Assembly: GCA_029558535.1 (NCBI GenBank)
Contig: JAKQEK010000292.1
Location: forward strand, 1 to 64,000
Length of the DNA: 64,000 bases
Origin: Bacteroidota bacterium
GTDB taxonomy: Bacteria; Bacteroidota; Bacteroidia; Bacteroidales; ML635J-15
Direction: 5' to 3'
The notes under the pieces were generated by a model that was given only the letters and a program-made list of their open reading frames with translations, made no database searches and was not told the DNA's origin. Positions within the stretch are counted from its first letter, which is position 1. Every line of letters begins with the position of its first letter. A program made the translations under genes and the position numbers. Positions 1 through 64,000 of the stretch are shown here, in pieces.

Positions 1-1
1 A

Positions 2-874
2 AATATCGAACATTTTAATGCAATATTACCCGAATTACAAGCTAGTTTACCCGTTGCAGATAAGTATAAAAAAGAGTCTGCGTCAACTTCGGGTGATATG
101 AATGTTTACTATGTTGTATATTATGGTGGAGATTGCAACTCCGGAAGTAAAAACATTGCAATTAATTTGCCTAATGACCCGAGAGTACACGCAGCAAAAG
201 GTTCACGCAAACTGCAATTAAAAAATGCAATGCAGGCAAAATTTGATAAAATACTTGTCCCGATTGCAGAATTGCTTATTGACAAATCTCAGATGAAGCA
301 TATTAAGTTCGAGGATGGATTTTTCCAGAATGTTATGTTCCATGAAGTTGCACACGGCTTGGGTATTAAATATGTGATAAACAGTAAAAAATCTGTTCGC
401 GAAGCTTTGGAGGAATATTATAGTCCGCTAGAAGAAGCAAAAGCAGATATTACAGGATTATTTCTCATTACAAAATTATATGAGATGGGAGAATATCCTG
501 AAAAAGATCTTATGGATAATTATGTTACTTTCCTTGCAGGGATATTCCGTTCTGTACGTTTTGGTGTTGCCAGTTCGCATGGAAAGGCAAATATGATGGA
601 GTTTTATTATTTACTCGATAAAGGAGCATTTGCACGCAACGACGAAACCGGCAAATATTCGGTTGACTTCGACAAAATGAAATCAGCAGTATCTCAAATG
701 GTTAATGATATTATTGTAATTCAAGGAAACAAAGATAAAAATGCAGCAAAAAATTGGGTTGATACCAAAAGTGTTGTAGGCGAAGAATTACAAAAAGATT
801 TGGATAAAATTGCCGGAGCCGGTATCCCAAAAGATATTGTTTTTAAACAGGGAGCAGATATCCTGGGATTATAG
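2..874 (+). CDS. M49-like (dipeptidyl-peptidase III type) zinc peptidase, C-terminal part
   Basis: The reading frame is open from base 2, so the gene starts before the window and only about 290 C-terminal residues are visible. A zinc-site motif HEVAHGLG (HExxH) is followed about 55 residues later by an acidic helix EEAKAD, the spacing and pattern of the second zinc ligand in peptidase family M49 (HExxGH plus EECRAE/D in classical dipeptidyl-peptidase III). The upstream GGDCNSGSKNIAINLPND segment suits the substrate-binding region of the bacterial members. Expected role: removal of dipeptides from peptide N-termini. No later signal can be judged because the N-terminus is missing. The family assignment rests on the two motifs; another HExxH metallopeptidase remains possible. 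Confidence 0.6.
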   Translation, partial: NIEHFNAILPELQASLPVADKYKKESASTSGDMNVYYVVYYGGDCNSGSKNIAINLPNDPRVHAAKGSRKLQLKNAMQAKFDKILVPIAELLIDKSQMKHIKFEDGFFQNVMFHEVAHGLGIKYVINSKKSVREALEEYYSPLEEAKADITGLFLITKLYEMGEYPEKDLMDNYVTFLAGIFRSVRFGVASSHGKANMMEFYYLLDKGAFARNDETGKYSVDFDKMKSAVSQMVNDIIVIQGNKDKNAAKNWVDTKSVVGEELQKDLDKIAGAGIPKDIVFKQGADILGL

Positions 875-1034
875 TTCCAGATTGTATTATTTGAGAAAAT
901 ATGAGAAATTCATTGATAGAAGTTATTCAAACACTGTTTGCCGGTGGAAAAATCTGTTTTTTTAAATACTTGTAATTTCGAATGATTTTTAAGAAATGTT
1001 AAAACCTGAGAAATAAATAAAAATGAAAAATATC

Positions 1035-1118
1035 CCATCACCTCTAAATGCAAAAAAGGTGTGTTTATACAACTTAATTTGTATGTTTTTATGTACCTTT
1101 TTGCACAACAAGGTGATG
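1035..1118. repeat. 84-nt intergenic inverted repeat (three nested stems)
   Basis: CCATCACCT (1035-1043) pairs with AGGTGATGG (1110-1118); inside it TGCAAAAAGGT (1049-1059) pairs with ACCTTTTTGCA (1094-1104); the tip is ATACAA (1066-1071) with TTGTAT (1078-1083). All three stems are perfect and the internal loop between the first two is a symmetric 5x5. No T-run follows on either strand and it lies 160 bases past the peptidase stop, so it does not look like an ordinary terminator. It may be a small palindromic mobile repeat or a structured RNA. Confidence 0.75.
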
Positions 1119-1305
1119 GTATAAACAAGTTACCTACAATGCGACCAAAGATTCCGATATAATAAGATGACTGACAGATAAGCTCAAAATAAAAGGTAGA
1201 ATTGATTTATGAATTTATGACAAAGACAGCCGATGCACAAGCCACCCCATGTTTTAATTTTTTTTTGCCAACCCACAAGAAGAAAGAATTTGCCATTACA
1301 CGTTT

Positions 1306-1366
1306 AGCACATTTTGTTTTTTCGCACAATACCCCTAAAAATGCCTTAAAAAACAAAAAGAGCTTA
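1306..1366 (+). repeat. Dispersed repeat, copy 1 (left of the Trk module)
   Basis: Shares with 8020-8076 the blocks GCACATTTTGTTTTT(T)CGC, TGCCTTAAAA and AACAAAAAGAGCTT in the same order and orientation, with small indels between them. The two copies bracket the five-gene potassium module. Confidence 0.7.
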
Positions 1367-1427
1367 ACCTACACCCCACCGGAGTACAAATTGAATTGCG
1401 ATTTTTTTAATACATTTCAAAATCTGC

Positions 1428-1435
1428 TACTTTTG
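1428..1435 (+). promoter_or_regulatory. Candidate Bacteroidota -7 element (TACTTTTG)
   Basis: Matches TAnnTTTG, 27 bases before the ATG at 1463. No clear -33 TTTG is present at the usual distance, so this is a weak promoter call. Confidence 0.35.
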
Positions 1436-1462
1436 CACTAATTTTTATTGATAAAGTTTACC

Positions 1463-2803
1463 ATGATAACAACTGTTTTAATCATAGACGATGAAGACAA
1501 ACTTAGAAACCTTTTATCAAGGATTATAAAATTCGAAGGTTTTGAGGTTTCAGAAGCATCTGACTGTAAAACTGCTTTGAAAAAAGTTGACAATTCTCAT
1601 TATGATATTATCATTTGCGATGTTAAACTTCCAGATGGTAATGGTATTGATTTGATAAAACAACTAAAAACAAAAAGTAAAAAATCAGAAATAATTTTAT
1701 TGACTGCCTACGGCAATATTCCTGACGGAGTACAAGCAATAAAAAACGGAGCTTTTGATTATATAGTAAAAGGCGATGACAATAATAAAATCATTCCTTT
1801 GTTGCATAGAGCAAATGAAAAACTGCAATTATTAAAGCGAATAGAAACACTTGAAAATAAAGTTAAAGAAAAATATTCATTCGATAATATCAGTTGCAAA
1901 TCAAAGAATATTCAACAAGCAATTGAATTTGCAAAAAAGGTTGCAAATACTGATACTTCTGTTTTACTTACTGGTGAAACAGGAACAGGGAAAGAGGTTT
2001 TTGCTCAATCAATACACAACGAAAGTCCTTTTTCAAAAAATAATTTTGTTGCTTTAAATTGCAGTAATTTTAATAAAGATGTTCTAGAAAGCGAGTTGTT
2101 CGGTTACAAACAAGGAGCTTTTACCGGTGCAATAAGAGATAAAAAAGGTTTATTGGAGGAAGCAAATAAAGGCACTCTGTTTTTGGATGAAATTGGTGAT
2201 ATGCCTTATGAATTACAATCAAAATTACTTCGGGTTATTGAAACCAATCAATTTATAAAATTAGGAGATACAAAAATAATCTCTGTTAATTTTCGTTTGA
2301 TTGCAGCCACAAACAAGAACCTGAAAAAAGAATGTGATGAACAACGTTTTCGTTCTGATTTATTTTACAGAATTAGTACATTTCATATAGAAATACCACC
2401 ATTAAGAGAGCGAAAAGAAGATATTGAACCACTTGCTGAGTATTTTGTAAAACAGTTTGCAGAGAAAACCAAAAAGAAAATCAATTCTATTAATAAAGCA
2501 TATATTAAAAAACTTATGCAGTATAAATGGCAAGGGAATATTCGTGAACTAAAAAACATAATTGAACGAAGCGTTATTCTTGCAAATGGAGATGAATTAA
2601 CAGTTGATACACTGCCAATTGATTTAGCTATAATCAATAATGGGACTAATGAAACTAACCAATTAGAACTTGCGGTAATTGAGAAAAATCACATAATAAA
2701 AGTGCTACATCACACAAAAGGAAATAAAGCCGAAACGGCACGGCTTTTAAATATTGCAGTTACAACCCTATACAGAAAAATAGAAGAATATAAAATTGAT
2801 TAA
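1463..2803 (+). CDS. Sigma54-dependent response regulator (NtrC family)
   Basis: Two-component transcription activator. An N-terminal receiver domain (residues 1-120) has the acidic pocket IIDDED, phospho-acceptor D53 (CDVKLPDGNG) and the conserved K in DYIVKGD. The central AAA+ domain (about 140-365) carries Walker A GETGTGKE at 171-178 and the sigma54-contact loop GAFTGA at 218-223. The C-terminus has a Fis-type helix-turn-helix (KGNKAETARLLNIAVTTLYRK). The ATG at 1463 is chosen because it begins directly at the receiver strand; a TTG at 1448 in frame is the alternative. It should activate sigma54 promoters when phosphorylated, most simply by the kinase encoded at 6257-7981, and the three genes between them are likely targets. 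No convincing sigma54 promoter was seen in the 153-bp gap downstream. Confidence 0.93.
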   Translation: MITTVLIIDDEDKLRNLLSRIIKFEGFEVSEASDCKTALKKVDNSHYDIIICDVKLPDGNGIDLIKQLKTKSKKSEIILLTAYGNIPDGVQAIKNGAFDYIVKGDDNNKIIPLLHRANEKLQLLKRIETLENKVKEKYSFDNISCKSKNIQQAIEFAKKVANTDTSVLLTGETGTGKEVFAQSIHNESPFSKNNFVALNCSNFNKDVLESELFGYKQGAFTGAIRDKKGLLEEANKGTLFLDEIGDMPYELQSKLLRVIETNQFIKLGDTKIISVNFRLIAATNKNLKKECDEQRFRSDLFYRISTFHIEIPPLRERKEDIEPLAEYFVKQFAEKTKKKINSINKAYIKKLMQYKWQGNIRELKNIIERSVILANGDELTVDTLPIDLAIINNGTNETNQLELAVIEKNHIIKVLHHTKGNKAETARLLNIAVTTLYRKIEEYKID

Positions 2804-2956
2804 ACATATCAAAACGCTATTATAACCCTTTCAATATACTAAGATAATTTTCTTAATAAATTATCATTTATACTTCTAACTCATTCATTTTCTGTTTTTT
2901 AAATTAAATCTTACTGTCAGGTATAAAATTTGGCAATACCATGAAAAAATATATTT

Positions 2957-3295
2957 ATGGAAACAAAAATTAAAAATACGCTGACAAAATGGTTTCCCAA
3001 TGCCTTTACATCTTTTACTGGCATTGAAGAAGCATCTGACTACGAGGTGCTGAATTACTTTGCTCAATTCACCCTTGACCTTCTTAGAAGAGATCAGATT
3101 GAACAATGTAAGGAGCATTTAAAAATTATCAATTTGCTTTATAGTAATGGTACATTACATGACAGAAACGCCATTGAAAACGAATTTTTGGCTATTCTCG
3201 TTTGTGATGAAATGCCATCACTATTAAAAACGCATATTGATATGATGCCAAAAGGCCTCAGGGCAGTGTATTTGAAAACCATTTTAGAAAACTAA
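2957..3295 (+). CDS. Small conserved protein of unknown function (112 aa) in Trk module
   Basis: Soluble, largely helical, without signal peptide or membrane segment. It begins METKIKNTLTKWFPNAF and contains an acidic-aromatic stretch (ASDYEVLNYFAQF). It resembles small proteins that I recall lying next to sigma54 regulators in Bacteroidota K+ transport operons (possibly the DUF7674 family, from memory and not verified). It is separated from the regulator by a 153-bp gap, where a promoter could lie, and ends 8 bases before trkA, so it probably leads the trkA-trkH-kinase operon. It may be an accessory or signalling partner. Function not established. Confidence 0.75.
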   Translation: METKIKNTLTKWFPNAFTSFTGIEEASDYEVLNYFAQFTLDLLRRDQIEQCKEHLKIINLLYSNGTLHDRNAIENEFLAILVCDEMPSLLKTHIDMMPKGLRAVYLKTILEN

Positions 3296-3308
3296 GAAGT
3301 GAATGTTT

Positions 3309-4643
3309 ATGAAAATAGTAATTGCTGGAGGTGGGGATATTGGCTTTTATCTCGCAAAATTATTAGAACAAGAATATAAAAATATTGTTTTAATTGATTC
3401 TCAAAAAGAAAATTTAAAAAGTGTAGAAACAAATCTTGGAATTGCAACAATACTGGGCGATTCCACCAGTTATAAAACATTAATGGATGCAGGGGTTGCT
3501 TCATGTCATTATTTTATTGGCTTCACATCTTCGGAGTCTGTAAATATTTTATCGTGCATATTAGCAAAAAAATTGGGGGCGAAACACACTGTAGCTCGAA
3601 TCAGCAACATGGAATATATTCTAAATAAAGATACGTTGAATTTTAAATTCAATGGTATTGATGATATTATTTCACCTGAATTTTTGGCTGCAAGAGAGAT
3701 TGAGCAAATTTTAAAAGAACCATCTTTAACAGAAAGCACGGAAATTGAGGACGGAAAACTTAAAGTAATTGGTTTACATCTTGACGACAATTCAAGATTA
3801 ATAGGAAAGACTTTAGCAGAATCTGCAAAATTTAATCTTGAAAACTCATTTATAATTGCTGCAATACACCGCTTTGGTAAAACAATTATTCCAAACGGTA
3901 AAACAATTCTTGAAACAGGAGATTATTTGTACTTTATATCTGCCGACAAAACAGCAAGGCAAATTCTTGAATTTACAGGAAACCCACAAATAGAAATTAA
4001 AAATTTATTGATTGTTGGTGGCAGTAGAACAGGCGAATATTTAGCCCACAGGCTAAATAAAAATTTCAAAATAACTCTCATTGAAAAAGACCAAGCAAAG
4101 TGTAACGACCTTGCATTACGTTTAGAGCAAATTCAGGTTGTTCATGGAGATTGTACGAATACTAAACTTCTTGAAGAAGAAAGTATCGGAAATTATAATG
4201 CGTTTGTTTCTGTTACCGGAAATTCTGAAACCAACCTATTAAGTTGTATTGTGGCAAAACACCACAATGTTACAAAAACCATCGCCTTAATTGAAAATAT
4301 TGGACTCATTGATTATTCCCAAAATCTCGGAATAGATACGTTGTTGAATAAAAAACTCGCAGCAGCAAATTTTCTATTTAAAAATATTATCAAAGGCAAT
4401 AAATTATCTTTCCTAATTGGCATTGATGCAGAGATACTAGAATTTAATGTAAAGCAAAATTCGGAATTCAAAGGACGTAAAATTAAAGAATTGAATTTTC
4501 CTGAACATGCAATTATCGGAGGTGTTGTGAGAAATGAAAAGGGATACATTACCCTTGGAGATTTCGAGTTAAATGAAAACGATAAATTAATTATTTTTTC
4601 CCTGCCTCAGAGTGTAAAGAAAGTTCAATCAATGTTTCAATAA
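3309..4643 (+). CDS. trkA: Trk system potassium uptake protein TrkA
   Basis: Cytoplasmic nucleotide-binding regulatory subunit of the Trk/Ktr potassium channel. The protein is a duplicated RCK unit: a first Rossmann fold with GGGDIG and a terminal acidic residue in VLID (residues 1-130), an RCK_C domain (about 140-220), a second Rossmann fold opening with LLIVGGSRTGEYLA (about 228-350) and a second RCK_C domain at the end (about 365-444). This matches the usual two-RCK TrkA length of about 450 residues. Start chosen at ATG 3309 (MKIVIAGGGDIG), which fits the fold edge; ATG 3303 is an in-frame alternative two codons earlier. The stop lies 12 bases before trkH, with which it should form a gating complex. 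Confidence 0.93.
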   Translation: MKIVIAGGGDIGFYLAKLLEQEYKNIVLIDSQKENLKSVETNLGIATILGDSTSYKTLMDAGVASCHYFIGFTSSESVNILSCILAKKLGAKHTVARISNMEYILNKDTLNFKFNGIDDIISPEFLAAREIEQILKEPSLTESTEIEDGKLKVIGLHLDDNSRLIGKTLAESAKFNLENSFIIAAIHRFGKTIIPNGKTILETGDYLYFISADKTARQILEFTGNPQIEIKNLLIVGGSRTGEYLAHRLNKNFKITLIEKDQAKCNDLALRLEQIQVVHGDCTNTKLLEEESIGNYNAFVSVTGNSETNLLSCIVAKHHNVTKTIALIENIGLIDYSQNLGIDTLLNKKLAAANFLFKNIIKGNKLSFLIGIDAEILEFNVKQNSEFKGRKIKELNFPEHAIIGGVVRNEKGYITLGDFELNENDKLIIFSLPQSVKKVQSMFQ

Positions 4644-4655
4644 ATATTTGTAAAA

Positions 4656-6227
4656 ATGCCAAATAACGGAACTTTTAAAATTATTCTAAAACAAGTTGGT
4701 CATTTACAAATAGTATTAGGATTTGTATTTTGTGTTCCAATGCTTGTTTCATTATTCTTTGGAGAATATTATTCTGCATCAGGGTTTTTAATTTCATCAA
4801 TAATAACATTGACTTTGGGCTATGTTTTATACAAAGGTTTTAAAAATACTCCCGAACCCTTGCTTAGACATGCACTGATTATTGCAGCATTAGGTTGGTT
4901 AATGATTGCTGTTATGGGTTCACTCCCTTTTTTAATAATTGCATACATTACACCTGCCGAAATTGCACAGCAAATTGTTCCAGTTGGGGAAACATATATA
5001 TCAAGTCTTATATACTTCAAAAATCCACTTCATTGCTTATTTGAAAGCATGAGCGCATATACAACCACTGGTTTGACAATGGCTATACATGAACCTTCTA
5101 TTGGAAAGGGTTTGTTATTTTATCGTTCTTTTGCTCAATGGGTTGGTGGTGCTGGTTTTATTGTTCTTGCTTTAGCAGTTTTTCAACAGGTTGGGGGTAA
5201 GTCTGTAATGTTTTTATTCAGCTCAGAAACAAGCAGCGAAAGATTAAAACCGACTATTATTGATACAGCACGTTCAATTTGGAAAATGTATCTTGGCTTG
5301 ACTCTTTTCAGCACAATTTATCTAATTATTGGAACATTAATAATTTTACCCGATTATAACATTGTTGAAAATATTTTTAATTCTGTAAATCATGCAATGA
5401 CTGGTCAGTCAACTGGTGGTTTCAGCACCTTAGATGATAGTATTGCAGGATATAAATCAATGGCAATGGACAACCTATATTTATTACCTATGATATTAGG
5501 TTCGCTAGCAATTCCTTTTTACGTAAAAGTAATTATTGGTAAACAATTTAGCTTAATTTGGAAAGACAGCCAGACAAAAGCAATTTTAATATTATGTTTT
5601 TTTGGAAGTATTATAATGTCTTTATTCCTTATGTCTTCTGGCAATATTTCAGAACCGTTCAGAATAGGAGTTTTTCAGTTTATTAGCTCACTTACAACTA
5701 CTGGTTGGCAAACTTCTGATGTTAATATTTGGAATAGTCCCTCAATTGCTTTTATTCTGTTACCGATGATTATTGGCGGAGCTTCAGGGGCAACTGTAGG
5801 AGGAATTAAAATTTACAGATTTATTACAATTTTAAAAGGAGTTAATTGGAATCTTAACCGATATTTCATGTCTGCTAATAGTGTTCATGTTGTGGAATTG
5901 AATAGGAAAAGAATTTTGCCAGATGAAATGAATAAAGAACTTGCATCTGTGGCTACATTTTCATTTATGTATTTGGTAATTGTATTTATGTCTGCATTAA
6001 TAACTTATTTCTTTTCAGGGCACAATTATTCATTGGCAGCATCATTTTTTGAGTCTGCCTCTGCATCTGGGACTGTAGGACTTTCAGCTGGAATAACCAA
6101 CCCCGAAATGTCCCCTTTAATTGAAATTACATATATGTTTCAAATGTGGTTGGGGAGACTTGAAATAATACCTATTTTAGTTCTGTTCAGGACAATTCTT
6201 TTTGGTACAAAGCCGTTTCTTACTTAA
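4656..6227 (+). CDS. trkH: Potassium uptake channel subunit TrkH
   Basis: Integral inner-membrane K+ channel subunit. The 523 residues contain the four pore-loop signatures of the TrkH/KtrB/HKT superfamily, each with a selectivity-filter glycine: AYTTTGLT, MTGQSTGGFST, SLTTTGWQT and SASGTVGLSAG, between repeated M1-P-M2 hydrophobic segments. The length fits TrkH rather than the shorter KtrB. The last pore is followed by the conserved GRLEIIPILVLF segment. It is directly downstream of trkA (12 bases) and 29 bases upstream of the sensor kinase, so the four genes from 2957 probably form one operon under the sigma54 regulator. Confidence 0.95.
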   Translation: MPNNGTFKIILKQVGHLQIVLGFVFCVPMLVSLFFGEYYSASGFLISSIITLTLGYVLYKGFKNTPEPLLRHALIIAALGWLMIAVMGSLPFLIIAYITPAEIAQQIVPVGETYISSLIYFKNPLHCLFESMSAYTTTGLTMAIHEPSIGKGLLFYRSFAQWVGGAGFIVLALAVFQQVGGKSVMFLFSSETSSERLKPTIIDTARSIWKMYLGLTLFSTIYLIIGTLIILPDYNIVENIFNSVNHAMTGQSTGGFSTLDDSIAGYKSMAMDNLYLLPMILGSLAIPFYVKVIIGKQFSLIWKDSQTKAILILCFFGSIIMSLFLMSSGNISEPFRIGVFQFISSLTTTGWQTSDVNIWNSPSIAFILLPMIIGGASGATVGGIKIYRFITILKGVNWNLNRYFMSANSVHVVELNRKRILPDEMNKELASVATFSFMYLVIVFMSALITYFFSGHNYSLAASFFESASASGTVGLSAGITNPEMSPLIEITYMFQMWLGRLEIIPILVLFRTILFGTKPFLT

Positions 6228-6256
6228 TTTTGACATTATGTTTAAATCAATTTGAA

Positions 6257-7981
6257 ATGAAAATTAAAACAAAATTATATCTCGCAATAGGTATTTTCAA
6301 CTTACTTATTCTTGTTTTGGCGATTGTAGGAACAGTTTCAATACAATCTATGAAAAGCGATACAGAAAGTATTCTGAAAGCAAATTATAGTACGCTCGAT
6401 TATTGCAGAAATATGCTAAATGCTTTAGATAATGGATTAAGTAATGAAAAAAACTTTTTTGAATTTCAATCATGGCTTGACAAACAACAAATTAATATTA
6501 CGGAAACAGGCGAATCCGATTTGACAAATTCATTAATTCAGCATTTTGCCGAATACAAATTAAACTTTGAAGATGAAAATATTGAAATGAGAATCAGGAA
6601 AGATATATCTGAAATTACATTACTAAACATGAATGCCATTTCGCACAAAAGTGAAGTAGCAAAGATTACTTCGCAAAGAGCTATTATTTGGATTTCAGTT
6701 ACAGGTACTTTTTTCTTATTAATATCCTTTATTTTACTTTTTAATCTTCCATCAAGCATTGCTCATCCTGTAGAAATTCTGACAAATAGCGTAAAAGAAA
6801 TAGCGGCAAAAAATTATTCATTGAGGGTTGATTATAAAAATAGAGATGAATTCGGAATACTCTCAGAATCGTTTAATATAATGGCGGAAAAGCTTGAAGA
6901 ATATGAAAAAATAAACATTGCGAAAATATTGCACGAGAAAAAAAGAATTGATGCAATTATTAATAATATGCACGACCCTGTTATTGGGTTTGATGATTGC
7001 TTAAATATTATTTTTATGAACGCCGAAGCAAAATCAATATCTGGGCTAAAAGATATTGACATTATAGGAAAACAGGCAAAAGATATTGCATTGAAGAATG
7101 ATTTTATCAGAACTATTATTCACGATATATCTGAAACAGAAACAAAGGACAAAAAGAGTGAGCCAATTAAAATATTTTCAGAGAATAAAGAATATTATTT
7201 TGAAAAAGAATCAATCAGAATTACTGACTCATCAGTTCATGAACGTTTTACAAACTATATCGGAGATGTAATAATTCTAAAAAACATTACCGCTTTCAAA
7301 GAACTGGACATTGCAAAAACAAATTTCATTGCAACCGTATCACATGAAATGAAAACCCCTGTTTCTTCAATAAAAATGAGTACTCATTTATTAGAATCTA
7401 CAAAAGCATGTCAGATTACTGAAGAACAAAAAAATCTGATACAGGGCATTGATGAAGATTGCAACCGATTATTGAAAATAATTAGTGAACTTCTAAAGTT
7501 TACACAAGTAGAAACCGGAAATATTCAACTAACATTACAACAGTGCGACCCATCGGAAATATTGCAATATTCACTCGACACAGTTAAATTACAGGCAGAG
7601 CAAAATAATATTGTTATAAATTTGATAATCTCAGAGCATTTGCCAAAAATTAAGGCAGATAAAGAAAAGACAGCGTGGGTACTTATTAATTTAATATCAA
7701 ATGCAATAAGGTATTCACAAAGCAAAAGCAATATTGATATTGAAGTAAGGGAAAGTGAAAATAAAGTGTTGTTTTCTGTAAAGGATAATGGAATTGGAAT
7801 TGAATCACGTTATCAGAATAAGGTATTTGATAAATATTTTCAAGTGCCTGACAGTGGCAAAATCGGTACAGGATTAGGTTTGGCAATCAGTAAAGAATTT
7901 ATTGAAGCACAAGGCGGAAAAATTGGTTTTGAAAGTCATATTGGTCAAGGTAGCCGATTCTATTTTTATTTAAACACGTAG
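6257..7981 (+). CDS. Membrane sensor histidine kinase (HAMP-PAS-HisKA-HATPase)
   Basis: Orthodox sensor kinase. TM1 (about residues 7-27), an extracytoplasmic sensor region rich in short helices, TM2 (about 138-160), a HAMP linker, a PAS-like domain (about 235-345), HisKA with phospho-histidine H363 in SHEMKTP, then HATPase_c with N box LISNAIRYS, G1 DNGIGI and G2 GTGLGLAI. Start placed at ATG 6257 (MKIKTKLYLAIG), which opens the first membrane segment; the upstream TTG at 6230 would add nine residues unlike a signal. It closes the module begun by the sigma54 regulator at 1463, which is the obvious partner. The architecture resembles the NtrY-like kinases that pair with NtrC-type regulators. 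Confidence 0.92.
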   Translation: MKIKTKLYLAIGIFNLLILVLAIVGTVSIQSMKSDTESILKANYSTLDYCRNMLNALDNGLSNEKNFFEFQSWLDKQQINITETGESDLTNSLIQHFAEYKLNFEDENIEMRIRKDISEITLLNMNAISHKSEVAKITSQRAIIWISVTGTFFLLISFILLFNLPSSIAHPVEILTNSVKEIAAKNYSLRVDYKNRDEFGILSESFNIMAEKLEEYEKINIAKILHEKKRIDAIINNMHDPVIGFDDCLNIIFMNAEAKSISGLKDIDIIGKQAKDIALKNDFIRTIIHDISETETKDKKSEPIKIFSENKEYYFEKESIRITDSSVHERFTNYIGDVIILKNITAFKELDIAKTNFIATVSHEMKTPVSSIKMSTHLLESTKACQITEEQKNLIQGIDEDCNRLLKIISELLKFTQVETGNIQLTLQQCDPSEILQYSLDTVKLQAEQNNIVINLIISEHLPKIKADKEKTAWVLINLISNAIRYSQSKSNIDIEVRESENKVLFSVKDNGIGIESRYQNKVFDKYFQVPDSGKIGTGLGLAISKEFIEAQGGKIGFESHIGQGSRFYFYLNT

Positions 7982-8309
7982 TAATCACACATGCCGACCT
8001 TGCTAAATCGCAAAAGACAAGCACATTTTGTTTTTCGCTCAATGCCTGCCTTAAAACAAAAAAACAAAAAGAGCTTGCTTTTCTACCATCTCACATCGAA
8101 AGCCGTATTTTATTTAATTATTCCCCCTCTCAAAAAAAATTAAAACGCTATCACACAACCTCCCTGACAAAATGACAAAGAAGCAATGATAAAATTAAAA
8201 TAATGACTATCTTTGAGCTTATAAATGACTGATAAACGCAACCGTCAATCTATGAGCCAATATTTTAGAAAATTTAAGTTTTTATTAGAGAGTATTGCTT
8301 TGGTAATCT
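7982..8309. other. Intergenic region with second repeat copy
   Basis: This 328-bp gap after the kinase contains the second dispersed-repeat copy (8020-8076) and then AT-rich sequence. A TATCTTTG word at 8208-8215 precedes an ATG at 8225, but the 63-codon frame that starts there runs antisense into the ydcF-like gene and is not supported as a gene. Confidence 0.6.
8020..8076 (+). repeat. Dispersed repeat, copy 2 (right of the Trk module)
   Basis: Same block order and orientation as 1306-1366: GCACATTTTGTTTTTCGC, TGCCTTAAAA, AACAAAAAGAGCTT. It starts about 40 bases after the kinase stop codon. Confidence 0.7.
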
Positions 8310-9074
8310 TTACAGTTTTCCCGTTATATCATAAACAATGTATCCTCCAATTTCATGTATCAACAATGCCCAGCTTTGAAAGATTTCAGATTTGGGTAAG
8401 AAAATATCGGGGGTAAAAACTCTCTTGCCTGCATATCTTTCAGTAACGTAAGTATCGAAAATAAAACCTTGTTTTTTAAAACAGCCTTCCGCACGTCTCA
8501 TGTGAAATGCAGAGGTAATCAGCAGATATGTTTGTGAGTTTCTATCAGGTTTTAATATTTTTGCTGATTCAACAGCATTTTCATAAGTGTTTCTCGAGAC
8601 TGTCTCAATTTCAATATCTTCGGATGGTATTCCCAACACAACTAGATAATCTTTTAAAATCTCAGATTCTTTTGCCGACTGGTTGAATATTTCGCCAGAG
8701 CCTCCGGTTATAAAAATTTTCCCTATTCTGTTTTCTCTGTATAGCTCAACAGCTTGTAATAACCTGTCGTTTGAAGAATTAAAATTTATTCTGTCATATT
8801 TTTCGTCATAAGTCATCATTCCGGTTAAAACAATTCCATAGTCGTAGTATTCTTTTATTTCCGACTTCTGTTTTGCTTCAGGTTCCCAGGCTCTCATACA
8901 TTCGTAAAAAATAAACGGATTGCTGAATAACAGTAGTAACGAAAATGCTATAACTCTTAAATGTTTGGCAGTTTTTTGCTCTTTTCTGATAATAAAACTT
9001 ATTGTGAATAAAACCAAAATCCATGTTAAAGGAGAAAAGACAAACTGGAATATTTTTGATAATAAAAAGAACAT
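8310..9074 (-). CDS. YdcF/ElyC/SanA family (DUF218) membrane protein
   Basis: Two N-terminal hydrophobic segments (about residues 10-30 and 38-58) are followed by a DUF218 fold: a strand YGIVLTG, a basic-polar region with NDRLLQAVELY, the glycine motif KIFITGGSGE, the helix SETVSRNTYENAV-type segment (here EIETVSRNTYENAVESAKIL) and LLITSAFHMRRA. ElyC and SanA relatives in Enterobacteria affect cell-envelope integrity and peptidoglycan or enterobacterial common antigen metabolism; the reaction is unsettled. Length (254 aa) fits the ElyC group, which has two transmembrane helices. It is divergent from the glutamine synthetase gene, with a 106-bp shared upstream region. Confidence 0.85.
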   Translation of the reverse strand: MFFLLSKIFQFVFSPLTWILVLFTISFIIRKEQKTAKHLRVIAFSLLLLFSNPFIFYECMRAWEPEAKQKSEIKEYYDYGIVLTGMMTYDEKYDRINFNSSNDRLLQAVELYRENRIGKIFITGGSGEIFNQSAKESEILKDYLVVLGIPSEDIEIETVSRNTYENAVESAKILKPDRNSQTYLLITSAFHMRRAEGCFKKQGFIFDTYVTERYAGKRVFTPDIFLPKSEIFQSWALLIHEIGGYIVYDITGKL

Positions 9075-9138
9075 ATTTAAATGTTATTAAATATATTTTG
9101 CATTCAAAGAGTTAATAATTGAACAAAATTACTTATTT

Positions 9139-9155
9139 TTATCAAAATTTGATAA
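9139..9155. promoter_or_regulatory. 17-bp palindrome in a divergent promoter region
   Basis: TTATCAAA-A-TTTGATAA is perfectly symmetric about 9147. It lies 25 bases before the glutamine synthetase ATG and between two divergent genes. The symmetry suggests a dimeric regulator site, but AT-rich palindromes can arise by chance; no regulator can be named. Confidence 0.35.
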
Positions 9156-9180
9156 GAATAAATTAATAAATATAGATATC

Positions 9181-10692
9181 ATGACAAAAACAGAATTTGA
9201 TTTAAGTCCAAATTTATTGGAAAAGTATCTGAAAAAATCGTGTAAGGAATTTACTAAACAAGACATTATTGATTATATTGTCGGGAATAATATTGAGATG
9301 CTTAATTTTCGTTATGTCGCAGGTGATGGAAGATTGAAATCTCTGAATTTTGTAATCAACAGTCTTGAACATCTTGATCAGGTACTGACAACAGGTGAGA
9401 GATGTGATGGTTCTAGTTTGTTTTCATTTATTGGTGCAGGTTCGAGTGATTTGTATGTAGTGCCTCGTTATAGTACTGCTTTTGTAAACCCTTTCGAGGA
9501 TGTGCCAAGTTTGGATATTTTATGTTCTTATTACAATAATGAAGGGAAACCTTTAGAATCATCTCCTGAATATGTTTTACGAAAAGCACATGAAAATCTA
9601 AAAAAAGCAACAGGATATACTTTTAAAGCACTTGGGGAACTTGAATATTATATAATTGCTGATAAGGAAGAAAATACCCTATTCCCGGCAGTTGACCAAA
9701 AAGGTTATCACGAATCTGCTCCATTTGCAAATTTCGAATGGTTGCGAAAAGAAGCTATGCACCTTATTGCACAATGTGGGGGTAAAATTAAATACGGACA
9801 TTCCGAAGTTGGTAATTTTACAGACGAAAATTATTATTACGAGCAGCAGGAAATAGAGTTTTTACCTTGCGAAGCAGAATCTGCTGTTGATCAATTGCTT
9901 ATTGCAAAATGGATTTTAAGAAAGTTATGCAATGATTATGGCGTAAATGTAAGTTTAGCACCTAAAATTACTGTTGGAAAAGCAGGAAGTGGTTTACATA
10001 TTCACATGATGCTCGAAAAAGACGGTAAAAACATGATGGTAGCCAACGATAAACTGAGTGATGATGCAAAAAAGATGATTGCCGGTTTGTGCGATTTGGC
10101 AGATGCTTTGACTGCTTTTGGCAACACTATTCCAACATCATATTTGAGATTAGTTCCACATCAGGAGGCTCCCACAAATATTTGCTGGGGTGACAGAAAT
10201 CGTAGTGTTCTTATACGTGTGCCTCTTGGATGGAATGGCGACATGAATATGATTTATGATGCTAATCCACAGGAAAAATCAAAAATGGTAAAAACTGACA
10301 GTAAACAAACTGTTGAAATTAGAAGTGGAGATGGCTCGGCTGACTTATACTTGTATGTGGCAGCAATTATTGTAGCTGCTCAACATGGACTCGAAATGCC
10401 TGATTCACTTAAACTTGCTGAAAAACTCTATGTAAATGTTAATATTTTTAGCGAAGAATACAAAGATAAGCTGGCTCAATTAAAAGCTTTACCTGTATCA
10501 TGTTACGAATCTGCTGAAGTCCTTGAAAACAAAAGGACGTATTTTGAGAAAAACGGAGTTTTTCAACCCGGGCTTATAGATGCAACAATAAAAAAATTGA
10601 AATCTTACGAGGATAAAGGATTAAGCGAAAAGCTTTTTGGAAAACATGATGAGATTTATAAACTAGTTATGAAATATCTACATTGTATGTAG
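9181..10692 (+). CDS. glnA: Glutamine synthetase family protein
   Basis: ATP-dependent amidation of glutamate to glutamine. The 503 residues contain the beta-grasp N-terminal domain (about 20-110, with RCDGSSLFSF as the family's DGSS-type motif) and the catalytic barrel: a metal-site motif GELEYYI, GHSEVGNF and EQQEIEFLPCEA, the histidine motif GSGLHIHMML, the ATP/substrate region PTNICWGDRNRSVLIRVP (NRSxxIR), and the late RSGDGSADLYLYVAA. No adenylylation-loop tyrosine motif could be identified with confidence. Sequence and length place it with the roughly 500-residue Bacteroidota type. A family member acting on another amine (gamma-glutamylpolyamine synthetase-like) cannot be ruled out. No ammonium transporter or PII gene adjoins it. 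Confidence 0.88.
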   Translation: MTKTEFDLSPNLLEKYLKKSCKEFTKQDIIDYIVGNNIEMLNFRYVAGDGRLKSLNFVINSLEHLDQVLTTGERCDGSSLFSFIGAGSSDLYVVPRYSTAFVNPFEDVPSLDILCSYYNNEGKPLESSPEYVLRKAHENLKKATGYTFKALGELEYYIIADKEENTLFPAVDQKGYHESAPFANFEWLRKEAMHLIAQCGGKIKYGHSEVGNFTDENYYYEQQEIEFLPCEAESAVDQLLIAKWILRKLCNDYGVNVSLAPKITVGKAGSGLHIHMMLEKDGKNMMVANDKLSDDAKKMIAGLCDLADALTAFGNTIPTSYLRLVPHQEAPTNICWGDRNRSVLIRVPLGWNGDMNMIYDANPQEKSKMVKTDSKQTVEIRSGDGSADLYLYVAAIIVAAQHGLEMPDSLKLAEKLYVNVNIFSEEYKDKLAQLKALPVSCYESAEVLENKRTYFEKNGVFQPGLIDATIKKLKSYEDKGLSEKLFGKHDEIYKLVMKYLHCM

Positions 10693-10721
10693 TTTTTTAA
10701 CTATGTGATTATAACTTTTTT

Positions 10722-10910
10722 GGTAATTATTTAGGTGGTTTATAACTCTGAGCCCGCAGGGCTCAATGTCAGTAACCCCGACTTGTAAGTAGGGGTTCAA
10801 CAAACTGGAACAATAGCTTTTGGAATATGTATTTGTCAAATTATAGGAGTATGGGTAGGGTACAAATACTATTACAAAAGCGAATAATAGATGCCACCTA
10901 AATAATTACC
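10722..10910. repeat. 189-bp element with 17-bp perfect terminal inverted repeats
   Basis: GGTAATTATTTAGGTGG (10722-10738) is the exact reverse complement of 10894-10910. Three nested hairpins lie between: TGAGCCC-gca-GGGCTCA (10749-10765); AACCCC(g)ACTT-gt-AAGT(a)GGGGTT (10774-10797); and a two-part stem GCTTTTG (10816-10822)/CAAAAGC (10875-10881) with GTATTTGT (10829-10836)/ACAAATAC (10862-10869). There is no coding frame. This looks like a MITE-type non-autonomous element or a multibranched structured RNA rather than a terminator of the upstream gene, whose stop is 30 bases away. Confidence 0.8.
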
Positions 10911-11007
10911 TTTATTGTTTTCTTTAAGAGTTTATTCGCTTCGCTCATGAGCTCGCCTGCGGCTCGGTTCGGTTTTAAGATTTCGAATATTGATTTTGTA
11001 TTTTTGT

Positions 11008-11200
11008 CACTAAGGCACTAAGATACACTAAATTTTTTCTTGTTTTCGTGAGATTTTGTGTTTTCGTGATTCTTCTTTAACCACAAAGCGATGCAGTGAG
11101 TTTAACCGAACTGGACGCAGAGAGTCGCAGAGTTATTTGTTTTTTTTGCCACTGATCACTGACACTGACCACTACTTATCACTGACCACTGATTACCGAT
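11008..11200. repeat. Simple near-repeats (CACTAAG-type and CCACTGA-type)
   Basis: Around 11009-11033 the word CACTAAG/CACTAA recurs (cactaaggcactaag, acactaaa). Around 11151-11200 CACTGA/CACTGACCACT recurs several times. Such words are, from memory, common in dispersed repeats of environmental Bacteroidota and related genomes. No coding potential. Confidence 0.5.
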
Positions 11201-11373
11201 TACAAAAAAAAACCACAGTCTTGAGTTTGTTTTATTTGATTAATAAAATATAGTTGCTCTTAAACCATTTTTTAGATAGAGTGAGATTGAGTGAGGAGAG
11301 CACAGGTGCTTTGTATAATAAATACTTCTAAAAATTGTTAAGTGCTTTTGTTTGGGTTAGCAATATTAATACC

Positions 11374-11971
11374 CCTGACTTGTCCGGATTAGTGCGACAA
11401 ATTAAGGTCTCTCCAGACTTGTCCCAATTAGTGCGTTAATTTTTTTAAAATCAGAATTGTAAAGCGACAAAACAGTATTCAATGCTCCGCGGGATGGCCT
11501 GGCAAAACGGCGGGCAGCTCAAGCGGTGAGATCGAAACAATTAGAATTGTGTCGAGCCGACATGACAAGTGCCGATGATAAATTTGTTTAGTATAATCGA
11601 GCAAATGAAATTGCGAAGATTAGACTATTACAAATTTACAATCGGTGTCGTTCTCTAAAACAAATATTTGGGTACTGGCCAAAGGAGTATGGCATTTGTT
11701 TTAGGTCAAGGTCGACGTACAATTCTTTTGTTTCGTCTCGAGGTGCGTTGGGCAGCATCGTTTTGCCTTGACTTTTTTGTAACTTTTTTTGTTAAGAAAA
11801 AAAGTTTGATATAAATAAATGAAGCGAATTTTGTTAGCTGTTGACCAGCTATTATTTACTTGAAATATTTTTCAAGCACTGCCTTAGTGCAGCAAAAACA
11901 TATGTTATAATTTGTATATTGCAGATATTCAAACACTTAAGGCTGTGTAAAATTCGAAGGGACAAGTCAGG
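11374..11971. mobile_element. Hairpin-rich element bounded by 12-bp inverted repeats (possible MITE or IS remnant)
   Basis: CCTGACTTGTCC at 11374-11385 is the exact reverse complement of GGACAAGTCAGG at 11960-11971. A second direct copy of the left-end word (GACTTGTCC..ATTAGTGCG) begins near 11417, about 39 bases on. Inside are several hairpins: 11532-11555 (TCGA a ACAATT ag AATTGT g TCGA); 11572-11645 (CCGAT and TAAATTTGT pairing with ACAAATTTA and ATCGG); 11657-11702 (AAAACAAAT/ATTTGTTTT); GTCAAGG 11705-11711 with CCTTGAC 11766-11772; and AACTTTTTTT/AAAAAAAGTT (11781-11806). No transposase is encoded and no target-site duplication was seen, so mobility is inferred only from the end symmetry. 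Confidence 0.5.
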
Positions 11972-12017
11972 AAAAAATAACAAAATAGTTCATATATTAA
12001 CTAAAACCTAATTAGCT

Positions 12018-12025
12018 TATATTTG
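12018..12025 (+). promoter_or_regulatory. Candidate -7 element (TATATTTG)
   Basis: Matches TAnnTTTG, 17 bases before the ATG of the methyltransferase-like gene. No convincing -33 TTTG is visible. Confidence 0.35.
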
Positions 12026-12042
12026 CCAGAAAATTCAGGATT

Positions 12043-12744
12043 ATGAAAAAGTGGATTATTCTTTTTCTTTTGTTTGTAATTCTTTCGTCATGTACTTTGA
12101 TGAATAGGATTTTTCTTCACGACCAAATTTCTTCGTACAAGGGGCACTCGTCAAATTGCAAGCTATATACCGAAAAAGATAGCACAGTTATCCGATTTTT
12201 TAAAAGATTAACGGAAATGGTAGGGATAATGGATAATGATACCATATTAAGTATCGGAGCTGGAAGTGGAGGTCGCGAATTTTTAATTTCACTTTATACC
12301 GATAATGTCTTGTTTTATCTCGAAGATATAGACACTATGTGTATTTCGCAAGAGCGAATTTTTCAGTTGTATTATCCTCATTATTCAAAATTGCGAGACA
12401 AACCCATTACTAATAGATTTGTAACTATTCTAGGTAACGACACTTCGACTTGTATGCCTAGCTTTTCGGTAAACAAAGTATTTATTTACAATGTATATCA
12501 TCATTTTACAGACGACATAGCAATGGTAAAAGAATGCCAACGTGTACTAAGAAAAAACGGAAAATTAATTATTTGTGAACATGTGATGAGGCGAAATAAA
12601 ACGTCCTATAAGTTTTGCGATTACGGAGGTTTTTATAAAACCGAGAAGAATTTTATTTCAGATATCGTGGATCAAGGTTTTATCTGTCAAAAAGTTATTC
12701 CTGATGGAAAATATTGGCGTACATTTGTTTTTGTAAAACTATAA
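12043..12744 (+). CDS. SAM-dependent methyltransferase-like protein with lipoprotein signal
   Basis: Residues 1-17 form a lipoprotein signal peptide (KK, hydrophobic core, lipobox LSSC with C17). The rest is a class I methyltransferase fold: motif I ILSIGAGSGGREF (about 66-78), an acidic second strand YLEDID, and the late strands VYHHFTDDIAMVKECQRVLR and GKLIICEHV typical of methyltransferase_11/25 proteins. The unusual point is the export signal, because S-adenosylmethionine is cytoplasmic; the protein may be an anchored non-methylating relative, or the hydrophobic N-terminus may only be a membrane anchor facing inward. It ends 3 bases before the HAD phosphatase gene and is probably co-transcribed with it. 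Substrate unknown. Confidence 0.8.
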   Translation: MKKWIILFLLFVILSSCTLMNRIFLHDQISSYKGHSSNCKLYTEKDSTVIRFFKRLTEMVGIMDNDTILSIGAGSGGREFLISLYTDNVLFYLEDIDTMCISQERIFQLYYPHYSKLRDKPITNRFVTILGNDTSTCMPSFSVNKVFIYNVYHHFTDDIAMVKECQRVLRKNGKLIICEHVMRRNKTSYKFCDYGGFYKTEKNFISDIVDQGFICQKVIPDGKYWRTFVFVKL

Positions 12745-12747
12745 TTT

Positions 12748-13383
12748 GTGATTAGAGCCGTAATATTCGACATGGACGGTGTTCTGATAAACTCGGAACC
12801 GCTGTGGAAGATTGCCGAGAAGGAGGTTTTTTTATCTCTTGGAGTACAAGTAACTGACGAGTTGGTACACATTACTTCTGCTCTTACTGCTCAGGAAGTA
12901 TGTGCTTTTTGGTACGAAAGACATCCATGGCAAGGAATGAGCTTTGATGAAGTTGAAGATGCCGTTGTCGCTCGTGTTATTGAACTAATCGGTCAATACG
13001 ATACAAAAATGCCCGGTGTAATAGAAATTTTGGAATTTTTTAAAAGCAATAATCTAAAAATAGGACTAGCATCTAATTCTTCGCATAATCTTATCGAAGT
13101 TGTACTCGAAAAAGTAGGGATTAAGGATTATTTCGATTTTTTGTCTTCTGCTCAGGATGTCGAAAAAGGGAAACCTGATCCTGCAGTTTATCTGTACGCA
13201 GCAAAAAACCTTGGTGTTGAGCCAAAAGAATGTTTGGTTTTTGAAGATTCTATTATAGGAATCACTGCTGCAAAAAATGCCGGAATGAAGGTTGTTGCAG
13301 TGCCTGAAAAGACTGATTTTAATAATATAGCTTTCGATTTGGCAGATTATAAAATACAATCATTAAGTGAATTTCAATTATAA
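12748..13383 (+). CDS. HAD hydrolase, beta-phosphoglucomutase/hexitol phosphatase type
   Basis: HAD superfamily subfamily IA, 211 residues. Motif I FDMDGVLINSEPLW (nucleophile D9, acid/base D11 in FDMDG), a four-helix cap (about 16-85), motif II LASNSS, motif III lysine in KGKPDP and motif IV FEDSIIGITAAKNAGM. The closest familiar proteins are YniC/HxpB-type sugar-phosphate phosphatases. These dephosphorylate 2-deoxyglucose-6-phosphate and hexitol phosphates. A mutase role is also possible because the phosphatase and mutase subgroups share these motifs. The start codon is GTG at 12748, giving MIRAVIFDMDG. It follows the methyltransferase-like gene by 3 bases. Confidence 0.87.
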   Translation: MIRAVIFDMDGVLINSEPLWKIAEKEVFLSLGVQVTDELVHITSALTAQEVCAFWYERHPWQGMSFDEVEDAVVARVIELIGQYDTKMPGVIEILEFFKSNNLKIGLASNSSHNLIEVVLEKVGIKDYFDFLSSAQDVEKGKPDPAVYLYAAKNLGVEPKECLVFEDSIIGITAAKNAGMKVVAVPEKTDFNNIAFDLADYKIQSLSEFQL

Positions 13384-13522
13384 TTTCATATTATTAAATC
13401 AAAAATGGAGTAATTTTATGAAGTTTAGATAAAAATATTTAAAACATTTCATTAATATAAAACAATTCACTAATTTTAATCTTAATTAGTTATAACTTTT
13501 ATTTAAAACTAAAAAGAAAACT

Positions 13523-14935
13523 ATGAAAAAGCTGATAATTATAATTTTTGTGCTTACTTGTAGTGCTAATATGTACTCGCAAGATATTTGTCTCACTCAA
13601 ACGGAGAAAGACGTGATAAAAATAATAAATCAAAAAAGATCGGAAAATGGATTAGTGAATTTGAAAATTTCACCGGTTTTAATGCTAACAGCAAATAAAA
13701 ATGCTGAAGAAATTATTACAGAATCTTATTTAAGTCATAAACCACAAAAATTTGGAGATTATAATTATGCTTTTGAGCAAATCAGATATACGACATCTCT
13801 CTCGGGAGCTATTGCAATTGCAAATTCTTTAACTGCTCAAAGCTCCTATACAAATTATCATGATATTATTTTTCAACAGGGAGAATATGATTCCAAGAAT
13901 TGGCAAAGTTTAGGTATTTCTGTAAGAGGCTCAACAGTAATTTTAATTTTGGGAGAAAAGCCTGAGTCATCGGATACTTACAATACATGTAGTGAAGAAG
14001 TCTTTTTTAATACAGGAGAATTACTACAAAATCCATTACTTTGTGTTAAGGTTTCGGAGACTGCACAGCTCACTGTTTATTCGGTTAAAAGTGATGGTAG
14101 TTCGATTCTCTATGATTATATCTTTGTGAGAGACGAAGGAGTTGAATGGGAGCTAAAGGATGATAATGCTGTATCGTTTACTGTTTATATTAGTCAGAAA
14201 ACACCACCAATTGTTCCGCAAGAAAGAATAGAGTTTGTAATTAGTAACACTGATAAGAAAAAAGTTGAAAAAACTATAAGCTTTAAAGGAAATACTGTTG
14301 ATGAAATTCGGGATTATATTAATTCAGGTAATGGAATAAATAGTGTTATGCCAAATGATCCAAATGGTTACACGATGTTACATAGAGCTGTAATTCAGGA
14401 TAATATTGAAGCAGCCAAATACCTGATTGAAAGCGGGGCAGACATTAACTTAAAAGGCTATGACGGAGAATCTCCCATATTCTTTGTTAGTTCTAACGAG
14501 ATGTTTGATTTGTTGCTAAAACATAATCCAAGATTCGATTTTTTAACTTCTGACAAAACGACAATTTTACATTCTTATGCGCAAATTGGTTTAATTGAGC
14601 CTGTACATTATATTGTTGAAAATAATAAAGTGGATATTAATGCTAAAGACAGAAGTGGAGGAACAGCCCTTATGTATGCAGTAGATCATGATCAATTTGA
14701 AACTGCAAAATATTTACTGGAAAATGGTGCATTACAAACCTATGGTTGGCTGGTTTATCCTATACACGATGCAGTTGAAAACTCAAATTTTGAAATGGTA
14801 AAATTGTTAGTTGAATATGGAGCAGATGTCAATTGTAAAAATGGAGAGGGAGAAACTCCTCTTGGGTATGCCAAACAATATCCCACCGACAAAGCCGAAA
14901 TAATTGATTTTTTGATTGAGAAGGGTGGAAGGTAA
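13523..14935 (+). CDS. Secreted CAP-domain protein with C-terminal ankyrin repeats
   Basis: Signal peptide at residues 1-20 (MKKLIIIIFVLTCSANMYSQ). A CAP/SCP-like domain follows (about 24-150): QTEKDVIKIINQKR helix, LTANKNAEEII, a histidine in YLSHKP, and a closing strand LGISVRGSTVILILGE. A beta-rich linker (about 155-265) leads to five or six ankyrin repeats (about 280-470) recognised by GYTMLHRAVIQDNIEAAKYL, ALMYAVDHDQFETAKYLL and GADVNCKNGEGETPLGYA. CAP domains in bacteria are extracellular with mostly unknown activity; ankyrin repeats bind proteins. The combination suggests an envelope protein that binds a partner. It is convergent with the next gene (30-bp gap). Confidence 0.85.
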   Translation: MKKLIIIIFVLTCSANMYSQDICLTQTEKDVIKIINQKRSENGLVNLKISPVLMLTANKNAEEIITESYLSHKPQKFGDYNYAFEQIRYTTSLSGAIAIANSLTAQSSYTNYHDIIFQQGEYDSKNWQSLGISVRGSTVILILGEKPESSDTYNTCSEEVFFNTGELLQNPLLCVKVSETAQLTVYSVKSDGSSILYDYIFVRDEGVEWELKDDNAVSFTVYISQKTPPIVPQERIEFVISNTDKKKVEKTISFKGNTVDEIRDYINSGNGINSVMPNDPNGYTMLHRAVIQDNIEAAKYLIESGADINLKGYDGESPIFFVSSNEMFDLLLKHNPRFDFLTSDKTTILHSYAQIGLIEPVHYIVENNKVDINAKDRSGGTALMYAVDHDQFETAKYLLENGALQTYGWLVYPIHDAVENSNFEMVKLLVEYGADVNCKNGEGETPLGYAKQYPTDKAEIIDFLIEKGGR

Positions 14936-14965
14936 GAGAAACTATTTATTAATTATAGAGAATCT

Positions 14966-15865
14966 TTACATTTCCACTCTCACCCCAAAACTTCCTCTGA
15001 AGCAACCGTATGTTTTTGTGCCTAGTTCAGGAATGTTATCAATAGCAAGTCCAGGCTGCATTTCACAGACAATGTGCATTTTTCTCCAGAATTCATTCTT
15101 TTTGGCAATTCTAAAGTCAAGTCCTAAAGGTACATAGGTATAAATAGAAATGTTGGTTTTATTTGCGTGTATTTCGCTTTCGTTTTTCGATTGATTTGAG
15201 TTGTATGAAGAATAGTTCCTATATATGGAGTTGTCAGGGAATACATATGCAACATATTCTGAATAATTATGATATATATGAGTTGCAGCCATCAGAGAAG
15301 CTGTTGCATAAAGTCCAATGCCACTATAAAGAGACCACCTGGCTTCCGGTTGTGTGCGAAAGATTAAATTTGCATTAAGTCCTATCTGCTGAAATAAATA
15401 ATTCATTTGATACGACTCACTTATTATTGTATCAAGAAAAATTAAATTTGTACTTGTTTGAGAAGTCAATGTGTCATATCTGATGTTTTGGTATTTGGAA
15501 TAATATGCACTCAAAGTGGAAGCACTAATAAATGTTATCCCGAGATTTAATTGCGGATTTGACTTATAATTTTGTTTTTCAACATCAAAAAATAATAAGC
15601 CCAGATTAATATTAAAAATATTGTCAGTAGTTGTTATTCCTAGATAAAATTCTGATTTGGCAAATGATGACAGATCATTGTTTAAAAATTCTGAACCAGG
15701 TGCCAGTTTTAAAAAGTCAGATAGATTTGAAGGAATATTATAGTTGCCATACATTCCATTATTAATACTGATATCTGAAATTCTTATATTTGGGCTTGGT
15801 TGCTCCTGACTTGTTACTGCAATTGATATCAAAAAGAGTGCAATCAGTAATATTGATTTTTTCAT
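14966..15865 (-). CDS. Predicted outer-membrane beta-barrel protein, unknown function
   Basis: Signal peptide MKKSILLIALFLISIAVTSQ (cleavage near residue 20). The mature chain alternates polar and aromatic residues in short strands (for example FYLGITTTDNIFNINLGLLF, NLGITFISASTLSAYYS, RWSLYSGIGLYATAS) and ends in a strand GSFGVRVEM, as expected for a small barrel. It resembles the general DUF/outer-membrane-barrel proteins of Bacteroidota but no specific family is recognised. It stands alone, convergent with the CAP-ankyrin gene and about 100 bases from the end of the large type B secreted protein. Confidence 0.7.
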   Translation of the reverse strand: MKKSILLIALFLISIAVTSQEQPSPNIRISDISINNGMYGNYNIPSNLSDFLKLAPGSEFLNNDLSSFAKSEFYLGITTTDNIFNINLGLLFFDVEKQNYKSNPQLNLGITFISASTLSAYYSKYQNIRYDTLTSQTSTNLIFLDTIISESYQMNYLFQQIGLNANLIFRTQPEARWSLYSGIGLYATASLMAATHIYHNYSEYVAYVFPDNSIYRNYSSYNSNQSKNESEIHANKTNISIYTYVPLGLDFRIAKKNEFWRKMHIVCEMQPGLAIDNIPELGTKTYGCFRGSFGVRVEM

Positions 15866-15968
15866 ATCCGTATTTTTTAAAATTGTGTTACCAAAATTAC
15901 AAAAATAAATAATACAAATTTTATTTGGAGAAATGATTTTATTACTATTGACTAGTTTAACTCATATG

Positions 15969-18890
15969 TTAATGAACTATAGTAACAGTTCCTGTATAGT
16001 CTTTAATGTCGGTATAGGTTTGCAGAACGTAAACATAAGTACCTGCAGGCAGACGTTTTCCGTTATAATATCCATCCCATGGATTATCTATCGGACTGTC
16101 AAAATATATCATTTGACCCCATCTGTTAAAGATTCTTGCCTCGGCTTTAGGAAATACTTCAATATTTTCAATTTCCCATATATCGTTTATTCCATCACCG
16201 TTGGGTGTAATTGCATCTGGAATTCTCAGGCAGTCTATAGGATTATCCCGTAAAATCAGTTCACCCATATCAAGAACGCACTCATTAGCATCCTGTATTA
16301 TTAAATGATACCTTCCACCAAACAATCCATCCAGAACTGTAGTGTCTATTCCTACTGTTTCCCAAAGATAAGTATAAGGTTCGGTACCTCCTGACACGAA
16401 TAATTCAATATATCCGTCATTATTACCTATACAGCTTGGTCCGTTTGCCAAATAATTAACGTGGAGACTAGAGGGCTCTGAAATATAGACTGATTGTGTT
16501 AATGTACAACCCAGGGCATCCGTTATGGTTAAATCATAGGTGCCGGCACGTAATCCATCAGCTACAATAAAATTTGATGAACTGTTTTGATTATGGCCAA
16601 ACCATCTTATATTGAAAGCAGGATTCCCTTGCGTAATTTCTATTGCCAAACTGCCTGTTGCCTCTCCGTAACATTCTACATCATTTACTTTATATATGTT
16701 TCCTTCAAGTTGAGAAGGTGCGGTAATTGAAATTTGGTCGGAACCGGTGCAGCCATTGTGGTCTATTACTACAAAATCATAATTACCTGTAGTTACTGTA
16801 AAATTTCCTGTACCTGAATATGGAGATATCCCTCCGCTAGCGGTTACTGTAACAATTCCGTTTGTGCCGCTGCAATTAACGGGAGTGGTAAGCGAAGCAT
16901 GAACTGTTGGTAATGTTGTAACAGTAATATTTATTTGAGTTGGAGAATTGCAGACTCCTGAACTTGGTGTAAAAGTATAGTTTGTGACTCCGGTTATTGA
17001 TGTATTAATTGTTGCAGGATTCCAAATTCCGCTAACACCATTGTTGGATGTAGTCGGTAGAACATCAGGAACTTCACCGTAACAGAATGGCCCGAAGTTG
17101 TCAAATACAGGAATAGCACCGTTATTTATGGTGACTGTTATTGAAATAGGTCCTGAGCATTGGCCTGCAGTAGGTGTAAAAGTGAAATTAAATGTTCCTG
17201 CAGTATTTGTATTTATTGTAGAAGGAGACCATGACCCTGTTACTCCGTTATTGGACGTTGTGGGTAAACTAGCCGGTGTTTCACCAATACAATATGGTCC
17301 ATAAGACGAAAATACCGGTGTGATATTGTCAGATATTGTAATTGTACCGCTTGCTGTTGCACTTCCGCAACTTCCTGCTAGTGATACGGTAAAATTGAAT
17401 GTTCCGTTTTCAGTCGCTGTACCTGAAATGCTTATAGCGCCTGTGCCGGAATTAAATGTGCCATTTACTCCTGCAGGAAGACCTGTAAATGTAGCGTTTG
17501 TGCCGCCTGTACTGGTCCATGTAATTGTTGTAATTGGATTTCCTGCACAAACGGCTTGATTTAATGTGCTGGCTGCAGAACTTAATGTCATGGATGCTGC
17601 AGATGTAATCGTAAAGTTCCACGAGTCTGCCGAACAGACATTGCCACACATATCGAGTGCTGATCCGTCATAATTTACAGTATAAGTCCCTGCTGTTGTT
17701 ATGGAAGGTGAAAAGCTTATTAAGAATTCTCTTTCCATTGTACCACCAATAGCACAGGCATCACCCATGATGTTTGTAATTGAATAAGGACCTCCGGGAC
17801 CTGTTATCGAAAAATCGCTTATGTCAATAGTAGAACAATCAATGTTCTCGTTAAAAATAATGACAAATGTACCATTATTGCATGTGGGTTCGGTAAAATC
17901 ATCAACGTACGGAGGGTTATTGTCAAAGATTGTTGCTGACGAATTAGAAAAATCCAATGTGTATCCACCCTGTGTAGCCGACCAATTTTGAATATTTAAG
18001 TAATAGATTTGACCGGCAGTAACATTTATAGGTGGATTATTGATAGGATATTCACCTAAAGTTGACGGTCCCTGACAGTTGGTGCCGGTATTCGGAGTTA
18101 ATGTGTTGGCTCCTGTTGTTCCGTAATCATAGGCAGCATTACAACTTGTTACCAGACTTGGATATGAATTAATATTGGGAATTATCGAGCAATCGTGATT
18201 TGTTAAGTTAAATAATACCCAGTCATAATCACTTGACCCTTGGTTAGGTGTTATCCTAAAATCCAACACGCCACTGGTTTGTACCTGAAAAGTGTACCAT
18301 ACAGATAGGTCTTCATCATCAACACATAATCCGGGGCAAGTATTGGTACTAGTGTAATCTAAAATTGCTCCGTAACCAAAAAAAGACTGGTCTTGATAGT
18401 AAGTTGGCTGACATACCGAAATTGCTCCAACACAGTCCTGATTATTTGGTACAATAAGTTTGTAAGCTAATGTTCCGGCAGATACTGATGTGGTAAGACA
18501 ATTATATCTATATATCGAAATTCTGTATGTCCCGGACGAAGGGGCAGTAAAAATCAATTCAGACCCCGTGCCACAAGCATCGTCATTATAACTGCCTGTT
18601 GATACCCCCATATTATCATGTACCTCTAATTGTGTGTCAACTGAAGAACTGCCACCACCCTGACAAAATGAAAATATAAAAGACTCTCCGGCATACGAAG
18701 CTGTAAAATTATAATATGTATATGTGTTACAACTAACTGTTTGCCAAGCAGCAGTAACATTTAGGTTGCCCGCATTTGTGCCACCAGTACACGCATAAGT
18801 GATATTAGTATGAAATAAAAGTATTGTAAGCACTGAAATAAATAATCCTATTACCAGAGATTTGCGATTTAGTAATGCCAAATTTTTCAT
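15969..18890 (-). CDS. Giant T9SS substrate with Ig-like and SprB repeats, type B sorting domain
   Basis: Start placed at 18890 (MKNLALLNRKS...), which gives a standard signal peptide ending near residue 33 (TYAC); an upstream ATG at 18953 would put 21 residues before it. The N-terminal half has two prepeptidase-type beta domains (GESFIFSFCQGGGSSSVDTQ; EDLSVWYTFQVQTSG). The middle has Ig-like modules and a duplicated module of about 80 residues (PYCIGETPASLPTTSNNGV and PFCYGEVPDVLPTTSNNGV), then two SprB-like repeats (VECYGEATGSL, PSCIGNNDGYI). The end is a gliding-motility-type C-terminal domain: AITPNGDGINDIWEI, IFNRWGQMIYF, WDGYYNGKRLPAGTYVYVL. Expected destination: cell surface or medium through T9SS. 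Role likely adhesion, unproven. Confidence 0.85.
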   Translation of the reverse strand: MKNLALLNRKSLVIGLFISVLTILLFHTNITYACTGGTNAGNLNVTAAWQTVSCNTYTYYNFTASYAGESFIFSFCQGGGSSSVDTQLEVHDNMGVSTGSYNDDACGTGSELIFTAPSSGTYRISIYRYNCLTTSVSAGTLAYKLIVPNNQDCVGAISVCQPTYYQDQSFFGYGAILDYTSTNTCPGLCVDDEDLSVWYTFQVQTSGVLDFRITPNQGSSDYDWVLFNLTNHDCSIIPNINSYPSLVTSCNAAYDYGTTGANTLTPNTGTNCQGPSTLGEYPINNPPINVTAGQIYYLNIQNWSATQGGYTLDFSNSSATIFDNNPPYVDDFTEPTCNNGTFVIIFNENIDCSTIDISDFSITGPGGPYSITNIMGDACAIGGTMEREFLISFSPSITTAGTYTVNYDGSALDMCGNVCSADSWNFTITSAASMTLSSAASTLNQAVCAGNPITTITWTSTGGTNATFTGLPAGVNGTFNSGTGAISISGTATENGTFNFTVSLAGSCGSATASGTITISDNITPVFSSYGPYCIGETPASLPTTSNNGVTGSWSPSTINTNTAGTFNFTFTPTAGQCSGPISITVTINNGAIPVFDNFGPFCYGEVPDVLPTTSNNGVSGIWNPATINTSITGVTNYTFTPSSGVCNSPTQINITVTTLPTVHASLTTPVNCSGTNGIVTVTASGGISPYSGTGNFTVTTGNYDFVVIDHNGCTGSDQISITAPSQLEGNIYKVNDVECYGEATGSLAIEITQGNPAFNIRWFGHNQNSSSNFIVADGLRAGTYDLTITDALGCTLTQSVYISEPSSLHVNYLANGPSCIGNNDGYIELFVSGGTEPYTYLWETVGIDTTVLDGLFGGRYHLIIQDANECVLDMGELILRDNPIDCLRIPDAITPNGDGINDIWEIENIEVFPKAEARIFNRWGQMIYFDSPIDNPWDGYYNGKRLPAGTYVYVLQTYTDIKDYTGTVTIVH

Positions 18891-18907
18891 ACTTCTTATA
18901 TTTTGTA

Positions 18908-18915
18908 CAAATTTA
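18908..18915 (-). promoter_or_regulatory. Candidate -7 element (TAAATTTG on minus strand)
   Basis: Matches TAnnTTTG and lies 17 bases upstream of the chosen start at 18890, which also supports that start over 18953. Confidence 0.35.
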
Positions 18916-19146
18916 GCCAATGTGTTAATAGCCTTATAATATAGGGTATACATGTTTTGTTAATTAATACATTTTTGAGAATTAATACAACTTGTAATTT
19001 AGGAATAATTGTTTTGGCATTAAATAAATAGATTAAAAATTGAATAAAATATTAAAATATTAAAAATAATTAATTTATATTTGGAGATTTAAAATAAAAG
19101 CACTAAATTGCTAAAATTATAGTCAAAGAAAAGAGAGTATTCTAAT

Positions 19147-20346
19147 ATGGAAAAATATGTAATAATAATTGCAATAGTTCATGCATATCTATTTGCAATA
19201 ATGTTCTTTTCCAAAAGAAACCTAAGTAGTCGAATACTTGGTTTCTACATGCTGAGTTTCTTTGTACAGGGATTTTTGTTTGCAAATTTCCATATTTTTA
19301 AAATAGATCATTTAAATCCTCTGTTTTATCTTATTATTTCTTCTGTTTCGCTTTGTGATTGGCCTTTGATGTTTTTATATGTCAAAAAAATGACAGAAGC
19401 AGAGTTTAAGTTAAGATTAAAATCATTTGTTCATTTTATTCCGGCATTAATAGTGTTTTTAATGCAAATAGGATTATACATTGGCTTATCGGCAGAGGAT
19501 AAACAACTATTATTAAAGTCTAAAGAATTCATTTCTGACATTCCTTCAATTGCTACATTCCTAAGTGTTTACTATTTTTCTATAGCAATTCTGTTTTTCC
19601 AAATACTATTCTATGCTGTGGCAATGATTATTAAACTCGTAAAACATAGAAGAAATATACTAAAAGAATATTCTTATAAAGATAAAATCACTCTTAATTG
19701 GCTATTTGCTTTTGTAATTCTTTATCTATTATATTTTGCTCTTGAAATAATAATATTTTTATTTCCATCTTTAAATGTATCAGAGCCTACATATTTTTCT
19801 ATTGTATCTGTTCATATATTTATTGTAGGAATATGGGGATTAAGACAGAGAGAAATCTATTTAAAAAGGTCGTCGGTTATTTTGCCACCCGATGAAGTGT
19901 TAATAGGCAAACAGAAAAAAGAAGAGCCTCAAGATGTTGATAAGGTTGTCGAGAAAAAAACTTCAGTTTCAGAGCGCAAACAGGTTTTGCTTACTGATAG
20001 TCAGAAAGATGAACTTGCTGAAAAAATTACTTCTTTAATGAAGGATAAAAAATTGTATCTTAACGATGAATTATCTTTAGAAGATCTTGCTTCGGAACTG
20101 TATATACATAAGAATTATATTTCATACGTTATAAATGAAGCTTTTGAAATGAATTTTTATAATTACATTAATACATATAGAATTGAAGATGCAAAACGTA
20201 TGCTCTTAGATAAATCATTTGATAACCTTTCAATTGAAGGAATTGCAAAATCTTGCGGATATAAATCAAGAAATGTGTTTTATCCTGTATTTAAGAAATT
20301 TGAAGGTGTAACACCTCTGGAATATAAGAAAAAAAATCTGAATTAA
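19147..20346 (+). CDS. Membrane-anchored AraC-family transcriptional regulator
   Basis: The N-terminal 230 residues hold about seven hydrophobic segments (for example IIIAIVHAYLFAIMFF, FIPALIVFLMQIGLYIGL, LFAFVILYLLYFALEIIIFL). A charged linker (about 255-285) leads to a C-terminal AraC-type double helix-turn-helix (about 295-397): LSLEDLASELYIHKNYISYV and SIEGIAKSCGYKSRNVFYPVFKKFEGVTPLEYKK. This architecture is common in Bacteroidota and implies a signal read in or through the membrane passed directly to DNA. It lies between two giant T9SS substrate genes on opposite strands and is the only dedicated DNA-binding regulator in the 13.5-36.6 kb block, so it may control them (inference from position only). 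Confidence 0.88.
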   Translation: MEKYVIIIAIVHAYLFAIMFFSKRNLSSRILGFYMLSFFVQGFLFANFHIFKIDHLNPLFYLIISSVSLCDWPLMFLYVKKMTEAEFKLRLKSFVHFIPALIVFLMQIGLYIGLSAEDKQLLLKSKEFISDIPSIATFLSVYYFSIAILFFQILFYAVAMIIKLVKHRRNILKEYSYKDKITLNWLFAFVILYLLYFALEIIIFLFPSLNVSEPTYFSIVSVHIFIVGIWGLRQREIYLKRSSVILPPDEVLIGKQKKEEPQDVDKVVEKKTSVSERKQVLLTDSQKDELAEKITSLMKDKKLYLNDELSLEDLASELYIHKNYISYVINEAFEMNFYNYINTYRIEDAKRMLLDKSFDNLSIEGIAKSCGYKSRNVFYPVFKKFEGVTPLEYKKKNLN

Positions 20347-20364
20347 AATTTTTAGCTTGACTTG

Positions 20365-20389
20365 AAATATTTTTTCTGATAAAATATTT
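20365..20389 (+). terminator. Weak AT-only hairpin after the AraC-type gene
   Basis: AAATATTTT and AAAATATTT pair perfectly across a 7-base loop, 19 bases after the stop codon. The stem is entirely A/T, so terminator strength is doubtful. Confidence 0.3.
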
Positions 20390-20493
20390 ATCGTAGGAGA
20401 GTAAATTTTTATCTATTAATACCTATTTTAATTTCTAATTTCTTCTATTAATCATAAATATTGTTATTTTAGTCAAAAATAAAACTTAAAAAT

Positions 20494-23400
20494 ATGAATA
20501 GAATAACGAGACAATCATTTTTATCTTTTTGGATAATTCTGATGATAAACTGTGTTTTGTATGGTCAAAGTATTATAAATATTGGAGGAGAATCAGGTGA
20601 TTTTATTCGAATGTTACCGACAGATATTGGATTTTATAAAACGTATACTCAGCAAATATATTTGCAAACGGAGATAGCACAGGAAGGTGAAATTACTCAT
20701 TTAAGTTTTGATTTTCTTGGTGGAAATGATATTAGTAATTCTAATACGTGGACTATTTACCTTGGTCATACCGATAAAACAGAATTTCTAACTAATGAAG
20801 ACTGGATTAGCAACTCCACGCTGACACAGGTGTTCTCAGGAGAATTGGCAGAAAATCCCAGTTCAGGTTGGTATGAGATAACACTTGATGACAGTTTTTT
20901 TTATAATAATACTTACAATCTTGTAATAGCGATATTGCAGAATAAAGATGGTGCAAATGCTGACGGAATTAATTATTTTGGTTCTTTTGAACCGGGTATA
21001 AGCGCGAGAAGTATTTATGTAAGAACTTATTACGAAGTAACAGGAAATATTGATCCTGACAATCCCGGGAACTTTGATGACAATCCTGATTTAACTATGG
21101 GAACATCCCTTAGCATAAACAGAATTAAATTGCAAATTATAGAACCGTTTATATGTTTGGAACCATCTGATTTGACAGCTTCGTCAATAACAAATAATCA
21201 AGCATTGTTGGGTTGGACCGAAAATGGTAGCTCTGTCCAGTGGGAAATCGAATATGGACTTACGGGATTTGCTCAGGGAAATGGCAATTTAGTTACTGAT
21301 ATTACTGAAAATCCATTTTTATTAGAGGGTTTATCAGCAAATTCTTCATATCAGTTTTATGTCAGAGCATATTGTGGTGATGATGATTATACCGATTGGG
21401 CAGGACCATTTCAGTTTACTACTCTTTGCGGCTATAATGTTCCGTTTCTTGAAAGCTTTGAAGTCGGTTATACTGCCGGTGCCGATATAGGAGCGGTAAA
21501 CAATAATCCTTGTATGTCCCAACAATCTGAAGCAGGCTCGAATAAATGGAAAACGAATGACGGATCTCCATACCCGGTAGCCTATTCGGGAGATTGGAAT
21601 GCTAATTTGTATCACAATAATACTGATTGGATTTTTATCCCTGTTTCGTTAAGTAACGAAAAAATGTACTCTTTTTCTATGTTTGCAAAAAGAAGTTCTT
21701 CGAGTGCAACAATAGAGGTAAAGTATGGAACTTTAAATTCTGCAGCAGGAATGACAACAGGAACAATAGTAAATTCTTCAGCAATAGGTACGGAATATTC
21801 TGAATTAACAGGTGTGATAATTCCACCTGCAACAGGAATATATTATATTGGAATCAAAGGGAGTATCCCAAGTTCTTTAAATTATTTATCAATTGATGAT
21901 ATTTCTGTTACAGAAATTTCCTGTCCATATCCATCGGGGTTGACCTATAGCGATTTAACACAAACAAGTGCAATGATTAAATGGACAGAGCCTGCAAATG
22001 CGCCGTCAGAAGGTTATCAATATTATTACTCTCTTTATAATTTGGCTCCGGATGAAAATACTATCCCAAGCGGTTCTGTCTCAGCAGGTATTGCCGAAGC
22101 TGAAATTACGGGCTTGTCACCAAATAAAAGATATTATTTTTGGGTACGTGCAGTATGTAATGAAACTGAAAATGATTTCTCAGATTGGACAGATTATGGA
22201 ACATTCCGAACAGAATGCGGGGCCGCATATATTCCATTTTTTGAGGGATTTGAAGATGGATTTGTTAATGAAACAACTATTGCCGGATGTTATTTTCAGG
22301 AACATGTGGGAGGGACCGTAAGAAATTGGGAGGCTTTTTCAGGATTTTCTCCTTACCAGGGAAATTGGAATGCTGCATTGTATCATAGTACTCAACGATG
22401 GCTATTTATTCCGGTTTATCTTGAGCAGGATATTGAATATAATTTTTCCGTATTTGCTTTGGGAACGGGCAGTATAACTGTTAAATATGGGACAGGCTCC
22501 ACTGCAGCAGATATGACAAATACTATTATTGGAAGCGCGGTAATTACATCATCTTACCTCGAATATTCAAACGTGTTTACTCCTGCAGTTTCAGGAGAAT
22601 ATTTTATTGGTGTATTAGGTGTTAATACAAGTGGTACTTCATATTTAAAAATTGATAACTTTGATATTCGAAAAATTCCTTCTGCCGAGATTTTAGGAAC
22701 TACAACAGTTTGTCAAAATGCTACAGGTGTAAATGTGAGTTTTGTAAATCCTGAAGACTTGCCGGTTAAAGTAACTTATAATGTTAATGGAGGATCAAAT
22801 CAGATTTTAAATATTGCTGCAAATTTATCTGTTGATGTGGCTGTTCCGACTAATGAACCTGAAACATTGGAATATTATCTGCTTAGTGTTGAATATCAGG
22901 ATTTGCCTAATTGTCCAACTGTAATTGATCAAACTGTAACTGTTACAATTGAACCTCAAAGTTATGCCGGAATAGTTTCTGAAGATCAGAATATTATGAG
23001 TGGAACACAACCTGCAGATATTAGTCTTTCGGAGGCAACAGGAGTTGTGCAGTGGGAAATGGCAGACGATATTGGGTTTATTACAAATCCTGTTGTGGTA
23101 GGTACGGATAATATTGTGCTTGCTGGCGAAGATATTGGAATTCTTACTGATACAAAATATTTTAGGGCTGTTGTAACCAACGGAGTGTGTGAATCTGTTT
23201 TTTCAGATGTAGTTACTGTAACCGTAACACAGTTTACATACAATATTGTACTTAAAGATGGCGATGATCCTGTGGCAAATCCTTTGAATTTCGGCGAATA
23301 CGAAGAGGGTTATGCTCCTATAACTGAAAAAGTCATTACTATTGAAAGTACAGGTACAGGAAACATTGAAAATATTGTGGTCGAGTTAACAGGCGATGAT

Positions 23401-24441
23401 GCTTTAAGTTTTGAAATAACTGAACCTCTTCTTACAATTCTTGATAATGATAATCCTGCAACAACCTTTACAGTAAAACCACAGGATGATCTGGAGCCAG
23501 GGATTTATAATGCTACTGTTATTGTATCGGCTGATAATGAAGTAGAAGAAGGTTTTGCAGTTGAGATGACTGTAACAGCTACTCCGTTAACCTATACAAT
23601 TGTGCTCAAGGAAGGTGATGATCCTGTGGCAGATCCTTTGAATTTCGGCGAATACGAAGAGGGTTATTCTCCTATAACTGAAAAAGTCATTACTATGGAA
23701 AGAACAGGTACAGGAAATATTGAAAATATTGTGGTCGAGTTAACGGGCGATGATGCTTTAAGTTTTGAAATAACTGAACCTCTTCTTACAATTCTTGATA
23801 ATGATAATCCTGCAACAACCTTTACAATAAAACCACAGGATGATCTGGAACCGGGGATTTATAATGCTACTGTTATTGTTACTGCTGATAATGAAGTTGA
23901 AGCGTCTTTTGCTGTTGTTTTTACTGTTAATGAAATTTCTGAATATTTGGTTGTTTTTACGGTTACTAATGTTGCTGAAGAACCAATTGCAGGAGCAGTA
24001 ATAAACATACATGATGTTGATGTTTTAACTACCGGAATTGATGGTACAGCTTCAATAGAACTGTTAAATGGTTCATACACTTATGATGTTACAGCTGATA
24101 CCTATACTAGTCTTAACGGATTGGTTTTTACGGTCAATAATGCTGATGAAAACATATTTATTACTCTTGTTTCTAGTACTGTTTTTGTGAAAGATGACGA
24201 ATTTTATTCATATACGGTTTATCCTAATCCTTTTAAAGACTTTTTGATTATTAATACTGAAAATAACATTTACTCTGATATAAAGCTGATGAATATTGCA
24301 GGAGAAGTGATATTGGAAATTAATACATCAGGCACGGAGGAATTAATACAAGATTTGGAATCTTTAACACCTGGAATTTATTTGCTGGAAATTACTAATG
24401 AAAAAATCAAGCAATTTAATTATAAAATTATTAAGAATTAA
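20494..24441 (+). CDS. Giant T9SS substrate with fibronectin III and MAM-like domains, type A sorting domain
   Basis: N-terminal signal sequence (residues 1-25, ending near LYGQS). Then a beta-sandwich region, a fibronectin type III module (about 225-300, ending YQFYVRAYCGDDDYTDWAGPF), a MAM-like jelly roll (about 308-470, FLESFEVGY to SIDDISV), a second FN3 (about 475-570) and a second jelly roll (about 575-720, FFEGFEDGF to LKIDNFDI). Residues about 915-1150 are two tandem copies of a 118-residue module that differ at about a dozen sites. The last 75 residues are a type A tail: YTVYPNPFKDF, IKLMNIAGEVI, LTPGIYLLEI, IIKN. Expected to be secreted and anchored by T9SS. No catalytic site recognised; probably structural or adhesive. 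Confidence 0.87.
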   Translation: MNRITRQSFLSFWIILMINCVLYGQSIINIGGESGDFIRMLPTDIGFYKTYTQQIYLQTEIAQEGEITHLSFDFLGGNDISNSNTWTIYLGHTDKTEFLTNEDWISNSTLTQVFSGELAENPSSGWYEITLDDSFFYNNTYNLVIAILQNKDGANADGINYFGSFEPGISARSIYVRTYYEVTGNIDPDNPGNFDDNPDLTMGTSLSINRIKLQIIEPFICLEPSDLTASSITNNQALLGWTENGSSVQWEIEYGLTGFAQGNGNLVTDITENPFLLEGLSANSSYQFYVRAYCGDDDYTDWAGPFQFTTLCGYNVPFLESFEVGYTAGADIGAVNNNPCMSQQSEAGSNKWKTNDGSPYPVAYSGDWNANLYHNNTDWIFIPVSLSNEKMYSFSMFAKRSSSSATIEVKYGTLNSAAGMTTGTIVNSSAIGTEYSELTGVIIPPATGIYYIGIKGSIPSSLNYLSIDDISVTEISCPYPSGLTYSDLTQTSAMIKWTEPANAPSEGYQYYYSLYNLAPDENTIPSGSVSAGIAEAEITGLSPNKRYYFWVRAVCNETENDFSDWTDYGTFRTECGAAYIPFFEGFEDGFVNETTIAGCYFQEHVGGTVRNWEAFSGFSPYQGNWNAALYHSTQRWLFIPVYLEQDIEYNFSVFALGTGSITVKYGTGSTAADMTNTIIGSAVITSSYLEYSNVFTPAVSGEYFIGVLGVNTSGTSYLKIDNFDIRKIPSAEILGTTTVCQNATGVNVSFVNPEDLPVKVTYNVNGGSNQILNIAANLSVDVAVPTNEPETLEYYLLSVEYQDLPNCPTVIDQTVTVTIEPQSYAGIVSEDQNIMSGTQPADISLSEATGVVQWEMADDIGFITNPVVVGTDNIVLAGEDIGILTDTKYFRAVVTNGVCESVFSDVVTVTVTQFTYNIVLKDGDDPVANPLNFGEYEEGYAPITEKVITIESTGTGNIENIVVELTGDDALSFEITEPLLTILDNDNPATTFTVKPQDDLEPGIYNATVIVSADNEVEEGFAVEMTVTATPLTYTIVLKEGDDPVADPLNFGEYEEGYSPITEKVITMERTGTGNIENIVVELTGDDALSFEITEPLLTILDNDNPATTFTIKPQDDLEPGIYNATVIVTADNEVEASFAVVFTVNEISEYLVVFTVTNVAEEPIAGAVINIHDVDVLTTGIDGTASIELLNGSYTYDVTADTYTSLNGLVFTVNNADENIFITLVSSTVFVKDDEFYSYTVYPNPFKDFLIINTENNIYSDIKLMNIAGEVILEINTSGTEELIQDLESLTPGIYLLEITNEKIKQFNYKIIKN
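23239..23946 (+). repeat. Tandem in-frame duplication, 354-bp period
   Basis: Two near-identical copies in direct tandem; GATGATCC at 23263 recurs at 23617, giving a period of 354 bp (118 codons). Long stretches such as the codons for GEYEEGY and GDDALSFEITEP are unchanged, which implies a recent duplication or ongoing gene conversion. Confidence 0.85.
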
Positions 24442-24730
24442 ATTCTGTTTTCTTTCCTGCAAATAGCCTGAGCTACGCATGTGGCGTTTAGCAACATATG
24501 TGACAAGTTTGACATTTTCTTATCATATTAAATCAGTTATTGGCGAACTTATATTTTACTGACATTTTATTAAGTTTTTGTACTAATATTTAATACAAAC
24601 TGTATTATTTTATCAATTAATACTCATTTACCATTAATTATTTGCTTCTGTATATACAGCATTCGTATTTTTGTATAGAGAGAAAAATTTATTTGTGAAA
24701 AATTTAAGATTAAATATATAGTTGTTTTTG
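24442..24730. other. Intergenic region with candidate promoter
   Basis: 289 bp between two giant secreted-protein genes on the same strand. No gene, no strong terminator. Its right part carries a -33/-7 promoter candidate with a palindrome in the spacer. Confidence 0.5.
24641..24673 (+). promoter_or_regulatory. Candidate promoter with internal 12-bp palindrome
   Basis: TTTG at 24641-24644 and TATTTTTG at 24666-24673 match the Bacteroidota -33 (TTTG) and -7 (TAnnTTTG) words with a 21-base spacer. CTGTATATACAG (24648-24659), a perfect palindrome, sits inside the spacer where a repressor could block polymerase. The ATG used is at 24731. Confidence 0.4.
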
Positions 24731-27700
24731 ATGTTCATTTATAATAACATAAAACATTTTTTAATTCTGGTTGTACTAACCGGGTTATTTATATTTAATA
24801 TGTATAGTGAGGTGTGGGGACAGGTCACCTTATTATCTCCCACTGGTGATGGAGGGTTTGAAACAGGGACAACTTTTGCAGCAAATGGTTGGACTCAAGT
24901 TGGAACGTCAACTCCGACTTGGTATATTGGTAATGCGGCAGGTGTTCAAGGTGGGAGTAGAGCTGTGTTTACAGGAACAAATAGCACTACATATTCCGGA
25001 AGTGGAAGTACCGCAAGAAAGAATCATTTTTATCGTGATATTAGTATTCCTGCAGGAGCGTCTGATATAACTTTGTCATTTTATTTAAAGATGCCAACTG
25101 TTGATAATAATTGTGATTTCATCAAAGTGTACACAACAACAACTAGTTATACTCCGGTAGCGGGAACACTACCTGGAGCAGGGTATTCAGAAGTATTTAG
25201 TTATACAAGTCCTGCGTTATCTGGTTACACATTACAAACAGTTAATCTATCAAGTTCTTTAGCCGGCACAACTGTTCGATTAGTTTTCACACTTGTTACA
25301 GATGGATATTCAAACTATGGAAATCCTGCTATAGACAATATTTCATTGACATATTTAGCAGTTCCTCAAAATGCACAATTCTACAACATTGGTTCATCAT
25401 CACAACTTGCATTTAACAACTCATACATAAACGATAATACTCCAACATTTAGAGCATCTGCAACCCATTCAGGTAGTTTTAATAGATTTTTTATAGAAAT
25501 AAATACTTCTTATGAGTTTTCAGGAACCGCCTACACTCAAACCTTTTCGGGAACCTATTCGTCAGGCACTCAATACGACTTGGAATGCAATTCACTTTCT
25601 TCATCATTGCCAACAACTAATGGAGTAACGTATTATGTTCGGGTTAAAGCCTCTGATGATGGGGGTTCATCTTGGGGTAACTGGTCATCCGAAACTTACT
25701 CGTTTACATATAAATCAAGTGGTGAAGTGGATTGGATGCAAACCACAACGGCACAGTTGGGGACGGCAAGTTTAACTATGTCGCAGGCAAATGACGGTTA
25801 TCTTTTTATGCCAGTAACTTCATCTACATTTTATGGAGAAACAACATCTGCTGGAAGTAACGAAAACGGGGAAGACTATATAATTATTCAAAAGATTAAT
25901 GCAACATCATCATTTCAATTGGCATCTTTGAATGTTTATTTTCGGTCACTTGGTTCAACAAACAAGTTTGTGCTCGCTTTATATGATGACGATGGGACCT
26001 CGGGTGCTCCGGGAACACGCTTGGCATATACTTCAGAACAGACAGCAAGCTCAACAGGATGGAAGACTGTGGTTCCAACATCAACGCCGACTCTTTCGGC
26101 AGGGTATTATTATATTGCATATACATCAGATGATTATTATCTTAAAATTAATTATATTGGAACAGGTGGTATTGGAGGGGGGTATACATCTAGAAGCTAT
26201 GATGGTACATTACCTTCTTCATGTCCGTCGATTACTAGTGGATCCTATACATATGCTATGTATCTTACAACTGCTGCTCCAATAGGTGAAGCTCTTTCCA
26301 CATCAATTTGTTTTTCTTCCTATATTGGAGCAACTGCATGGGACCAGGTAACTTGGTCTGAAACAGAAACTAACGGTAATGTTAAGTTACAAGTCTGGTA
26401 CGACAATTCTGGTACTCCAACGATAATTGGAGATGGTATTATAAGTGGGAATTCTTCCGGTATTGCATCAAGTCCGATTGATATTTCCGGATTGAATACA
26501 ACAACTTATGCAAAGTTATATTTAAAGGCAATTTTAACGCCATCCGGTGGCACCCCACGATTGAACGATTGGAAGGTAACCTGCAGTTACTCTCAACCTT
26601 TGATAACGGTAGGTTCATTATCTGCTTTTAGCGACCAATGTATTAACACAACATCTGCAAATAAAACATATACAGTGTCGGGATCTAACTTAACTGATAA
26701 TATAACAATTACTCCACCCGCAGGTTATGAAATTTCAACCAGCAGTGGCTCTGGTTTTGTTGCAAATCCGTCAACCTTAACTCTTACTCAAAGTGGTGGA
26801 ACAGTTAATTCAACCACAATATACGTACGTTTCAAACCAACCGCAGAACAGACTTATTCGGGGAATATTACACATACGAGTTCAGGTGCAACGCAAAAGG
26901 ATGTTGCGGTCAGCGGTGATGGTGTAGATACAGAGCCAACTGTAACAGCAGGTAGTGCAGGGAGCATAACATCTTCGTCAGCAACTATTTCGGGTAATAC
27001 TATTACAGATATCGGTTGTAGTACAGTTTCTGCTTATGGTGTGGAATATAGTACCACTGAAAATTTTACTCCGGGAACAGGAACACAACAAGCTGGGTCG
27101 GGTTTTAGTGGAAGTTCAGGAGGTAGTTTTATCTCTGGGTTAAGTAGTTTGAGTTCAAACACAACTTATTATTATCGGGCTTATGCAACTAATAGCGGTG
27201 GAACAGATTATAGTGATCAGAGTAGTTTCACTACCCTCTTGCCCGAATGTTCAGGAACCCCTGATCCTGGCAATACACAGGCAACTGAAACAGAAGTTTG
27301 CCCCGGGAGCCTAACGACTCTTTCTTTTCAAAATTCATTTACTTCTTATAGCGGAATTACATACCAATGGCAATCATCAACAAATGGTACTGTTTGGAGC
27401 AATATTGGTGGAGCAACCTCTACTACTTATGTAGCAACTGTTACTGATAATACATATTATCGTTGTAATGTAATTTGTAGTTATGGTGGTACCGGTTCTT
27501 CAACTGCATTGGAAATAGAAATTGTAATGGAGGCAGATTGTTATTGTACGCCTACATATTCGAGTGGTGGAAGCACAGATAATGTTACAGGAGTTGTTCT
27601 ACAATCATTAAATGATACTCCGCCTGCTAACAATAGTCCTTATTATTTTGACCGTACATCAGTTCAGAATGCAATACCTCAAATATATCAGTCTTATTCT

Positions 27701-30700
27701 TATAATGCCTCAATAACAATGGGCAGTGGTTCACCACAGTATTCAAGAGTATGGATTGATTTTGACCAGGATGGGTCATTTGAAACAGGAGAATCTTTTT
27801 CCCTTGGTACTGATGCAGGTGCTAATGGTACTTCTGTAATTCCTATTACTGTCCCAATAGGAGCAGTTCCGGGCATTACAATTTTACGTGTAAGAGGGGG
27901 AGATGACAGTTCAATAAGTAATAATCAGCCTTGTGGTGCTTCTAATAGTACCTGGGGACAAGCACTTGATTATTATGTTAATATAGTCGAATTGGAAGCT
28001 TGTGATGATATTCCGAATCCGGGGAATACTTTATCAACTGCTACGGAAGTATGCTCAGGAGAAGATTTTACATTATCATTACAATATGGTTTTCCATTTT
28101 CAGGAATAACTTACCAGTGGCAATATTCTACTAATGGCACTGATTGGAGTAATATCGGAGGAGCAACTAATGCTACATATCAAACTTCAATAACTGCAGA
28201 TAAATATTTTCGATGTGCAGTTACCTGTAGTGGAGAAGGAACCGGATATTCTTCGTCTTTATTGATAGATGCTAGCATGATGATTTCGTGTTATTGCGAA
28301 AGTTATGGAGCAGGATCTTTTCCTGGGGTTAAATATGTGGGATTTAGTGATATCAACAATGTCTCTAATGTGGCGAATTATTCTGATTTTACATATTTGG
28401 TTGCAACGGTAACTCCGAATGAAAGTTATAATATTGATGTTAAAGTAAATACAGATGGATCAAGAACATATCATATTTTTGCATGGATAGATTGGAATCA
28501 GGATGGTGATTTTGCAGATTCAGGAGAGGCTTATGATTTAGGTACGGCCTATAATGTTTCTAATGGTTCAGCTTCAGCTTGTCCTTATAGCATTACAGTA
28601 CCTTCTGGTGCAGTATTAGGTAATACTTACATGAGAGTATCATCAAGATATAATACTGATCCTGCGCCTTGTTCAACTGGATATGACGGAGAAGTAGAAG
28701 ATTATTCAATTAGAGTAGTAGAACCTGTCGCTTGTTCGGGAGTGCCTGAAGCAGGTACTGTATATCCATCTTATCAGTTTGTTGAATCAGGATCAACAGC
28801 TAATCTGTCGGTACCTGATTATGATTATAATGATGACATTACTTTCCAGTGGCAATCATCAGACAATCCTGACGGACCATGGTCAAATGTAAGCGGAGGC
28901 TCAGGAGGGACTACTCCGTTTTATACTACACCGGCAATATACGAATCTACATATTACAGATTACAGACAACTTGTAACAATGCTAAAGCCGCTATATATT
29001 CGCCTGTAGGAAAAGTGGATTTGGTTTATTTGATTAGTGGTAGTAGTCCTATAACTTCATGTTCCGGAGCATTTTTTGACTCGGGCGGAGGAGGTCCTGA
29101 TCAAAGAGGAAACTCTACATATTATTATGCTAATAATGGAGATTATACAATGGTTTTTCAACCAAATACAGCGTATTCTTCAATAAAAATTTATTTTGAT
29201 TATTTTAAAACAGAAGAAGACGCTGATATAATGTATGTTTATAACGGTAATTCAACGAATGAAGCAGACTTATTAGGCCAGTACTCAGGTGAATTAGAAC
29301 CTTTTGTAGTTTGTTCATCTGATCCTAGCGGGATTCTCACAGTTAGATTTGATGCAGATGGATTAATTCGAGATGACGGGTGGGAGGCAAGATTTGAATG
29401 CGTTCCTCCCTGTACGGGCACACCTGATGGCGGTTCAGTAAGCTTGTCAATGGATCAGGGGTGTTCCGGAATAAACACTACAATATATTTATATGGTGTA
29501 GGATACGATGTTAACGGTATGGATTATTCAGGGTTTTCATATCAGTGGCAAGTATCAACAGATGGTACAACATGGTCGGATATTTCGGGACAAACAAATC
29601 CGGCAGTTGGTGAATATGTTACAAGTGCAAGTAGGTACTTTAGGTTGGCAGTTACCTGTAATGGTAGTTCCGAAACTGCATATAGTAGTGCAGCATATTA
29701 TGTCGCTCATACATGTGATACTTACGAAATGGGTGATTCCGGGAGTCCAATTGAAACCTGTGCAGCAATGTTTTATGATTCAGGAGGACCATCAGGAAAT
29801 TATTCAAATAGTGAGTCTCAAACAATTACATTTTGTACAGATGGTAGTTCTGAGCATGTTAAAATAATTTTCTTTAACATCGATATTGATTTTACCGGAG
29901 ATACTGATTATTTATATGTTTATGATGGAGACTCTGATGCATCAACTTTAATATTTCAGTTTACTGGGACATCGGATATAACTAATATACCACCCGAAAT
30001 AGTATCTTCAGGTGAGTGTATAACATTTAAATTTATATCAGGAGGTTCTACAACTGACACAGGTTGGGAGGCTGTTGTTATATGTACAGATGATGAAAAT
30101 ACAACGGCACATAATTTCTGTGATGGTGCCACACATATTTGCAATTTGAATGGCTATCGAGGTACAACTTCAGGTTTTTATCAGCCAAATTTTCCCGGGA
30201 ATTTTGAAGAAGAAAGTAATTTGTTTGGAGGAACTATAGAAAACAATTCATGGATTGCTTTTACTGCAGAGTCAACTTCAGCAGAATTTAATGTGTCAGT
30301 TTCGAATTGTAATGGTGGATCAAATGCTATTCAATTAGGGGTATATCAAGCAACTAATTGTGATGGTTTTGTGCTGGTATCTTCAGATTATTATACAAGT
30401 ACTTCTGCAACATTAGCCAATAATACAACAACAACAATTACAGTTCCTTCACCATGGAGCAGTGTGTCAGCATTAGTGCCTGGTAATACTTACTATATAA
30501 TGATTGATGGTAATGCAGGGGCTATATGTGATTATCAGATTACAGCTGAATCGGGAATTGAATTTGCAAGTGTGGACATACTTGAAGATTGTATTTATGA
30601 TGGTGGTCATATAACAGTTACAGCGTCTGGTGGAGAATTTTATTCATGGACTGGACCTGGTTCTTTTTCTGCTTCGACCGCAAGTGTTACAATTTATAAT

Positions 30701-31348
30701 GTTGGAACATATACTGTTACTATTGCAAGTGGAAATCCTTTATGTCCTGATGAGGTCGAAATAGATGTTGTTATAACAAGATGTTCTACTTTGCCAATTG
30801 ATTTGTCGGAGTTTAATGCTTATTGTAATCGAGGGTATGCCGTGATTGATTGGACAACAGAATCCGAAATCAATAATGATTATTTTATTCTCGAAAAGTC
30901 AGAAGATATGATGGATTTTGTCTCAATTGCTAAAATCAAGGGCAAAGGAAACAGTAATGTATCAAATAAGTATTTCTATAATGATTATAATTTATCATCC
31001 GGTAATGTCTATTACAGACTTAAGCAGGTTGATTTTGACGGACAATCAGAAATCTCTCATGCTATTAATCTTGATTGCTCAAAAATGATGGATGACAATA
31101 CAGAAATTTTTGTTTATCCCAATCCATTTAACTCAGAACTAAATATTTATTTGTCAGATTTTTCTAATGAAAAAGTTTATTTCGAAATATATGATGAACT
31201 TGGAAAATTTGTAATTTCTGAGAATGTAATAATTCTTGAAAATACTTATGAGCATAAATTATATCTGGGCGATCTTAGACCTGCTGTTTATTATTTAAGA
31301 ATAATTACAGGTAATAATGTCGTTAATAGAAAAATTGTAAAACAATAA
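24731..31348 (+). CDS. Giant T9SS substrate (about 2,200 aa) with GEVED and CUB-like domains
   Basis: ATG at 24731 gives a signal peptide ending near residue 31 (EVWGQ); a TTG at 24722 is less likely. Order: lectin/MAM-like domain (about 35-225), Ig/FN3-like modules (about 230-730), an FN3-like module with YYYRAYATNSGGTDYS (about 735-835), then alternating Ig-like (YQWQSSTNG..) and GEVED modules (WIDFDQDGSFETGES near 1002; WIDWNQDGDFADSGEA near 1250), two CUB-like modules (SCSGAFFDSGGGG near 1441; TCAAMFYDSGGPSG near 1675), a further beta domain near 1800 and a type A sorting tail (VYPNPFNSELNIYL, about 2126-2205). Such mosaics are surface or secreted proteins whose modules bind glycans or proteins. 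No peptidase or glycosidase site was found. Confidence 0.88.
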   Translation: MFIYNNIKHFLILVVLTGLFIFNMYSEVWGQVTLLSPTGDGGFETGTTFAANGWTQVGTSTPTWYIGNAAGVQGGSRAVFTGTNSTTYSGSGSTARKNHFYRDISIPAGASDITLSFYLKMPTVDNNCDFIKVYTTTTSYTPVAGTLPGAGYSEVFSYTSPALSGYTLQTVNLSSSLAGTTVRLVFTLVTDGYSNYGNPAIDNISLTYLAVPQNAQFYNIGSSSQLAFNNSYINDNTPTFRASATHSGSFNRFFIEINTSYEFSGTAYTQTFSGTYSSGTQYDLECNSLSSSLPTTNGVTYYVRVKASDDGGSSWGNWSSETYSFTYKSSGEVDWMQTTTAQLGTASLTMSQANDGYLFMPVTSSTFYGETTSAGSNENGEDYIIIQKINATSSFQLASLNVYFRSLGSTNKFVLALYDDDGTSGAPGTRLAYTSEQTASSTGWKTVVPTSTPTLSAGYYYIAYTSDDYYLKINYIGTGGIGGGYTSRSYDGTLPSSCPSITSGSYTYAMYLTTAAPIGEALSTSICFSSYIGATAWDQVTWSETETNGNVKLQVWYDNSGTPTIIGDGIISGNSSGIASSPIDISGLNTTTYAKLYLKAILTPSGGTPRLNDWKVTCSYSQPLITVGSLSAFSDQCINTTSANKTYTVSGSNLTDNITITPPAGYEISTSSGSGFVANPSTLTLTQSGGTVNSTTIYVRFKPTAEQTYSGNITHTSSGATQKDVAVSGDGVDTEPTVTAGSAGSITSSSATISGNTITDIGCSTVSAYGVEYSTTENFTPGTGTQQAGSGFSGSSGGSFISGLSSLSSNTTYYYRAYATNSGGTDYSDQSSFTTLLPECSGTPDPGNTQATETEVCPGSLTTLSFQNSFTSYSGITYQWQSSTNGTVWSNIGGATSTTYVATVTDNTYYRCNVICSYGGTGSSTALEIEIVMEADCYCTPTYSSGGSTDNVTGVVLQSLNDTPPANNSPYYFDRTSVQNAIPQIYQSYSYNASITMGSGSPQYSRVWIDFDQDGSFETGESFSLGTDAGANGTSVIPITVPIGAVPGITILRVRGGDDSSISNNQPCGASNSTWGQALDYYVNIVELEACDDIPNPGNTLSTATEVCSGEDFTLSLQYGFPFSGITYQWQYSTNGTDWSNIGGATNATYQTSITADKYFRCAVTCSGEGTGYSSSLLIDASMMISCYCESYGAGSFPGVKYVGFSDINNVSNVANYSDFTYLVATVTPNESYNIDVKVNTDGSRTYHIFAWIDWNQDGDFADSGEAYDLGTAYNVSNGSASACPYSITVPSGAVLGNTYMRVSSRYNTDPAPCSTGYDGEVEDYSIRVVEPVACSGVPEAGTVYPSYQFVESGSTANLSVPDYDYNDDITFQWQSSDNPDGPWSNVSGGSGGTTPFYTTPAIYESTYYRLQTTCNNAKAAIYSPVGKVDLVYLISGSSPITSCSGAFFDSGGGGPDQRGNSTYYYANNGDYTMVFQPNTAYSSIKIYFDYFKTEEDADIMYVYNGNSTNEADLLGQYSGELEPFVVCSSDPSGILTVRFDADGLIRDDGWEARFECVPPCTGTPDGGSVSLSMDQGCSGINTTIYLYGVGYDVNGMDYSGFSYQWQVSTDGTTWSDISGQTNPAVGEYVTSASRYFRLAVTCNGSSETAYSSAAYYVAHTCDTYEMGDSGSPIETCAAMFYDSGGPSGNYSNSESQTITFCTDGSSEHVKIIFFNIDIDFTGDTDYLYVYDGDSDASTLIFQFTGTSDITNIPPEIVSSGECITFKFISGGSTTDTGWEAVVICTDDENTTAHNFCDGATHICNLNGYRGTTSGFYQPNFPGNFEEESNLFGGTIENNSWIAFTAESTSAEFNVSVSNCNGGSNAIQLGVYQATNCDGFVLVSSDYYTSTSATLANNTTTTITVPSPWSSVSALVPGNTYYIMIDGNAGAICDYQITAESGIEFASVDILEDCIYDGGHITVTASGGEFYSWTGPGSFSASTASVTIYNVGTYTVTIASGNPLCPDEVEIDVVITRCSTLPIDLSEFNAYCNRGYAVIDWTTESEINNDYFILEKSEDMMDFVSIAKIKGKGNSNVSNKYFYNDYNLSSGNVYYRLKQVDFDGQSEISHAINLDCSKMMDDNTEIFVYPNPFNSELNIYLSDFSNEKVYFEIYDELGKFVISENVIILENTYEHKLYLGDLRPAVYYLRIITGNNVVNRKIVKQ

Positions 31349-31388
31349 TTGAATTAGTGTATATTAGAATTATTAAAATATTAATGAA

Positions 31389-31534
31389 TTTAACCCGAAA
31401 CGGAGGTATTCTCAATGCTAAAGAAGCAGCGAATAATTCCTCTCTCTCTCTCTCTCTCTCTCAACAGCATATCAGACTAACTCATACTTCTGACACCGCT
31501 GCAATAAGGAGAATACACCGTTTCGAGGGTTAAA
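31389..31534. repeat. 146-bp inverted repeat enclosing a (TC)11 microsatellite
   Basis: Left arm TTTAACCC-GAAACGG-ag-GTATTCTC (31389-31413) pairs with right arm GAGAATAC-a-CCGTTTC-ga-GGGTTAAA (31509-31534), with only small bulges. A second stem GCAGCG (31426-31431)/CGCTGC (31497-31502) lies inside, and its loop holds eleven TC units at 31441-31462. It begins 40 bases after the stop of the giant T9SS gene. Possible readings: a small palindromic mobile element or a long terminator-like hairpin; the microsatellite could vary in length. Confidence 0.75.
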
Positions 31535-31781
31535 GCATAAATCTAAACATAAGAAATGTAATGAAAGGAATAGCAAAATATTTTATATATTTTGCTATTC
31601 GTATTTATAAATAAAAATATGTATATCATTGAAAACTTTGGGTTAGTTTTAGTATGGAATAATTTAAATGTATATTAGCTAGTCATTATTTCTTAACGCA
31701 TAGTTTTTTCAATTTTAAAAATATGGATATAAAAGCACAAAATCATGTGTTATTTCTTTATTATGTAGCATGTATTTATAT

Positions 31782-31789
31782 TATCTTTG
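31782..31789 (+). promoter_or_regulatory. Candidate -7 element (TATCTTTG)
   Basis: Matches TAnnTTTG, 19 bases before the ATG at 31809. It supports that start over the upstream in-frame ATG at 31770, which would lie before the promoter. Confidence 0.4.
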
Positions 31790-31808
31790 TTGTCAATTAA
31801 CCGTTATT

Positions 31809-32483
31809 ATGAAGAATTTATTTTGTTTTGTCATATCGCTTTTATGCGTAATGCTTACGCAAGCTCAAGGTTTGCATTATGGGTTTACAGGAGGATTAAC
31901 AGCCTCAACAATAATAGAAAAATCTGATATAAATAGTAAAATTGAAAAAACTTTAAAATATGGATATCAGGCCGGAGTTTGTGCTGAATTTGATTTATTG
32001 AATGTAGTTTATGTAGGAACAGCAATTTCGTTTGTAAGTAAAGGCGATAAATTTAAAGACCAGTTCGCAGTTTCAAAAGCAAACTTTGGTTGTTTTGAGG
32101 TGCCTGTATATTTTGGGTACAAAATTCCACTCGGAAATTTTTATGTTAGTGCTAATATTGGCCCGTACAGTAGTATTGCTATTGTTGGTAGCAGAAGTTT
32201 TAAGGCAGATGCAGACCCCGAGAACGAACCTCCTTTTGAGTGGAATTTTGAGGAGACAGGTCATGAAGCCTATATTGATAATAATACCGAATTTTTTGGT
32301 GACGATTGGAATTCGTTTAAAAGATTTGATAGTGGTATAAGTGCAGGATTAAAACTTGGATATCAGCAATATCAGTTATCAGCGACTTATTCAAGAGGGT
32401 TTGTTGATATAAGACCTGAAGAAACAATAAAATCAAATAATTCGGTTTTAAATATTTCATTAGTGTATTTTATTAAATACTAA
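31809..32483 (+). CDS. PorT-like outer-membrane beta-barrel protein
   Basis: Starting at ATG 31809 the product opens with a clear signal peptide (MKNLFCFVISLLCVMLTQAQ). The mature part begins LHYGFTGGLTAS and shows the glycine-rich amphipathic strands of the outer-membrane-beta-barrel family (YGYQAGVCAEFDLL, FYVSANIGPYSS, GISAGLKLGYQQYQLSATYSRG) with a closing strand LNISLVYFIKY. Length of about 224 residues is usual for these eight- to ten-strand barrels. Proteins of this family include PorT of the T9SS but most have no known function. It ends 21 bases before the FISUMP gene and is likely co-transcribed with it. Confidence 0.82.
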   Translation: MKNLFCFVISLLCVMLTQAQGLHYGFTGGLTASTIIEKSDINSKIEKTLKYGYQAGVCAEFDLLNVVYVGTAISFVSKGDKFKDQFAVSKANFGCFEVPVYFGYKIPLGNFYVSANIGPYSSIAIVGSRSFKADADPENEPPFEWNFEETGHEAYIDNNTEFFGDDWNSFKRFDSGISAGLKLGYQQYQLSATYSRGFVDIRPEETIKSNNSVLNISLVYFIKY

Positions 32484-32504
32484 TAAGAAAATTGTATTAA
32501 AGAC

Positions 32505-35500
32505 ATGAAAAAAGAAAATATAACATTTAACTCAAAAATATTAAAAGTGACAGGAATTAGATTTTGCATTTTAATGATGCTTCTGTTGATTAATGGCTTT
32601 ACATTTTCGCAGAATTATTATTTGAATTTTTTTGCCGGTTCTGATACAAATAACATTCAATCAGTGTTTGTGAAAAATTTGGCAAATGATTCGAGCATTA
32701 TGGTCACCGGTGAGGATGTAGTTAATTTAATTCCGCCTAGTGATTTAAAATTTTTAGGTTCATCTCAAAGTAGTTTTAATGTTTATCCTAATCCAACTAC
32801 AGGAGACTTTTTTGTTAATGTAAATATTCCAATTGTAGGAAATGTTGAAGTGGAAATATATGACATTAGCGGTAAAATTGTGTTCCATAGTTATTTTAAT
32901 GCTGAAAAGACCTTTTACAAGATTAGGTTTCAAGGTATTCTTTCAGGTATATATTTTATTGTTATTAGGTCGGACAGTTTTCTTTTTTCCGAAAGAATAA
33001 TTGGTATTGACAATACTTTATCGGAAATTTCAATGGAAATTGTAGAGTCAATTAGTTCAACAGAAATTGATATCAAAGAAAAGTCAAAGGGATTATATAT
33101 TTTACCGTATCAATTTGGAGATATATTGTTAATGACAGCAATGTCTGAAGCCGGAAATAAAACAAATAAAACGTTGATAATAAATAATGATGGAACGCTG
33201 ACTGAAGGTGATAATATTAGTGTGTTTTTCAATTTTTACAATTGCGAAGATTATGAGCAAAGAGAATATACTGTTGTTGAGATTGCTGATAAGGTATGGA
33301 TGGCTGAAAATATTAATAGTACAATATTTTCGGATGGACAGATAATAAAACAAGTCGGCTCGGATAATACATGGCAACAGCTCTCAACAATTGCATATTG
33401 TGATTATGAAAATAGTACTAATCTATCAGAAGATTATGGCAAATTATATAATTGGTATGCAGTAAATTATTCAGGAGGTATTTGCCCACAAGGCTGGCAT
33501 GTGGCAACTGATGCTGATTGGTTGGAATTGGAGAATTATTTAGGAATTAGTACAACTGAAATAAATTCTATCGGTTGGAGGAGTGATTCTGACGCTTGTT
33601 TATTAAAAGAGTCCGGAATTTTGCATTGGTTAAGTGATCCGGGGGAATATACAAATTTGACGGGATTTTCAGCTTTACCTTCAGGAATAAGAGATTTGAC
33701 TGGTACATTTCGTTATCGAAATAAATACACAGCTTGGTGGACAGCAACAGAAAGTAATCAGCAGAATGCCTGGTGTAGGGCTTTAAGAACAGACTCTTGT
33801 GATATTTATCGCGAAGACGGTAAAAAAACACTTGGTTTATCTGTACGCTGTGTTTATGATGATCAGGCAGATACTACCCATCATCATGTATATCTTCTTC
33901 CTACTGTTGAAACAACTGAAATAACAGATATTTTAATGTACTCTGCCTTATCGGGGGGAGAAATTATTGAGGATGGAGGTGCCGAAATAACGTCAATGGG
34001 TATTGTTTGGAGTACAATGATGAATCCTGATATTGATATAAACGAAGGCATGACAAGTGAAATGTCTGGAGCAATAAGCTTTACAAGTTCATTATCAGGT
34101 CTTTTTCCAAATATGACTTACTATGTGCGAGCCTATGCTACAAACAGTGTGGGAACATCTTATGGAAATTTGTTGAGTTTTACAACACTGGAAAAGTTTT
34201 ACTCTGATGGTTCTGGTCTTATGGATATTGATGGAAACGAATACAGTACTGTTGTCGTTGGTGGAAGAGAATATATGTCAGAAAATTTAAGAACATCTTC
34301 TTATAATAATGGAGATCCTATTACAAAAATTACTGATTCAAATGGATGGATGCTTGCAGGCTCAGGTTCATACTGTTGGATGGAGGATGATTCTACAACG
34401 AATGATGGGTTGTATGGTAAATTATATAACTTTATGTCAATAATCAATGGAAATATTTGTCCTATAGGCTGGCATGTTCCATGTGACGATGAATGGATGG
34501 AACTCGAGATTTATTTAGGCATGGATGAAGAAATATCCGGCGATATTGGATGGCGTGGGGATAATCAAGGCGGGATGCTTAAACAAACAGGATTTGATAC
34601 ATGGCTTAGTCCAAACGAAGGGGCAACAAACCAAAGTGGATTTACTGCATTACCGGCAGGGTATAGAGGTAGTGACGGGTTTTTTCAAGATGCGGGGAGC
34701 AGTACTTATTTTTGGTCTATGTCTGGTACCGGCTATAGCTCCAATGCTTGGGTTAGAGCTTTGAATAATACAGAATTCGGGATTTTAAGAGATAGTGTCG
34801 AATTTATTAAAGGAGCTTCAATAAGATGCATAAAAAGTATTTTCACTCTTCCAGAAGTAACAACTAGTGAAGTTACAGATATTACAATCTCTACTGCCGT
34901 TTGTGGTGGAAATATCATTTTTAACGGTTGGGACGAAATATCTACAAAAGGTGTTGTTTGGAATAGAACAGGTAATCCCACAATTGATGATAATGAAGGA
35001 ATGTCAGTTGATGGTAGTGGAGATGATGCGTTTCTAAGCTTTATTACAGGTCTTGACCCTTCTTCGGTTTATTATGTTAAAGCCTATGCTATAAATTCTG
35101 AGGGTGTTGCTTACGGAGAAGAAAAGATTTTTAACACATTGGCAGCTTTATTTATTGATGGTCCGGGAGTTTTTGATTTTGATGGAAATCAATATAAGAC
35201 AATTGTATTAGGTTCGAGAGAATGGATGGCAGAGAATTTACGAGTAACAAATTCGATTATTGGACCAATATCTCATGTTGAGTCAGACGAAGATTGGCAA
35301 AATTTGACATTTGAAGCTTATTGCTGGTATGATAATGATTCAGCAGCTTATGACAGTATTTATGGTAAATTGTATAATTTTTATGCTGTTTATGGAGAAG
35401 GGATTTGTCCTGATGGTTGGATGATACCTAGTGATTGGGATTGGATAGAGTTGGAAGTGGCTGTAGGGATTGAATCAAATGAGGCCAATCTGATGGGATG

Positions 35501-36092
35501 GAGAGGATTGGATCAGGGTGGAAAAATGAAAGCTCCGGGAACTGAATATTGGAATGCTCCAAATGAAGGAGGTACAAATGAATTCGGGTACTCTGCCTTA
35601 CCGGGTGGTTTGAGAAATACAGACGGTAGTTTTAGTGACTTGGGAATTTCAGCAAATTTTTGGATGTATGATACTGATTACAATGAACCATATTGGCCTT
35701 ATTCAAGACATTTTAAAAATGACTCGGTAAAAATTGGAAGAATGGTTAATGATTCACGGTATGGTTTTTCGGTAAGGTGTATAAAAATGTCATATTTTGC
35801 AACTGTTGTAACTAAACCGGTTACAAATATTTCGGATGGAAATGCAGATTCGGGTGGCAATGTAATTTTAGAAGGATATTTTGGCGTTTCTTCAGCCGGA
35901 ATTGTTTGGGCAGATTTTGAATACCCGACAATTGATGCCAATTTAGGAATGACGTTTGATTCTTCAGGATTAGGAGAATTTACTAGCACAATGACAGGTC
36001 TGGTGCCGGGAACCGTTTACTATGTGAGAGCTTATGCTACGAACAAGGATGGAACATCGTATGGAAATCAATTTATGTTTACAGCTGAATAA
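32505..36092 (+). CDS. Secreted protein with three FISUMP domains and an N-terminal type A sorting-like domain
   Basis: Hydrophobic signal at about residues 13-33 (FCILMMLLLINGFTFSQ). Residues about 91-167 form a domain that looks like a T9SS type A tail (FNVYPNPTTGDFFVNV, VEIYDISGKIV, ILSGIYFIVI) although it is near the N-terminus. Three FISUMP modules follow (about 252-450, 567-778, 884-1095), each with VWMAENI/YMSENL/WMAENL, a GKLYNWYAV/GKLYNFMSI/GKLYNFYAV core, ICPxGWxxPxD and a closing (V/I)RC(V/I). FN3-like linkers with TYYVRAYATNS/VYYVKAYAINS/VYYVRAYATNK follow each module, the last ending the protein. FISUMP modules are surface-protein domains of unknown function. Export could be by Sec alone, because the tail-like domain is not terminal. 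Confidence 0.85.
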   Translation: MKKENITFNSKILKVTGIRFCILMMLLLINGFTFSQNYYLNFFAGSDTNNIQSVFVKNLANDSSIMVTGEDVVNLIPPSDLKFLGSSQSSFNVYPNPTTGDFFVNVNIPIVGNVEVEIYDISGKIVFHSYFNAEKTFYKIRFQGILSGIYFIVIRSDSFLFSERIIGIDNTLSEISMEIVESISSTEIDIKEKSKGLYILPYQFGDILLMTAMSEAGNKTNKTLIINNDGTLTEGDNISVFFNFYNCEDYEQREYTVVEIADKVWMAENINSTIFSDGQIIKQVGSDNTWQQLSTIAYCDYENSTNLSEDYGKLYNWYAVNYSGGICPQGWHVATDADWLELENYLGISTTEINSIGWRSDSDACLLKESGILHWLSDPGEYTNLTGFSALPSGIRDLTGTFRYRNKYTAWWTATESNQQNAWCRALRTDSCDIYREDGKKTLGLSVRCVYDDQADTTHHHVYLLPTVETTEITDILMYSALSGGEIIEDGGAEITSMGIVWSTMMNPDIDINEGMTSEMSGAISFTSSLSGLFPNMTYYVRAYATNSVGTSYGNLLSFTTLEKFYSDGSGLMDIDGNEYSTVVVGGREYMSENLRTSSYNNGDPITKITDSNGWMLAGSGSYCWMEDDSTTNDGLYGKLYNFMSIINGNICPIGWHVPCDDEWMELEIYLGMDEEISGDIGWRGDNQGGMLKQTGFDTWLSPNEGATNQSGFTALPAGYRGSDGFFQDAGSSTYFWSMSGTGYSSNAWVRALNNTEFGILRDSVEFIKGASIRCIKSIFTLPEVTTSEVTDITISTAVCGGNIIFNGWDEISTKGVVWNRTGNPTIDDNEGMSVDGSGDDAFLSFITGLDPSSVYYVKAYAINSEGVAYGEEKIFNTLAALFIDGPGVFDFDGNQYKTIVLGSREWMAENLRVTNSIIGPISHVESDEDWQNLTFEAYCWYDNDSAAYDSIYGKLYNFYAVYGEGICPDGWMIPSDWDWIELEVAVGIESNEANLMGWRGLDQGGKMKAPGTEYWNAPNEGGTNEFGYSALPGGLRNTDGSFSDLGISANFWMYDTDYNEPYWPYSRHFKNDSVKIGRMVNDSRYGFSVRCIKMSYFATVVTKPVTNISDGNADSGGNVILEGYFGVSSAGIVWADFEYPTIDANLGMTFDSSGLGEFTSTMTGLVPGTVYYVRAYATNKDGTSYGNQFMFTAE

Positions 36093-36101
36093 ATTTATTT
36101 T

Positions 36102-36560
36102 ATGATTATTAATAATAAACTTGATAATACTTTTGGTACAGTTGGAACTGTTTTAGGTGTTGTTATTCTTCTTTCCGGAATTTATGTATGTTTTTATTCA
36201 TGGATTGGATTTACTACGATTATTGTGGGAATTTTTCTCGCTTTTTCGAATACAAGTACTAAACTAGATGTTGAGAATAAAAGACTAAAGTATTCGAGTA
36301 ACATGTTTGGATTTATAAGTGTAGGATATTGGATATCGGTAAAACCCGAAATGAATCTTTTTCTTAAAGATTGCACAAAAAAGAATAATTTTTCACTAAC
36401 AGGAAATAAAAGCCCAAGTCCATTGACAAATGATTTTAGAATTTTTTTAACTGATGAAAGTGGACGCGAGCTTTTAGCTGTTAAAAAATTCAATGACAAG
36501 CTGCTTGCTGAGAATGAAATGATTGATTTAAAGCAAAAATTAGGTTTGAAAAATCAATAG
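36102..36560 (+). CDS. Small membrane protein of unknown function
   Basis: 152 residues with two adjoining hydrophobic segments (about 13-30, VGTVLGVVILLSGIYVCF, and 33-49, IGFTTIIVGIFLAF) and a polar C-terminal part with alternating strands and charges (KLDVENKRLKYSSN, LTDESGRELLAVKKFNDK). No family recognised with confidence; the pattern of a short hairpin anchor plus a PH-like cytoplasmic domain is plausible. It begins 9 bases after the FISUMP gene, so it may be the last gene of the 31809-36560 operon. Confidence 0.6.
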   Translation: MIINNKLDNTFGTVGTVLGVVILLSGIYVCFYSWIGFTTIIVGIFLAFSNTSTKLDVENKRLKYSSNMFGFISVGYWISVKPEMNLFLKDCTKKNNFSLTGNKSPSPLTNDFRIFLTDESGRELLAVKKFNDKLLAENEMIDLKQKLGLKNQ

Positions 36561-36652
36561 GTTTTAGAGATTTAGTAAAAATTATCTTATTTTTCTTTTC
36601 TGATAGTATAAAATATCTATATTTACAGACGAAAATTTGTAAACTACCTGAA

Positions 36653-39600
36653 ATGATTGCCAATTTTGATGCTGTCATATTTGATTTAGACGGTGTAATT
36701 ACCGATACTGCATCTATTCACTGTATTGCCTGGAAACAGACATTTGATGGAGTATTAAAACATTATAGTAAATTAAATAATACAAAATATATCTCCTTCG
36801 ATATAGACAAGGACTATTTTGAATATGTAGATGGTAAACCACGTTATGATGGCGTTTTGTCATTTCTCGGTTCTCGTGGTATAGAGTTTCCTTATGGGGA
36901 AATTTCTGATAGCGGAGATATGTTTACAATCTGTGGTATTGGAAATAGAAAAAATGAAATTTTTAACGATTTGCTTCAAACCAAAGGAGCAGAAGTGTTT
37001 GAGTCAACAGTTACTTTAATTAAGAAATTAATTGAAAATGATATAAAAGTTGGTGTTGCTTCCTCGAGTAAAAATTGTAAACCAATTTTAAAGAAAGAAG
37101 GTTTGGACAAGCTATTTATGGTTTGTATTGATGGACTTGTTTCGGAAGAAAGGAAACTCAAAGGAAAACCTGCTCCTGATATTTTTATGACAGCTTGTGA
37201 TTTAATGGATGTCCCTTACCATAGAGCAGTAATTGTTGAGGATGCTGTCAGTGGCGTTACTGCTGGGAAGGCTGGGAATTTTGGTTTGGTTATTGGTGTT
37301 GCCCGTCACAATAATCACATTGAATTAAAAATAAACGGAGCAGACATAGTTGTTACGGATTTAGAGGAGATAAATTTGGAAACGATTTCGACTTGGTTCG
37401 AAGTAGGGCTTAAAGAGGATTTGTGGTGTTTAAAATATGTAGATTTTATTCCTGAAAATGAAAGAAGCCGGGAATCTTTATTAACTGTAGGAAATGGTTT
37501 TTTTGCATCAAGAGGAAGTTTTTGTGAAGAAAAAGCTTCAAATAACCATTATCCGGGAACATACATGGCAGGTGTTTATAATAAATTACCTTCTGTTATT
37601 CAGGGAAAAACTATCTATAATGAGGATTTGGTTAATTGCCCTAACTGGCTTTTTACAAGTTTTAAAATTGACGACGAGGAGTGGATAAATTCAGAATCGT
37701 TTAGAATTATTGATATTGAAAGAACTCTTGATTTTAAAAAGGGAATTTTGTCAGGCTGGGCATTGGTTGAAGATAAAAAAGGCCGTCAGACTATGGTAGA
37801 GTCAGTGAGATGTATTAGCATGTTCGATAAAAATCTTGCAGGGCTTGAATATAGTGTTACTCCACTAAATTATTCGGGAAGAATTAGCATTAAAACCGGT
37901 TTGGATGCCGATATAATTAACGATGGGGTTTTTAGATACAGAGATTTAAATCAAAATCATCTTACTAAAGCGGTAACTTCATTTAGTAATAATATTTTAA
38001 GACTTGACACAAAAACTGTTCAGTCAAATATCGATATTTCTGTTGGAGCTATTATTTATTCAAATATAGTTGAGGCAAATTCAACAATACGTCAATCAGA
38101 GTCTTCTATTGAAATGGAATTTTCAGCAGAGATCTCTGAAAATCATGAATTTGTGATTTATAAAAATATAGCATACACAAATTCTTTGGATACTAAGAAA
38201 TTTGATATTGATAAAAAACTACAAGAAAACAATCATTTCAGCGATTTAGTTAGCAAGTCTGCATCTGAATGGGCAAAAATTTGGAAAAAAGCGGATATTG
38301 AAATCGAAGGCGACAGGCTAAGTCAAAAGCTTGTAAGACTTCATATTTATCATCTTTTAGTTTCTGCTTCGGAACACAGTGTTGATGCAGATGTAAGCAT
38401 AGGAGCCAGAGGTTTACATGGGGAAGCATACAGAGGTCATATTTTCTGGGATGAGTTGTATGTATTTCCATTTTACAATATTCATTTTCCTGAGGTGACG
38501 AAATCGATGCTTATGTATCGTTACAAAAGGCTTGAAGCTGCTCGTAGCTACGCCAAACTAAATGGCTATTTGGGAGCGATGTTTCCATGGCAAAGTGGTA
38601 GCACAGGTGAAGAAGAAACTCAGGAAATACATCTTAATCCAAAATCAGGACTTTGGGGAGCTGACTATAGCAGGAACCAAAGACATGTTTCTCTTGCCAT
38701 TGGATTAAATATTATAAGATATTATCAGGCAACTGATGATAAAGATTTTTTAAGAAATTTCGGATTCGAAATGTTGACGGAGATTTGCAGATTTTTTGTT
38801 TCTGCCTGTAAATATTCTGCCAGGGATTTTCGTTATCATACTGAAAATATGATGGGACCGGATGAATTTCATGAAAAATATCCAAATTCTGAAAAGGGCG
38901 GGTTAAAAGACAATGCTTATACTAATGTAATGCTTGCATGGTTGTTGAGACAAACAATTAGTATTTTTTATAAGCAAAGCGAGTTGATTTCGAATGCCGG
39001 ATTCCTTCCAAATAATTCGGAAATTGATAAGTGGACTGATGTAAGTGAAAACCTTTCGATAAAATTTAACGAAGAAGGAATAATTGAACAGTTTGATGGC
39101 TACTTTGATTTAAAAGAACTCGACTGGGTTGCCTATAAACAGAAATACGGTGACATATACAGACTAGACAGAATATTAAAGTCAGAAGGTTTAAATCCTG
39201 ATGATTATAAATTGTCGAAACAGGCGGATACTTTGATGATATTTTATAACCTTACTGATAAGGAAATAAATGAAACTATTGCCGGATTAGGATATGAATT
39301 GCCACAAGAATATAAAATTAAGAACTTTTATTATTATGTTAGTCGCACAAGTCATGGTAGTAGTTTAAGTCGGGTAGTTCATGCATATCTTGCTCACAAA
39401 TGGGACTTGAAAGATGTAGCTGAAAATATTTTTCATGAAGCTCTGATTAGTGATTATAGTGATATTCAGGGTGGAACTACATCTGAAGGAATTCACGCAG
39501 GGGTTATGACAGCAACAGTAATGCACATACTTAACTCATATGCCGGAATAGATTTTAGAGATAAAGTTTTGTCTGTTTCACCGGCTTTGCCAAATTTATG

Positions 39601-39760
39601 GCATCGTTGCAGATTTAATTTTATGTTTAGAAATATTCATTATAAAATGATTATTAATCACGATTCATTTAAAATTAAAACCAATAATGATGTCGGGTTA
39701 AGAATATATAACACTCCTTGTGTTATTGATAAAGACGAGTGGTGGAATATTGATTTATAG
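36653..39760 (+). CDS. Fusion of beta-phosphoglucomutase (HAD) and GH65 glycoside phosphorylase
   Basis: Residues 1-235 are a complete beta-phosphoglucomutase: nucleophile D11 and acid/base D13 in IFDLDGVITD, VASSSKN, KGKPAPDIF, VEDAVSGVTAGKAG. Residues about 255-1035 are a glycoside hydrolase family 65 enzyme: the N-terminal beta-sandwich (GNGFFASRGSF), the barrel with GLHGEAYRGHIFWDELY and PWQSGSTGEEETQE, the catalytic acid E738 in MMGPDEFHE, and the phosphate-site region SRTSHGSSLSRVVHA. GH65 enzymes split maltose, trehalose, kojibiose or nigerose with phosphate to beta-glucose-1-phosphate, which the mutase converts to glucose-6-phosphate. One chain thus carries two consecutive steps. No signal peptide: cytoplasmic. 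Disaccharide specificity cannot be read from the sequence by eye. Confidence 0.92.
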   Translation: MIANFDAVIFDLDGVITDTASIHCIAWKQTFDGVLKHYSKLNNTKYISFDIDKDYFEYVDGKPRYDGVLSFLGSRGIEFPYGEISDSGDMFTICGIGNRKNEIFNDLLQTKGAEVFESTVTLIKKLIENDIKVGVASSSKNCKPILKKEGLDKLFMVCIDGLVSEERKLKGKPAPDIFMTACDLMDVPYHRAVIVEDAVSGVTAGKAGNFGLVIGVARHNNHIELKINGADIVVTDLEEINLETISTWFEVGLKEDLWCLKYVDFIPENERSRESLLTVGNGFFASRGSFCEEKASNNHYPGTYMAGVYNKLPSVIQGKTIYNEDLVNCPNWLFTSFKIDDEEWINSESFRIIDIERTLDFKKGILSGWALVEDKKGRQTMVESVRCISMFDKNLAGLEYSVTPLNYSGRISIKTGLDADIINDGVFRYRDLNQNHLTKAVTSFSNNILRLDTKTVQSNIDISVGAIIYSNIVEANSTIRQSESSIEMEFSAEISENHEFVIYKNIAYTNSLDTKKFDIDKKLQENNHFSDLVSKSASEWAKIWKKADIEIEGDRLSQKLVRLHIYHLLVSASEHSVDADVSIGARGLHGEAYRGHIFWDELYVFPFYNIHFPEVTKSMLMYRYKRLEAARSYAKLNGYLGAMFPWQSGSTGEEETQEIHLNPKSGLWGADYSRNQRHVSLAIGLNIIRYYQATDDKDFLRNFGFEMLTEICRFFVSACKYSARDFRYHTENMMGPDEFHEKYPNSEKGGLKDNAYTNVMLAWLLRQTISIFYKQSELISNAGFLPNNSEIDKWTDVSENLSIKFNEEGIIEQFDGYFDLKELDWVAYKQKYGDIYRLDRILKSEGLNPDDYKLSKQADTLMIFYNLTDKEINETIAGLGYELPQEYKIKNFYYYVSRTSHGSSLSRVVHAYLAHKWDLKDVAENIFHEALISDYSDIQGGTTSEGIHAGVMTATVMHILNSYAGIDFRDKVLSVSPALPNLWHRCRFNFMFRNIHYKMIINHDSFKIKTNNDVGLRIYNTPCVIDKDEWWNIDL

Positions 39761-39798
39761 ACTGTTATAACTAAAGTTTATAAATACTCTATCTTTAT

Positions 39799-41286
39799 TT
39801 AATTTTTAATCAATTTTAAGTAGCTATCTCTGACTTTTATCATATACATTCCTGAACTAAGATTACTAAGATTAATAGACCCCTTGTTCTCAATGTATTC
39901 CCTTAATATCAGTTCTCCATAGATATTATATATTTCGAGGTAGTTATCATCAGATATTTCACTTTTGTCGTAAAAGAGAAAATCAGATATAGGATTTGGA
40001 TACAGGGAAATACCATTTATTTGTAAGAGAGGAATTCCCGATGTGTTTTCTTCTACTGTGATTGTAGCTTCAACATTCAAATTAGTTGGAGGAGACGTTT
40101 GAACAATGCATGCCGGTAAGTTAAAATTTCCTGAAGCATTATAATCGCCAGCAATATTTCCATTATATCCTGATACCGACCAGGATAAGTTAACATTATG
40201 AGTAACACCATATATGTCGTCTATTGTAATTTGTTGAGCGAGCAGATTTGTAGCTGTACTAAGGCTTGTTCCATATGGAACAGTTATGTCTTCTACAACA
40301 TTATTGATATCAATGCCAGAAATTTCTGCATCCGGTAAGTCGCATGAACGTTCCGAAATTACAGCATTACTTGTAGTTATGTAACACAAAAATTCAGAAT
40401 ATGATGCTTCGTCTTCTAACAAGTAATACCCAAAATAAGGCAATAGAATGTCAAGTACTGTTTGGTTTTGTTGCTCACGTGAAATTGTAAAACTTGATTC
40501 GCAATTACCACCCATCCATCCTTCTGCAGTTTCACATGAACTTGCATCTGATGAAGCCATATAACAATGTCCGCCACCATTGATGCTTACATATGTTTTA
40601 CAATCCACATTCAATAACTCATAAGTAAGATGTCTTCCTGCATCACTTTCAACAACACAGTCAAATTCTGCGTCAACAACAAGACTGGGAACAGTAATAT
40701 AAGGGATACTGTTAGTTATAGCATCATAGCCCCCACCGTATGGCCAGGGCGGATTGCTTAATGCAGCACATAAAGTAACTATAGTAGTTACTTCATTATT
40801 ATTGGCAGCACCTATTAATGTTGCCTTACCACCAAGCGAATGACCAATGATAGCTGTTTTATCTGTTACATGATTAAAGAAGAGTGAACCAGAATTGGTA
40901 TTTTCAGATTTGATTTTCAGATTTAAGAATTTTAAATCTAGTCCAAAAGCTTCATGATTCGGCGATGCAATAGGAGGACTTGCACTTTCGGTAGTTGGAA
41001 ATAGAACTATATATCCGTAAGTGGGTAATGCTTCCAAAAAATATAGATATAAATTTGGATCAGCCATTGCTGTACCATGACCAAAAATTATTGCAGGAAA
41101 TTGTCCCGAAGCAATCGCAGCATCAGTACCTCCTGTTGTCGAAGGATAATATATTACTGTTTCTATTTGTCGGTTATTTCTGTCAGGATCTGTATAGGTA
41201 ATAGTCTTTTTCCCAGTTTGATATTGTGCATTTGAAACCAAACTCAAAAGGATTATTGCTGCCAAAAATTGTAGTTTTATTTTCAT
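39799..41286 (-). CDS. Secreted alpha/beta hydrolase with type A T9SS sorting domain
   Basis: Start placed at 41286, giving the signal peptide MKIKLQFLAAIILLSLVSNA; an in-frame ATG at 41337 would precede it by 17 residues. The catalytic domain (about 20-290) is of the chlorophyllase/PAF-acetylhydrolase type: FGHGTAM oxyanion region, nucleophile elbow GHSLGG, VVDAEFDCV for the acid and a histidine in GGGHCYM. A beta region (about 320-420) leads to a type A sorting tail (LYPNPISDFLFYD, LEIYNIYGELIL, LSSGMYMIKV, LIKN). Likely an esterase, lipase or polyester-hydrolysing enzyme displayed on the cell surface or released. It is encoded opposite to the sugar genes on either side. Confidence 0.87.
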   Translation of the reverse strand: MKIKLQFLAAIILLSLVSNAQYQTGKKTITYTDPDRNNRQIETVIYYPSTTGGTDAAIASGQFPAIIFGHGTAMADPNLYLYFLEALPTYGYIVLFPTTESASPPIASPNHEAFGLDLKFLNLKIKSENTNSGSLFFNHVTDKTAIIGHSLGGKATLIGAANNNEVTTIVTLCAALSNPPWPYGGGYDAITNSIPYITVPSLVVDAEFDCVVESDAGRHLTYELLNVDCKTYVSINGGGHCYMASSDASSCETAEGWMGGNCESSFTISREQQNQTVLDILLPYFGYYLLEDEASYSEFLCYITTSNAVISERSCDLPDAEISGIDINNVVEDITVPYGTSLSTATNLLAQQITIDDIYGVTHNVNLSWSVSGYNGNIAGDYNASGNFNLPACIVQTSPPTNLNVEATITVEENTSGIPLLQINGISLYPNPISDFLFYDKSEISDDNYLEIYNIYGELILREYIENKGSINLSNLSSGMYMIKVRDSYLKLIKN

Positions 41287-41389
41287 ATTATTTTTTTTAT
41301 AATTCAAATTTCGTAAAAATTGATTAGATATCATCATTTTGTCAAAAATGTAGATGTATTAATTTATAAAATGAATACAATACATTGAA

Positions 41390-41397
41390 CAAATGTA
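41390..41397 (-). promoter_or_regulatory. Candidate -7 element (TACATTTG on minus strand)
   Basis: Matches TAnnTTTG upstream of the alpha/beta hydrolase gene, but about 100 bases from its start, implying a long leader. A TTTTTTGG word lies about 21 bases further upstream. Confidence 0.25.
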
Positions 41398-41525
41398 CAA
41401 AAAATTCAAATATTAAAACCAAAAAATAAACATTTTTATTAACAATTTGCCATTGTTGGTTTAAAATACGTTTTAAGAAAAGATTTAATGAGTATATTCG
41501 CTATCTGAAACAATTTATTCTGTAT

Positions 41526-42164
41526 ATGTTAGGAGACGTATTATTAATCGAAGACAAGCATTTATTGGCAGCGAAGAAAATAGTTGAGGAATTATTAAAA
41601 ATAGAGAAAGACAAAATTATTGTCTGTATTTCAGGGGAGTCTGGTAGTGGTAAATCTGAGGTTTCTCATTGCATAGGAAAAGAATTGGTTAAAATCCATA
41701 AAATACCGACCAAAATATTACATTCGGATAATTATTACAAGGTTCATCCACATCAGCGTAATCAATGGCGAATTGATAATGGAATTGAAAATGTTGGGCT
41801 CAATGAAATAGATTGGGATAAATTGAATGAGAACGTGGAAGGATTTATAAATAATAAAATTGCGAAAATGCCTTGTGTAGACTTAGTACCTGATGATATT
41901 GATGAGCTAATTACTGATTTTTCAAAGATTAAAATATTGATAATTGATGGATTATATGCAATAAATTCAAATAACTCGGATTTAAATGTATATATAGATC
42001 TTACATATCATGAAACGAAAAAAGCTCAATCATTACGGGGAAAAGAAAATTCGGATGAATTAAGATGGAAAATTCTTGAGCAGGAACATAAGACAGTATT
42101 ATCTTTAAGACCAAAGACGGATATTTTTATTAACAAAGACTATTCAGTGACATGTGTAAAGTAA
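41526..42164 (+). CDS. P-loop kinase of the uridine kinase/phosphoribulokinase type
   Basis: 212 residues, cytoplasmic. Walker A GESGSGKS at residues 37-44 after the strand IIVCIS; then HSDNYYKVHPHQR, equivalent to the substrate-binding D-x-YY motif of uridine kinases; the strand LIIDGLYAI (Walker B-like) and a lid region TYHETKKAQSLRGKENSDELRW with arginines. The C-terminus SLRPKTDIFINKDY resembles the closing segment of the family. It precedes and overlaps by 13 bases the first GH13 gene, so it is translationally coupled to it. That context suggests a sugar or nucleoside kinase in glucan use rather than ordinary pyrimidine salvage, but the substrate is unknown. Confidence 0.8.
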   Translation: MLGDVLLIEDKHLLAAKKIVEELLKIEKDKIIVCISGESGSGKSEVSHCIGKELVKIHKIPTKILHSDNYYKVHPHQRNQWRIDNGIENVGLNEIDWDKLNENVEGFINNKIAKMPCVDLVPDDIDELITDFSKIKILIIDGLYAINSNNSDLNVYIDLTYHETKKAQSLRGKENSDELRWKILEQEHKTVLSLRPKTDIFINKDYSVTCVK

Positions 42165-44533
42165 GAGCTTCGATTTTTATTGTTTTTGTGTTACTCAGTT
42201 TGGTTAGTTGCAATAAGTCAACCAAAGAAACGTTTAATCAAAAGAACGATCCAATAAACGAGTTGGCATCTGTTGTAATTCTTAAACCCGGCGAAAATGT
42301 AATTAATCTTAATGATTATATTCTTGACTTTTCTTTAATTGATTCTGTTTATTACGAAAACAGTAACTATGTATATAATTCCGAAAATAATACATTAACT
42401 ATCACATCTGATTTTGACGATATTCCTCCATTATCTGAAATAAGTATTGAAAGTCAGGGGTATTTATATTCAATAATTTGTAAAAAAACTTGTCGCGAAA
42501 CAGTTGAAATAATATTTATTCCCGAGATAGATCAAGAATATTCTGATGTGAGAGTTGCCGGTGATTTTAATTCTTGGAATTCTGAAAATTATGAAATGAA
42601 ACAAGATGATGGTATTTGGAAACTATCACTAAACTTAGATTGTGGTTTGTATAAGTACCAAATAGTGGCTGATGGAAAATATCTTAACAATTCTAAATCC
42701 GGAGATACAATCCCAAATGGATTGGGTGGATATAATACCATACTCGATGCATTTCAAAACTGTAATACTTTAAATTTTAAATTAGAAACTTCATATTTTG
42801 AGGACAACAAAATAACTATCGGGTTATCTGAAACTCCTGATAAATTAATTGTTCTTTGGCAAAATCAAATTATTCCCAATAATTTAAAGAATTTGGAATC
42901 AGGGAATTACACTTTCGAAATTCCTGATCAGGCAGAAGAATTAGACCGAAGCTATATTCGTGTTTTTGCCTGTTATGAGAATTGTGTGGCAAATGATTTG
43001 TTTATTCCTCTTAAAAACGGAAAAGTAATAGATGACATAAAGGATATTGTTAGGCAGGATAAATTTTCCAATATCATGTATTTTATTTTGGCAGATCGGT
43101 TTTATAATGGCTGTAGTGAGAATGACCGGAAATTATCTGATAATCGTGTAGCGGATAAAGCAAACTATCAGGGTGGAGATTTGTATGGAGTCTTAGAGAA
43201 ACTAAAAGAGGGTTATTTTGACAAACTCGGTATAAACTGCCTGTGGATTTCTCCTTTGTTTAAAAATCCTGAAAAAGCTTATATGGAATATCCTGAACCC
43301 CATAGATATTTTTCTGGTTATCATGGATACTGGCCTATTTCATTAACCGAAATTGATGATAGATTAGGTAATGACAGTATTTTTAAAGCGTTAGTAGATT
43401 TTGCTCATGATAAAAAAATGAATGTGATATTAGATTTTGTAGCTAATCACGTTCATGAGGATAATCCCCTTTATCAAAACAATAAAAATTGGGCTACACA
43501 GCTTAATCTTGACGATGGACGAAAAAATATAAGAATATGGGAAGAACATAGATTGACGACATGGTTTGACACCTTTTTGCCATCATGGGATTTTAATAAT
43601 CAGGTTGTTGCTGATACTATATCTCAGTTTGCTGTATTATGGCTTAAAAAATATAATTTAGATGGGTTTAGACACGATGCAACAAAACACATTCCGGAGT
43701 CATTCTGGAGATTACTTACAAAAAAAATCAAAACTGACTTTCAGGATAAAGCTATCTTTCAAATAGGTGAGACATTTGGAAATCGAGAACTCATCGCTAA
43801 TTACATAGGTTCGGGAATGATGGATTCACAGTTCGATTTTAATTTATATTTTGATGCACGAATTTGTTTTGCAAATATTGATAGTGATATGAAAATTCTC
43901 GCAAAATCTCTGTTAACTTCATTAAACTATTATGGTTATCATAATCTTATGGGTAATATTACCGGCAATCATGATATGATTAGGTTTATAAATATGGCTG
44001 ATGAGTCGGTACAGCCCGGTGAAGATGACCAGGAAGCAGGTTGGAATAGAGATATTATGGTAGAGAAAGAATCGTCGTATCAAAAGTTAATAAATTTGAC
44101 CGCATTCATTATGTCAATTCCGGGAGTCCCCTGCATATATTATGGCGATGAAATTGGATTGCCGGGAGTTGGCGATCCAGATAATAGAAGAATGATGAAA
44201 TTTGACGAGCTTTCTGATTTTGAAAAAAAGACTTTTGACAAGACTTCAAAACTTATACATATAAGAAAAAGCAATATTGAATTCCTTCTCGGCACTACAA
44301 CGGTAATTCAAGCCGAGAAGAACTTGCTTGTTATAAAAAGGAAGTATTTTGAACACGAATCTTTTATAATTTTTAATCAATCCAATAAAATAAAAGATGT
44401 GCTTATTCCTAAATCAGTAATTGGAAACATAAGTGGTTTGAAAGAGGCTTTTGATTCTGAAATTAGTGAAAATGAAACAAGTGTTCAATTGAAACTGAGA
44501 CCACTTTCTTGCGAAATATTGATTAAAAATTAA
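42152..44533 (+). CDS. GH13 alpha-amylase family lipoprotein with N-terminal glycogen-binding-like domain
   Basis: Lipoprotein signal with lipobox LVSC (C about 20). An N-terminal beta region is followed by a CBM48-like domain (about 125-185: VRVAGDFNSWNSENYEM, WKLSLNLDCGLYKYQIV). The GH13 barrel (about 300-690) has region I DFVANHV, region II DGFRHDATKH with the catalytic aspartate, region III FQIGETFG with the acid/base glutamate, and region IV ITGNHDMIRF. A C-terminal beta domain closes the chain. The product type is that of cyclomaltodextrinase or neopullulanase-like enzymes that cut alpha-glucans. As a lipoprotein it acts in the periplasm or at the surface. Its start overlaps the kinase gene by 13 bases and the next GH13 gene follows after 30. 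Confidence 0.9.
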   Translation: MCKVRASIFIVFVLLSLVSCNKSTKETFNQKNDPINELASVVILKPGENVINLNDYILDFSLIDSVYYENSNYVYNSENNTLTITSDFDDIPPLSEISIESQGYLYSIICKKTCRETVEIIFIPEIDQEYSDVRVAGDFNSWNSENYEMKQDDGIWKLSLNLDCGLYKYQIVADGKYLNNSKSGDTIPNGLGGYNTILDAFQNCNTLNFKLETSYFEDNKITIGLSETPDKLIVLWQNQIIPNNLKNLESGNYTFEIPDQAEELDRSYIRVFACYENCVANDLFIPLKNGKVIDDIKDIVRQDKFSNIMYFILADRFYNGCSENDRKLSDNRVADKANYQGGDLYGVLEKLKEGYFDKLGINCLWISPLFKNPEKAYMEYPEPHRYFSGYHGYWPISLTEIDDRLGNDSIFKALVDFAHDKKMNVILDFVANHVHEDNPLYQNNKNWATQLNLDDGRKNIRIWEEHRLTTWFDTFLPSWDFNNQVVADTISQFAVLWLKKYNLDGFRHDATKHIPESFWRLLTKKIKTDFQDKAIFQIGETFGNRELIANYIGSGMMDSQFDFNLYFDARICFANIDSDMKILAKSLLTSLNYYGYHNLMGNITGNHDMIRFINMADESVQPGEDDQEAGWNRDIMVEKESSYQKLINLTAFIMSIPGVPCIYYGDEIGLPGVGDPDNRRMMKFDELSDFEKKTFDKTSKLIHIRKSNIEFLLGTTTVIQAEKNLLVIKRKYFEHESFIIFNQSNKIKDVLIPKSVIGNISGLKEAFDSEISENETSVQLKLRPLSCEILIKN

Positions 44534-44563
44534 TAAGAGTTTTAAATGAATATGAATTAAGAT

Positions 44564-45943
44564 ATGAGAACAACAATTAAGTTTATGATTATTATTGCTT
44601 TTTTATTGAGTTTGTTTGGATGTAATAACAGAAATGAAAACAAAAAAAATATTGCCACAGAAAGCACTTATGATAAAGTGCTTCCAGAATGGGCAAAAAA
44701 TGCTGTCATTTATGAGGTAAATGTCCGGCAACATACTGCTGAGGGTACTTTAAATGCATTCTCGAAAGATATCCCCAGATTAAAAGAAATGGGTATAGAT
44801 ATTTTGTGGATTATGCCAATTCAGGAAATAGGAGTATTGAATCGAAAAGGAAGTGCAGGATCATATTATTCAATCAGGGATTATAGAAAGGTTAATCCGG
44901 AATTTGGAAATTTGGATGATTTTAAAAATCTTGTTAAAATAGCTCATGAAAATGGGATGTACGTAATTCTTGATTGGGTGGCAAATCACACAGCATGGGA
45001 TCATGTCTGGATGAGTGAACACCCCGATTTCTATACTAAGGATTCATTAGGAAACAATATTCCACCGGTGGAGGACTGGGCAGATGTAGTTGATTTAAAT
45101 TATGATAACAAAGATATGCGTCTTGCGATGATTGAAGATATGAAATATTGGATAACAGAAACAGATATTGACGGATTTAGATGTGATGTGGCCGAAATGG
45201 TTCCGACAGATTTTTGGAATGAAGTGAGAGAAGAACTCGATAAAGTAAAGCCTGTTTTTATGTTAGCAGAAGCTGAGCAGCCGGAGCACCATATTTCTGC
45301 TTTTGATATGTCATACTCTTGGTGGTTACTTCATGGAATGAATCAAATTGCAAAAGGAGAGAAGCCTGTTACCGAAATTGATACAATAATGAAATGGGAG
45401 GCAAAGAATTTTCCCGAAGGAAGCATTAAAATGAGATTTACTACAAATCATGATGAAAATTCATGGAATGGGACAGAGTTTGAGCGTTATGGTGAAGGTG
45501 CACTTTGTTTTTCGGTATTATGCTATACTTTACCGGGAATGCCATTGTTGTACTCAGGACAGGATGCAGGTTTTGATAAAAGGCTGAAGTTTTTTGATAA
45601 AGATACTATTATCTGGGGCGATTATAAATTCCAGGATTTTTATACAAAACTTAATAAGTTGAAAAAGAGTAATATAGCTTTATGGAATGGAATTTATGGT
45701 GGAGATTTTGAAATTATACACAGCAAGAAAAAGTCACCGGTTTTTGCATTTGTAAGAAAAAAATCCGAAAACGAAATTGTTGCTGTTTTTAATTTCTCTG
45801 ATAAAAAGGCAAAAGCAGAGATTAAAATTAAAGATAAAAATGCAAATTATATTGATTATATGACAGATGAAAAATATACGGCTGCTGATTTGAAAAATAT
45901 AGAGTTTGATGCTTGGCAATATTTGGTTTTAATAAAACAATAA
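44564..45943 (+). CDS. GH13 alpha-amylase family lipoprotein
   Basis: Lipoprotein signal MRTTIKFMIIIAFLLSLFGC (C20). The barrel starts about residue 45 (WAKNAVIYEVNVRQHT) and contains region I DWVANHT, region II DGFRCDVAEM with the nucleophile, region III MLAEAEQPE with the acid/base, and region IV TTNHDENSW. A short C-terminal beta domain (about 370-459) follows. At 459 residues it is a compact alpha-amylase without added binding modules. It lies 30 bases after another GH13 lipoprotein and 1 base before a histidine kinase gene. The two enzymes probably work in sequence on starch or glycogen fragments, supplying disaccharides for the cytoplasmic GH65 fusion; no transporter gene is present in this window. 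Confidence 0.9.
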   Translation: MRTTIKFMIIIAFLLSLFGCNNRNENKKNIATESTYDKVLPEWAKNAVIYEVNVRQHTAEGTLNAFSKDIPRLKEMGIDILWIMPIQEIGVLNRKGSAGSYYSIRDYRKVNPEFGNLDDFKNLVKIAHENGMYVILDWVANHTAWDHVWMSEHPDFYTKDSLGNNIPPVEDWADVVDLNYDNKDMRLAMIEDMKYWITETDIDGFRCDVAEMVPTDFWNEVREELDKVKPVFMLAEAEQPEHHISAFDMSYSWWLLHGMNQIAKGEKPVTEIDTIMKWEAKNFPEGSIKMRFTTNHDENSWNGTEFERYGEGALCFSVLCYTLPGMPLLYSGQDAGFDKRLKFFDKDTIIWGDYKFQDFYTKLNKLKKSNIALWNGIYGGDFEIIHSKKKSPVFAFVRKKSENEIVAVFNFSDKKAKAEIKIKDKNANYIDYMTDEKYTAADLKNIEFDAWQYLVLIKQ

Positions 45944-45944
45944 A

Positions 45945-47339
45945 GTGAAAATTCTATCTGAAAAAGATCTGATAAAACAAGGGAATATCGATGAGGTAAA
46001 AGACTTCATGTTGTATAAGGTAATGCTGTTTAGTAGTCTTGTCGGTATTCCTATTATTCTCTTTAACGTTTATTTTTCATTTTATGTTGATATAACCCTC
46101 AGCGGTGTAATCAATCTTATTTTCTTCTTACCAATCATCAGTGTTTTAATTTTTTACAGAAGAATAAATTATGAAATTAAAACATATATATTAATTGCTT
46201 CTGTGGTTGCAATGTCTTTTTTCAATTTTTATGTTGGAGCATATACCGGTGCTTCATATATGTTACTTTTAAGTGCCATGACTTTTTCTGTGGCTTTTCT
46301 GAACAAAAGGCAAGCATTAATTTCTATTATATTTTGTATATTGATAGCTACTATTTCTGGAGCTTTCTATGTTTTAGAAATTTGGACATTAGAAATAGAT
46401 AATAAAAAATTAACTACAGTACCATCATCATGGATTTTATCTATTGGTTTATACGCTTTTTTGAGTTTTTTATTTTTAATAGCTTATAACATTATTCAAA
46501 CGAAGTTAATACAGAAGATAGAGCTTGAGCACAAAAACAATCTGATTTTGGAACAGGCGAATTCTAAATTAAAGGAAATTTTGATAAAACAGGAAGAACA
46601 GCAAAAAGAACTTATAATCGCAAAACAAAAGGCAGAAGAGAGCAATAGCTTGAAAAATGAATTTCTTCACAATATGTCGCATGAAGTAAGAACTCCGCTT
46701 AATGCTATAATAGGATTCTCTAAATTATTTAAAAAAGAGAATATTTCAGATGAAAAAAGAACCCAGTTTGCTGATATCGTAATTCATAGCGGAGAGTCAT
46801 TACAAAAGGTTATTGATGATATCCTAGAGATTTCTTTTCTTGAGACACGTCAGATTTCGATGAATATTGAGAAAATAGATGTGGAAAGTTTTTTGAATGA
46901 TTTGTTTTTGATTTTTACAGTAAATAGACAATTGGATGTAGATTTAAAGTTAAAATCCCCTCTAGAGAAAATTATTTTATTATCAGATTTGCATAAGCTG
47001 AATAAAATTTTAGGCAATCTTATAGAAAACGCGTTGAAGTTCACAGAGAAAGGGAGTGTTGAATTTGGTTGTTATAAATCTAACGATGAAAACGTTTGTT
47101 TTTTTGTTAAAGATACCGGTATTGGAATATCAGAAGAAAACTTTGAAAAAATATTCTCCAGATTTAGTCAGGGACACGATCAAATTGCTGCAAAATTTGG
47201 AGGGCTTGGATTAGGGTTATGCATAGCAAAAGAAAATACAGAATTGCTGCAAGGTAAAATTAGGGTTGAGTCTGAATTAGGTGTGGGAACGATTTTTTAT
47301 GTTGAGATTCCTGTAAATTATAAAGACAGCAAAGATTAA
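45945..47339 (+). CDS. Membrane histidine kinase, orphan, coupled to the GH13 genes
   Basis: Begins with GTG at 45945, one base after the GH13 stop, so translation is probably coupled. Residues about 22-190 hold six hydrophobic segments (for example FSSLVGIPIILFNVYFSF, WILSIGLYAFLSFLFLIAY). A coiled coil (about 195-235) leads to HisKA with phospho-histidine H246 in MSHEVRTPLNAI and a HATPase_c domain with LIENALKFTEKG, KDTGIGI and GLGLGLCIAKE. No receiver domain and no response regulator is encoded nearby. It could sense the membrane or sugar state and signal to a distant regulator. Its last 4 bases overlap the convergent truA gene. Confidence 0.88.
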   Translation: MKILSEKDLIKQGNIDEVKDFMLYKVMLFSSLVGIPIILFNVYFSFYVDITLSGVINLIFFLPIISVLIFYRRINYEIKTYILIASVVAMSFFNFYVGAYTGASYMLLLSAMTFSVAFLNKRQALISIIFCILIATISGAFYVLEIWTLEIDNKKLTTVPSSWILSIGLYAFLSFLFLIAYNIIQTKLIQKIELEHKNNLILEQANSKLKEILIKQEEQQKELIIAKQKAEESNSLKNEFLHNMSHEVRTPLNAIIGFSKLFKKENISDEKRTQFADIVIHSGESLQKVIDDILEISFLETRQISMNIEKIDVESFLNDLFLIFTVNRQLDVDLKLKSPLEKIILLSDLHKLNKILGNLIENALKFTEKGSVEFGCYKSNDENVCFFVKDTGIGISEENFEKIFSRFSQGHDQIAAKFGGLGLGLCIAKENTELLQGKIRVESELGVGTIFYVEIPVNYKDSKD

Positions 47340-48058
47340 TACTCAACATTTACAAGAAACAAACCGTCTGCCGGAACAGATTTTCCTGCATTACCACGAT
47401 TACGGGATTCAATTATTTTACAAAAATCAGAAATGTTTAATTTGCCCCGACCTACTTCGATTAATGTACCGACTATTGCTCGTACCATATTTCGTAAAAA
47501 TCTGTCTGCAGTTATGTAAATAATTATTTTATCATCTTGAGTTTTTATGCCGGCATTCAGAATTTTACAGTTATTAGTCTTTACATCTGTATGTAGTTTG
47601 CTGAAACTTGTAAAATCGCTATAATCAAGTAATTTTAAAAGAGCCTCATTCATTAAATCAAGTTTTAACGGTTTTGGAAGATATAATGAAAGTCCATAAT
47701 CAAATGGATTCTTTTTTGTACTAATAATATATTCGTAAGTTCTACTTTTAGCTGAAAACCTTGCATGGAAATCTTCACTTGCAGGTGTGATATCAAATAT
47801 TGCTATATCTACAGGCAGATAATTGTTAAGTTTTTTTACTGAAATATAATTATAGTTATTTTCGGAATCAAAATGAGCAATGTAGTATTTGGCATGAACT
47901 CCTGCATCTGTGCGACCACAGCCGGTAATTTCGACACTATCTCTAAAAATGAGATTTATACTATCTTCAAGTATTTGCTGAACAGTTTGTGCATTTGGTT
48001 GTCTTTGCCAACCACTGTAATTTGTTCCTTTATAGCATAATTCAATTTTATATCGCAC
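47336..48058 (-). CDS. truA: tRNA pseudouridine synthase A
   Basis: Converts uridines 38-40 of the tRNA anticodon stem to pseudouridine. The 240-residue chain has the expected start MRYKIELCYKGTNYSGWQRQP, the catalytic aspartate in GCGRTDAGVHA, the KSRTYEYII strand and the RNA-contact FLRNMVRAIVGTLIEVGRGK motif. Length is normal. It overlaps the convergent kinase gene by 4 bases and starts 11 bases downstream of the stop of the propeller gene on the same strand. Confidence 0.97.
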   Translation of the reverse strand: MRYKIELCYKGTNYSGWQRQPNAQTVQQILEDSINLIFRDSVEITGCGRTDAGVHAKYYIAHFDSENNYNYISVKKLNNYLPVDIAIFDITPASEDFHARFSAKSRTYEYIISTKKNPFDYGLSLYLPKPLKLDLMNEALLKLLDYSDFTSFSKLHTDVKTNNCKILNAGIKTQDDKIIIYITADRFLRNMVRAIVGTLIEVGRGKLNISDFCKIIESRNRGNAGKSVPADGLFLVNVEY

Positions 48059-48069
48059 AAACTAATGCT

Positions 48070-51000
48070 TTAATTCTTAACAATTCTGAAATTATGTATT
48101 TCATTCCCATAACTTAGTTTCAATATGTATATTCCGGCATCTATGTCAGGATTTAGTTTTATGGTCTGATTTCCTGAATTTGCATTATAGATCGTCTCTT
48201 CATAAACAAATTGTCCCAGCATATTCACTATTGAGTATTTAACTTCACCACCAATATTTAAAAAGAAGTCAATATTTATTTCATCATTGAAAGGATTTGG
48301 ATAAGCCATAGGATCGTTGATAACAGTATTTACTACTCCTGAGATATTATCACAATATACAATATTCGAATAAGCTTCGTCGTAATATTCCCCATCACCC
48401 GGTGAGCAACCGTCAATTCTGCGCACTTTAATTCTGTAATAAGTACCATCTTCGTCAGGGTTCATTTCAACATAATTGAATGTGCTGTACAAAACAGAGT
48501 CAACAACTTCTAGAGTTTCAGGACTATCTCCACTCATAATAAAATAGTACACTACAAAAAATCCCTGGTATCCTGCCCAGTTTAAATAACACACTCCGTT
48601 ATTATCAGAAACTACATTTAATAAACATGTCCTGTGGTGGACGGAATAATCACTCTCTGCTCCACAAGAATCTACTGAAGTTATACGGTATTTATAATAT
48701 TGATCAGATGGACTTACGTCGAAGTCTTCATAAATAGCCGGTTCTGTAAAATCAAGATCAGTGATAAATTCAAATCCGTCCCCAGCATCACGGTATATCT
48801 TATATAATTCGGTTCCCTGATTAGGCGTTTTCTCCCACATAATTTTAATTGTTTCATCATCTGTTACAGTTGCAAGATTTATCTCTTCATCGTTGAACAC
48901 TGTGCTTACTACAACAAATACAGTGTCGCCCAAATGACAACCTGTTGCATCAACGACTTCAACAAAATACAGATCTTCGTTCTCAACTTCGATTGTTGGA
49001 TTTGTCGATCCGGTACTCCAATGGTAAGAAACAAATGTTCCGGGATTTAGAATCAATGTGTTTCCATAACATATATAGGCATACTCATCAAAGTAGCCGA
49101 TATCAAGCATTTCTGGTTCAGACACTGTTTCTTCAAGTATTTCTGTACAATCTGTAGGATCTGTAACAGTTACTGACCATGTGCCGGTACCTACATTAGT
49201 AGCAATATTGGTATTACCTGCGATTCCACCCTCCCAATTGAAAGTATATCCTAAGCCGGAACCTCCGTCAACAATAACTGTTATTGTTCCGTTTTCAAGT
49301 CCGTTACAAGTCATATCTGTTGAAGTAATCTCATAAACATGTGGAACAGCCTGTGTAAGTGTTGCATAAGCCGTGTCGTAACAGTAATAACTATCTCTGC
49401 AGATTATATAATAATCTCCGCCTGTAAGTCCGGTAATGTGAGGGTTAACACCTATTATTTCATCATTATCATTATACCAATAATATGCACTGTATATTCC
49501 GGTTCCACCTGTTGCAGCAGCGAGTAGCTCTCCATCATCATAACCTGCACAGGTTATAGGAGTAATCGTAATATTTACATCAAGTAATGGCGATTGATTA
49601 ATCAGATAACTTGAATATGTCTCACAATAGTTTTCGTCTGTTATTGTCAAATGATAAGTGCCACTGCTTAAATCTAGAATATCCTGATCTGTTGAAAAAA
49701 TACCTCCGACACCTTCTTTAACCCATTCATAGCTTAATGTACCTACACCTCCCGAAACTTCAATATCAATCTCTCCGGTTGATTCTCCAAAACAATGAAC
49801 ATGAAGCAAATCTTCGGAAATAATATCAATGCCTTCAGGTTCTGTAATCTCATAAGATGCAGAAGTTGAGCAATTATGATCATCACTAACTGTTACATTA
49901 TAAAATCCTGCAGGAGCATTAATAATATCAAACACTCCATTTACATATGTGTCATCATCCCACGTAATTTCGTAAGGTGTAATGCCTCCTATAATAGTAA
50001 TATCAATAATCCCGCTTAAGTCACCATAGCAGCTGTTATGTGTAATAGTTTGAGAAATAATTAATTCATCAGGTTGAATAATTTCCTGGGAGCCTGTTTC
50101 AGTGCACCCATTTCCATCAGTTACTGTGTACAAGTAACTACTAGGCTCAAGATTCGAAATAGTGCTTGTGGTTTCTGAATTACTCCAATTGTATGTATAT
50201 GGAATAGTTCCCCCACTTACTGATAAAACGATTTGCCCGTCCGCATCATCGAAACATGTTATATTAGTATTGCTTAGATCTATATCCAGCGCTTCCGGTT
50301 CGATAATTTCGTTTGACAAAATTCTTGAGCATGAGCCTGAATCATAAATAGTTACACTATATATTCCTGATTCTAGATTTGTACGTTCATATAATACTGT
50401 GTTAGCATTTTCCCAAATGTGTGAACCAGAATTACTATATTCCAGAACAATTTCCCCTGAATTATTTCCATTACAAAGGATTTGTGTAATGGTAATATTC
50501 GCATCACTAATTAGGTCATAATATGGTAAATAAATCACAGAATCAGCAATAATATTACCTAACGCATTTTTTATTAAGATATGTTTGAGTCCACCCGACT
50601 GTGAATTAAATATTGCTGAAGCTTGCCAATTTTCACCATTATCAACGGAATAAGATGTCCCTGCAGGAGAAGTAATGTCAATAGTTCCATCGTTTGTCTC
50701 GTGACAACTTGGGGAGGTTAAATCAGCAGTAATATCTGATGTGCAGTTAAGACATATTTTTGCTAAACCTTGGTCTGTTGAGCCAACCCAAAGATAATTA
50801 TCATCAAATGAAGTTGAAAGAAAAGATACATCAAAAGAAACAGGATATGGTACCCAAATGCCATTATATAACTGGACTTCTCCATTCTCGAATGAACAGA
50901 CAATACCTGTAGGAATTTCAACTATTGATCCCATGTTCGCTGTACCTGAGTATGGGTGTAGTACACAATTAGAAATAGTTAAACCATCCTCAAAATATCT

Positions 51001-52536
51001 TAATGTATAGTCTGTCCCAAAATATTGTCCGGTTGTGTTATTTAGGCATTTTGCTCCTGCAAAATCTTGAGATTCTGCACATCCAGATAACGTAGCGTCA
51101 GTAAATATGGCACTTTCGTAAAACTGTATTGCAGTATTCATAATAAACCAAAGTCTTCCGTTTTCAAAATGGATCTCATCAACATTGTTATCAATCAATC
51201 CGTCAGTAGTGCTAATCTCACCTGAAACAACCCCTGCTGTAATAATTGTTACTTTATTTTGTGTGGAGACATAAACGATACCCGTATTATCTGATGTTAT
51301 ACTATTCACATACGAGTTTGTCAGACCTTCACCGGTATTTATTTGTGTAATTGTTCCACCATTAATTTTATTTAACCCATCTACCGTACCAACCCAAACA
51401 TTTCCATTTATATCTTTGTGAATAGCTGTTATTTCATCATTTGATAAACCATCAAGAGCTGTAAATGTTCTCCAGTGTTGGTCATCTATTTTGTTTAAAC
51501 CGGCAGTTGTACCTACCCATGTAATATCATCATAATCTGTATAAATTGTGGTGATTTCATCACTTACAAGATTTCGGTTTGTACGGTAGATAATAAAATC
51601 ATTCTCAAAATCATAAACTGAAATACCGTTAAAAGGAGATCCACACCATATTTTGTTTTCTCCGGCATGTGTTATAATGTGTTTACTAACTATAGTATTA
51701 GTCAATCCATCGTTATAAGTATATGTTTCAAAACTAGTCCCGTTATATTTAGTTAATCCGGCAGCTGACCCAATCCAAAGATTTTGATTATAATCCTCTC
51801 GTAAACTTAATACATTAGCCGTCGGCAGACCTTCAGTTGTCGTAATTGATTCCCATTCATGATAATTGTATATTCCAATACCACCATTTGTTGCAACAGC
51901 AATATTCCCATTATACAATTGAATAATTTCATTAACCAATAATCCTGGTAAACCGGTAGTGGTATTGTGAGTTTTAAATGAACTTCCATTATATACAGAT
52001 AGTCCGTTACCGGTTCCAAACCAAACATTATCACTTCTGTCAACAAGAATTGTTTTAACCCCGTTAGAAACAAGCCCATTGTCTGTGTTATATGCTGTCC
52101 AAGTTAACCCATCATAATATGCTACTCCCATATTAGAGGTCCCAATCCAATTATTCCCGTAATTATCTTCTTCTACACACCAGATAATATTTGATGGTAA
52201 TCCATCTCCCGTAGTCATATTTGTCCATGTAGCTCCGTTAAATTTTGAAAGTCCGCCTGAAGTGGCAGCATAAACATCTCCGGATGAATGAGCACAAATG
52301 TCATATACAATATTACCACCCAACCCGTCAGCTGTTGTATACGAAGTAAAATTGATGCCATCAAAAACAGTAATGCCACTGATAGTTCCAACCCAGATAT
52401 TACCATTGATGTCTTCTTCAATGCTTCTTACATTATCATTTATCAAAGCTTGTTCGAAAGAATAGTAAGTAGTGTTTTGTGATCTCAGACTTACAAACAA
52501 AAATGTGAATGTGAAAATTAAAATCAGTATTTTCAT
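48070..52536 (-). CDS. Giant secreted protein with two-component-type beta-propeller, SprB repeats and type A sorting domain
   Basis: Start at 52536 gives signal peptide MKILILIFTFTFLFVSLRSQ; an ATG at 52566 is in frame but less apt. Residues about 30-600 are Reg_prop-type propeller blades (SIEEDINGNIWVGTISGITVF, ILVDRSDNVWFGTGNGLSVYN, AIHKDINGNVWVGTVDGLNKI). About 640-1130 has seven SprB-like repeats (for example NITCFDDADGQIVLSVSGG, PITCAGYDDGELLAAATGG). FN3-like domains follow, then a type A tail (AYPNPFNDEINIDFF, YSIVNMLGQFVY, DIDAGIYILKL, RIVKN). Propellers of this type usually form the periplasmic sensor of hybrid two-component systems; here they sit on a secreted chain with no kinase. 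Role unknown, probably ligand binding on the cell surface. Confidence 0.88.
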   Translation of the reverse strand: MKILILIFTFTFLFVSLRSQNTTYYSFEQALINDNVRSIEEDINGNIWVGTISGITVFDGINFTSYTTADGLGGNIVYDICAHSSGDVYAATSGGLSKFNGATWTNMTTGDGLPSNIIWCVEEDNYGNNWIGTSNMGVAYYDGLTWTAYNTDNGLVSNGVKTILVDRSDNVWFGTGNGLSVYNGSSFKTHNTTTGLPGLLVNEIIQLYNGNIAVATNGGIGIYNYHEWESITTTEGLPTANVLSLREDYNQNLWIGSAAGLTKYNGTSFETYTYNDGLTNTIVSKHIITHAGENKIWCGSPFNGISVYDFENDFIIYRTNRNLVSDEITTIYTDYDDITWVGTTAGLNKIDDQHWRTFTALDGLSNDEITAIHKDINGNVWVGTVDGLNKINGGTITQINTGEGLTNSYVNSITSDNTGIVYVSTQNKVTIITAGVVSGEISTTDGLIDNNVDEIHFENGRLWFIMNTAIQFYESAIFTDATLSGCAESQDFAGAKCLNNTTGQYFGTDYTLRYFEDGLTISNCVLHPYSGTANMGSIVEIPTGIVCSFENGEVQLYNGIWVPYPVSFDVSFLSTSFDDNYLWVGSTDQGLAKICLNCTSDITADLTSPSCHETNDGTIDITSPAGTSYSVDNGENWQASAIFNSQSGGLKHILIKNALGNIIADSVIYLPYYDLISDANITITQILCNGNNSGEIVLEYSNSGSHIWENANTVLYERTNLESGIYSVTIYDSGSCSRILSNEIIEPEALDIDLSNTNITCFDDADGQIVLSVSGGTIPYTYNWSNSETTSTISNLEPSSYLYTVTDGNGCTETGSQEIIQPDELIISQTITHNSCYGDLSGIIDITIIGGITPYEITWDDDTYVNGVFDIINAPAGFYNVTVSDDHNCSTSASYEITEPEGIDIISEDLLHVHCFGESTGEIDIEVSGGVGTLSYEWVKEGVGGIFSTDQDILDLSSGTYHLTITDENYCETYSSYLINQSPLLDVNITITPITCAGYDDGELLAAATGGTGIYSAYYWYNDNDEIIGVNPHITGLTGGDYYIICRDSYYCYDTAYATLTQAVPHVYEITSTDMTCNGLENGTITVIVDGGSGLGYTFNWEGGIAGNTNIATNVGTGTWSVTVTDPTDCTEILEETVSEPEMLDIGYFDEYAYICYGNTLILNPGTFVSYHWSTGSTNPTIEVENEDLYFVEVVDATGCHLGDTVFVVVSTVFNDEEINLATVTDDETIKIMWEKTPNQGTELYKIYRDAGDGFEFITDLDFTEPAIYEDFDVSPSDQYYKYRITSVDSCGAESDYSVHHRTCLLNVVSDNNGVCYLNWAGYQGFFVVYYFIMSGDSPETLEVVDSVLYSTFNYVEMNPDEDGTYYRIKVRRIDGCSPGDGEYYDEAYSNIVYCDNISGVVNTVINDPMAYPNPFNDEINIDFFLNIGGEVKYSIVNMLGQFVYEETIYNANSGNQTIKLNPDIDAGIYILKLSYGNEIHNFRIVKN

Positions 52537-52563
52537 GTTGTTTAGATTTAACTTTATATTAAG

Positions 52564-52571
52564 CAAATTTA
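52564..52571 (-). promoter_or_regulatory. Candidate -7 element (TAAATTTG on minus strand)
   Basis: Matches TAnnTTTG, 27 bases upstream of the start at 52536. It lies just past the aspartate aminotransferase terminator, so the propeller gene has its own promoter region. No clear -33 word. Confidence 0.35.
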
Positions 52572-52598
52572 ATAAAAAAATGGAATACTTATATAAAA

Positions 52599-52634
52599 AT
52601 AATCGGCTAATGACATGCTTTATTAACCGATTAT
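52599..52634 (-). terminator. Rho-independent terminator of the aminotransferase gene
   Basis: ATAATCGG-c-TAAT (52599-52611) pairs with ATTA-a-CCGATTAT (52622-52634): 12 pairs with one mismatch and a 10-base loop. On the minus strand the stem is followed by TTTTTATA, and it lies 22 bases after the aminotransferase stop codon. Confidence 0.7.
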
Positions 52635-52656
52635 ATTTGAAAACTATAAAAGAGAA

Positions 52657-53850
52657 TTATTTCAGTAGAGCCAATGCATTTTTAATGCGATTTAGGGCTT
52701 CTAGCATCAGCTCTTCACTAGTAGCATAAGAAAACCTAAGACATTCCGGAGAACCGAAAGCCGTTCCGCCAACAGTTGCTACATGTCCTTTGTCGAGAAG
52801 GTATAGAGCCAAATCGTTGGAATCTTTTATAGTATAGTTTTCATATTTTTTATCGAAGAAATACGATACTTCAGGGAATACATAGAAAGCACCTTCAGGT
52901 AGATTTGTTTTAAAACCAGGGATATCTTTCATAAAGTTAAGAACAATATCTCTACGTTTTTTGAAAATTGCTGTCATTTCTTTGCATTGTTCAGAACCAG
53001 CATTTAATGCAGCTTCTGCAGCCTTTTGTGCAATTGTACATGCACCCGAAGTAAACTGTCCTTGTAATTTTGTGACTGCTTTTGCAATCCATGCTGGAGC
53101 TCCGATATATCCTATTCTCCAACCTGTCATAGCATATCCTTTTGATACTCCATTTACAACAACAACTCTGTCTTTTATTTCCGAGAATTGAGCAATGCTT
53201 TCGTGTTTTCCTACAAAGTTAATATGTTCATATATTTCATCAGATAAAACAATAATATTTGGATGTTTTGAAATTACTGATGCTAGATTTTTTAATTCTT
53301 CTTTAGAATAAAGGTTTCCAGTAGGATTAGATGGAGAACTAAAAATTATCGCTCTGGTTTTGGTAGTAATTGCAGATTCTAATTGAGTTGCAGTCATTTT
53401 AAAATCCGAATTAATGTCACATTTTATTACAACAGGTATGCCTTCTGCAAGTCCTACCATATCAACGTAGCTTACCCAATAAGGTGCTGGTACTATAACT
53501 TCATCACCTGGATTTAATATGGATAGAAAAACATTGATAATAGAATGTTTTGCTCCTGTAGAAACAACGATTTGATCAACAGAATAATCTAAATTGTTCT
53601 CCCTTTTGAACTTGTTGACAATAGCTTTTCTTAAAGAATCATATCCGGGAACAGGTGGGTAATGAGTAAAATTATCATCAATTGCTTTTTTTGCAGCTTC
53701 TTTTATATGTTCTGGAGTGTCAAAATCTGGTTCTCCTATGCTAAGATTTATTATATCAACCCCTTGAGCTTGAAGGTCTCTGCTTTTTTGAGCCATTGCA
53801 AGAGTTGCTGAAACAGCCATTTTGTTTAATCTGTCTGATACTTTTTCCAT
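52657..53850 (-). CDS. PLP-dependent aspartate-type aminotransferase (class I/II)
   Basis: Cytoplasmic transaminase, probably aspartate plus 2-oxoglutarate to oxaloacetate plus glutamate. The 397 residues fit the prokaryotic aspartate aminotransferase 1b group: NLSIGEPDFDTPEHI, a PLP-phosphate region STGAKHSI, PAPYWVSY with the ring-stacking aromatic, SSPSNPTGN with the pyridine-binding asparagine, LSDEIYEHI with the aspartate, and the Schiff-base lysine in GVSKGYAMTGWRIGY, ending with substrate-carboxylate arginine in LRFSYATS. The exact amino acid range cannot be read from motifs. It is a single gene with a terminator downstream, divergent from the DUF7935-like gene. Confidence 0.93.
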   Translation of the reverse strand: MEKVSDRLNKMAVSATLAMAQKSRDLQAQGVDIINLSIGEPDFDTPEHIKEAAKKAIDDNFTHYPPVPGYDSLRKAIVNKFKRENNLDYSVDQIVVSTGAKHSIINVFLSILNPGDEVIVPAPYWVSYVDMVGLAEGIPVVIKCDINSDFKMTATQLESAITTKTRAIIFSSPSNPTGNLYSKEELKNLASVISKHPNIIVLSDEIYEHINFVGKHESIAQFSEIKDRVVVVNGVSKGYAMTGWRIGYIGAPAWIAKAVTKLQGQFTSGACTIAQKAAEAALNAGSEQCKEMTAIFKKRRDIVLNFMKDIPGFKTNLPEGAFYVFPEVSYFFDKKYENYTIKDSNDLALYLLDKGHVATVGGTAFGSPECLRFSYATSEELMLEALNRIKNALALLK

Positions 53851-53939
53851 ACTAATTGTTTATAAAATTTTATTTGCTAAGATAACATCATAAATTTTAA
53901 TTATATAATATTGTAAAACATAAACTAAAAAAAAATTAT

Positions 53940-54455
53940 ATGTTAACAGAAATTTTGAAAATTACCATCCCTTCATTGGTTGTATTTTTTACAGCTTTAT
54001 TTGTTTTAAAGACAGTTTTACAGAAAGAAAATGAAAATCGTCGTTTGCAGATAGTTCTACAAAACCAAAAGATAATTACTCCTTTGAGATTGCAAGCTTA
54101 TGAGAGAATAATTCTTTTTCTTGAGAGAATTTCCCCAAATTCAGTAATTATGAGATTACAAACTCCGAATATGACTGTTCAACAACTTCATAAAGAAATG
54201 TTGGTTTTAATTCGTAGTGAGTTTGAACATAATTTATCCCAACAATTATACTTGTCAGTTGATGCATGGGAACAAATAAGAAATGCAAAAGAAAAGACAG
54301 TTAAATTGTTGAATATGTGTCTTGATGGAATGGATCAGAATGAAAATGCGATTAAATATAGTCAAGTAATTTTTGAAAAGCTTATCGAAATTGAGAAATC
54401 ACCGACTCAAGAAGCTATAGATTTTATTAAAAATGAGATAAAGCAATTGTATTAA
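53940..54455 (+). CDS. Conserved Bacteroidota membrane-anchored protein (DUF7935-like)
   Basis: 171 residues. One N-terminal membrane segment (about 8-27, ITIPSLVVFFTALFVLKTVL) is followed by a basic stretch and a long helical domain with the motif PLRLQAYERIILFLERISP and later VRSEFEHNL-like IRSEFEHNLSQQLYLS. I recall this pattern from a conserved hypothetical family of Bacteroidota (tentatively DUF7935). Function unknown. It is divergent from the aminotransferase gene (89-bp gap) and ends at a strong terminator shared with the convergent giant gene. Confidence 0.75.
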   Translation: MLTEILKITIPSLVVFFTALFVLKTVLQKENENRRLQIVLQNQKIITPLRLQAYERIILFLERISPNSVIMRLQTPNMTVQQLHKEMLVLIRSEFEHNLSQQLYLSVDAWEQIRNAKEKTVKLLNMCLDGMDQNENAIKYSQVIFEKLIEIEKSPTQEAIDFIKNEIKQLY

Positions 54456-54458
54456 AAA

Positions 54459-54490
54459 AAAAGCTGCATTTTATTGCAGCTTTTTTTTTA
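54459..54490. terminator. Bidirectional rho-independent terminator
   Basis: AAAAAGCTGCA and TGCAGCTTTTT flank a 6-base loop (ttttat), with A-runs on one side and T-runs on the other. It lies between two convergent genes and can end both transcripts; the T-run overlaps the stop region of the minus-strand gene. Confidence 0.85.
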
Positions 54491-57400
54491 TCTTATTAGT
54501 GTTACAGTCCCTTGTTCATTAAATATGGTACCATTCCAGTCTTTAAATTCACAATACCAATGATATAAACCATTCGGTAATATTTCATCTCCTTTTGCTC
54601 TACTTCCGTTATCAGTTCCGTCCCAAGCACCTTCGCTACATGCATCACAAGCAACGTCTGGATCAAACTCGTCTGTTTCAAAAACTAAATTACCCCATCT
54701 GTCATAAATAAGCATTTTGAAATTGTTTTTATCAATACCATTACCACAAGGCCTCATACAGTCGTTCATTCCATCTCCGTTTGGAGTAAATGATGTAGGC
54801 ATATAAAATGCAAATTCATTTTGTACAATAATTGATCTTGTGGTAGTGTCTGTACAATCGTTAATGCTTTCTACAATTAAAGTTATTTCATATTCTCCAA
54901 TACTTGGATACATGTGGCGTGGGTTAACAAACAAAGAGCTATCTCCATCACCAAAATACCAATAATTATTGATGGCATCTAGCGAATAATTTGTGAATTC
55001 TACTTCGGGAGCAAGCATGGAAACAATTTCTGGACTAGCGCTGAAGTTTGCAGTTGGACTTTGGTAGATAGTAATCATATTATCTACTGTCCTTTCATGT
55101 TTGCAACCAAAGAAATCTCTGACCTCAAGGCTTACAGAGTACACGCCAGGATTTTCATAAATATGAATTGGGCTTTTAGATGTTGCAAATCCATTATCCC
55201 CAAAATCCCATAAATATGTTTGTGCTAAATCAGGAGATTGCTCATAGAATTGAGCTGCAAATGGAGGACAACCAGCAATATCTTCAGCGACAAAGACATT
55301 TGATGGTTTTGGTCTTACATTTATTAAAATTGAATCAACAACAGTAGGAGTTCCACACATGTCTGCAAGTTGAATATAATACATTGTTGTAGAGTCAGGA
55401 TATACACTAAAAGGAGATGGAACAACATTACCGTTTTGTAAAGTCATTAGATAAGGTCCTCCGTTTCCTCCTTGAACAGCTACATGAATAATTGCGGGAT
55501 CTCCGGGACAAATAGTGTCATTACTCGTTGTTACTGATAAAATCTCAAGATCCGGATTTACATATACAGTAGATATAACTGGAGAGCTTGAACATCCGTG
55601 AGAATCAGTTACAACAAGAGTGTAAATCGTATTCTGAGTTGGACTAACAACATAAAGATTTGAATTATACACGCTTCCATCATTTCCGCTCCAATGAAAA
55701 TCATAATATGGAGTTCCACCTGTTGCCTGGGAAGTCAATGTTGCTGATTGTCCCTGACATATTGTGCGGTTTCCAACAGGTAATACATAAATGGCATCGG
55801 GTTGCTCAATAGTAAATGGAGCTGTAATTCTGCATAAATGATCGTCCAATACAGTTACTGTATATGTGCCAGCATAAGTATTTATTGTTGATTCATCATG
55901 ACCGTTTGGCCAGAGATATGTATAAGGTGGAACCCCTCCTTGTACAAAAATACTAGCTTCTCCGTCATCATAACCATTACATGTTGCCGGTTCTGTTGTA
56001 TATGTATAAGTTAATTGTGTAGGTTCTGTAATGATAAACATGTCACTTACAGTACAACCGATAAGGTCAGTGACTGTAACAGTGTAAATGCCTTCACATA
56101 AACCATCATAAATATGATTTGGAGAACCCCAACTGTACTGTAGCGGATATAATCCGCCATGCATAACTATCTCAGCTCGTCCATCGCAGGAGTTGTAGCA
56201 TCTGTTGTGCTGTAATATTATTGAATCTATAACCATTTCGGGGCTTACGGTAACTACAATTGTAGCTATATTGCTTTCGCATCCGTTAGCATCAGTAACA
56301 GATACATAATAAGTAGTAGTGGTATCTGGTGTTAAAGTAAGTGAAGATGAAGCAGGATTATAACCCTCTCCTTGATCCCAGAGATATGTATATGCAGGTG
56401 TTCCACCCATAGCCGTTGCTTGTAAAACCGTTTGGGTACCTTCACAAATAGCTACATTAGATGATGTAACAACTACCAGCTCATCAGGTTGGGTAATATC
56501 AATACATTCCATTAAAGTACATCCATTGTCATCTTGTACTGTAACACAATAGTTACCTGCAATCAGACCAGTTCTTGAAGAAAGCCCGTTTCCAATATCA
56601 GACCATATATAGTATATTGTCCCTGTTCCACCTGCTGCATCAACAGTTATAGTTCCATCATCGGATTGATAGCAAGTTAAATGTGTAAATGAAATATCAT
56701 TAATAACCAATTCGGGTGGTTGATTGATAGTAAAATCTTCACCGGTTGTACAGCCATTTGCATCTATTACTGTGATAGAGTAATCTCCTGCACAAACATT
56801 TGCTAAAACACTGGATGAGGCTGACCATGAATAATCATAAGGTGTTGTTCCTCCGGTTACATTAATTTCTGCACGTCCGTTACAACTCTGGAAACAAGGA
56901 TCGTCAAATACTTCTAAAGTATGCGTCAGCAAAGCGGGATTTATAATATTAACAAGAGTATCAGGTGAATCGCAACCGTTAGCACTTACCTGAAGAGCCA
57001 TGTAATGAGTCCCTCCCGAAGTCCAGTATATTTCGTAAGGACCTTGTCCAGAACCACTTACAATTGTTGCTCCATCAAAATCCCAGTTATAAGTTGCTGT
57101 AGCATCAACATTTCCAATATATGTGATTATACTATGGTCTCCATTACATAAAATCGGATCATAAGTAAATGTTGTTGTAGGAACAGGATAGAATTCAACT
57201 ATAACCTGATCAGAATTACTACAGGTTGGTGTCAGATGTTGTTCAGTCCATTCAAATTCATATACTCCCCAAGTATCTACTGTTGCAGTAGCGTGAGGTG
57301 AGTTTTGATTTGCCCAACTGACAGTTCCCGGACCACTAATAACAGACCAAGTACCAGTGTTTCCAGTACCAAGAGTAGCATTAAAAGTATAGGTGTCGGT

Positions 57401-59032
57401 ACAAACATGGGCGTCAGTGCCAGCTGAAGTAGTGGGGTATTCACAACATAATGCATCGTCAAAATTCCTAACGTGAACTGTTAATGTAGTGTCATATTGA
57501 CAACCGAAATCATCTACAACTGAAAAGGTATATGTTTGATCACCGGGTGTAGTCGGATTTGCTGTTGCAGTACCTCCTGAATTTGGATTTATACCATCAC
57601 CTGACCATGTCATATCATTGGAATCGTAAGTATGACTCATACTCCATGTATCAACTGGAAGAATGGAATTATCGAAATTCATTGAAACTGCAAATAAAGT
57701 ACCGTCGTCACTACCCCAGTCATCAATTATCACAACACACCACTCTCCGTTAATTGGACAACCAACTAAATCATTAAAATCACCTGTAGGTAAATAATCT
57801 CCGGAAGGAATAATGCCTCCAATGTCATCACACCAGTCTGTATGACATTGTGTAGCATCCATTGTCCAACAATAATCATATCCTACTCCTGGATTACAGT
57901 TGTCCAATTCATCAGGGTTGCCAAATTCATCTCCTGAACACGGATTACTAGTACTGTAATAATTGATTTCAGCTTGTTGACCATTTGGACATTGTATATA
58001 AATCCATACGTCTGCTACCCAAGAATGTTCAATATTCATACAGACTGATTCCAATTCATCACCTGATTCGATTTCCTGCCCTGGTTGAAAAGCATTTACG
58101 TTCCAACAAAACGATTGTGTCACTCCTTGGTCATCAGTAATGCATTCCTGAACAACTTGAGTGTCAGTAATAGACATGACCCATGAGTTTGTTGTTACAT
58201 CACCTGTAAAATTAACATCTTCGCCGGGACAAACAATTGTCTGATCTTGTGTTATATTTGAAAATGAGGGTGGAATTGAAACTCTTACTCTGAATTGTTC
58301 ATCATATGTTTCAATACAACCATTCGCATCTATAGCGTATAAATCAATAAAAAATCCTCCAGATTCATCAAATGTATATGTAAAATTTGTCATACCAACA
58401 CCATTAAATTCTGCTGGAGCCCCAGAAGAACTAACAGACCAGTACCAATCAGTTGTTGCATCAGATTGTGTATATCCATTGCCGCTGTTTGGATATGTAC
58501 CTTGAGATGTAAAAGTAATGCTTTCTCCTAAACATATATCTATCCAAAGTGAGTCTGTGTTTGTCACAGTGGGATTTGTTGAGACTAAATCAATAGAATA
58601 GTCAAGGCATGGTATACCGCATGCAATTGCAATTTGAAAACCAGAAAATGTCGAACTAACATCAGATGAAAAGCGAAGTGTGATACATGTTCCCGTACTC
58701 TCAAATATTTGACCCTGTATTCCTGGGCTTCCAGAAGAAGATATAATTAATGGGGCACTAGTGTTAGTTCCGTCATAAATATATAAATAGTCGTAATTAT
58801 TTTCAGTTGCAAATGATGTAATTGTTAACTCAACCGTAGATCCTGTGTTGCTACAAATTGTAAACACATAATCTTCATAATTTTGATATTGACCTGAGGC
58901 CCCACCCGAGTCATAAATAGTGCCTGTGCAAGTATTAATAGTTGTACCATTTGTTGTGGAGTTCATTAAATATGTCTGTCCCGAAACGGTATAAGTGACA
59001 AATAACAAAAATATTATTATGAAATTTTTCAT
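54488..59032 (-). CDS. Giant T9SS substrate with CUB-like, P-domain-like, SprB and PKD modules, type B sorting domain
   Basis: Signal peptide MKNFIIIFLLFVTYTVSGQ. A CUB-like domain (about 30-140: GTIYDSGGASGQYQNYEDY, YDYLYIYDGTN), an Ig/PKD-like domain (about 145-255), and a proprotein-convertase-P-like domain (about 265-460: VCMNIEHSWVADVWIYIQCP, GEWCVVIIDDWGSDDGTL). At least six SprB-like or Ig-like repeats follow (CFQSCNGRAEINVTGG, LTCYQSDDGTITVDAAGG, CNGYDDGEASIFVQGG), then two PKD domains (YLWDFGDNGFATSKSPIHIY; NYWYFGDGDSSLFVNPRHMY). The end is a gliding-type C-terminal domain (SFTPNGDGMNDCM, LIYDRWGNLVFET, WDGTDNGSRAKGDEILPNGLYHW). SprB itself is a mobile gliding adhesin, so an adhesive role is plausible but not shown. 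Confidence 0.88.
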   Translation of the reverse strand: MKNFIIIFLLFVTYTVSGQTYLMNSTTNGTTINTCTGTIYDSGGASGQYQNYEDYVFTICSNTGSTVELTITSFATENNYDYLYIYDGTNTSAPLIISSSGSPGIQGQIFESTGTCITLRFSSDVSSTFSGFQIAIACGIPCLDYSIDLVSTNPTVTNTDSLWIDICLGESITFTSQGTYPNSGNGYTQSDATTDWYWSVSSSGAPAEFNGVGMTNFTYTFDESGGFFIDLYAIDANGCIETYDEQFRVRVSIPPSFSNITQDQTIVCPGEDVNFTGDVTTNSWVMSITDTQVVQECITDDQGVTQSFCWNVNAFQPGQEIESGDELESVCMNIEHSWVADVWIYIQCPNGQQAEINYYSTSNPCSGDEFGNPDELDNCNPGVGYDYCWTMDATQCHTDWCDDIGGIIPSGDYLPTGDFNDLVGCPINGEWCVVIIDDWGSDDGTLFAVSMNFDNSILPVDTWSMSHTYDSNDMTWSGDGINPNSGGTATANPTTPGDQTYTFSVVDDFGCQYDTTLTVHVRNFDDALCCEYPTTSAGTDAHVCTDTYTFNATLGTGNTGTWSVISGPGTVSWANQNSPHATATVDTWGVYEFEWTEQHLTPTCSNSDQVIVEFYPVPTTTFTYDPILCNGDHSIITYIGNVDATATYNWDFDGATIVSGSGQGPYEIYWTSGGTHYMALQVSANGCDSPDTLVNIINPALLTHTLEVFDDPCFQSCNGRAEINVTGGTTPYDYSWSASSSVLANVCAGDYSITVIDANGCTTGEDFTINQPPELVINDISFTHLTCYQSDDGTITVDAAGGTGTIYYIWSDIGNGLSSRTGLIAGNYCVTVQDDNGCTLMECIDITQPDELVVVTSSNVAICEGTQTVLQATAMGGTPAYTYLWDQGEGYNPASSSLTLTPDTTTTYYVSVTDANGCESNIATIVVTVSPEMVIDSIILQHNRCYNSCDGRAEIVMHGGLYPLQYSWGSPNHIYDGLCEGIYTVTVTDLIGCTVSDMFIITEPTQLTYTYTTEPATCNGYDDGEASIFVQGGVPPYTYLWPNGHDESTINTYAGTYTVTVLDDHLCRITAPFTIEQPDAIYVLPVGNRTICQGQSATLTSQATGGTPYYDFHWSGNDGSVYNSNLYVVSPTQNTIYTLVVTDSHGCSSSPVISTVYVNPDLEILSVTTSNDTICPGDPAIIHVAVQGGNGGPYLMTLQNGNVVPSPFSVYPDSTTMYYIQLADMCGTPTVVDSILINVRPKPSNVFVAEDIAGCPPFAAQFYEQSPDLAQTYLWDFGDNGFATSKSPIHIYENPGVYSVSLEVRDFFGCKHERTVDNMITIYQSPTANFSASPEIVSMLAPEVEFTNYSLDAINNYWYFGDGDSSLFVNPRHMYPSIGEYEITLIVESINDCTDTTTRSIIVQNEFAFYMPTSFTPNGDGMNDCMRPCGNGIDKNNFKMLIYDRWGNLVFETDEFDPDVACDACSEGAWDGTDNGSRAKGDEILPNGLYHWYCEFKDWNGTIFNEQGTVTLIR

Positions 59033-59033
59033 A

Positions 59034-59468
59034 TTATTTACTTTTTTGGTATTGATTAAATAATTTAGCTAATTTTTTACTTGAGAAGAATACAATAGCA
59101 TCGCCCGTATCACCAATTCTATAAATAGCATCTTTATCATAAGGTCTAACAAAAGATAAATAGAAAACATTAATGTTATTGTAATCAAGGTTTGTTATAA
59201 TATCGCCTTCAGTTTTGGTAATAGGATTGAATGATTTAAGATAAGCGTTTCCTTGAAGCTTTTCATAGTCCGGATATATTATTGCGTACGAATTATCAAG
59301 GTACCAGTTTAAATATTCTAATTCTTGAGGATTGTTTTGGATTAGGTTATTTATATAATCCTGATTATAAACAACTGACAACCGAGAATCCACATTAAGC
59401 GTTTGCTGGGACATTGAATGTGTTGCAAATACTGTTGAGATTGCTAAAAATAATATTACAATTTTCAT
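59034..59468 (-). CDS. Small secreted protein paired with the giant T9SS substrate
   Basis: Start placed at 59468 (MKIVILFLAIS), giving a signal peptide that ends near MSQQ; an ATG at 59492 is an in-frame alternative. The mature part of about 120 residues begins with LNVDSRLSVVYNQDYINNLIQNNP and has YLNWYLDNSYAIIYPDYEK, with no family recognised. It stops one base before the start of the 1,514-residue secreted protein, so the two are co-transcribed. I recall similar small proteins beside gliding-motility-type adhesin genes in Bacteroidota; this suggests a shared export or surface role (inference). Confidence 0.72.
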   Translation of the reverse strand: MKIVILFLAISTVFATHSMSQQTLNVDSRLSVVYNQDYINNLIQNNPQELEYLNWYLDNSYAIIYPDYEKLQGNAYLKSFNPITKTEGDIITNLDYNNINVFYLSFVRPYDKDAIYRIGDTGDAIVFFSSKKLAKLFNQYQKSK

Positions 59469-59501
59469 ATTGTTAAAAGTTTTTATATGCATATAACGTC
59501 A

Positions 59502-59523
59502 TAAGCCAAATTTGGTTGGCTTA
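59502..59523. promoter_or_regulatory. Inverted repeat upstream of the small secreted protein
   Basis: TAAGCCAA and TTGGCTTA are perfect inverse copies separated by 6 bases, 34 bases before the start at 59468. It could be an operator, or a weak terminator of the ExbD operon on the same strand. Confidence 0.35.
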
Positions 59524-59613
59524 AAGAATGTAAAATTAGCAAATATTTTTACAAAATAAAAAAATGCAACACATAAAGCATTGCATTTTATTATCATTAA
59601 ATTGTTAAAAAAA

Positions 59614-60087
59614 TTAAATTTCTTTTCTTGCAGAATAATTGATTTTCAAGGCACTAGCTTTTCTTAATTCCTGTTTGATATCAGTTACAATACCCATTTT
59701 TGTATCTTTATGAACTTTAAGAGAAGTTGTCATATAAGGCACTTCAGCCTCGTCTCTTTGAGCACGTTCTGCTAGAATGTATTCGTAGATATCAGAAAGT
59801 TCTGCAAAGGCAGAATTTAACTGAATACGCGGTTCTGTTCCATACATACGTTGAAAATTCTTTCTTGGTTTACCAACATAGATATAACTAACAAGAGATT
59901 TCTTTTCAAGTTTTTTTATCTCCGTAGCATCAGGAAGGTCAGAATTTGTTAATTCAATTTTTAGTTCAACTTCACGCATTACTGTTGTAACCATAAAGAA
60001 GAATAGAATCATAAAAACAATATCCGGTAAAGATGCTGTTGAAATTCCAACAGAAGCCTTTTTCTTTTTGCGATTGAATTTAGCCAT
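59614..60087 (-). CDS. exbD: ExbD/TolR family biopolymer transport protein (second copy)
   Basis: 157 residues with a short cytoplasmic start (KFNRKKKKASVGISTASLPD), a single membrane helix (about 23-40, IVFMILFFFMVTTVM) and a periplasmic domain. The proton-carrying aspartate of ExbD is at the membrane entry (LPDIVF). It works with ExbB to convert proton motive force into movement of TonB. Its ATG overlaps the stop of the preceding exbD by one base, so translation is coupled. It is the last gene of a four-gene operon. Such paired exbD genes are frequent in Bacteroidota. Confidence 0.92.
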   Translation of the reverse strand: MAKFNRKKKKASVGISTASLPDIVFMILFFFMVTTVMREVELKIELTNSDLPDATEIKKLEKKSLVSYIYVGKPRKNFQRMYGTEPRIQLNSAFAELSDIYEYILAERAQRDEAEVPYMTTSLKVHKDTKMGIVTDIKQELRKASALKINYSARKEI

Positions 60088-60671
60088 TATTTTTTCCCTC
60101 CAACATTTTTAGGTTCAGCTTCAGAAATTCTTTGAGGATATATTTTTCTTACAGCTTCTTGTTGTTTTTCATCAAGTTTATCATATTTTTCTTTTCCGAA
60201 ATACTCCATTGCTGCTTCATCCCTCAATATGTTATATGCTGCAACAAGTTCGTTTTGTACTTCGATATATCTGCCATAAGTTGTTCCTCTGTCATTCTGA
60301 AGCGATATAACGCCTTTTCCAACATAAACAGGTTTATTGATACCATCGATTTTCACTTCTTCCAATTCAGGAAGATTTGGATTGTTAGGATCACTTTTAA
60401 TAAACTCGATAGCTTTTTCTCTCAAATCTTCGACATTCATTAATTTCCCGTTAACCAGTAATCTGTCCTGAGCATTTATTAATACTATAAAAACATTACG
60501 TTTATTAATTTCTATATCAGTAATATCTTTTTTCTCAGGAATGGGAGGTAACTGACGGGCAATACCAGTGTCCACATCCATTGTGGTTGTTACAAGGAAG
60601 AAAATTAATAACAGGAATGCTATATCAGCCATCGATCCTGCATTTATTTCTCCTACTTCACGTTTTGCCAT
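60087..60671 (-). CDS. exbD: ExbD/TolR family biopolymer transport protein (first copy)
   Basis: 194 residues. Start region AKREVGEINAGSMADIAFLLLIFFLVTTTM contains the membrane helix with the conserved aspartate in MADIAF. The periplasmic domain (about 45-194) is longer than usual: it contains NKRNVFIVLINAQDRLLVNG, typical of ExbD, and a charged C-terminal extension (EKYDKLDEKQQEAVRKIYPQ). Together with ExbB and the second ExbD it should form the energy-transducing complex. It overlaps the next gene by one base and lies 37 bases downstream of the small membrane gene. Confidence 0.92.
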   Translation of the reverse strand: MAKREVGEINAGSMADIAFLLLIFFLVTTTMDVDTGIARQLPPIPEKKDITDIEINKRNVFIVLINAQDRLLVNGKLMNVEDLREKAIEFIKSDPNNPNLPELEEVKIDGINKPVYVGKGVISLQNDRGTTYGRYIEVQNELVAAYNILRDEAAMEYFGKEKYDKLDEKQQEAVRKIYPQRISEAEPKNVGGKK

Positions 60672-60708
60672 AGTAATTGTTTTAATTTGTTATGCAATAA
60701 TGTCAAAA

Positions 60709-61215
60709 TTATCTCCAGATTCGTGAAAGTTCTGTATAAACTAAAGCTAATACAGTTATTCCGAATAAGATATACATCCCGTACAATGAAGTTTCAACCC
60801 ATTTTGATGTAGCAGGTGTAATGTCGAAATTGTCAGAACCCAGAAAAACCGGAATTGCATCTGAGGCTAATGAATATGATATGACAATCAACAATGCTAC
60901 AATAACCAATGCTATTGCAGGTTTAATTGCACTTTTTGGTTTGTCAATCGCATCTGCTACAAATTTGTAAATAGCAAAGCCAACTGCAATTACAGCACAA
61001 GCAATAAATAAATACATAGAAAAGTTTAAGACTAAACCTCCCCAGTCATTTGCAATATTGTCAATTTCAACAATCTTCATTTCAGCCGGAAGATCTTGAG
61101 TAGCAGCCAATTTGGTTTCAAGCATTTTGGCATCAGAAAAGAAGAATAGAACTCCTATCAAAGCCGAAACGCCGATTACTACCCAGCCAACTATTTTTAT
61201 TATTTTATCTAACAT
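60709..61215 (-). CDS. Four-helix membrane protein of unknown function in exb operon
   Basis: 168 residues with four hydrophobic segments (about 7-27 VGWVVIGVSALIGVLFFF; 62-85; 95-114 AIALVIVALLIVISYSLA; 145-163). The first loop is periplasmic and holds KMLETKLAATQDLPAEMKI. Not a member of a family I can name; it is regularly found, from memory, between exbB and exbD in Bacteroidota and may be a structural or regulatory part of that complex. It lies 18 bases after exbB and 37 before exbD. Confidence 0.75.
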   Translation of the reverse strand: MLDKIIKIVGWVVIGVSALIGVLFFFSDAKMLETKLAATQDLPAEMKIVEIDNIANDWGGLVLNFSMYLFIACAVIAVGFAIYKFVADAIDKPKSAIKPAIALVIVALLIVISYSLASDAIPVFLGSDNFDITPATSKWVETSLYGMYILFGITVLALVYTELSRIWR

Positions 61216-61233
61216 GATACTAAATATTTTAAA

Positions 61234-62034
61234 TTATTTTTTTGCTTTATAATCAACTAAAATATCAATTAAAGAAATTGATGCGTCTTCCATATTATTA
61301 ACTAAGGAATCAATTTTACCTATAATATAATTATAGAAAACCTGAAGTACCATAGCAACAATAAGACCTGTAACAGTTGTGATAAGAGCAACTTTAATAC
61401 CTCCGGCAACTAAGGATGGGTTAATATCACCTGCAGCTTCAATAGCGTCAAAAGCTCCGATCATACCAATTACAGTACCCATAAATCCTAACATAGGAGC
61501 AAGAGCAATAAATAAAGCTATCCATGTTAAGCCATTTTCCAACTGACCCATCTGAACAGAGCCATAGGAAACTACTGATTTTTCGACTACATCAATACCT
61601 GAATCATAACGATCAAGACCCTGATAGAAAATACTTGCAATAGGACCTCTGGTATTACGACAAACTTCTTTTGCTGCTTCAATGCCACCATCTTGAAGTG
61701 CTGCTTCTACCTTCTTTAGTAATTTTTCGGTGTTTGTTGTTGCAAGATTTAAATAAATAATTCTTTCAAAACATAAAGCTAAACCAAGAACAAGACATAA
61801 AATTACAACACCCATAAACATTGGTCCACCTTCAATAATCTTAATCTTTAACTGCTGATGCAAAGGTTTTTCGTCAGATTGAGGAGCTGCGTCATCTGCC
61901 GGAGCTTCAGTTGTTTCTACTTGTTCTGTTGTTGCAGTTTCATCTGTTGTGTTTTCATCTTGTGCATAAATTAATGATGAGCTTGCAAAAATAAGCATCC
62001 CTGCTAATGTAAACAATGCGATTAGTTTTTTCAT
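61234..62034 (-). CDS. exbB: MotA/TolQ/ExbB proton channel protein with N-terminal acidic extension
   Basis: 266 residues. The start looks like a signal peptide (MKKLIALFTLAGMLIFASSSLIYAQ) followed by an acidic, threonine/proline-rich stretch (about 27-55). The ExbB core follows: a membrane segment (about 68-90, FMGVVILCLVLGLALCFERI), a cytoplasmic domain (about 95-155) and two long helices with LAPMLGFMGTVIGMIGAFDAI and VALITTVTGLIVAMVLQVFYNYI. The TVIGMI and TGLIVA regions line the proton path. The N-terminal extension, present in many Bacteroidota ExbB proteins, adds a periplasmic domain. It opens the four-gene operon ending at 59614. Confidence 0.93.
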   Translation of the reverse strand: MKKLIALFTLAGMLIFASSSLIYAQDENTTDETATTEQVETTEAPADDAAPQSDEKPLHQQLKIKIIEGGPMFMGVVILCLVLGLALCFERIIYLNLATTNTEKLLKKVEAALQDGGIEAAKEVCRNTRGPIASIFYQGLDRYDSGIDVVEKSVVSYGSVQMGQLENGLTWIALFIALAPMLGFMGTVIGMIGAFDAIEAAGDINPSLVAGGIKVALITTVTGLIVAMVLQVFYNYIIGKIDSLVNNMEDASISLIDILVDYKAKK

Positions 62035-62120
62035 GACTATTTTACTTTTTAATTTTAACTTATTTAATTAATACTATGTTTAACCTTTTATATTTTATTT
62101 TATATCAACATTTCAATCAG

Positions 62121-62210
62121 CGGAGAGAGTGGGATTCGAACCCACGATACGGCTTCAAACCGTATACACACTTTCCAGGCGTGCGCCTTCGACCACTCGG
62201 CCATCTCTCC
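62121..62210 (-). tRNA. tRNA-Ser (anticodon GGA)
   Basis: Read on the minus strand from 62210, the 90-nt gene has acceptor GGAGAGA pairing with TCTCTCC, D arm with GCCGAGTGGTCGAAGGC, anticodon stem-loop ACGCCTGGAAAGTGTGT (GGA anticodon), a long variable arm TATACGGTTTGAAGCCGTAT typical of serine, and the T arm GTGGGTTCGAATCCCAC. Discriminator base is G; CCA is not encoded. GGA reads UCC and UCU codons. Confidence 0.95.
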
Positions 62211-62383
62211 TTTGTCGACGCCCAAAATGTTTCGCAAAATAATAAATTATTTTATGTTATAAAAAAAAATATCGTTAAAATTTGTAACAGTTATACTTAC
62301 TGGGATATATGATATATAAAATATGCAGTAAATCAGCACATTATCTTAAACTCGGTTAATAAAAAGGTCTTATTTGTGAATAA

Positions 62384-63151
62384 TTATATTGAATTCTTAA
62401 GATTAAATAGCCGTTTGCAGTTTTCGGCAGTAATATTATCCACAGTGGTTTTATCACAATTCTTTATCTCTGCAATTTTTTCGACAATATATTTTAAGTA
62501 ATAAGGCTCATTCCTTTTTCCTCTAAATGGTACAGGAGTTAAATACGGAGAGTCTGTTTCTGTTAGAATATTTTCGAGAGGAATTTCAGAAACAACTTCA
62601 GTCATATTATTATTCTTGTAGGTTAAAACTCCTCCAATACCAATATAGAATCCTAAATCTATTACTTTTTTTGCTTCTTCTTTATTTCCGGGGAAGCAAT
62701 GAAAAACGCCGGCTATACCTTTTGATACGTAATTCTTTGCTATATCAATTACTTCGTTCAGTGAATTTCTGCTGTGAATTATTATTGGTAATTTTAATTT
62801 GCAGGCTTTATCTAGTTGATAATCAAAAGATTCCTGTTGCTCTTTAATGAATGTTTTATCCCAATATAAATCAATTCCAGTTTCACCTATACCATTTATT
62901 AATATGTTGTTTGAAAAAATAATTTCTAGTTGTTTTTTATAATCTGATTTAACAGAAGTTGGATGAAGTCCTAAGGTATTTATAAAAACACCCGGATATT
63001 GTGCATTAAGTTCTGTCATTTGACTTACCGAACTACTGTCAATATTTGGGAGTACCATTTTGGTTATTCCAGAGGAAATTGCTCTGTCAATGATTTCTTT
63101 TCGATCAGCAATAAATTCATCAAGATATATATGGCAATGAGAATCAATCAT
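62384..63151 (-). CDS. TatD-family metal-dependent deoxyribonuclease
   Basis: 255 residues with the TatD signatures: N-terminal metal site IDSHCHIYLDEF (HxH), the conserved GETGIDLYWD glutamate motif, IIHSRNS, VFHCFPG and the C-terminal TETDSPYLTPVPFRGKRNEP. Members are 3'-5' exonucleases in DNA repair and quality control; YcfH-type members have less defined roles. Its start lies 7 bases after the dprA stop, so the two are probably co-transcribed and may share a DNA-processing context. Confidence 0.93.
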   Translation of the reverse strand: MIDSHCHIYLDEFIADRKEIIDRAISSGITKMVLPNIDSSSVSQMTELNAQYPGVFINTLGLHPTSVKSDYKKQLEIIFSNNILINGIGETGIDLYWDKTFIKEQQESFDYQLDKACKLKLPIIIHSRNSLNEVIDIAKNYVSKGIAGVFHCFPGNKEEAKKVIDLGFYIGIGGVLTYKNNNMTEVVSEIPLENILTETDSPYLTPVPFRGKRNEPYYLKYIVEKIAEIKNCDKTTVDNITAENCKRLFNLKNSI

Positions 63152-63158
63152 TTAGTAA

Positions 63159-64000
63159 TTATTTTAGTTTTAATGTAAAAATTTTTCCGGGGAGTGCTCT
63201 TATTATATTTTTAAATTCCAATTCTAAAAGACTTAAACTCAAAACATCAGGACTTAGATTTGTTTGTCGCAAAATATTGTCTATATCAAGATATTCGAAG
63301 TTTTTTAGTACATCTACAATTATTTTTTCATTTTCATTTAGACTTTCAATTAATTGTAGATTCTGTTGTATAATTTCTTTTGATTTAGAAGACCAATTCA
63401 ATATATATTCAATGTCTTCAAGTGATTCTACTAGATTTGCTCTATTAGTTTTAATTAATCTGTTACACCCTTCTGAATAAATAGAATTTATACTGCCCGG
63501 TAGAGCAAATACATCTTTATTATAGTGATTTGCAATATTAGCTGTAATCATTGATCCTCCTTTTATCCCTGATTCAACAATTATTAACGCATCGCAAAGA
63601 CCTGCTACTATACGATTTCTTTTAACGAAATTAGAATTTTCGGTTTTACTGCCATGAGGGAAATCACTAATAATAGCTCCGTCAGTATCAATTATCTTTT
63701 GCGCTATCCTTTTATGTTTTGCAGGATAAACAGTCTCGAGGCTATGACCCATGACAGCCCAAGTCTTAAGATTATTTTTCAAGGCTTCTTTATGAGCAGC
63801 AACGTCTATTCCGTATGCTAAACCGCTTACAATAATTGTTTCGGGATATTTTAATGATAAAGATTCAATCAACTTTGTGCAAAAATCAGTTCCGTACTTT
63901 GTTGCATTACGGGTACCTACTATACTTATTATTTTTTTGCTGTTAAAATCAGCTTTACCTTTGTAATACAAAACCATTGGAGCATCATCGCATTCTTTAA
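63159..64000 (-). CDS. dprA: DNA-processing protein DprA (C-terminal part)
   Basis: The reading frame stays open upstream of the first visible ATG (63977) to the window edge (KECDDAP before MVLYYKG), so the gene is incomplete here at its 5' end. The visible 280 residues hold the Rossmann-like DprA core: ISIVGTRNATKYG, VSGLAYGIDVAAHKEAL, the GGSMITAN loop and VFALPGSI, then a winged-helix-like end (about 200-272). DprA protects incoming single-stranded DNA and loads RecA during natural transformation. The TatD gene follows after 7 bases. Confidence 0.94.
   Translation of the reverse strand, partial: KECDDAPMVLYYKGKADFNSKKIISIVGTRNATKYGTDFCTKLIESLSLKYPETIIVSGLAYGIDVAAHKEALKNNLKTWAVMGHSLETVYPAKHKRIAQKIIDTDGAIISDFPHGSKTENSNFVKRNRIVAGLCDALIIVESGIKGGSMITANIANHYNKDVFALPGSINSIYSEGCNRLIKTNRANLVESLEDIEYILNWSSKSKEIIQQNLQLIESLNENEKIIVDVLKNFEYLDIDNILRQTNLSPDVLSLSLLELEFKNIIRALPGKIFTLKLK

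Follow-up and report, generated by a model that had tools for sequence, protein, structure and literature searches.

The window, the whole 64,000-nucleotide stretch of DNA analysed here, harbors a short element that comparison with other copies delimits to 187 bp (positions 10723-10909; Table 1). Both ends of the element carry a perfect 16-bp terminal inverted repeat (TIR), and in the predicted fold, a terminal stem encloses three hairpins, denoted H1, H2, and H3. For positions 10715-10917, the predicted RNA fold has an energy of -71 kcal/mol, whereas shuffled sequences average -42.5 +/- 3.8 (z -7.4) and none of the 200 reached as low a value. None of the listed open reading frames (ORFs) of at least 60 amino acids overlaps the element. 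The first-pass annotation had described a 189-bp element with 17-bp perfect inverted ends, three internal hairpins, and no reading frame. The hairpins and the lack of a reading frame stand, and the inverted ends are indeed exact over 10722-10738 and 10894-10910, but the 17th pair belongs to the flanking target-site duplication and the element itself is 2 bp shorter.

Table 1 Features of the element and its flanks (positions in the window)
Feature	Position	Strand	Basis or remark
Left target-site duplication CTTTTTTG	10715..10722		7/8 identical to 10910-10917
5' terminal inverted repeat GTAATTATTTAGGTGG	10723..10738	+	Perfect inverse of 10894-10909; common to family A copies
Hairpin H1, GAGCCC-GCA-GGGCTC	10750..10764	+	Predicted fold and copy alignments
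H1-H2 linker, conserved	10765..10773	+	Family pattern ~AATRTYNRTA; alignment columns and sequence upstream of H3
Hairpin H2, CAGT-AACCCC..GGGGTT..ACTG	10770..10807	+	One G-A mismatch in the window copy
Hairpin H3	10816..10881	+	R2 model match, covariation, presence across Bacteroidota
3' terminal inverted repeat	10894..10909	-	Perfect inverse of 10723-10738
Right target-site duplication CTTTATTG	10910..10917		7/8 match to 10715-10722

The last bases of the H1-H2 linker are able to pair at the foot of H2, and the position of the G-A mismatch in H2 is occupied by a G-C pair in 24 of the 26 aligned copies. H3 consists of a 7-bp stem, a G.A mismatch (10823/10874), 4 bp, a bulged T (10828), 8 bp, and a variable loop; it matches the H3 model R2 with 63.9 bits (E 6.3e-16), the window copy being one of the 39 sequences of that model. 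There is no second copy within the window, where the only other R2 match has an E-value of 0.8, and the element model R1 re-detects the same place on the other strand. Downstream of the element, at 11000-11180, lies a degenerate simple-sequence stretch with motifs like CACTGACCACTGAT and CACTAAG.

A mobile family of 187-bp elements

The genome from which the window comes contains 45 BLAST matches to the element and 47 matches of the covariance model R1 at E<=0.01, the latter including fragments and one opposite-strand match; diverged full copies are present in G024, a genome of the same genus. This family of 187-bp elements, with the end sequence GTAATTATTTAG, is hereafter called family A. The alignment of full copies from the own genome comprises 25 sequences which, together with three from G024, were used to analyze the flanks. 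An 8-bp duplication with at least 7 of 8 identical positions flanks 14 of these 28 copies, compared to 1.7% of 756 mismatched flank pairs; recognizable duplications are absent in the other half of the copies. Exact flank matches were found for 10 copies at a length of 8 bp and for 0-1 at the other lengths tried (4-13). These duplications identify the 187-bp element as a MITE, an assignment of which we are nearly certain. Both the further copies, in the own and in related genomes, and the flanking duplications, for which the first-pass annotation had proposed to search, are thus present, and the MITE-type element that it suggested is borne out by copy number, TIRs, and target-site duplication.

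Two loci of this family (L004 and L006) have a common second repeat directly on the left flank, so these may be composite or nested insertions. In four copies, L023, L025, and L029 (G000) and L032 (G024), H3 contains an additional small hairpin (CCCGACTTTTCGGG-like), always inserted at one and the same position; its presence in copies from two species suggests old, coexisting subfamilies.

We found no long element with family A ends among the loci examined. The only pairs of such ends 500-4000 bp apart came from two neighboring MITE copies, and those unpaired ends that were inspected proved to be remnants beside unrelated genes, so neither represents an autonomous copy. GTAA ends and an 8-bp duplication are traits of IS66. 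We rejected IS66 as the source of the family A MITE because the own genome encodes no IS66 transposase (0 matches to PF03050, compared to 2 of the 26 genomes of the genus with matches). The own assembly is 88% complete and consists of 513 contigs; therefore, the failure to find a transposase carries little weight.

A common interior flanked by unrelated ends

R1 matches were detected in 11 of the 26 genomes of the genus, the own one included, and the loci inspected contain the same H1-H2-H3 interior between unrelated ends. Among the loci examined, two additional MITE families were delineated. Copies of family B bear CAGGGCAAACGCATACTTTT ends (up to 5 mismatches being allowed in the search) and are associated with a 10-bp duplication, which retains at least 9 identical positions in 11 of 31 copies and is exact in 7. 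In family C, recognized by CTTAGTACATGACAAAAA ends (up to 4 mismatches), the duplication is 9 bp long; at least 8 positions are identical in 13 of 14 copies, and 10 of these are exact. For family B, a 1236-bp element in G019 encodes an intact 362-aa transposase of the PF13808 (ISAs1) family (E 7.2e-33); the first 14 bp of the end of this element are those of family B, and it is flanked by a perfect 10-bp duplication. Family B thus has a transposase partner in the same genome. Three sets of ends and three duplication lengths suggest that three transposases have moved one and the same module.

At other loci, the module or H3 alone is present without recognized MITE ends. In G052, neighboring H1-H2-H3 units are arranged consecutively, and in some of them H3 is only half complete (L206, L208, and L210). 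A candidate fourth family, D, with TTATTGTTGTCCGCTAAA ends (G006, G014, and G016), was not counted, given the loose search and an indistinct duplication length, even though its ends resemble inverted repeats.

The module comprises, in this order, a short H1 (with a 3-nt loop in the window copy), a linker, H2, another linker, and the interrupted, approximately 20-bp H3. H1 followed by H2 was found upstream of 92 of 216 unique H3 sequences, compared to 9 in a downstream control and 7.3 in shuffles. In the alignment of 39 H3 sequences, 97.2% of the cells pair, and this fraction drops to 43-49% (at most 49.4%) when the partners are slid by 1-3 columns; two-sided changes are observed in 12 of the 19 pairs, and the covariation score was reached by 0 of 500 shuffles. 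Among 95 non-redundant hits, which were found by the model and hence are biased towards it, the mismatch is G.A in all 95, the pair two positions inward is G.T (62) or A.T (33), and 54 have T as the bulged base. The positions TGGC/TGACA and TTTG/CAAA are conserved, with covarying neighbors, and the loop is hypervariable.

The compensation of stem changes, an expectation of the first-pass annotation, is borne out in part: most changes in H3 are matched on the opposite side of the stem, whereas pairs are broken without compensation in the TIR, H1, and H2 and at one position of H3. In 9 of the 26 aligned copies, the bases adjoining the G.A mismatch do not pair (A.A, A.G). Across the 26 full elements, 10 of 49 pairs show two-sided change, five of these in the terminal stem and none in H1; the matched ends of the terminal stem may reflect no more than transposase sites. 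Outside the constitutive G.T pair, G.T cells (21) are not much more common than A.C cells (13). The covariation of H3 itself is plain, and the alignments indicate that the fold of this strand, with its fixed G.A mismatch and bulge, is very probably under selection.

H3 extends far beyond the genus. Of 393 genomes of the order, 37 gave an R2 match (E<=0.001), as did 14 of 395 genomes drawn from the phylum (E<=1e-4), the own genome being counted in both surveys, each of which applied strict filters and scored at most 13 candidates per genome. An H3 pattern scan of named genomes yielded at least 110 stretches, and among the matches listed, all 80 titles are those of Bacteroidota, including the isolate Paenimyroides viscosum, Saprospiraceae, and Cyclobacteriaceae. 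A phage origin of H3 was rejected given that a viral contig collection contained no exact match to two H3 patterns.

A scan of the element against Rfam 15 recovered no family at the gathering score, and neither did scans of the module at 17 loci (own element included) and in one L374 stretch. Permissive scans gave only matches far below the gathering score, such as those to U7 and SCARNA7 in the window and to mir-4003 in the H3 of L241. The latter locus also contains a Flavo-1 RNA (Rfam RF01705; L241:4537-4619), on the opposite strand at a distance of about 430 bases from the H3 copy. Among the listed titles and abstract openings of open-licence papers, none described the module. With no Rfam family at threshold and strong two-sided covariation of H3 across genomes, the undescribed multibranched RNA offered by the first-pass annotation as an alternative to the MITE holds as an RNA-like module, and the two readings are valid together.

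Tyrosine recombinases and other explanations

In some genomes, H3 keeps company with genes of tyrosine recombinases. Conceivably, these enzymes use H3 as a hairpin of single-stranded DNA, comparable to the bottom strand of integron attC; elements with paired recombinases would carry it as a site, and it would have been captured by, or have colonized, the MITEs. This is the main rival explanation, but we consider it unlikely. In its favor, profile A4, representing the second, degenerate recombinase of the pair, matches in 26 of the 393 genomes of the order, and 8 of these also contain H3, against 2.4 expected (p 0.0013). In six genomes, H3 is located downstream of a recombinase gene, on the opposite strand, at less than 1 kb from the A4-matching gene in five of these eight (G036, G114, G171, G237, and G246) and at about 2 kb in G611, where a gene for a Mutator-type transposase lies in between. 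Four of these six genomes (G036, G171, G237, and G611) show both recombinase genes in tandem. In G114, the second recombinase gene is cut off by the end of the contig and the first is not visible, and in G246, only a remnant of the second gene is found, beside an unrelated gene. Moreover, 29 of the 37 H3-containing genomes, the own one included, lack such a recombinase at E<=1e-20 (with at most 6 candidates scored per genome).

G237 contains 18 copies of an H3-associated repeat on one strand, all within a 200-kb stretch (101-300 kb of the 4.8-Mb chromosome) that also encompasses 11 tandem recombinase pairs; 11 of the 18 copies include H3. A pair lies within 2.5 kb of only 6 of the 11 H3 copies and not of the other 5, and 5 of the 11 pairs adjoin repeats without a recognized H3. 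In G237 and G611, the observed boundaries of the repeats are about 0.5-0.65 kb away from H3, and therefore, H3 is probably not the crossover site there. Weaker R2 matches in a similar position relative to a recombinase were found at L405 and L379 (the latter cut by the locus end), and most of the 29 recombinase loci scanned with R2 gave no match of that kind. The MITE families, for their part, show DDE-type duplications instead.

Like attC (PMC2727003), H3 is a hairpin of one folded strand with an outer stem, a mismatch serving as spacer, an inner stem, an extrahelical base, and a variable terminal part, and recombinase genes lie nearby in some genomes. Unlike attC, H3 lacks the defining AAC/GTT core triplets of the R boxes, having conserved TG-G-C and G-A-CA instead, and contains a single, fixed G.A; most H3 genomes lack the recombinase at the cut-off, and repeat boundaries do not fall at the hairpin.

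The stretch G237:C1:101405-300816 (L211, L365-L368) is an array of approximately 10-kb units, all in one direction. Besides the 11 recombinase pairs, it encodes a primase of the DnaG/Toprim type, and at least one unit has a gene for a ParE-like toxin; some unit joints have a repeat of about 76 bp in common, and TTCAATTGAA palindromes occur in the region. In L374, a 6.9-kb repeat that includes H3 together with genes for a Mutator-type transposase and a pair of recombinases is present twice (1-6919 and 8535-15457, 99.9% identical) and ends about 30 bases past a TTTCAATTGAAA palindrome, inside an open frame.

Less likely still is a plain MITE with a functionless interior, in which the module is a shared relic and the hairpins are kept matched by replication that corrects imperfect palindromes. 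Such correction can yield two-sided changes without selection; the pairs broken in some copies fit as well. The functions of the 84 neighboring proteins vary, and the most frequent families, tyrosine recombinases among them, match 3 of the 84, as expected of a dispersed element and not of a gene-specific regulator. However, palindrome correction would tend to remove the G.A mismatch and the bulge, and the former persists across families, as the latter usually does. The positions TGGC/TGACA and TTTG/CAAA are conserved while their neighbors covary, and the H1-H2-H3 order is kept between unrelated ends.

A retron-type or other reverse-transcriptase RNA, with the terminal stem as a1/a2, H1-H2 as msr, and H3 as msd, resembles the element in general layout but is largely refuted and highly improbable, given that no reverse transcriptase is found among the 25 listed of the 106 families matched by the neighboring proteins, the target-site duplications show DNA transposition, and no Rfam family matches the module at threshold.

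Proposed role and comparison with known systems

With regard to its ends, the evidence supports an ordinary MITE; the interior contains a structured module that is widely shared and previously undescribed. The presence of the same module in unrelated mobile elements of the phylum points to a shared, undescribed signal, either a structured RNA or single-stranded DNA. The orientation of H3 relative to neighboring genes bears on this choice: the upstream neighbor within 500 bp is co-directional in 97 cases and opposed in 54 (p 6e-4), and where both neighbors lie on one strand, 62 copies are sense and 32 antisense (p 0.003), these counts being based on crude gene calls and related copies, with 23 of 258 places inside a called ORF left out. 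The downstream neighbor shows no sense bias (102 vs 89), and in family A taken separately, the bias is not significant (11 vs 7, p 0.48). This modest sense bias favors RNA; that the module acts as RNA rather than as single-stranded DNA is, in our estimate, slightly short of an even chance.

The best explanation, which we hold to be somewhat probable, is a MITE moved by a DDE-type transposase and containing a module that acts as RNA and is bound by a host protein. A putative DDE-type transposase would act on the 16-bp TIRs and duplicate 8 bp of the target, in line with the anatomy observed. Read-through from a neighboring gene would then produce a transcript that folds into H1-H2-H3, and a host protein common in Bacteroidota could bind H3. 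Such binding might make the insertion tolerable, for instance, via shaping of transcript ends or decay, and tolerated insertions would allow these MITEs to persist and multiply. More generally, and only tentatively, we propose that H1-H2-H3, of which H3 is the most widespread part, is an undescribed accessory domain shared by mobile elements of Bacteroidota. The domain would be located within MITEs of different transposase families and next to elements with paired tyrosine recombinases, and a common protein of the host or the element would recognize it as folded RNA or as folded single-stranded DNA.

MITEs are usually viewed as empty shells, the sequence of which is relevant only at the ends. 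Here, one apparently selected internal fold is common to unrelated MITEs, and H3 is also associated with some recombinase elements. It can now be tested whether a common functional domain is exchanged among mobile elements of bacteria and which protein or process reads it, and annotators would gain a recognizable family where Rfam 15 has none.

Among known systems, the GTAG/CGTC REPs (PMC3733652) resemble H3 in being dispersed intergenic hairpins, some with mismatches or bulges, that are suspected to act as RNA; H3 differs in its interrupted 20-bp stem, its long variable loop, its place in a three-hairpin unit, and its movement within DDE-type MITEs. No conserved GTAG or CGTC tetranucleotide is present in the H3 alignment A3. 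With other bacterial MITEs, the element shares short length, the lack of a reading frame, TIRs, a duplication of fixed length, and many intergenic copies. It is distinguished by a conserved three-hairpin interior that is common to families with unrelated ends and to loci without such ends; furthermore, a partner transposase of family A was not found in the own genome and at the loci examined. A parallel in organization comes from eukaryotic SINE superfamilies, in which one conserved internal domain is common to mobile families with different ends. The shared interior and the differing ends are alike in both cases, but the elements described here are bacterial DNA transposons rather than RNA-copied elements.
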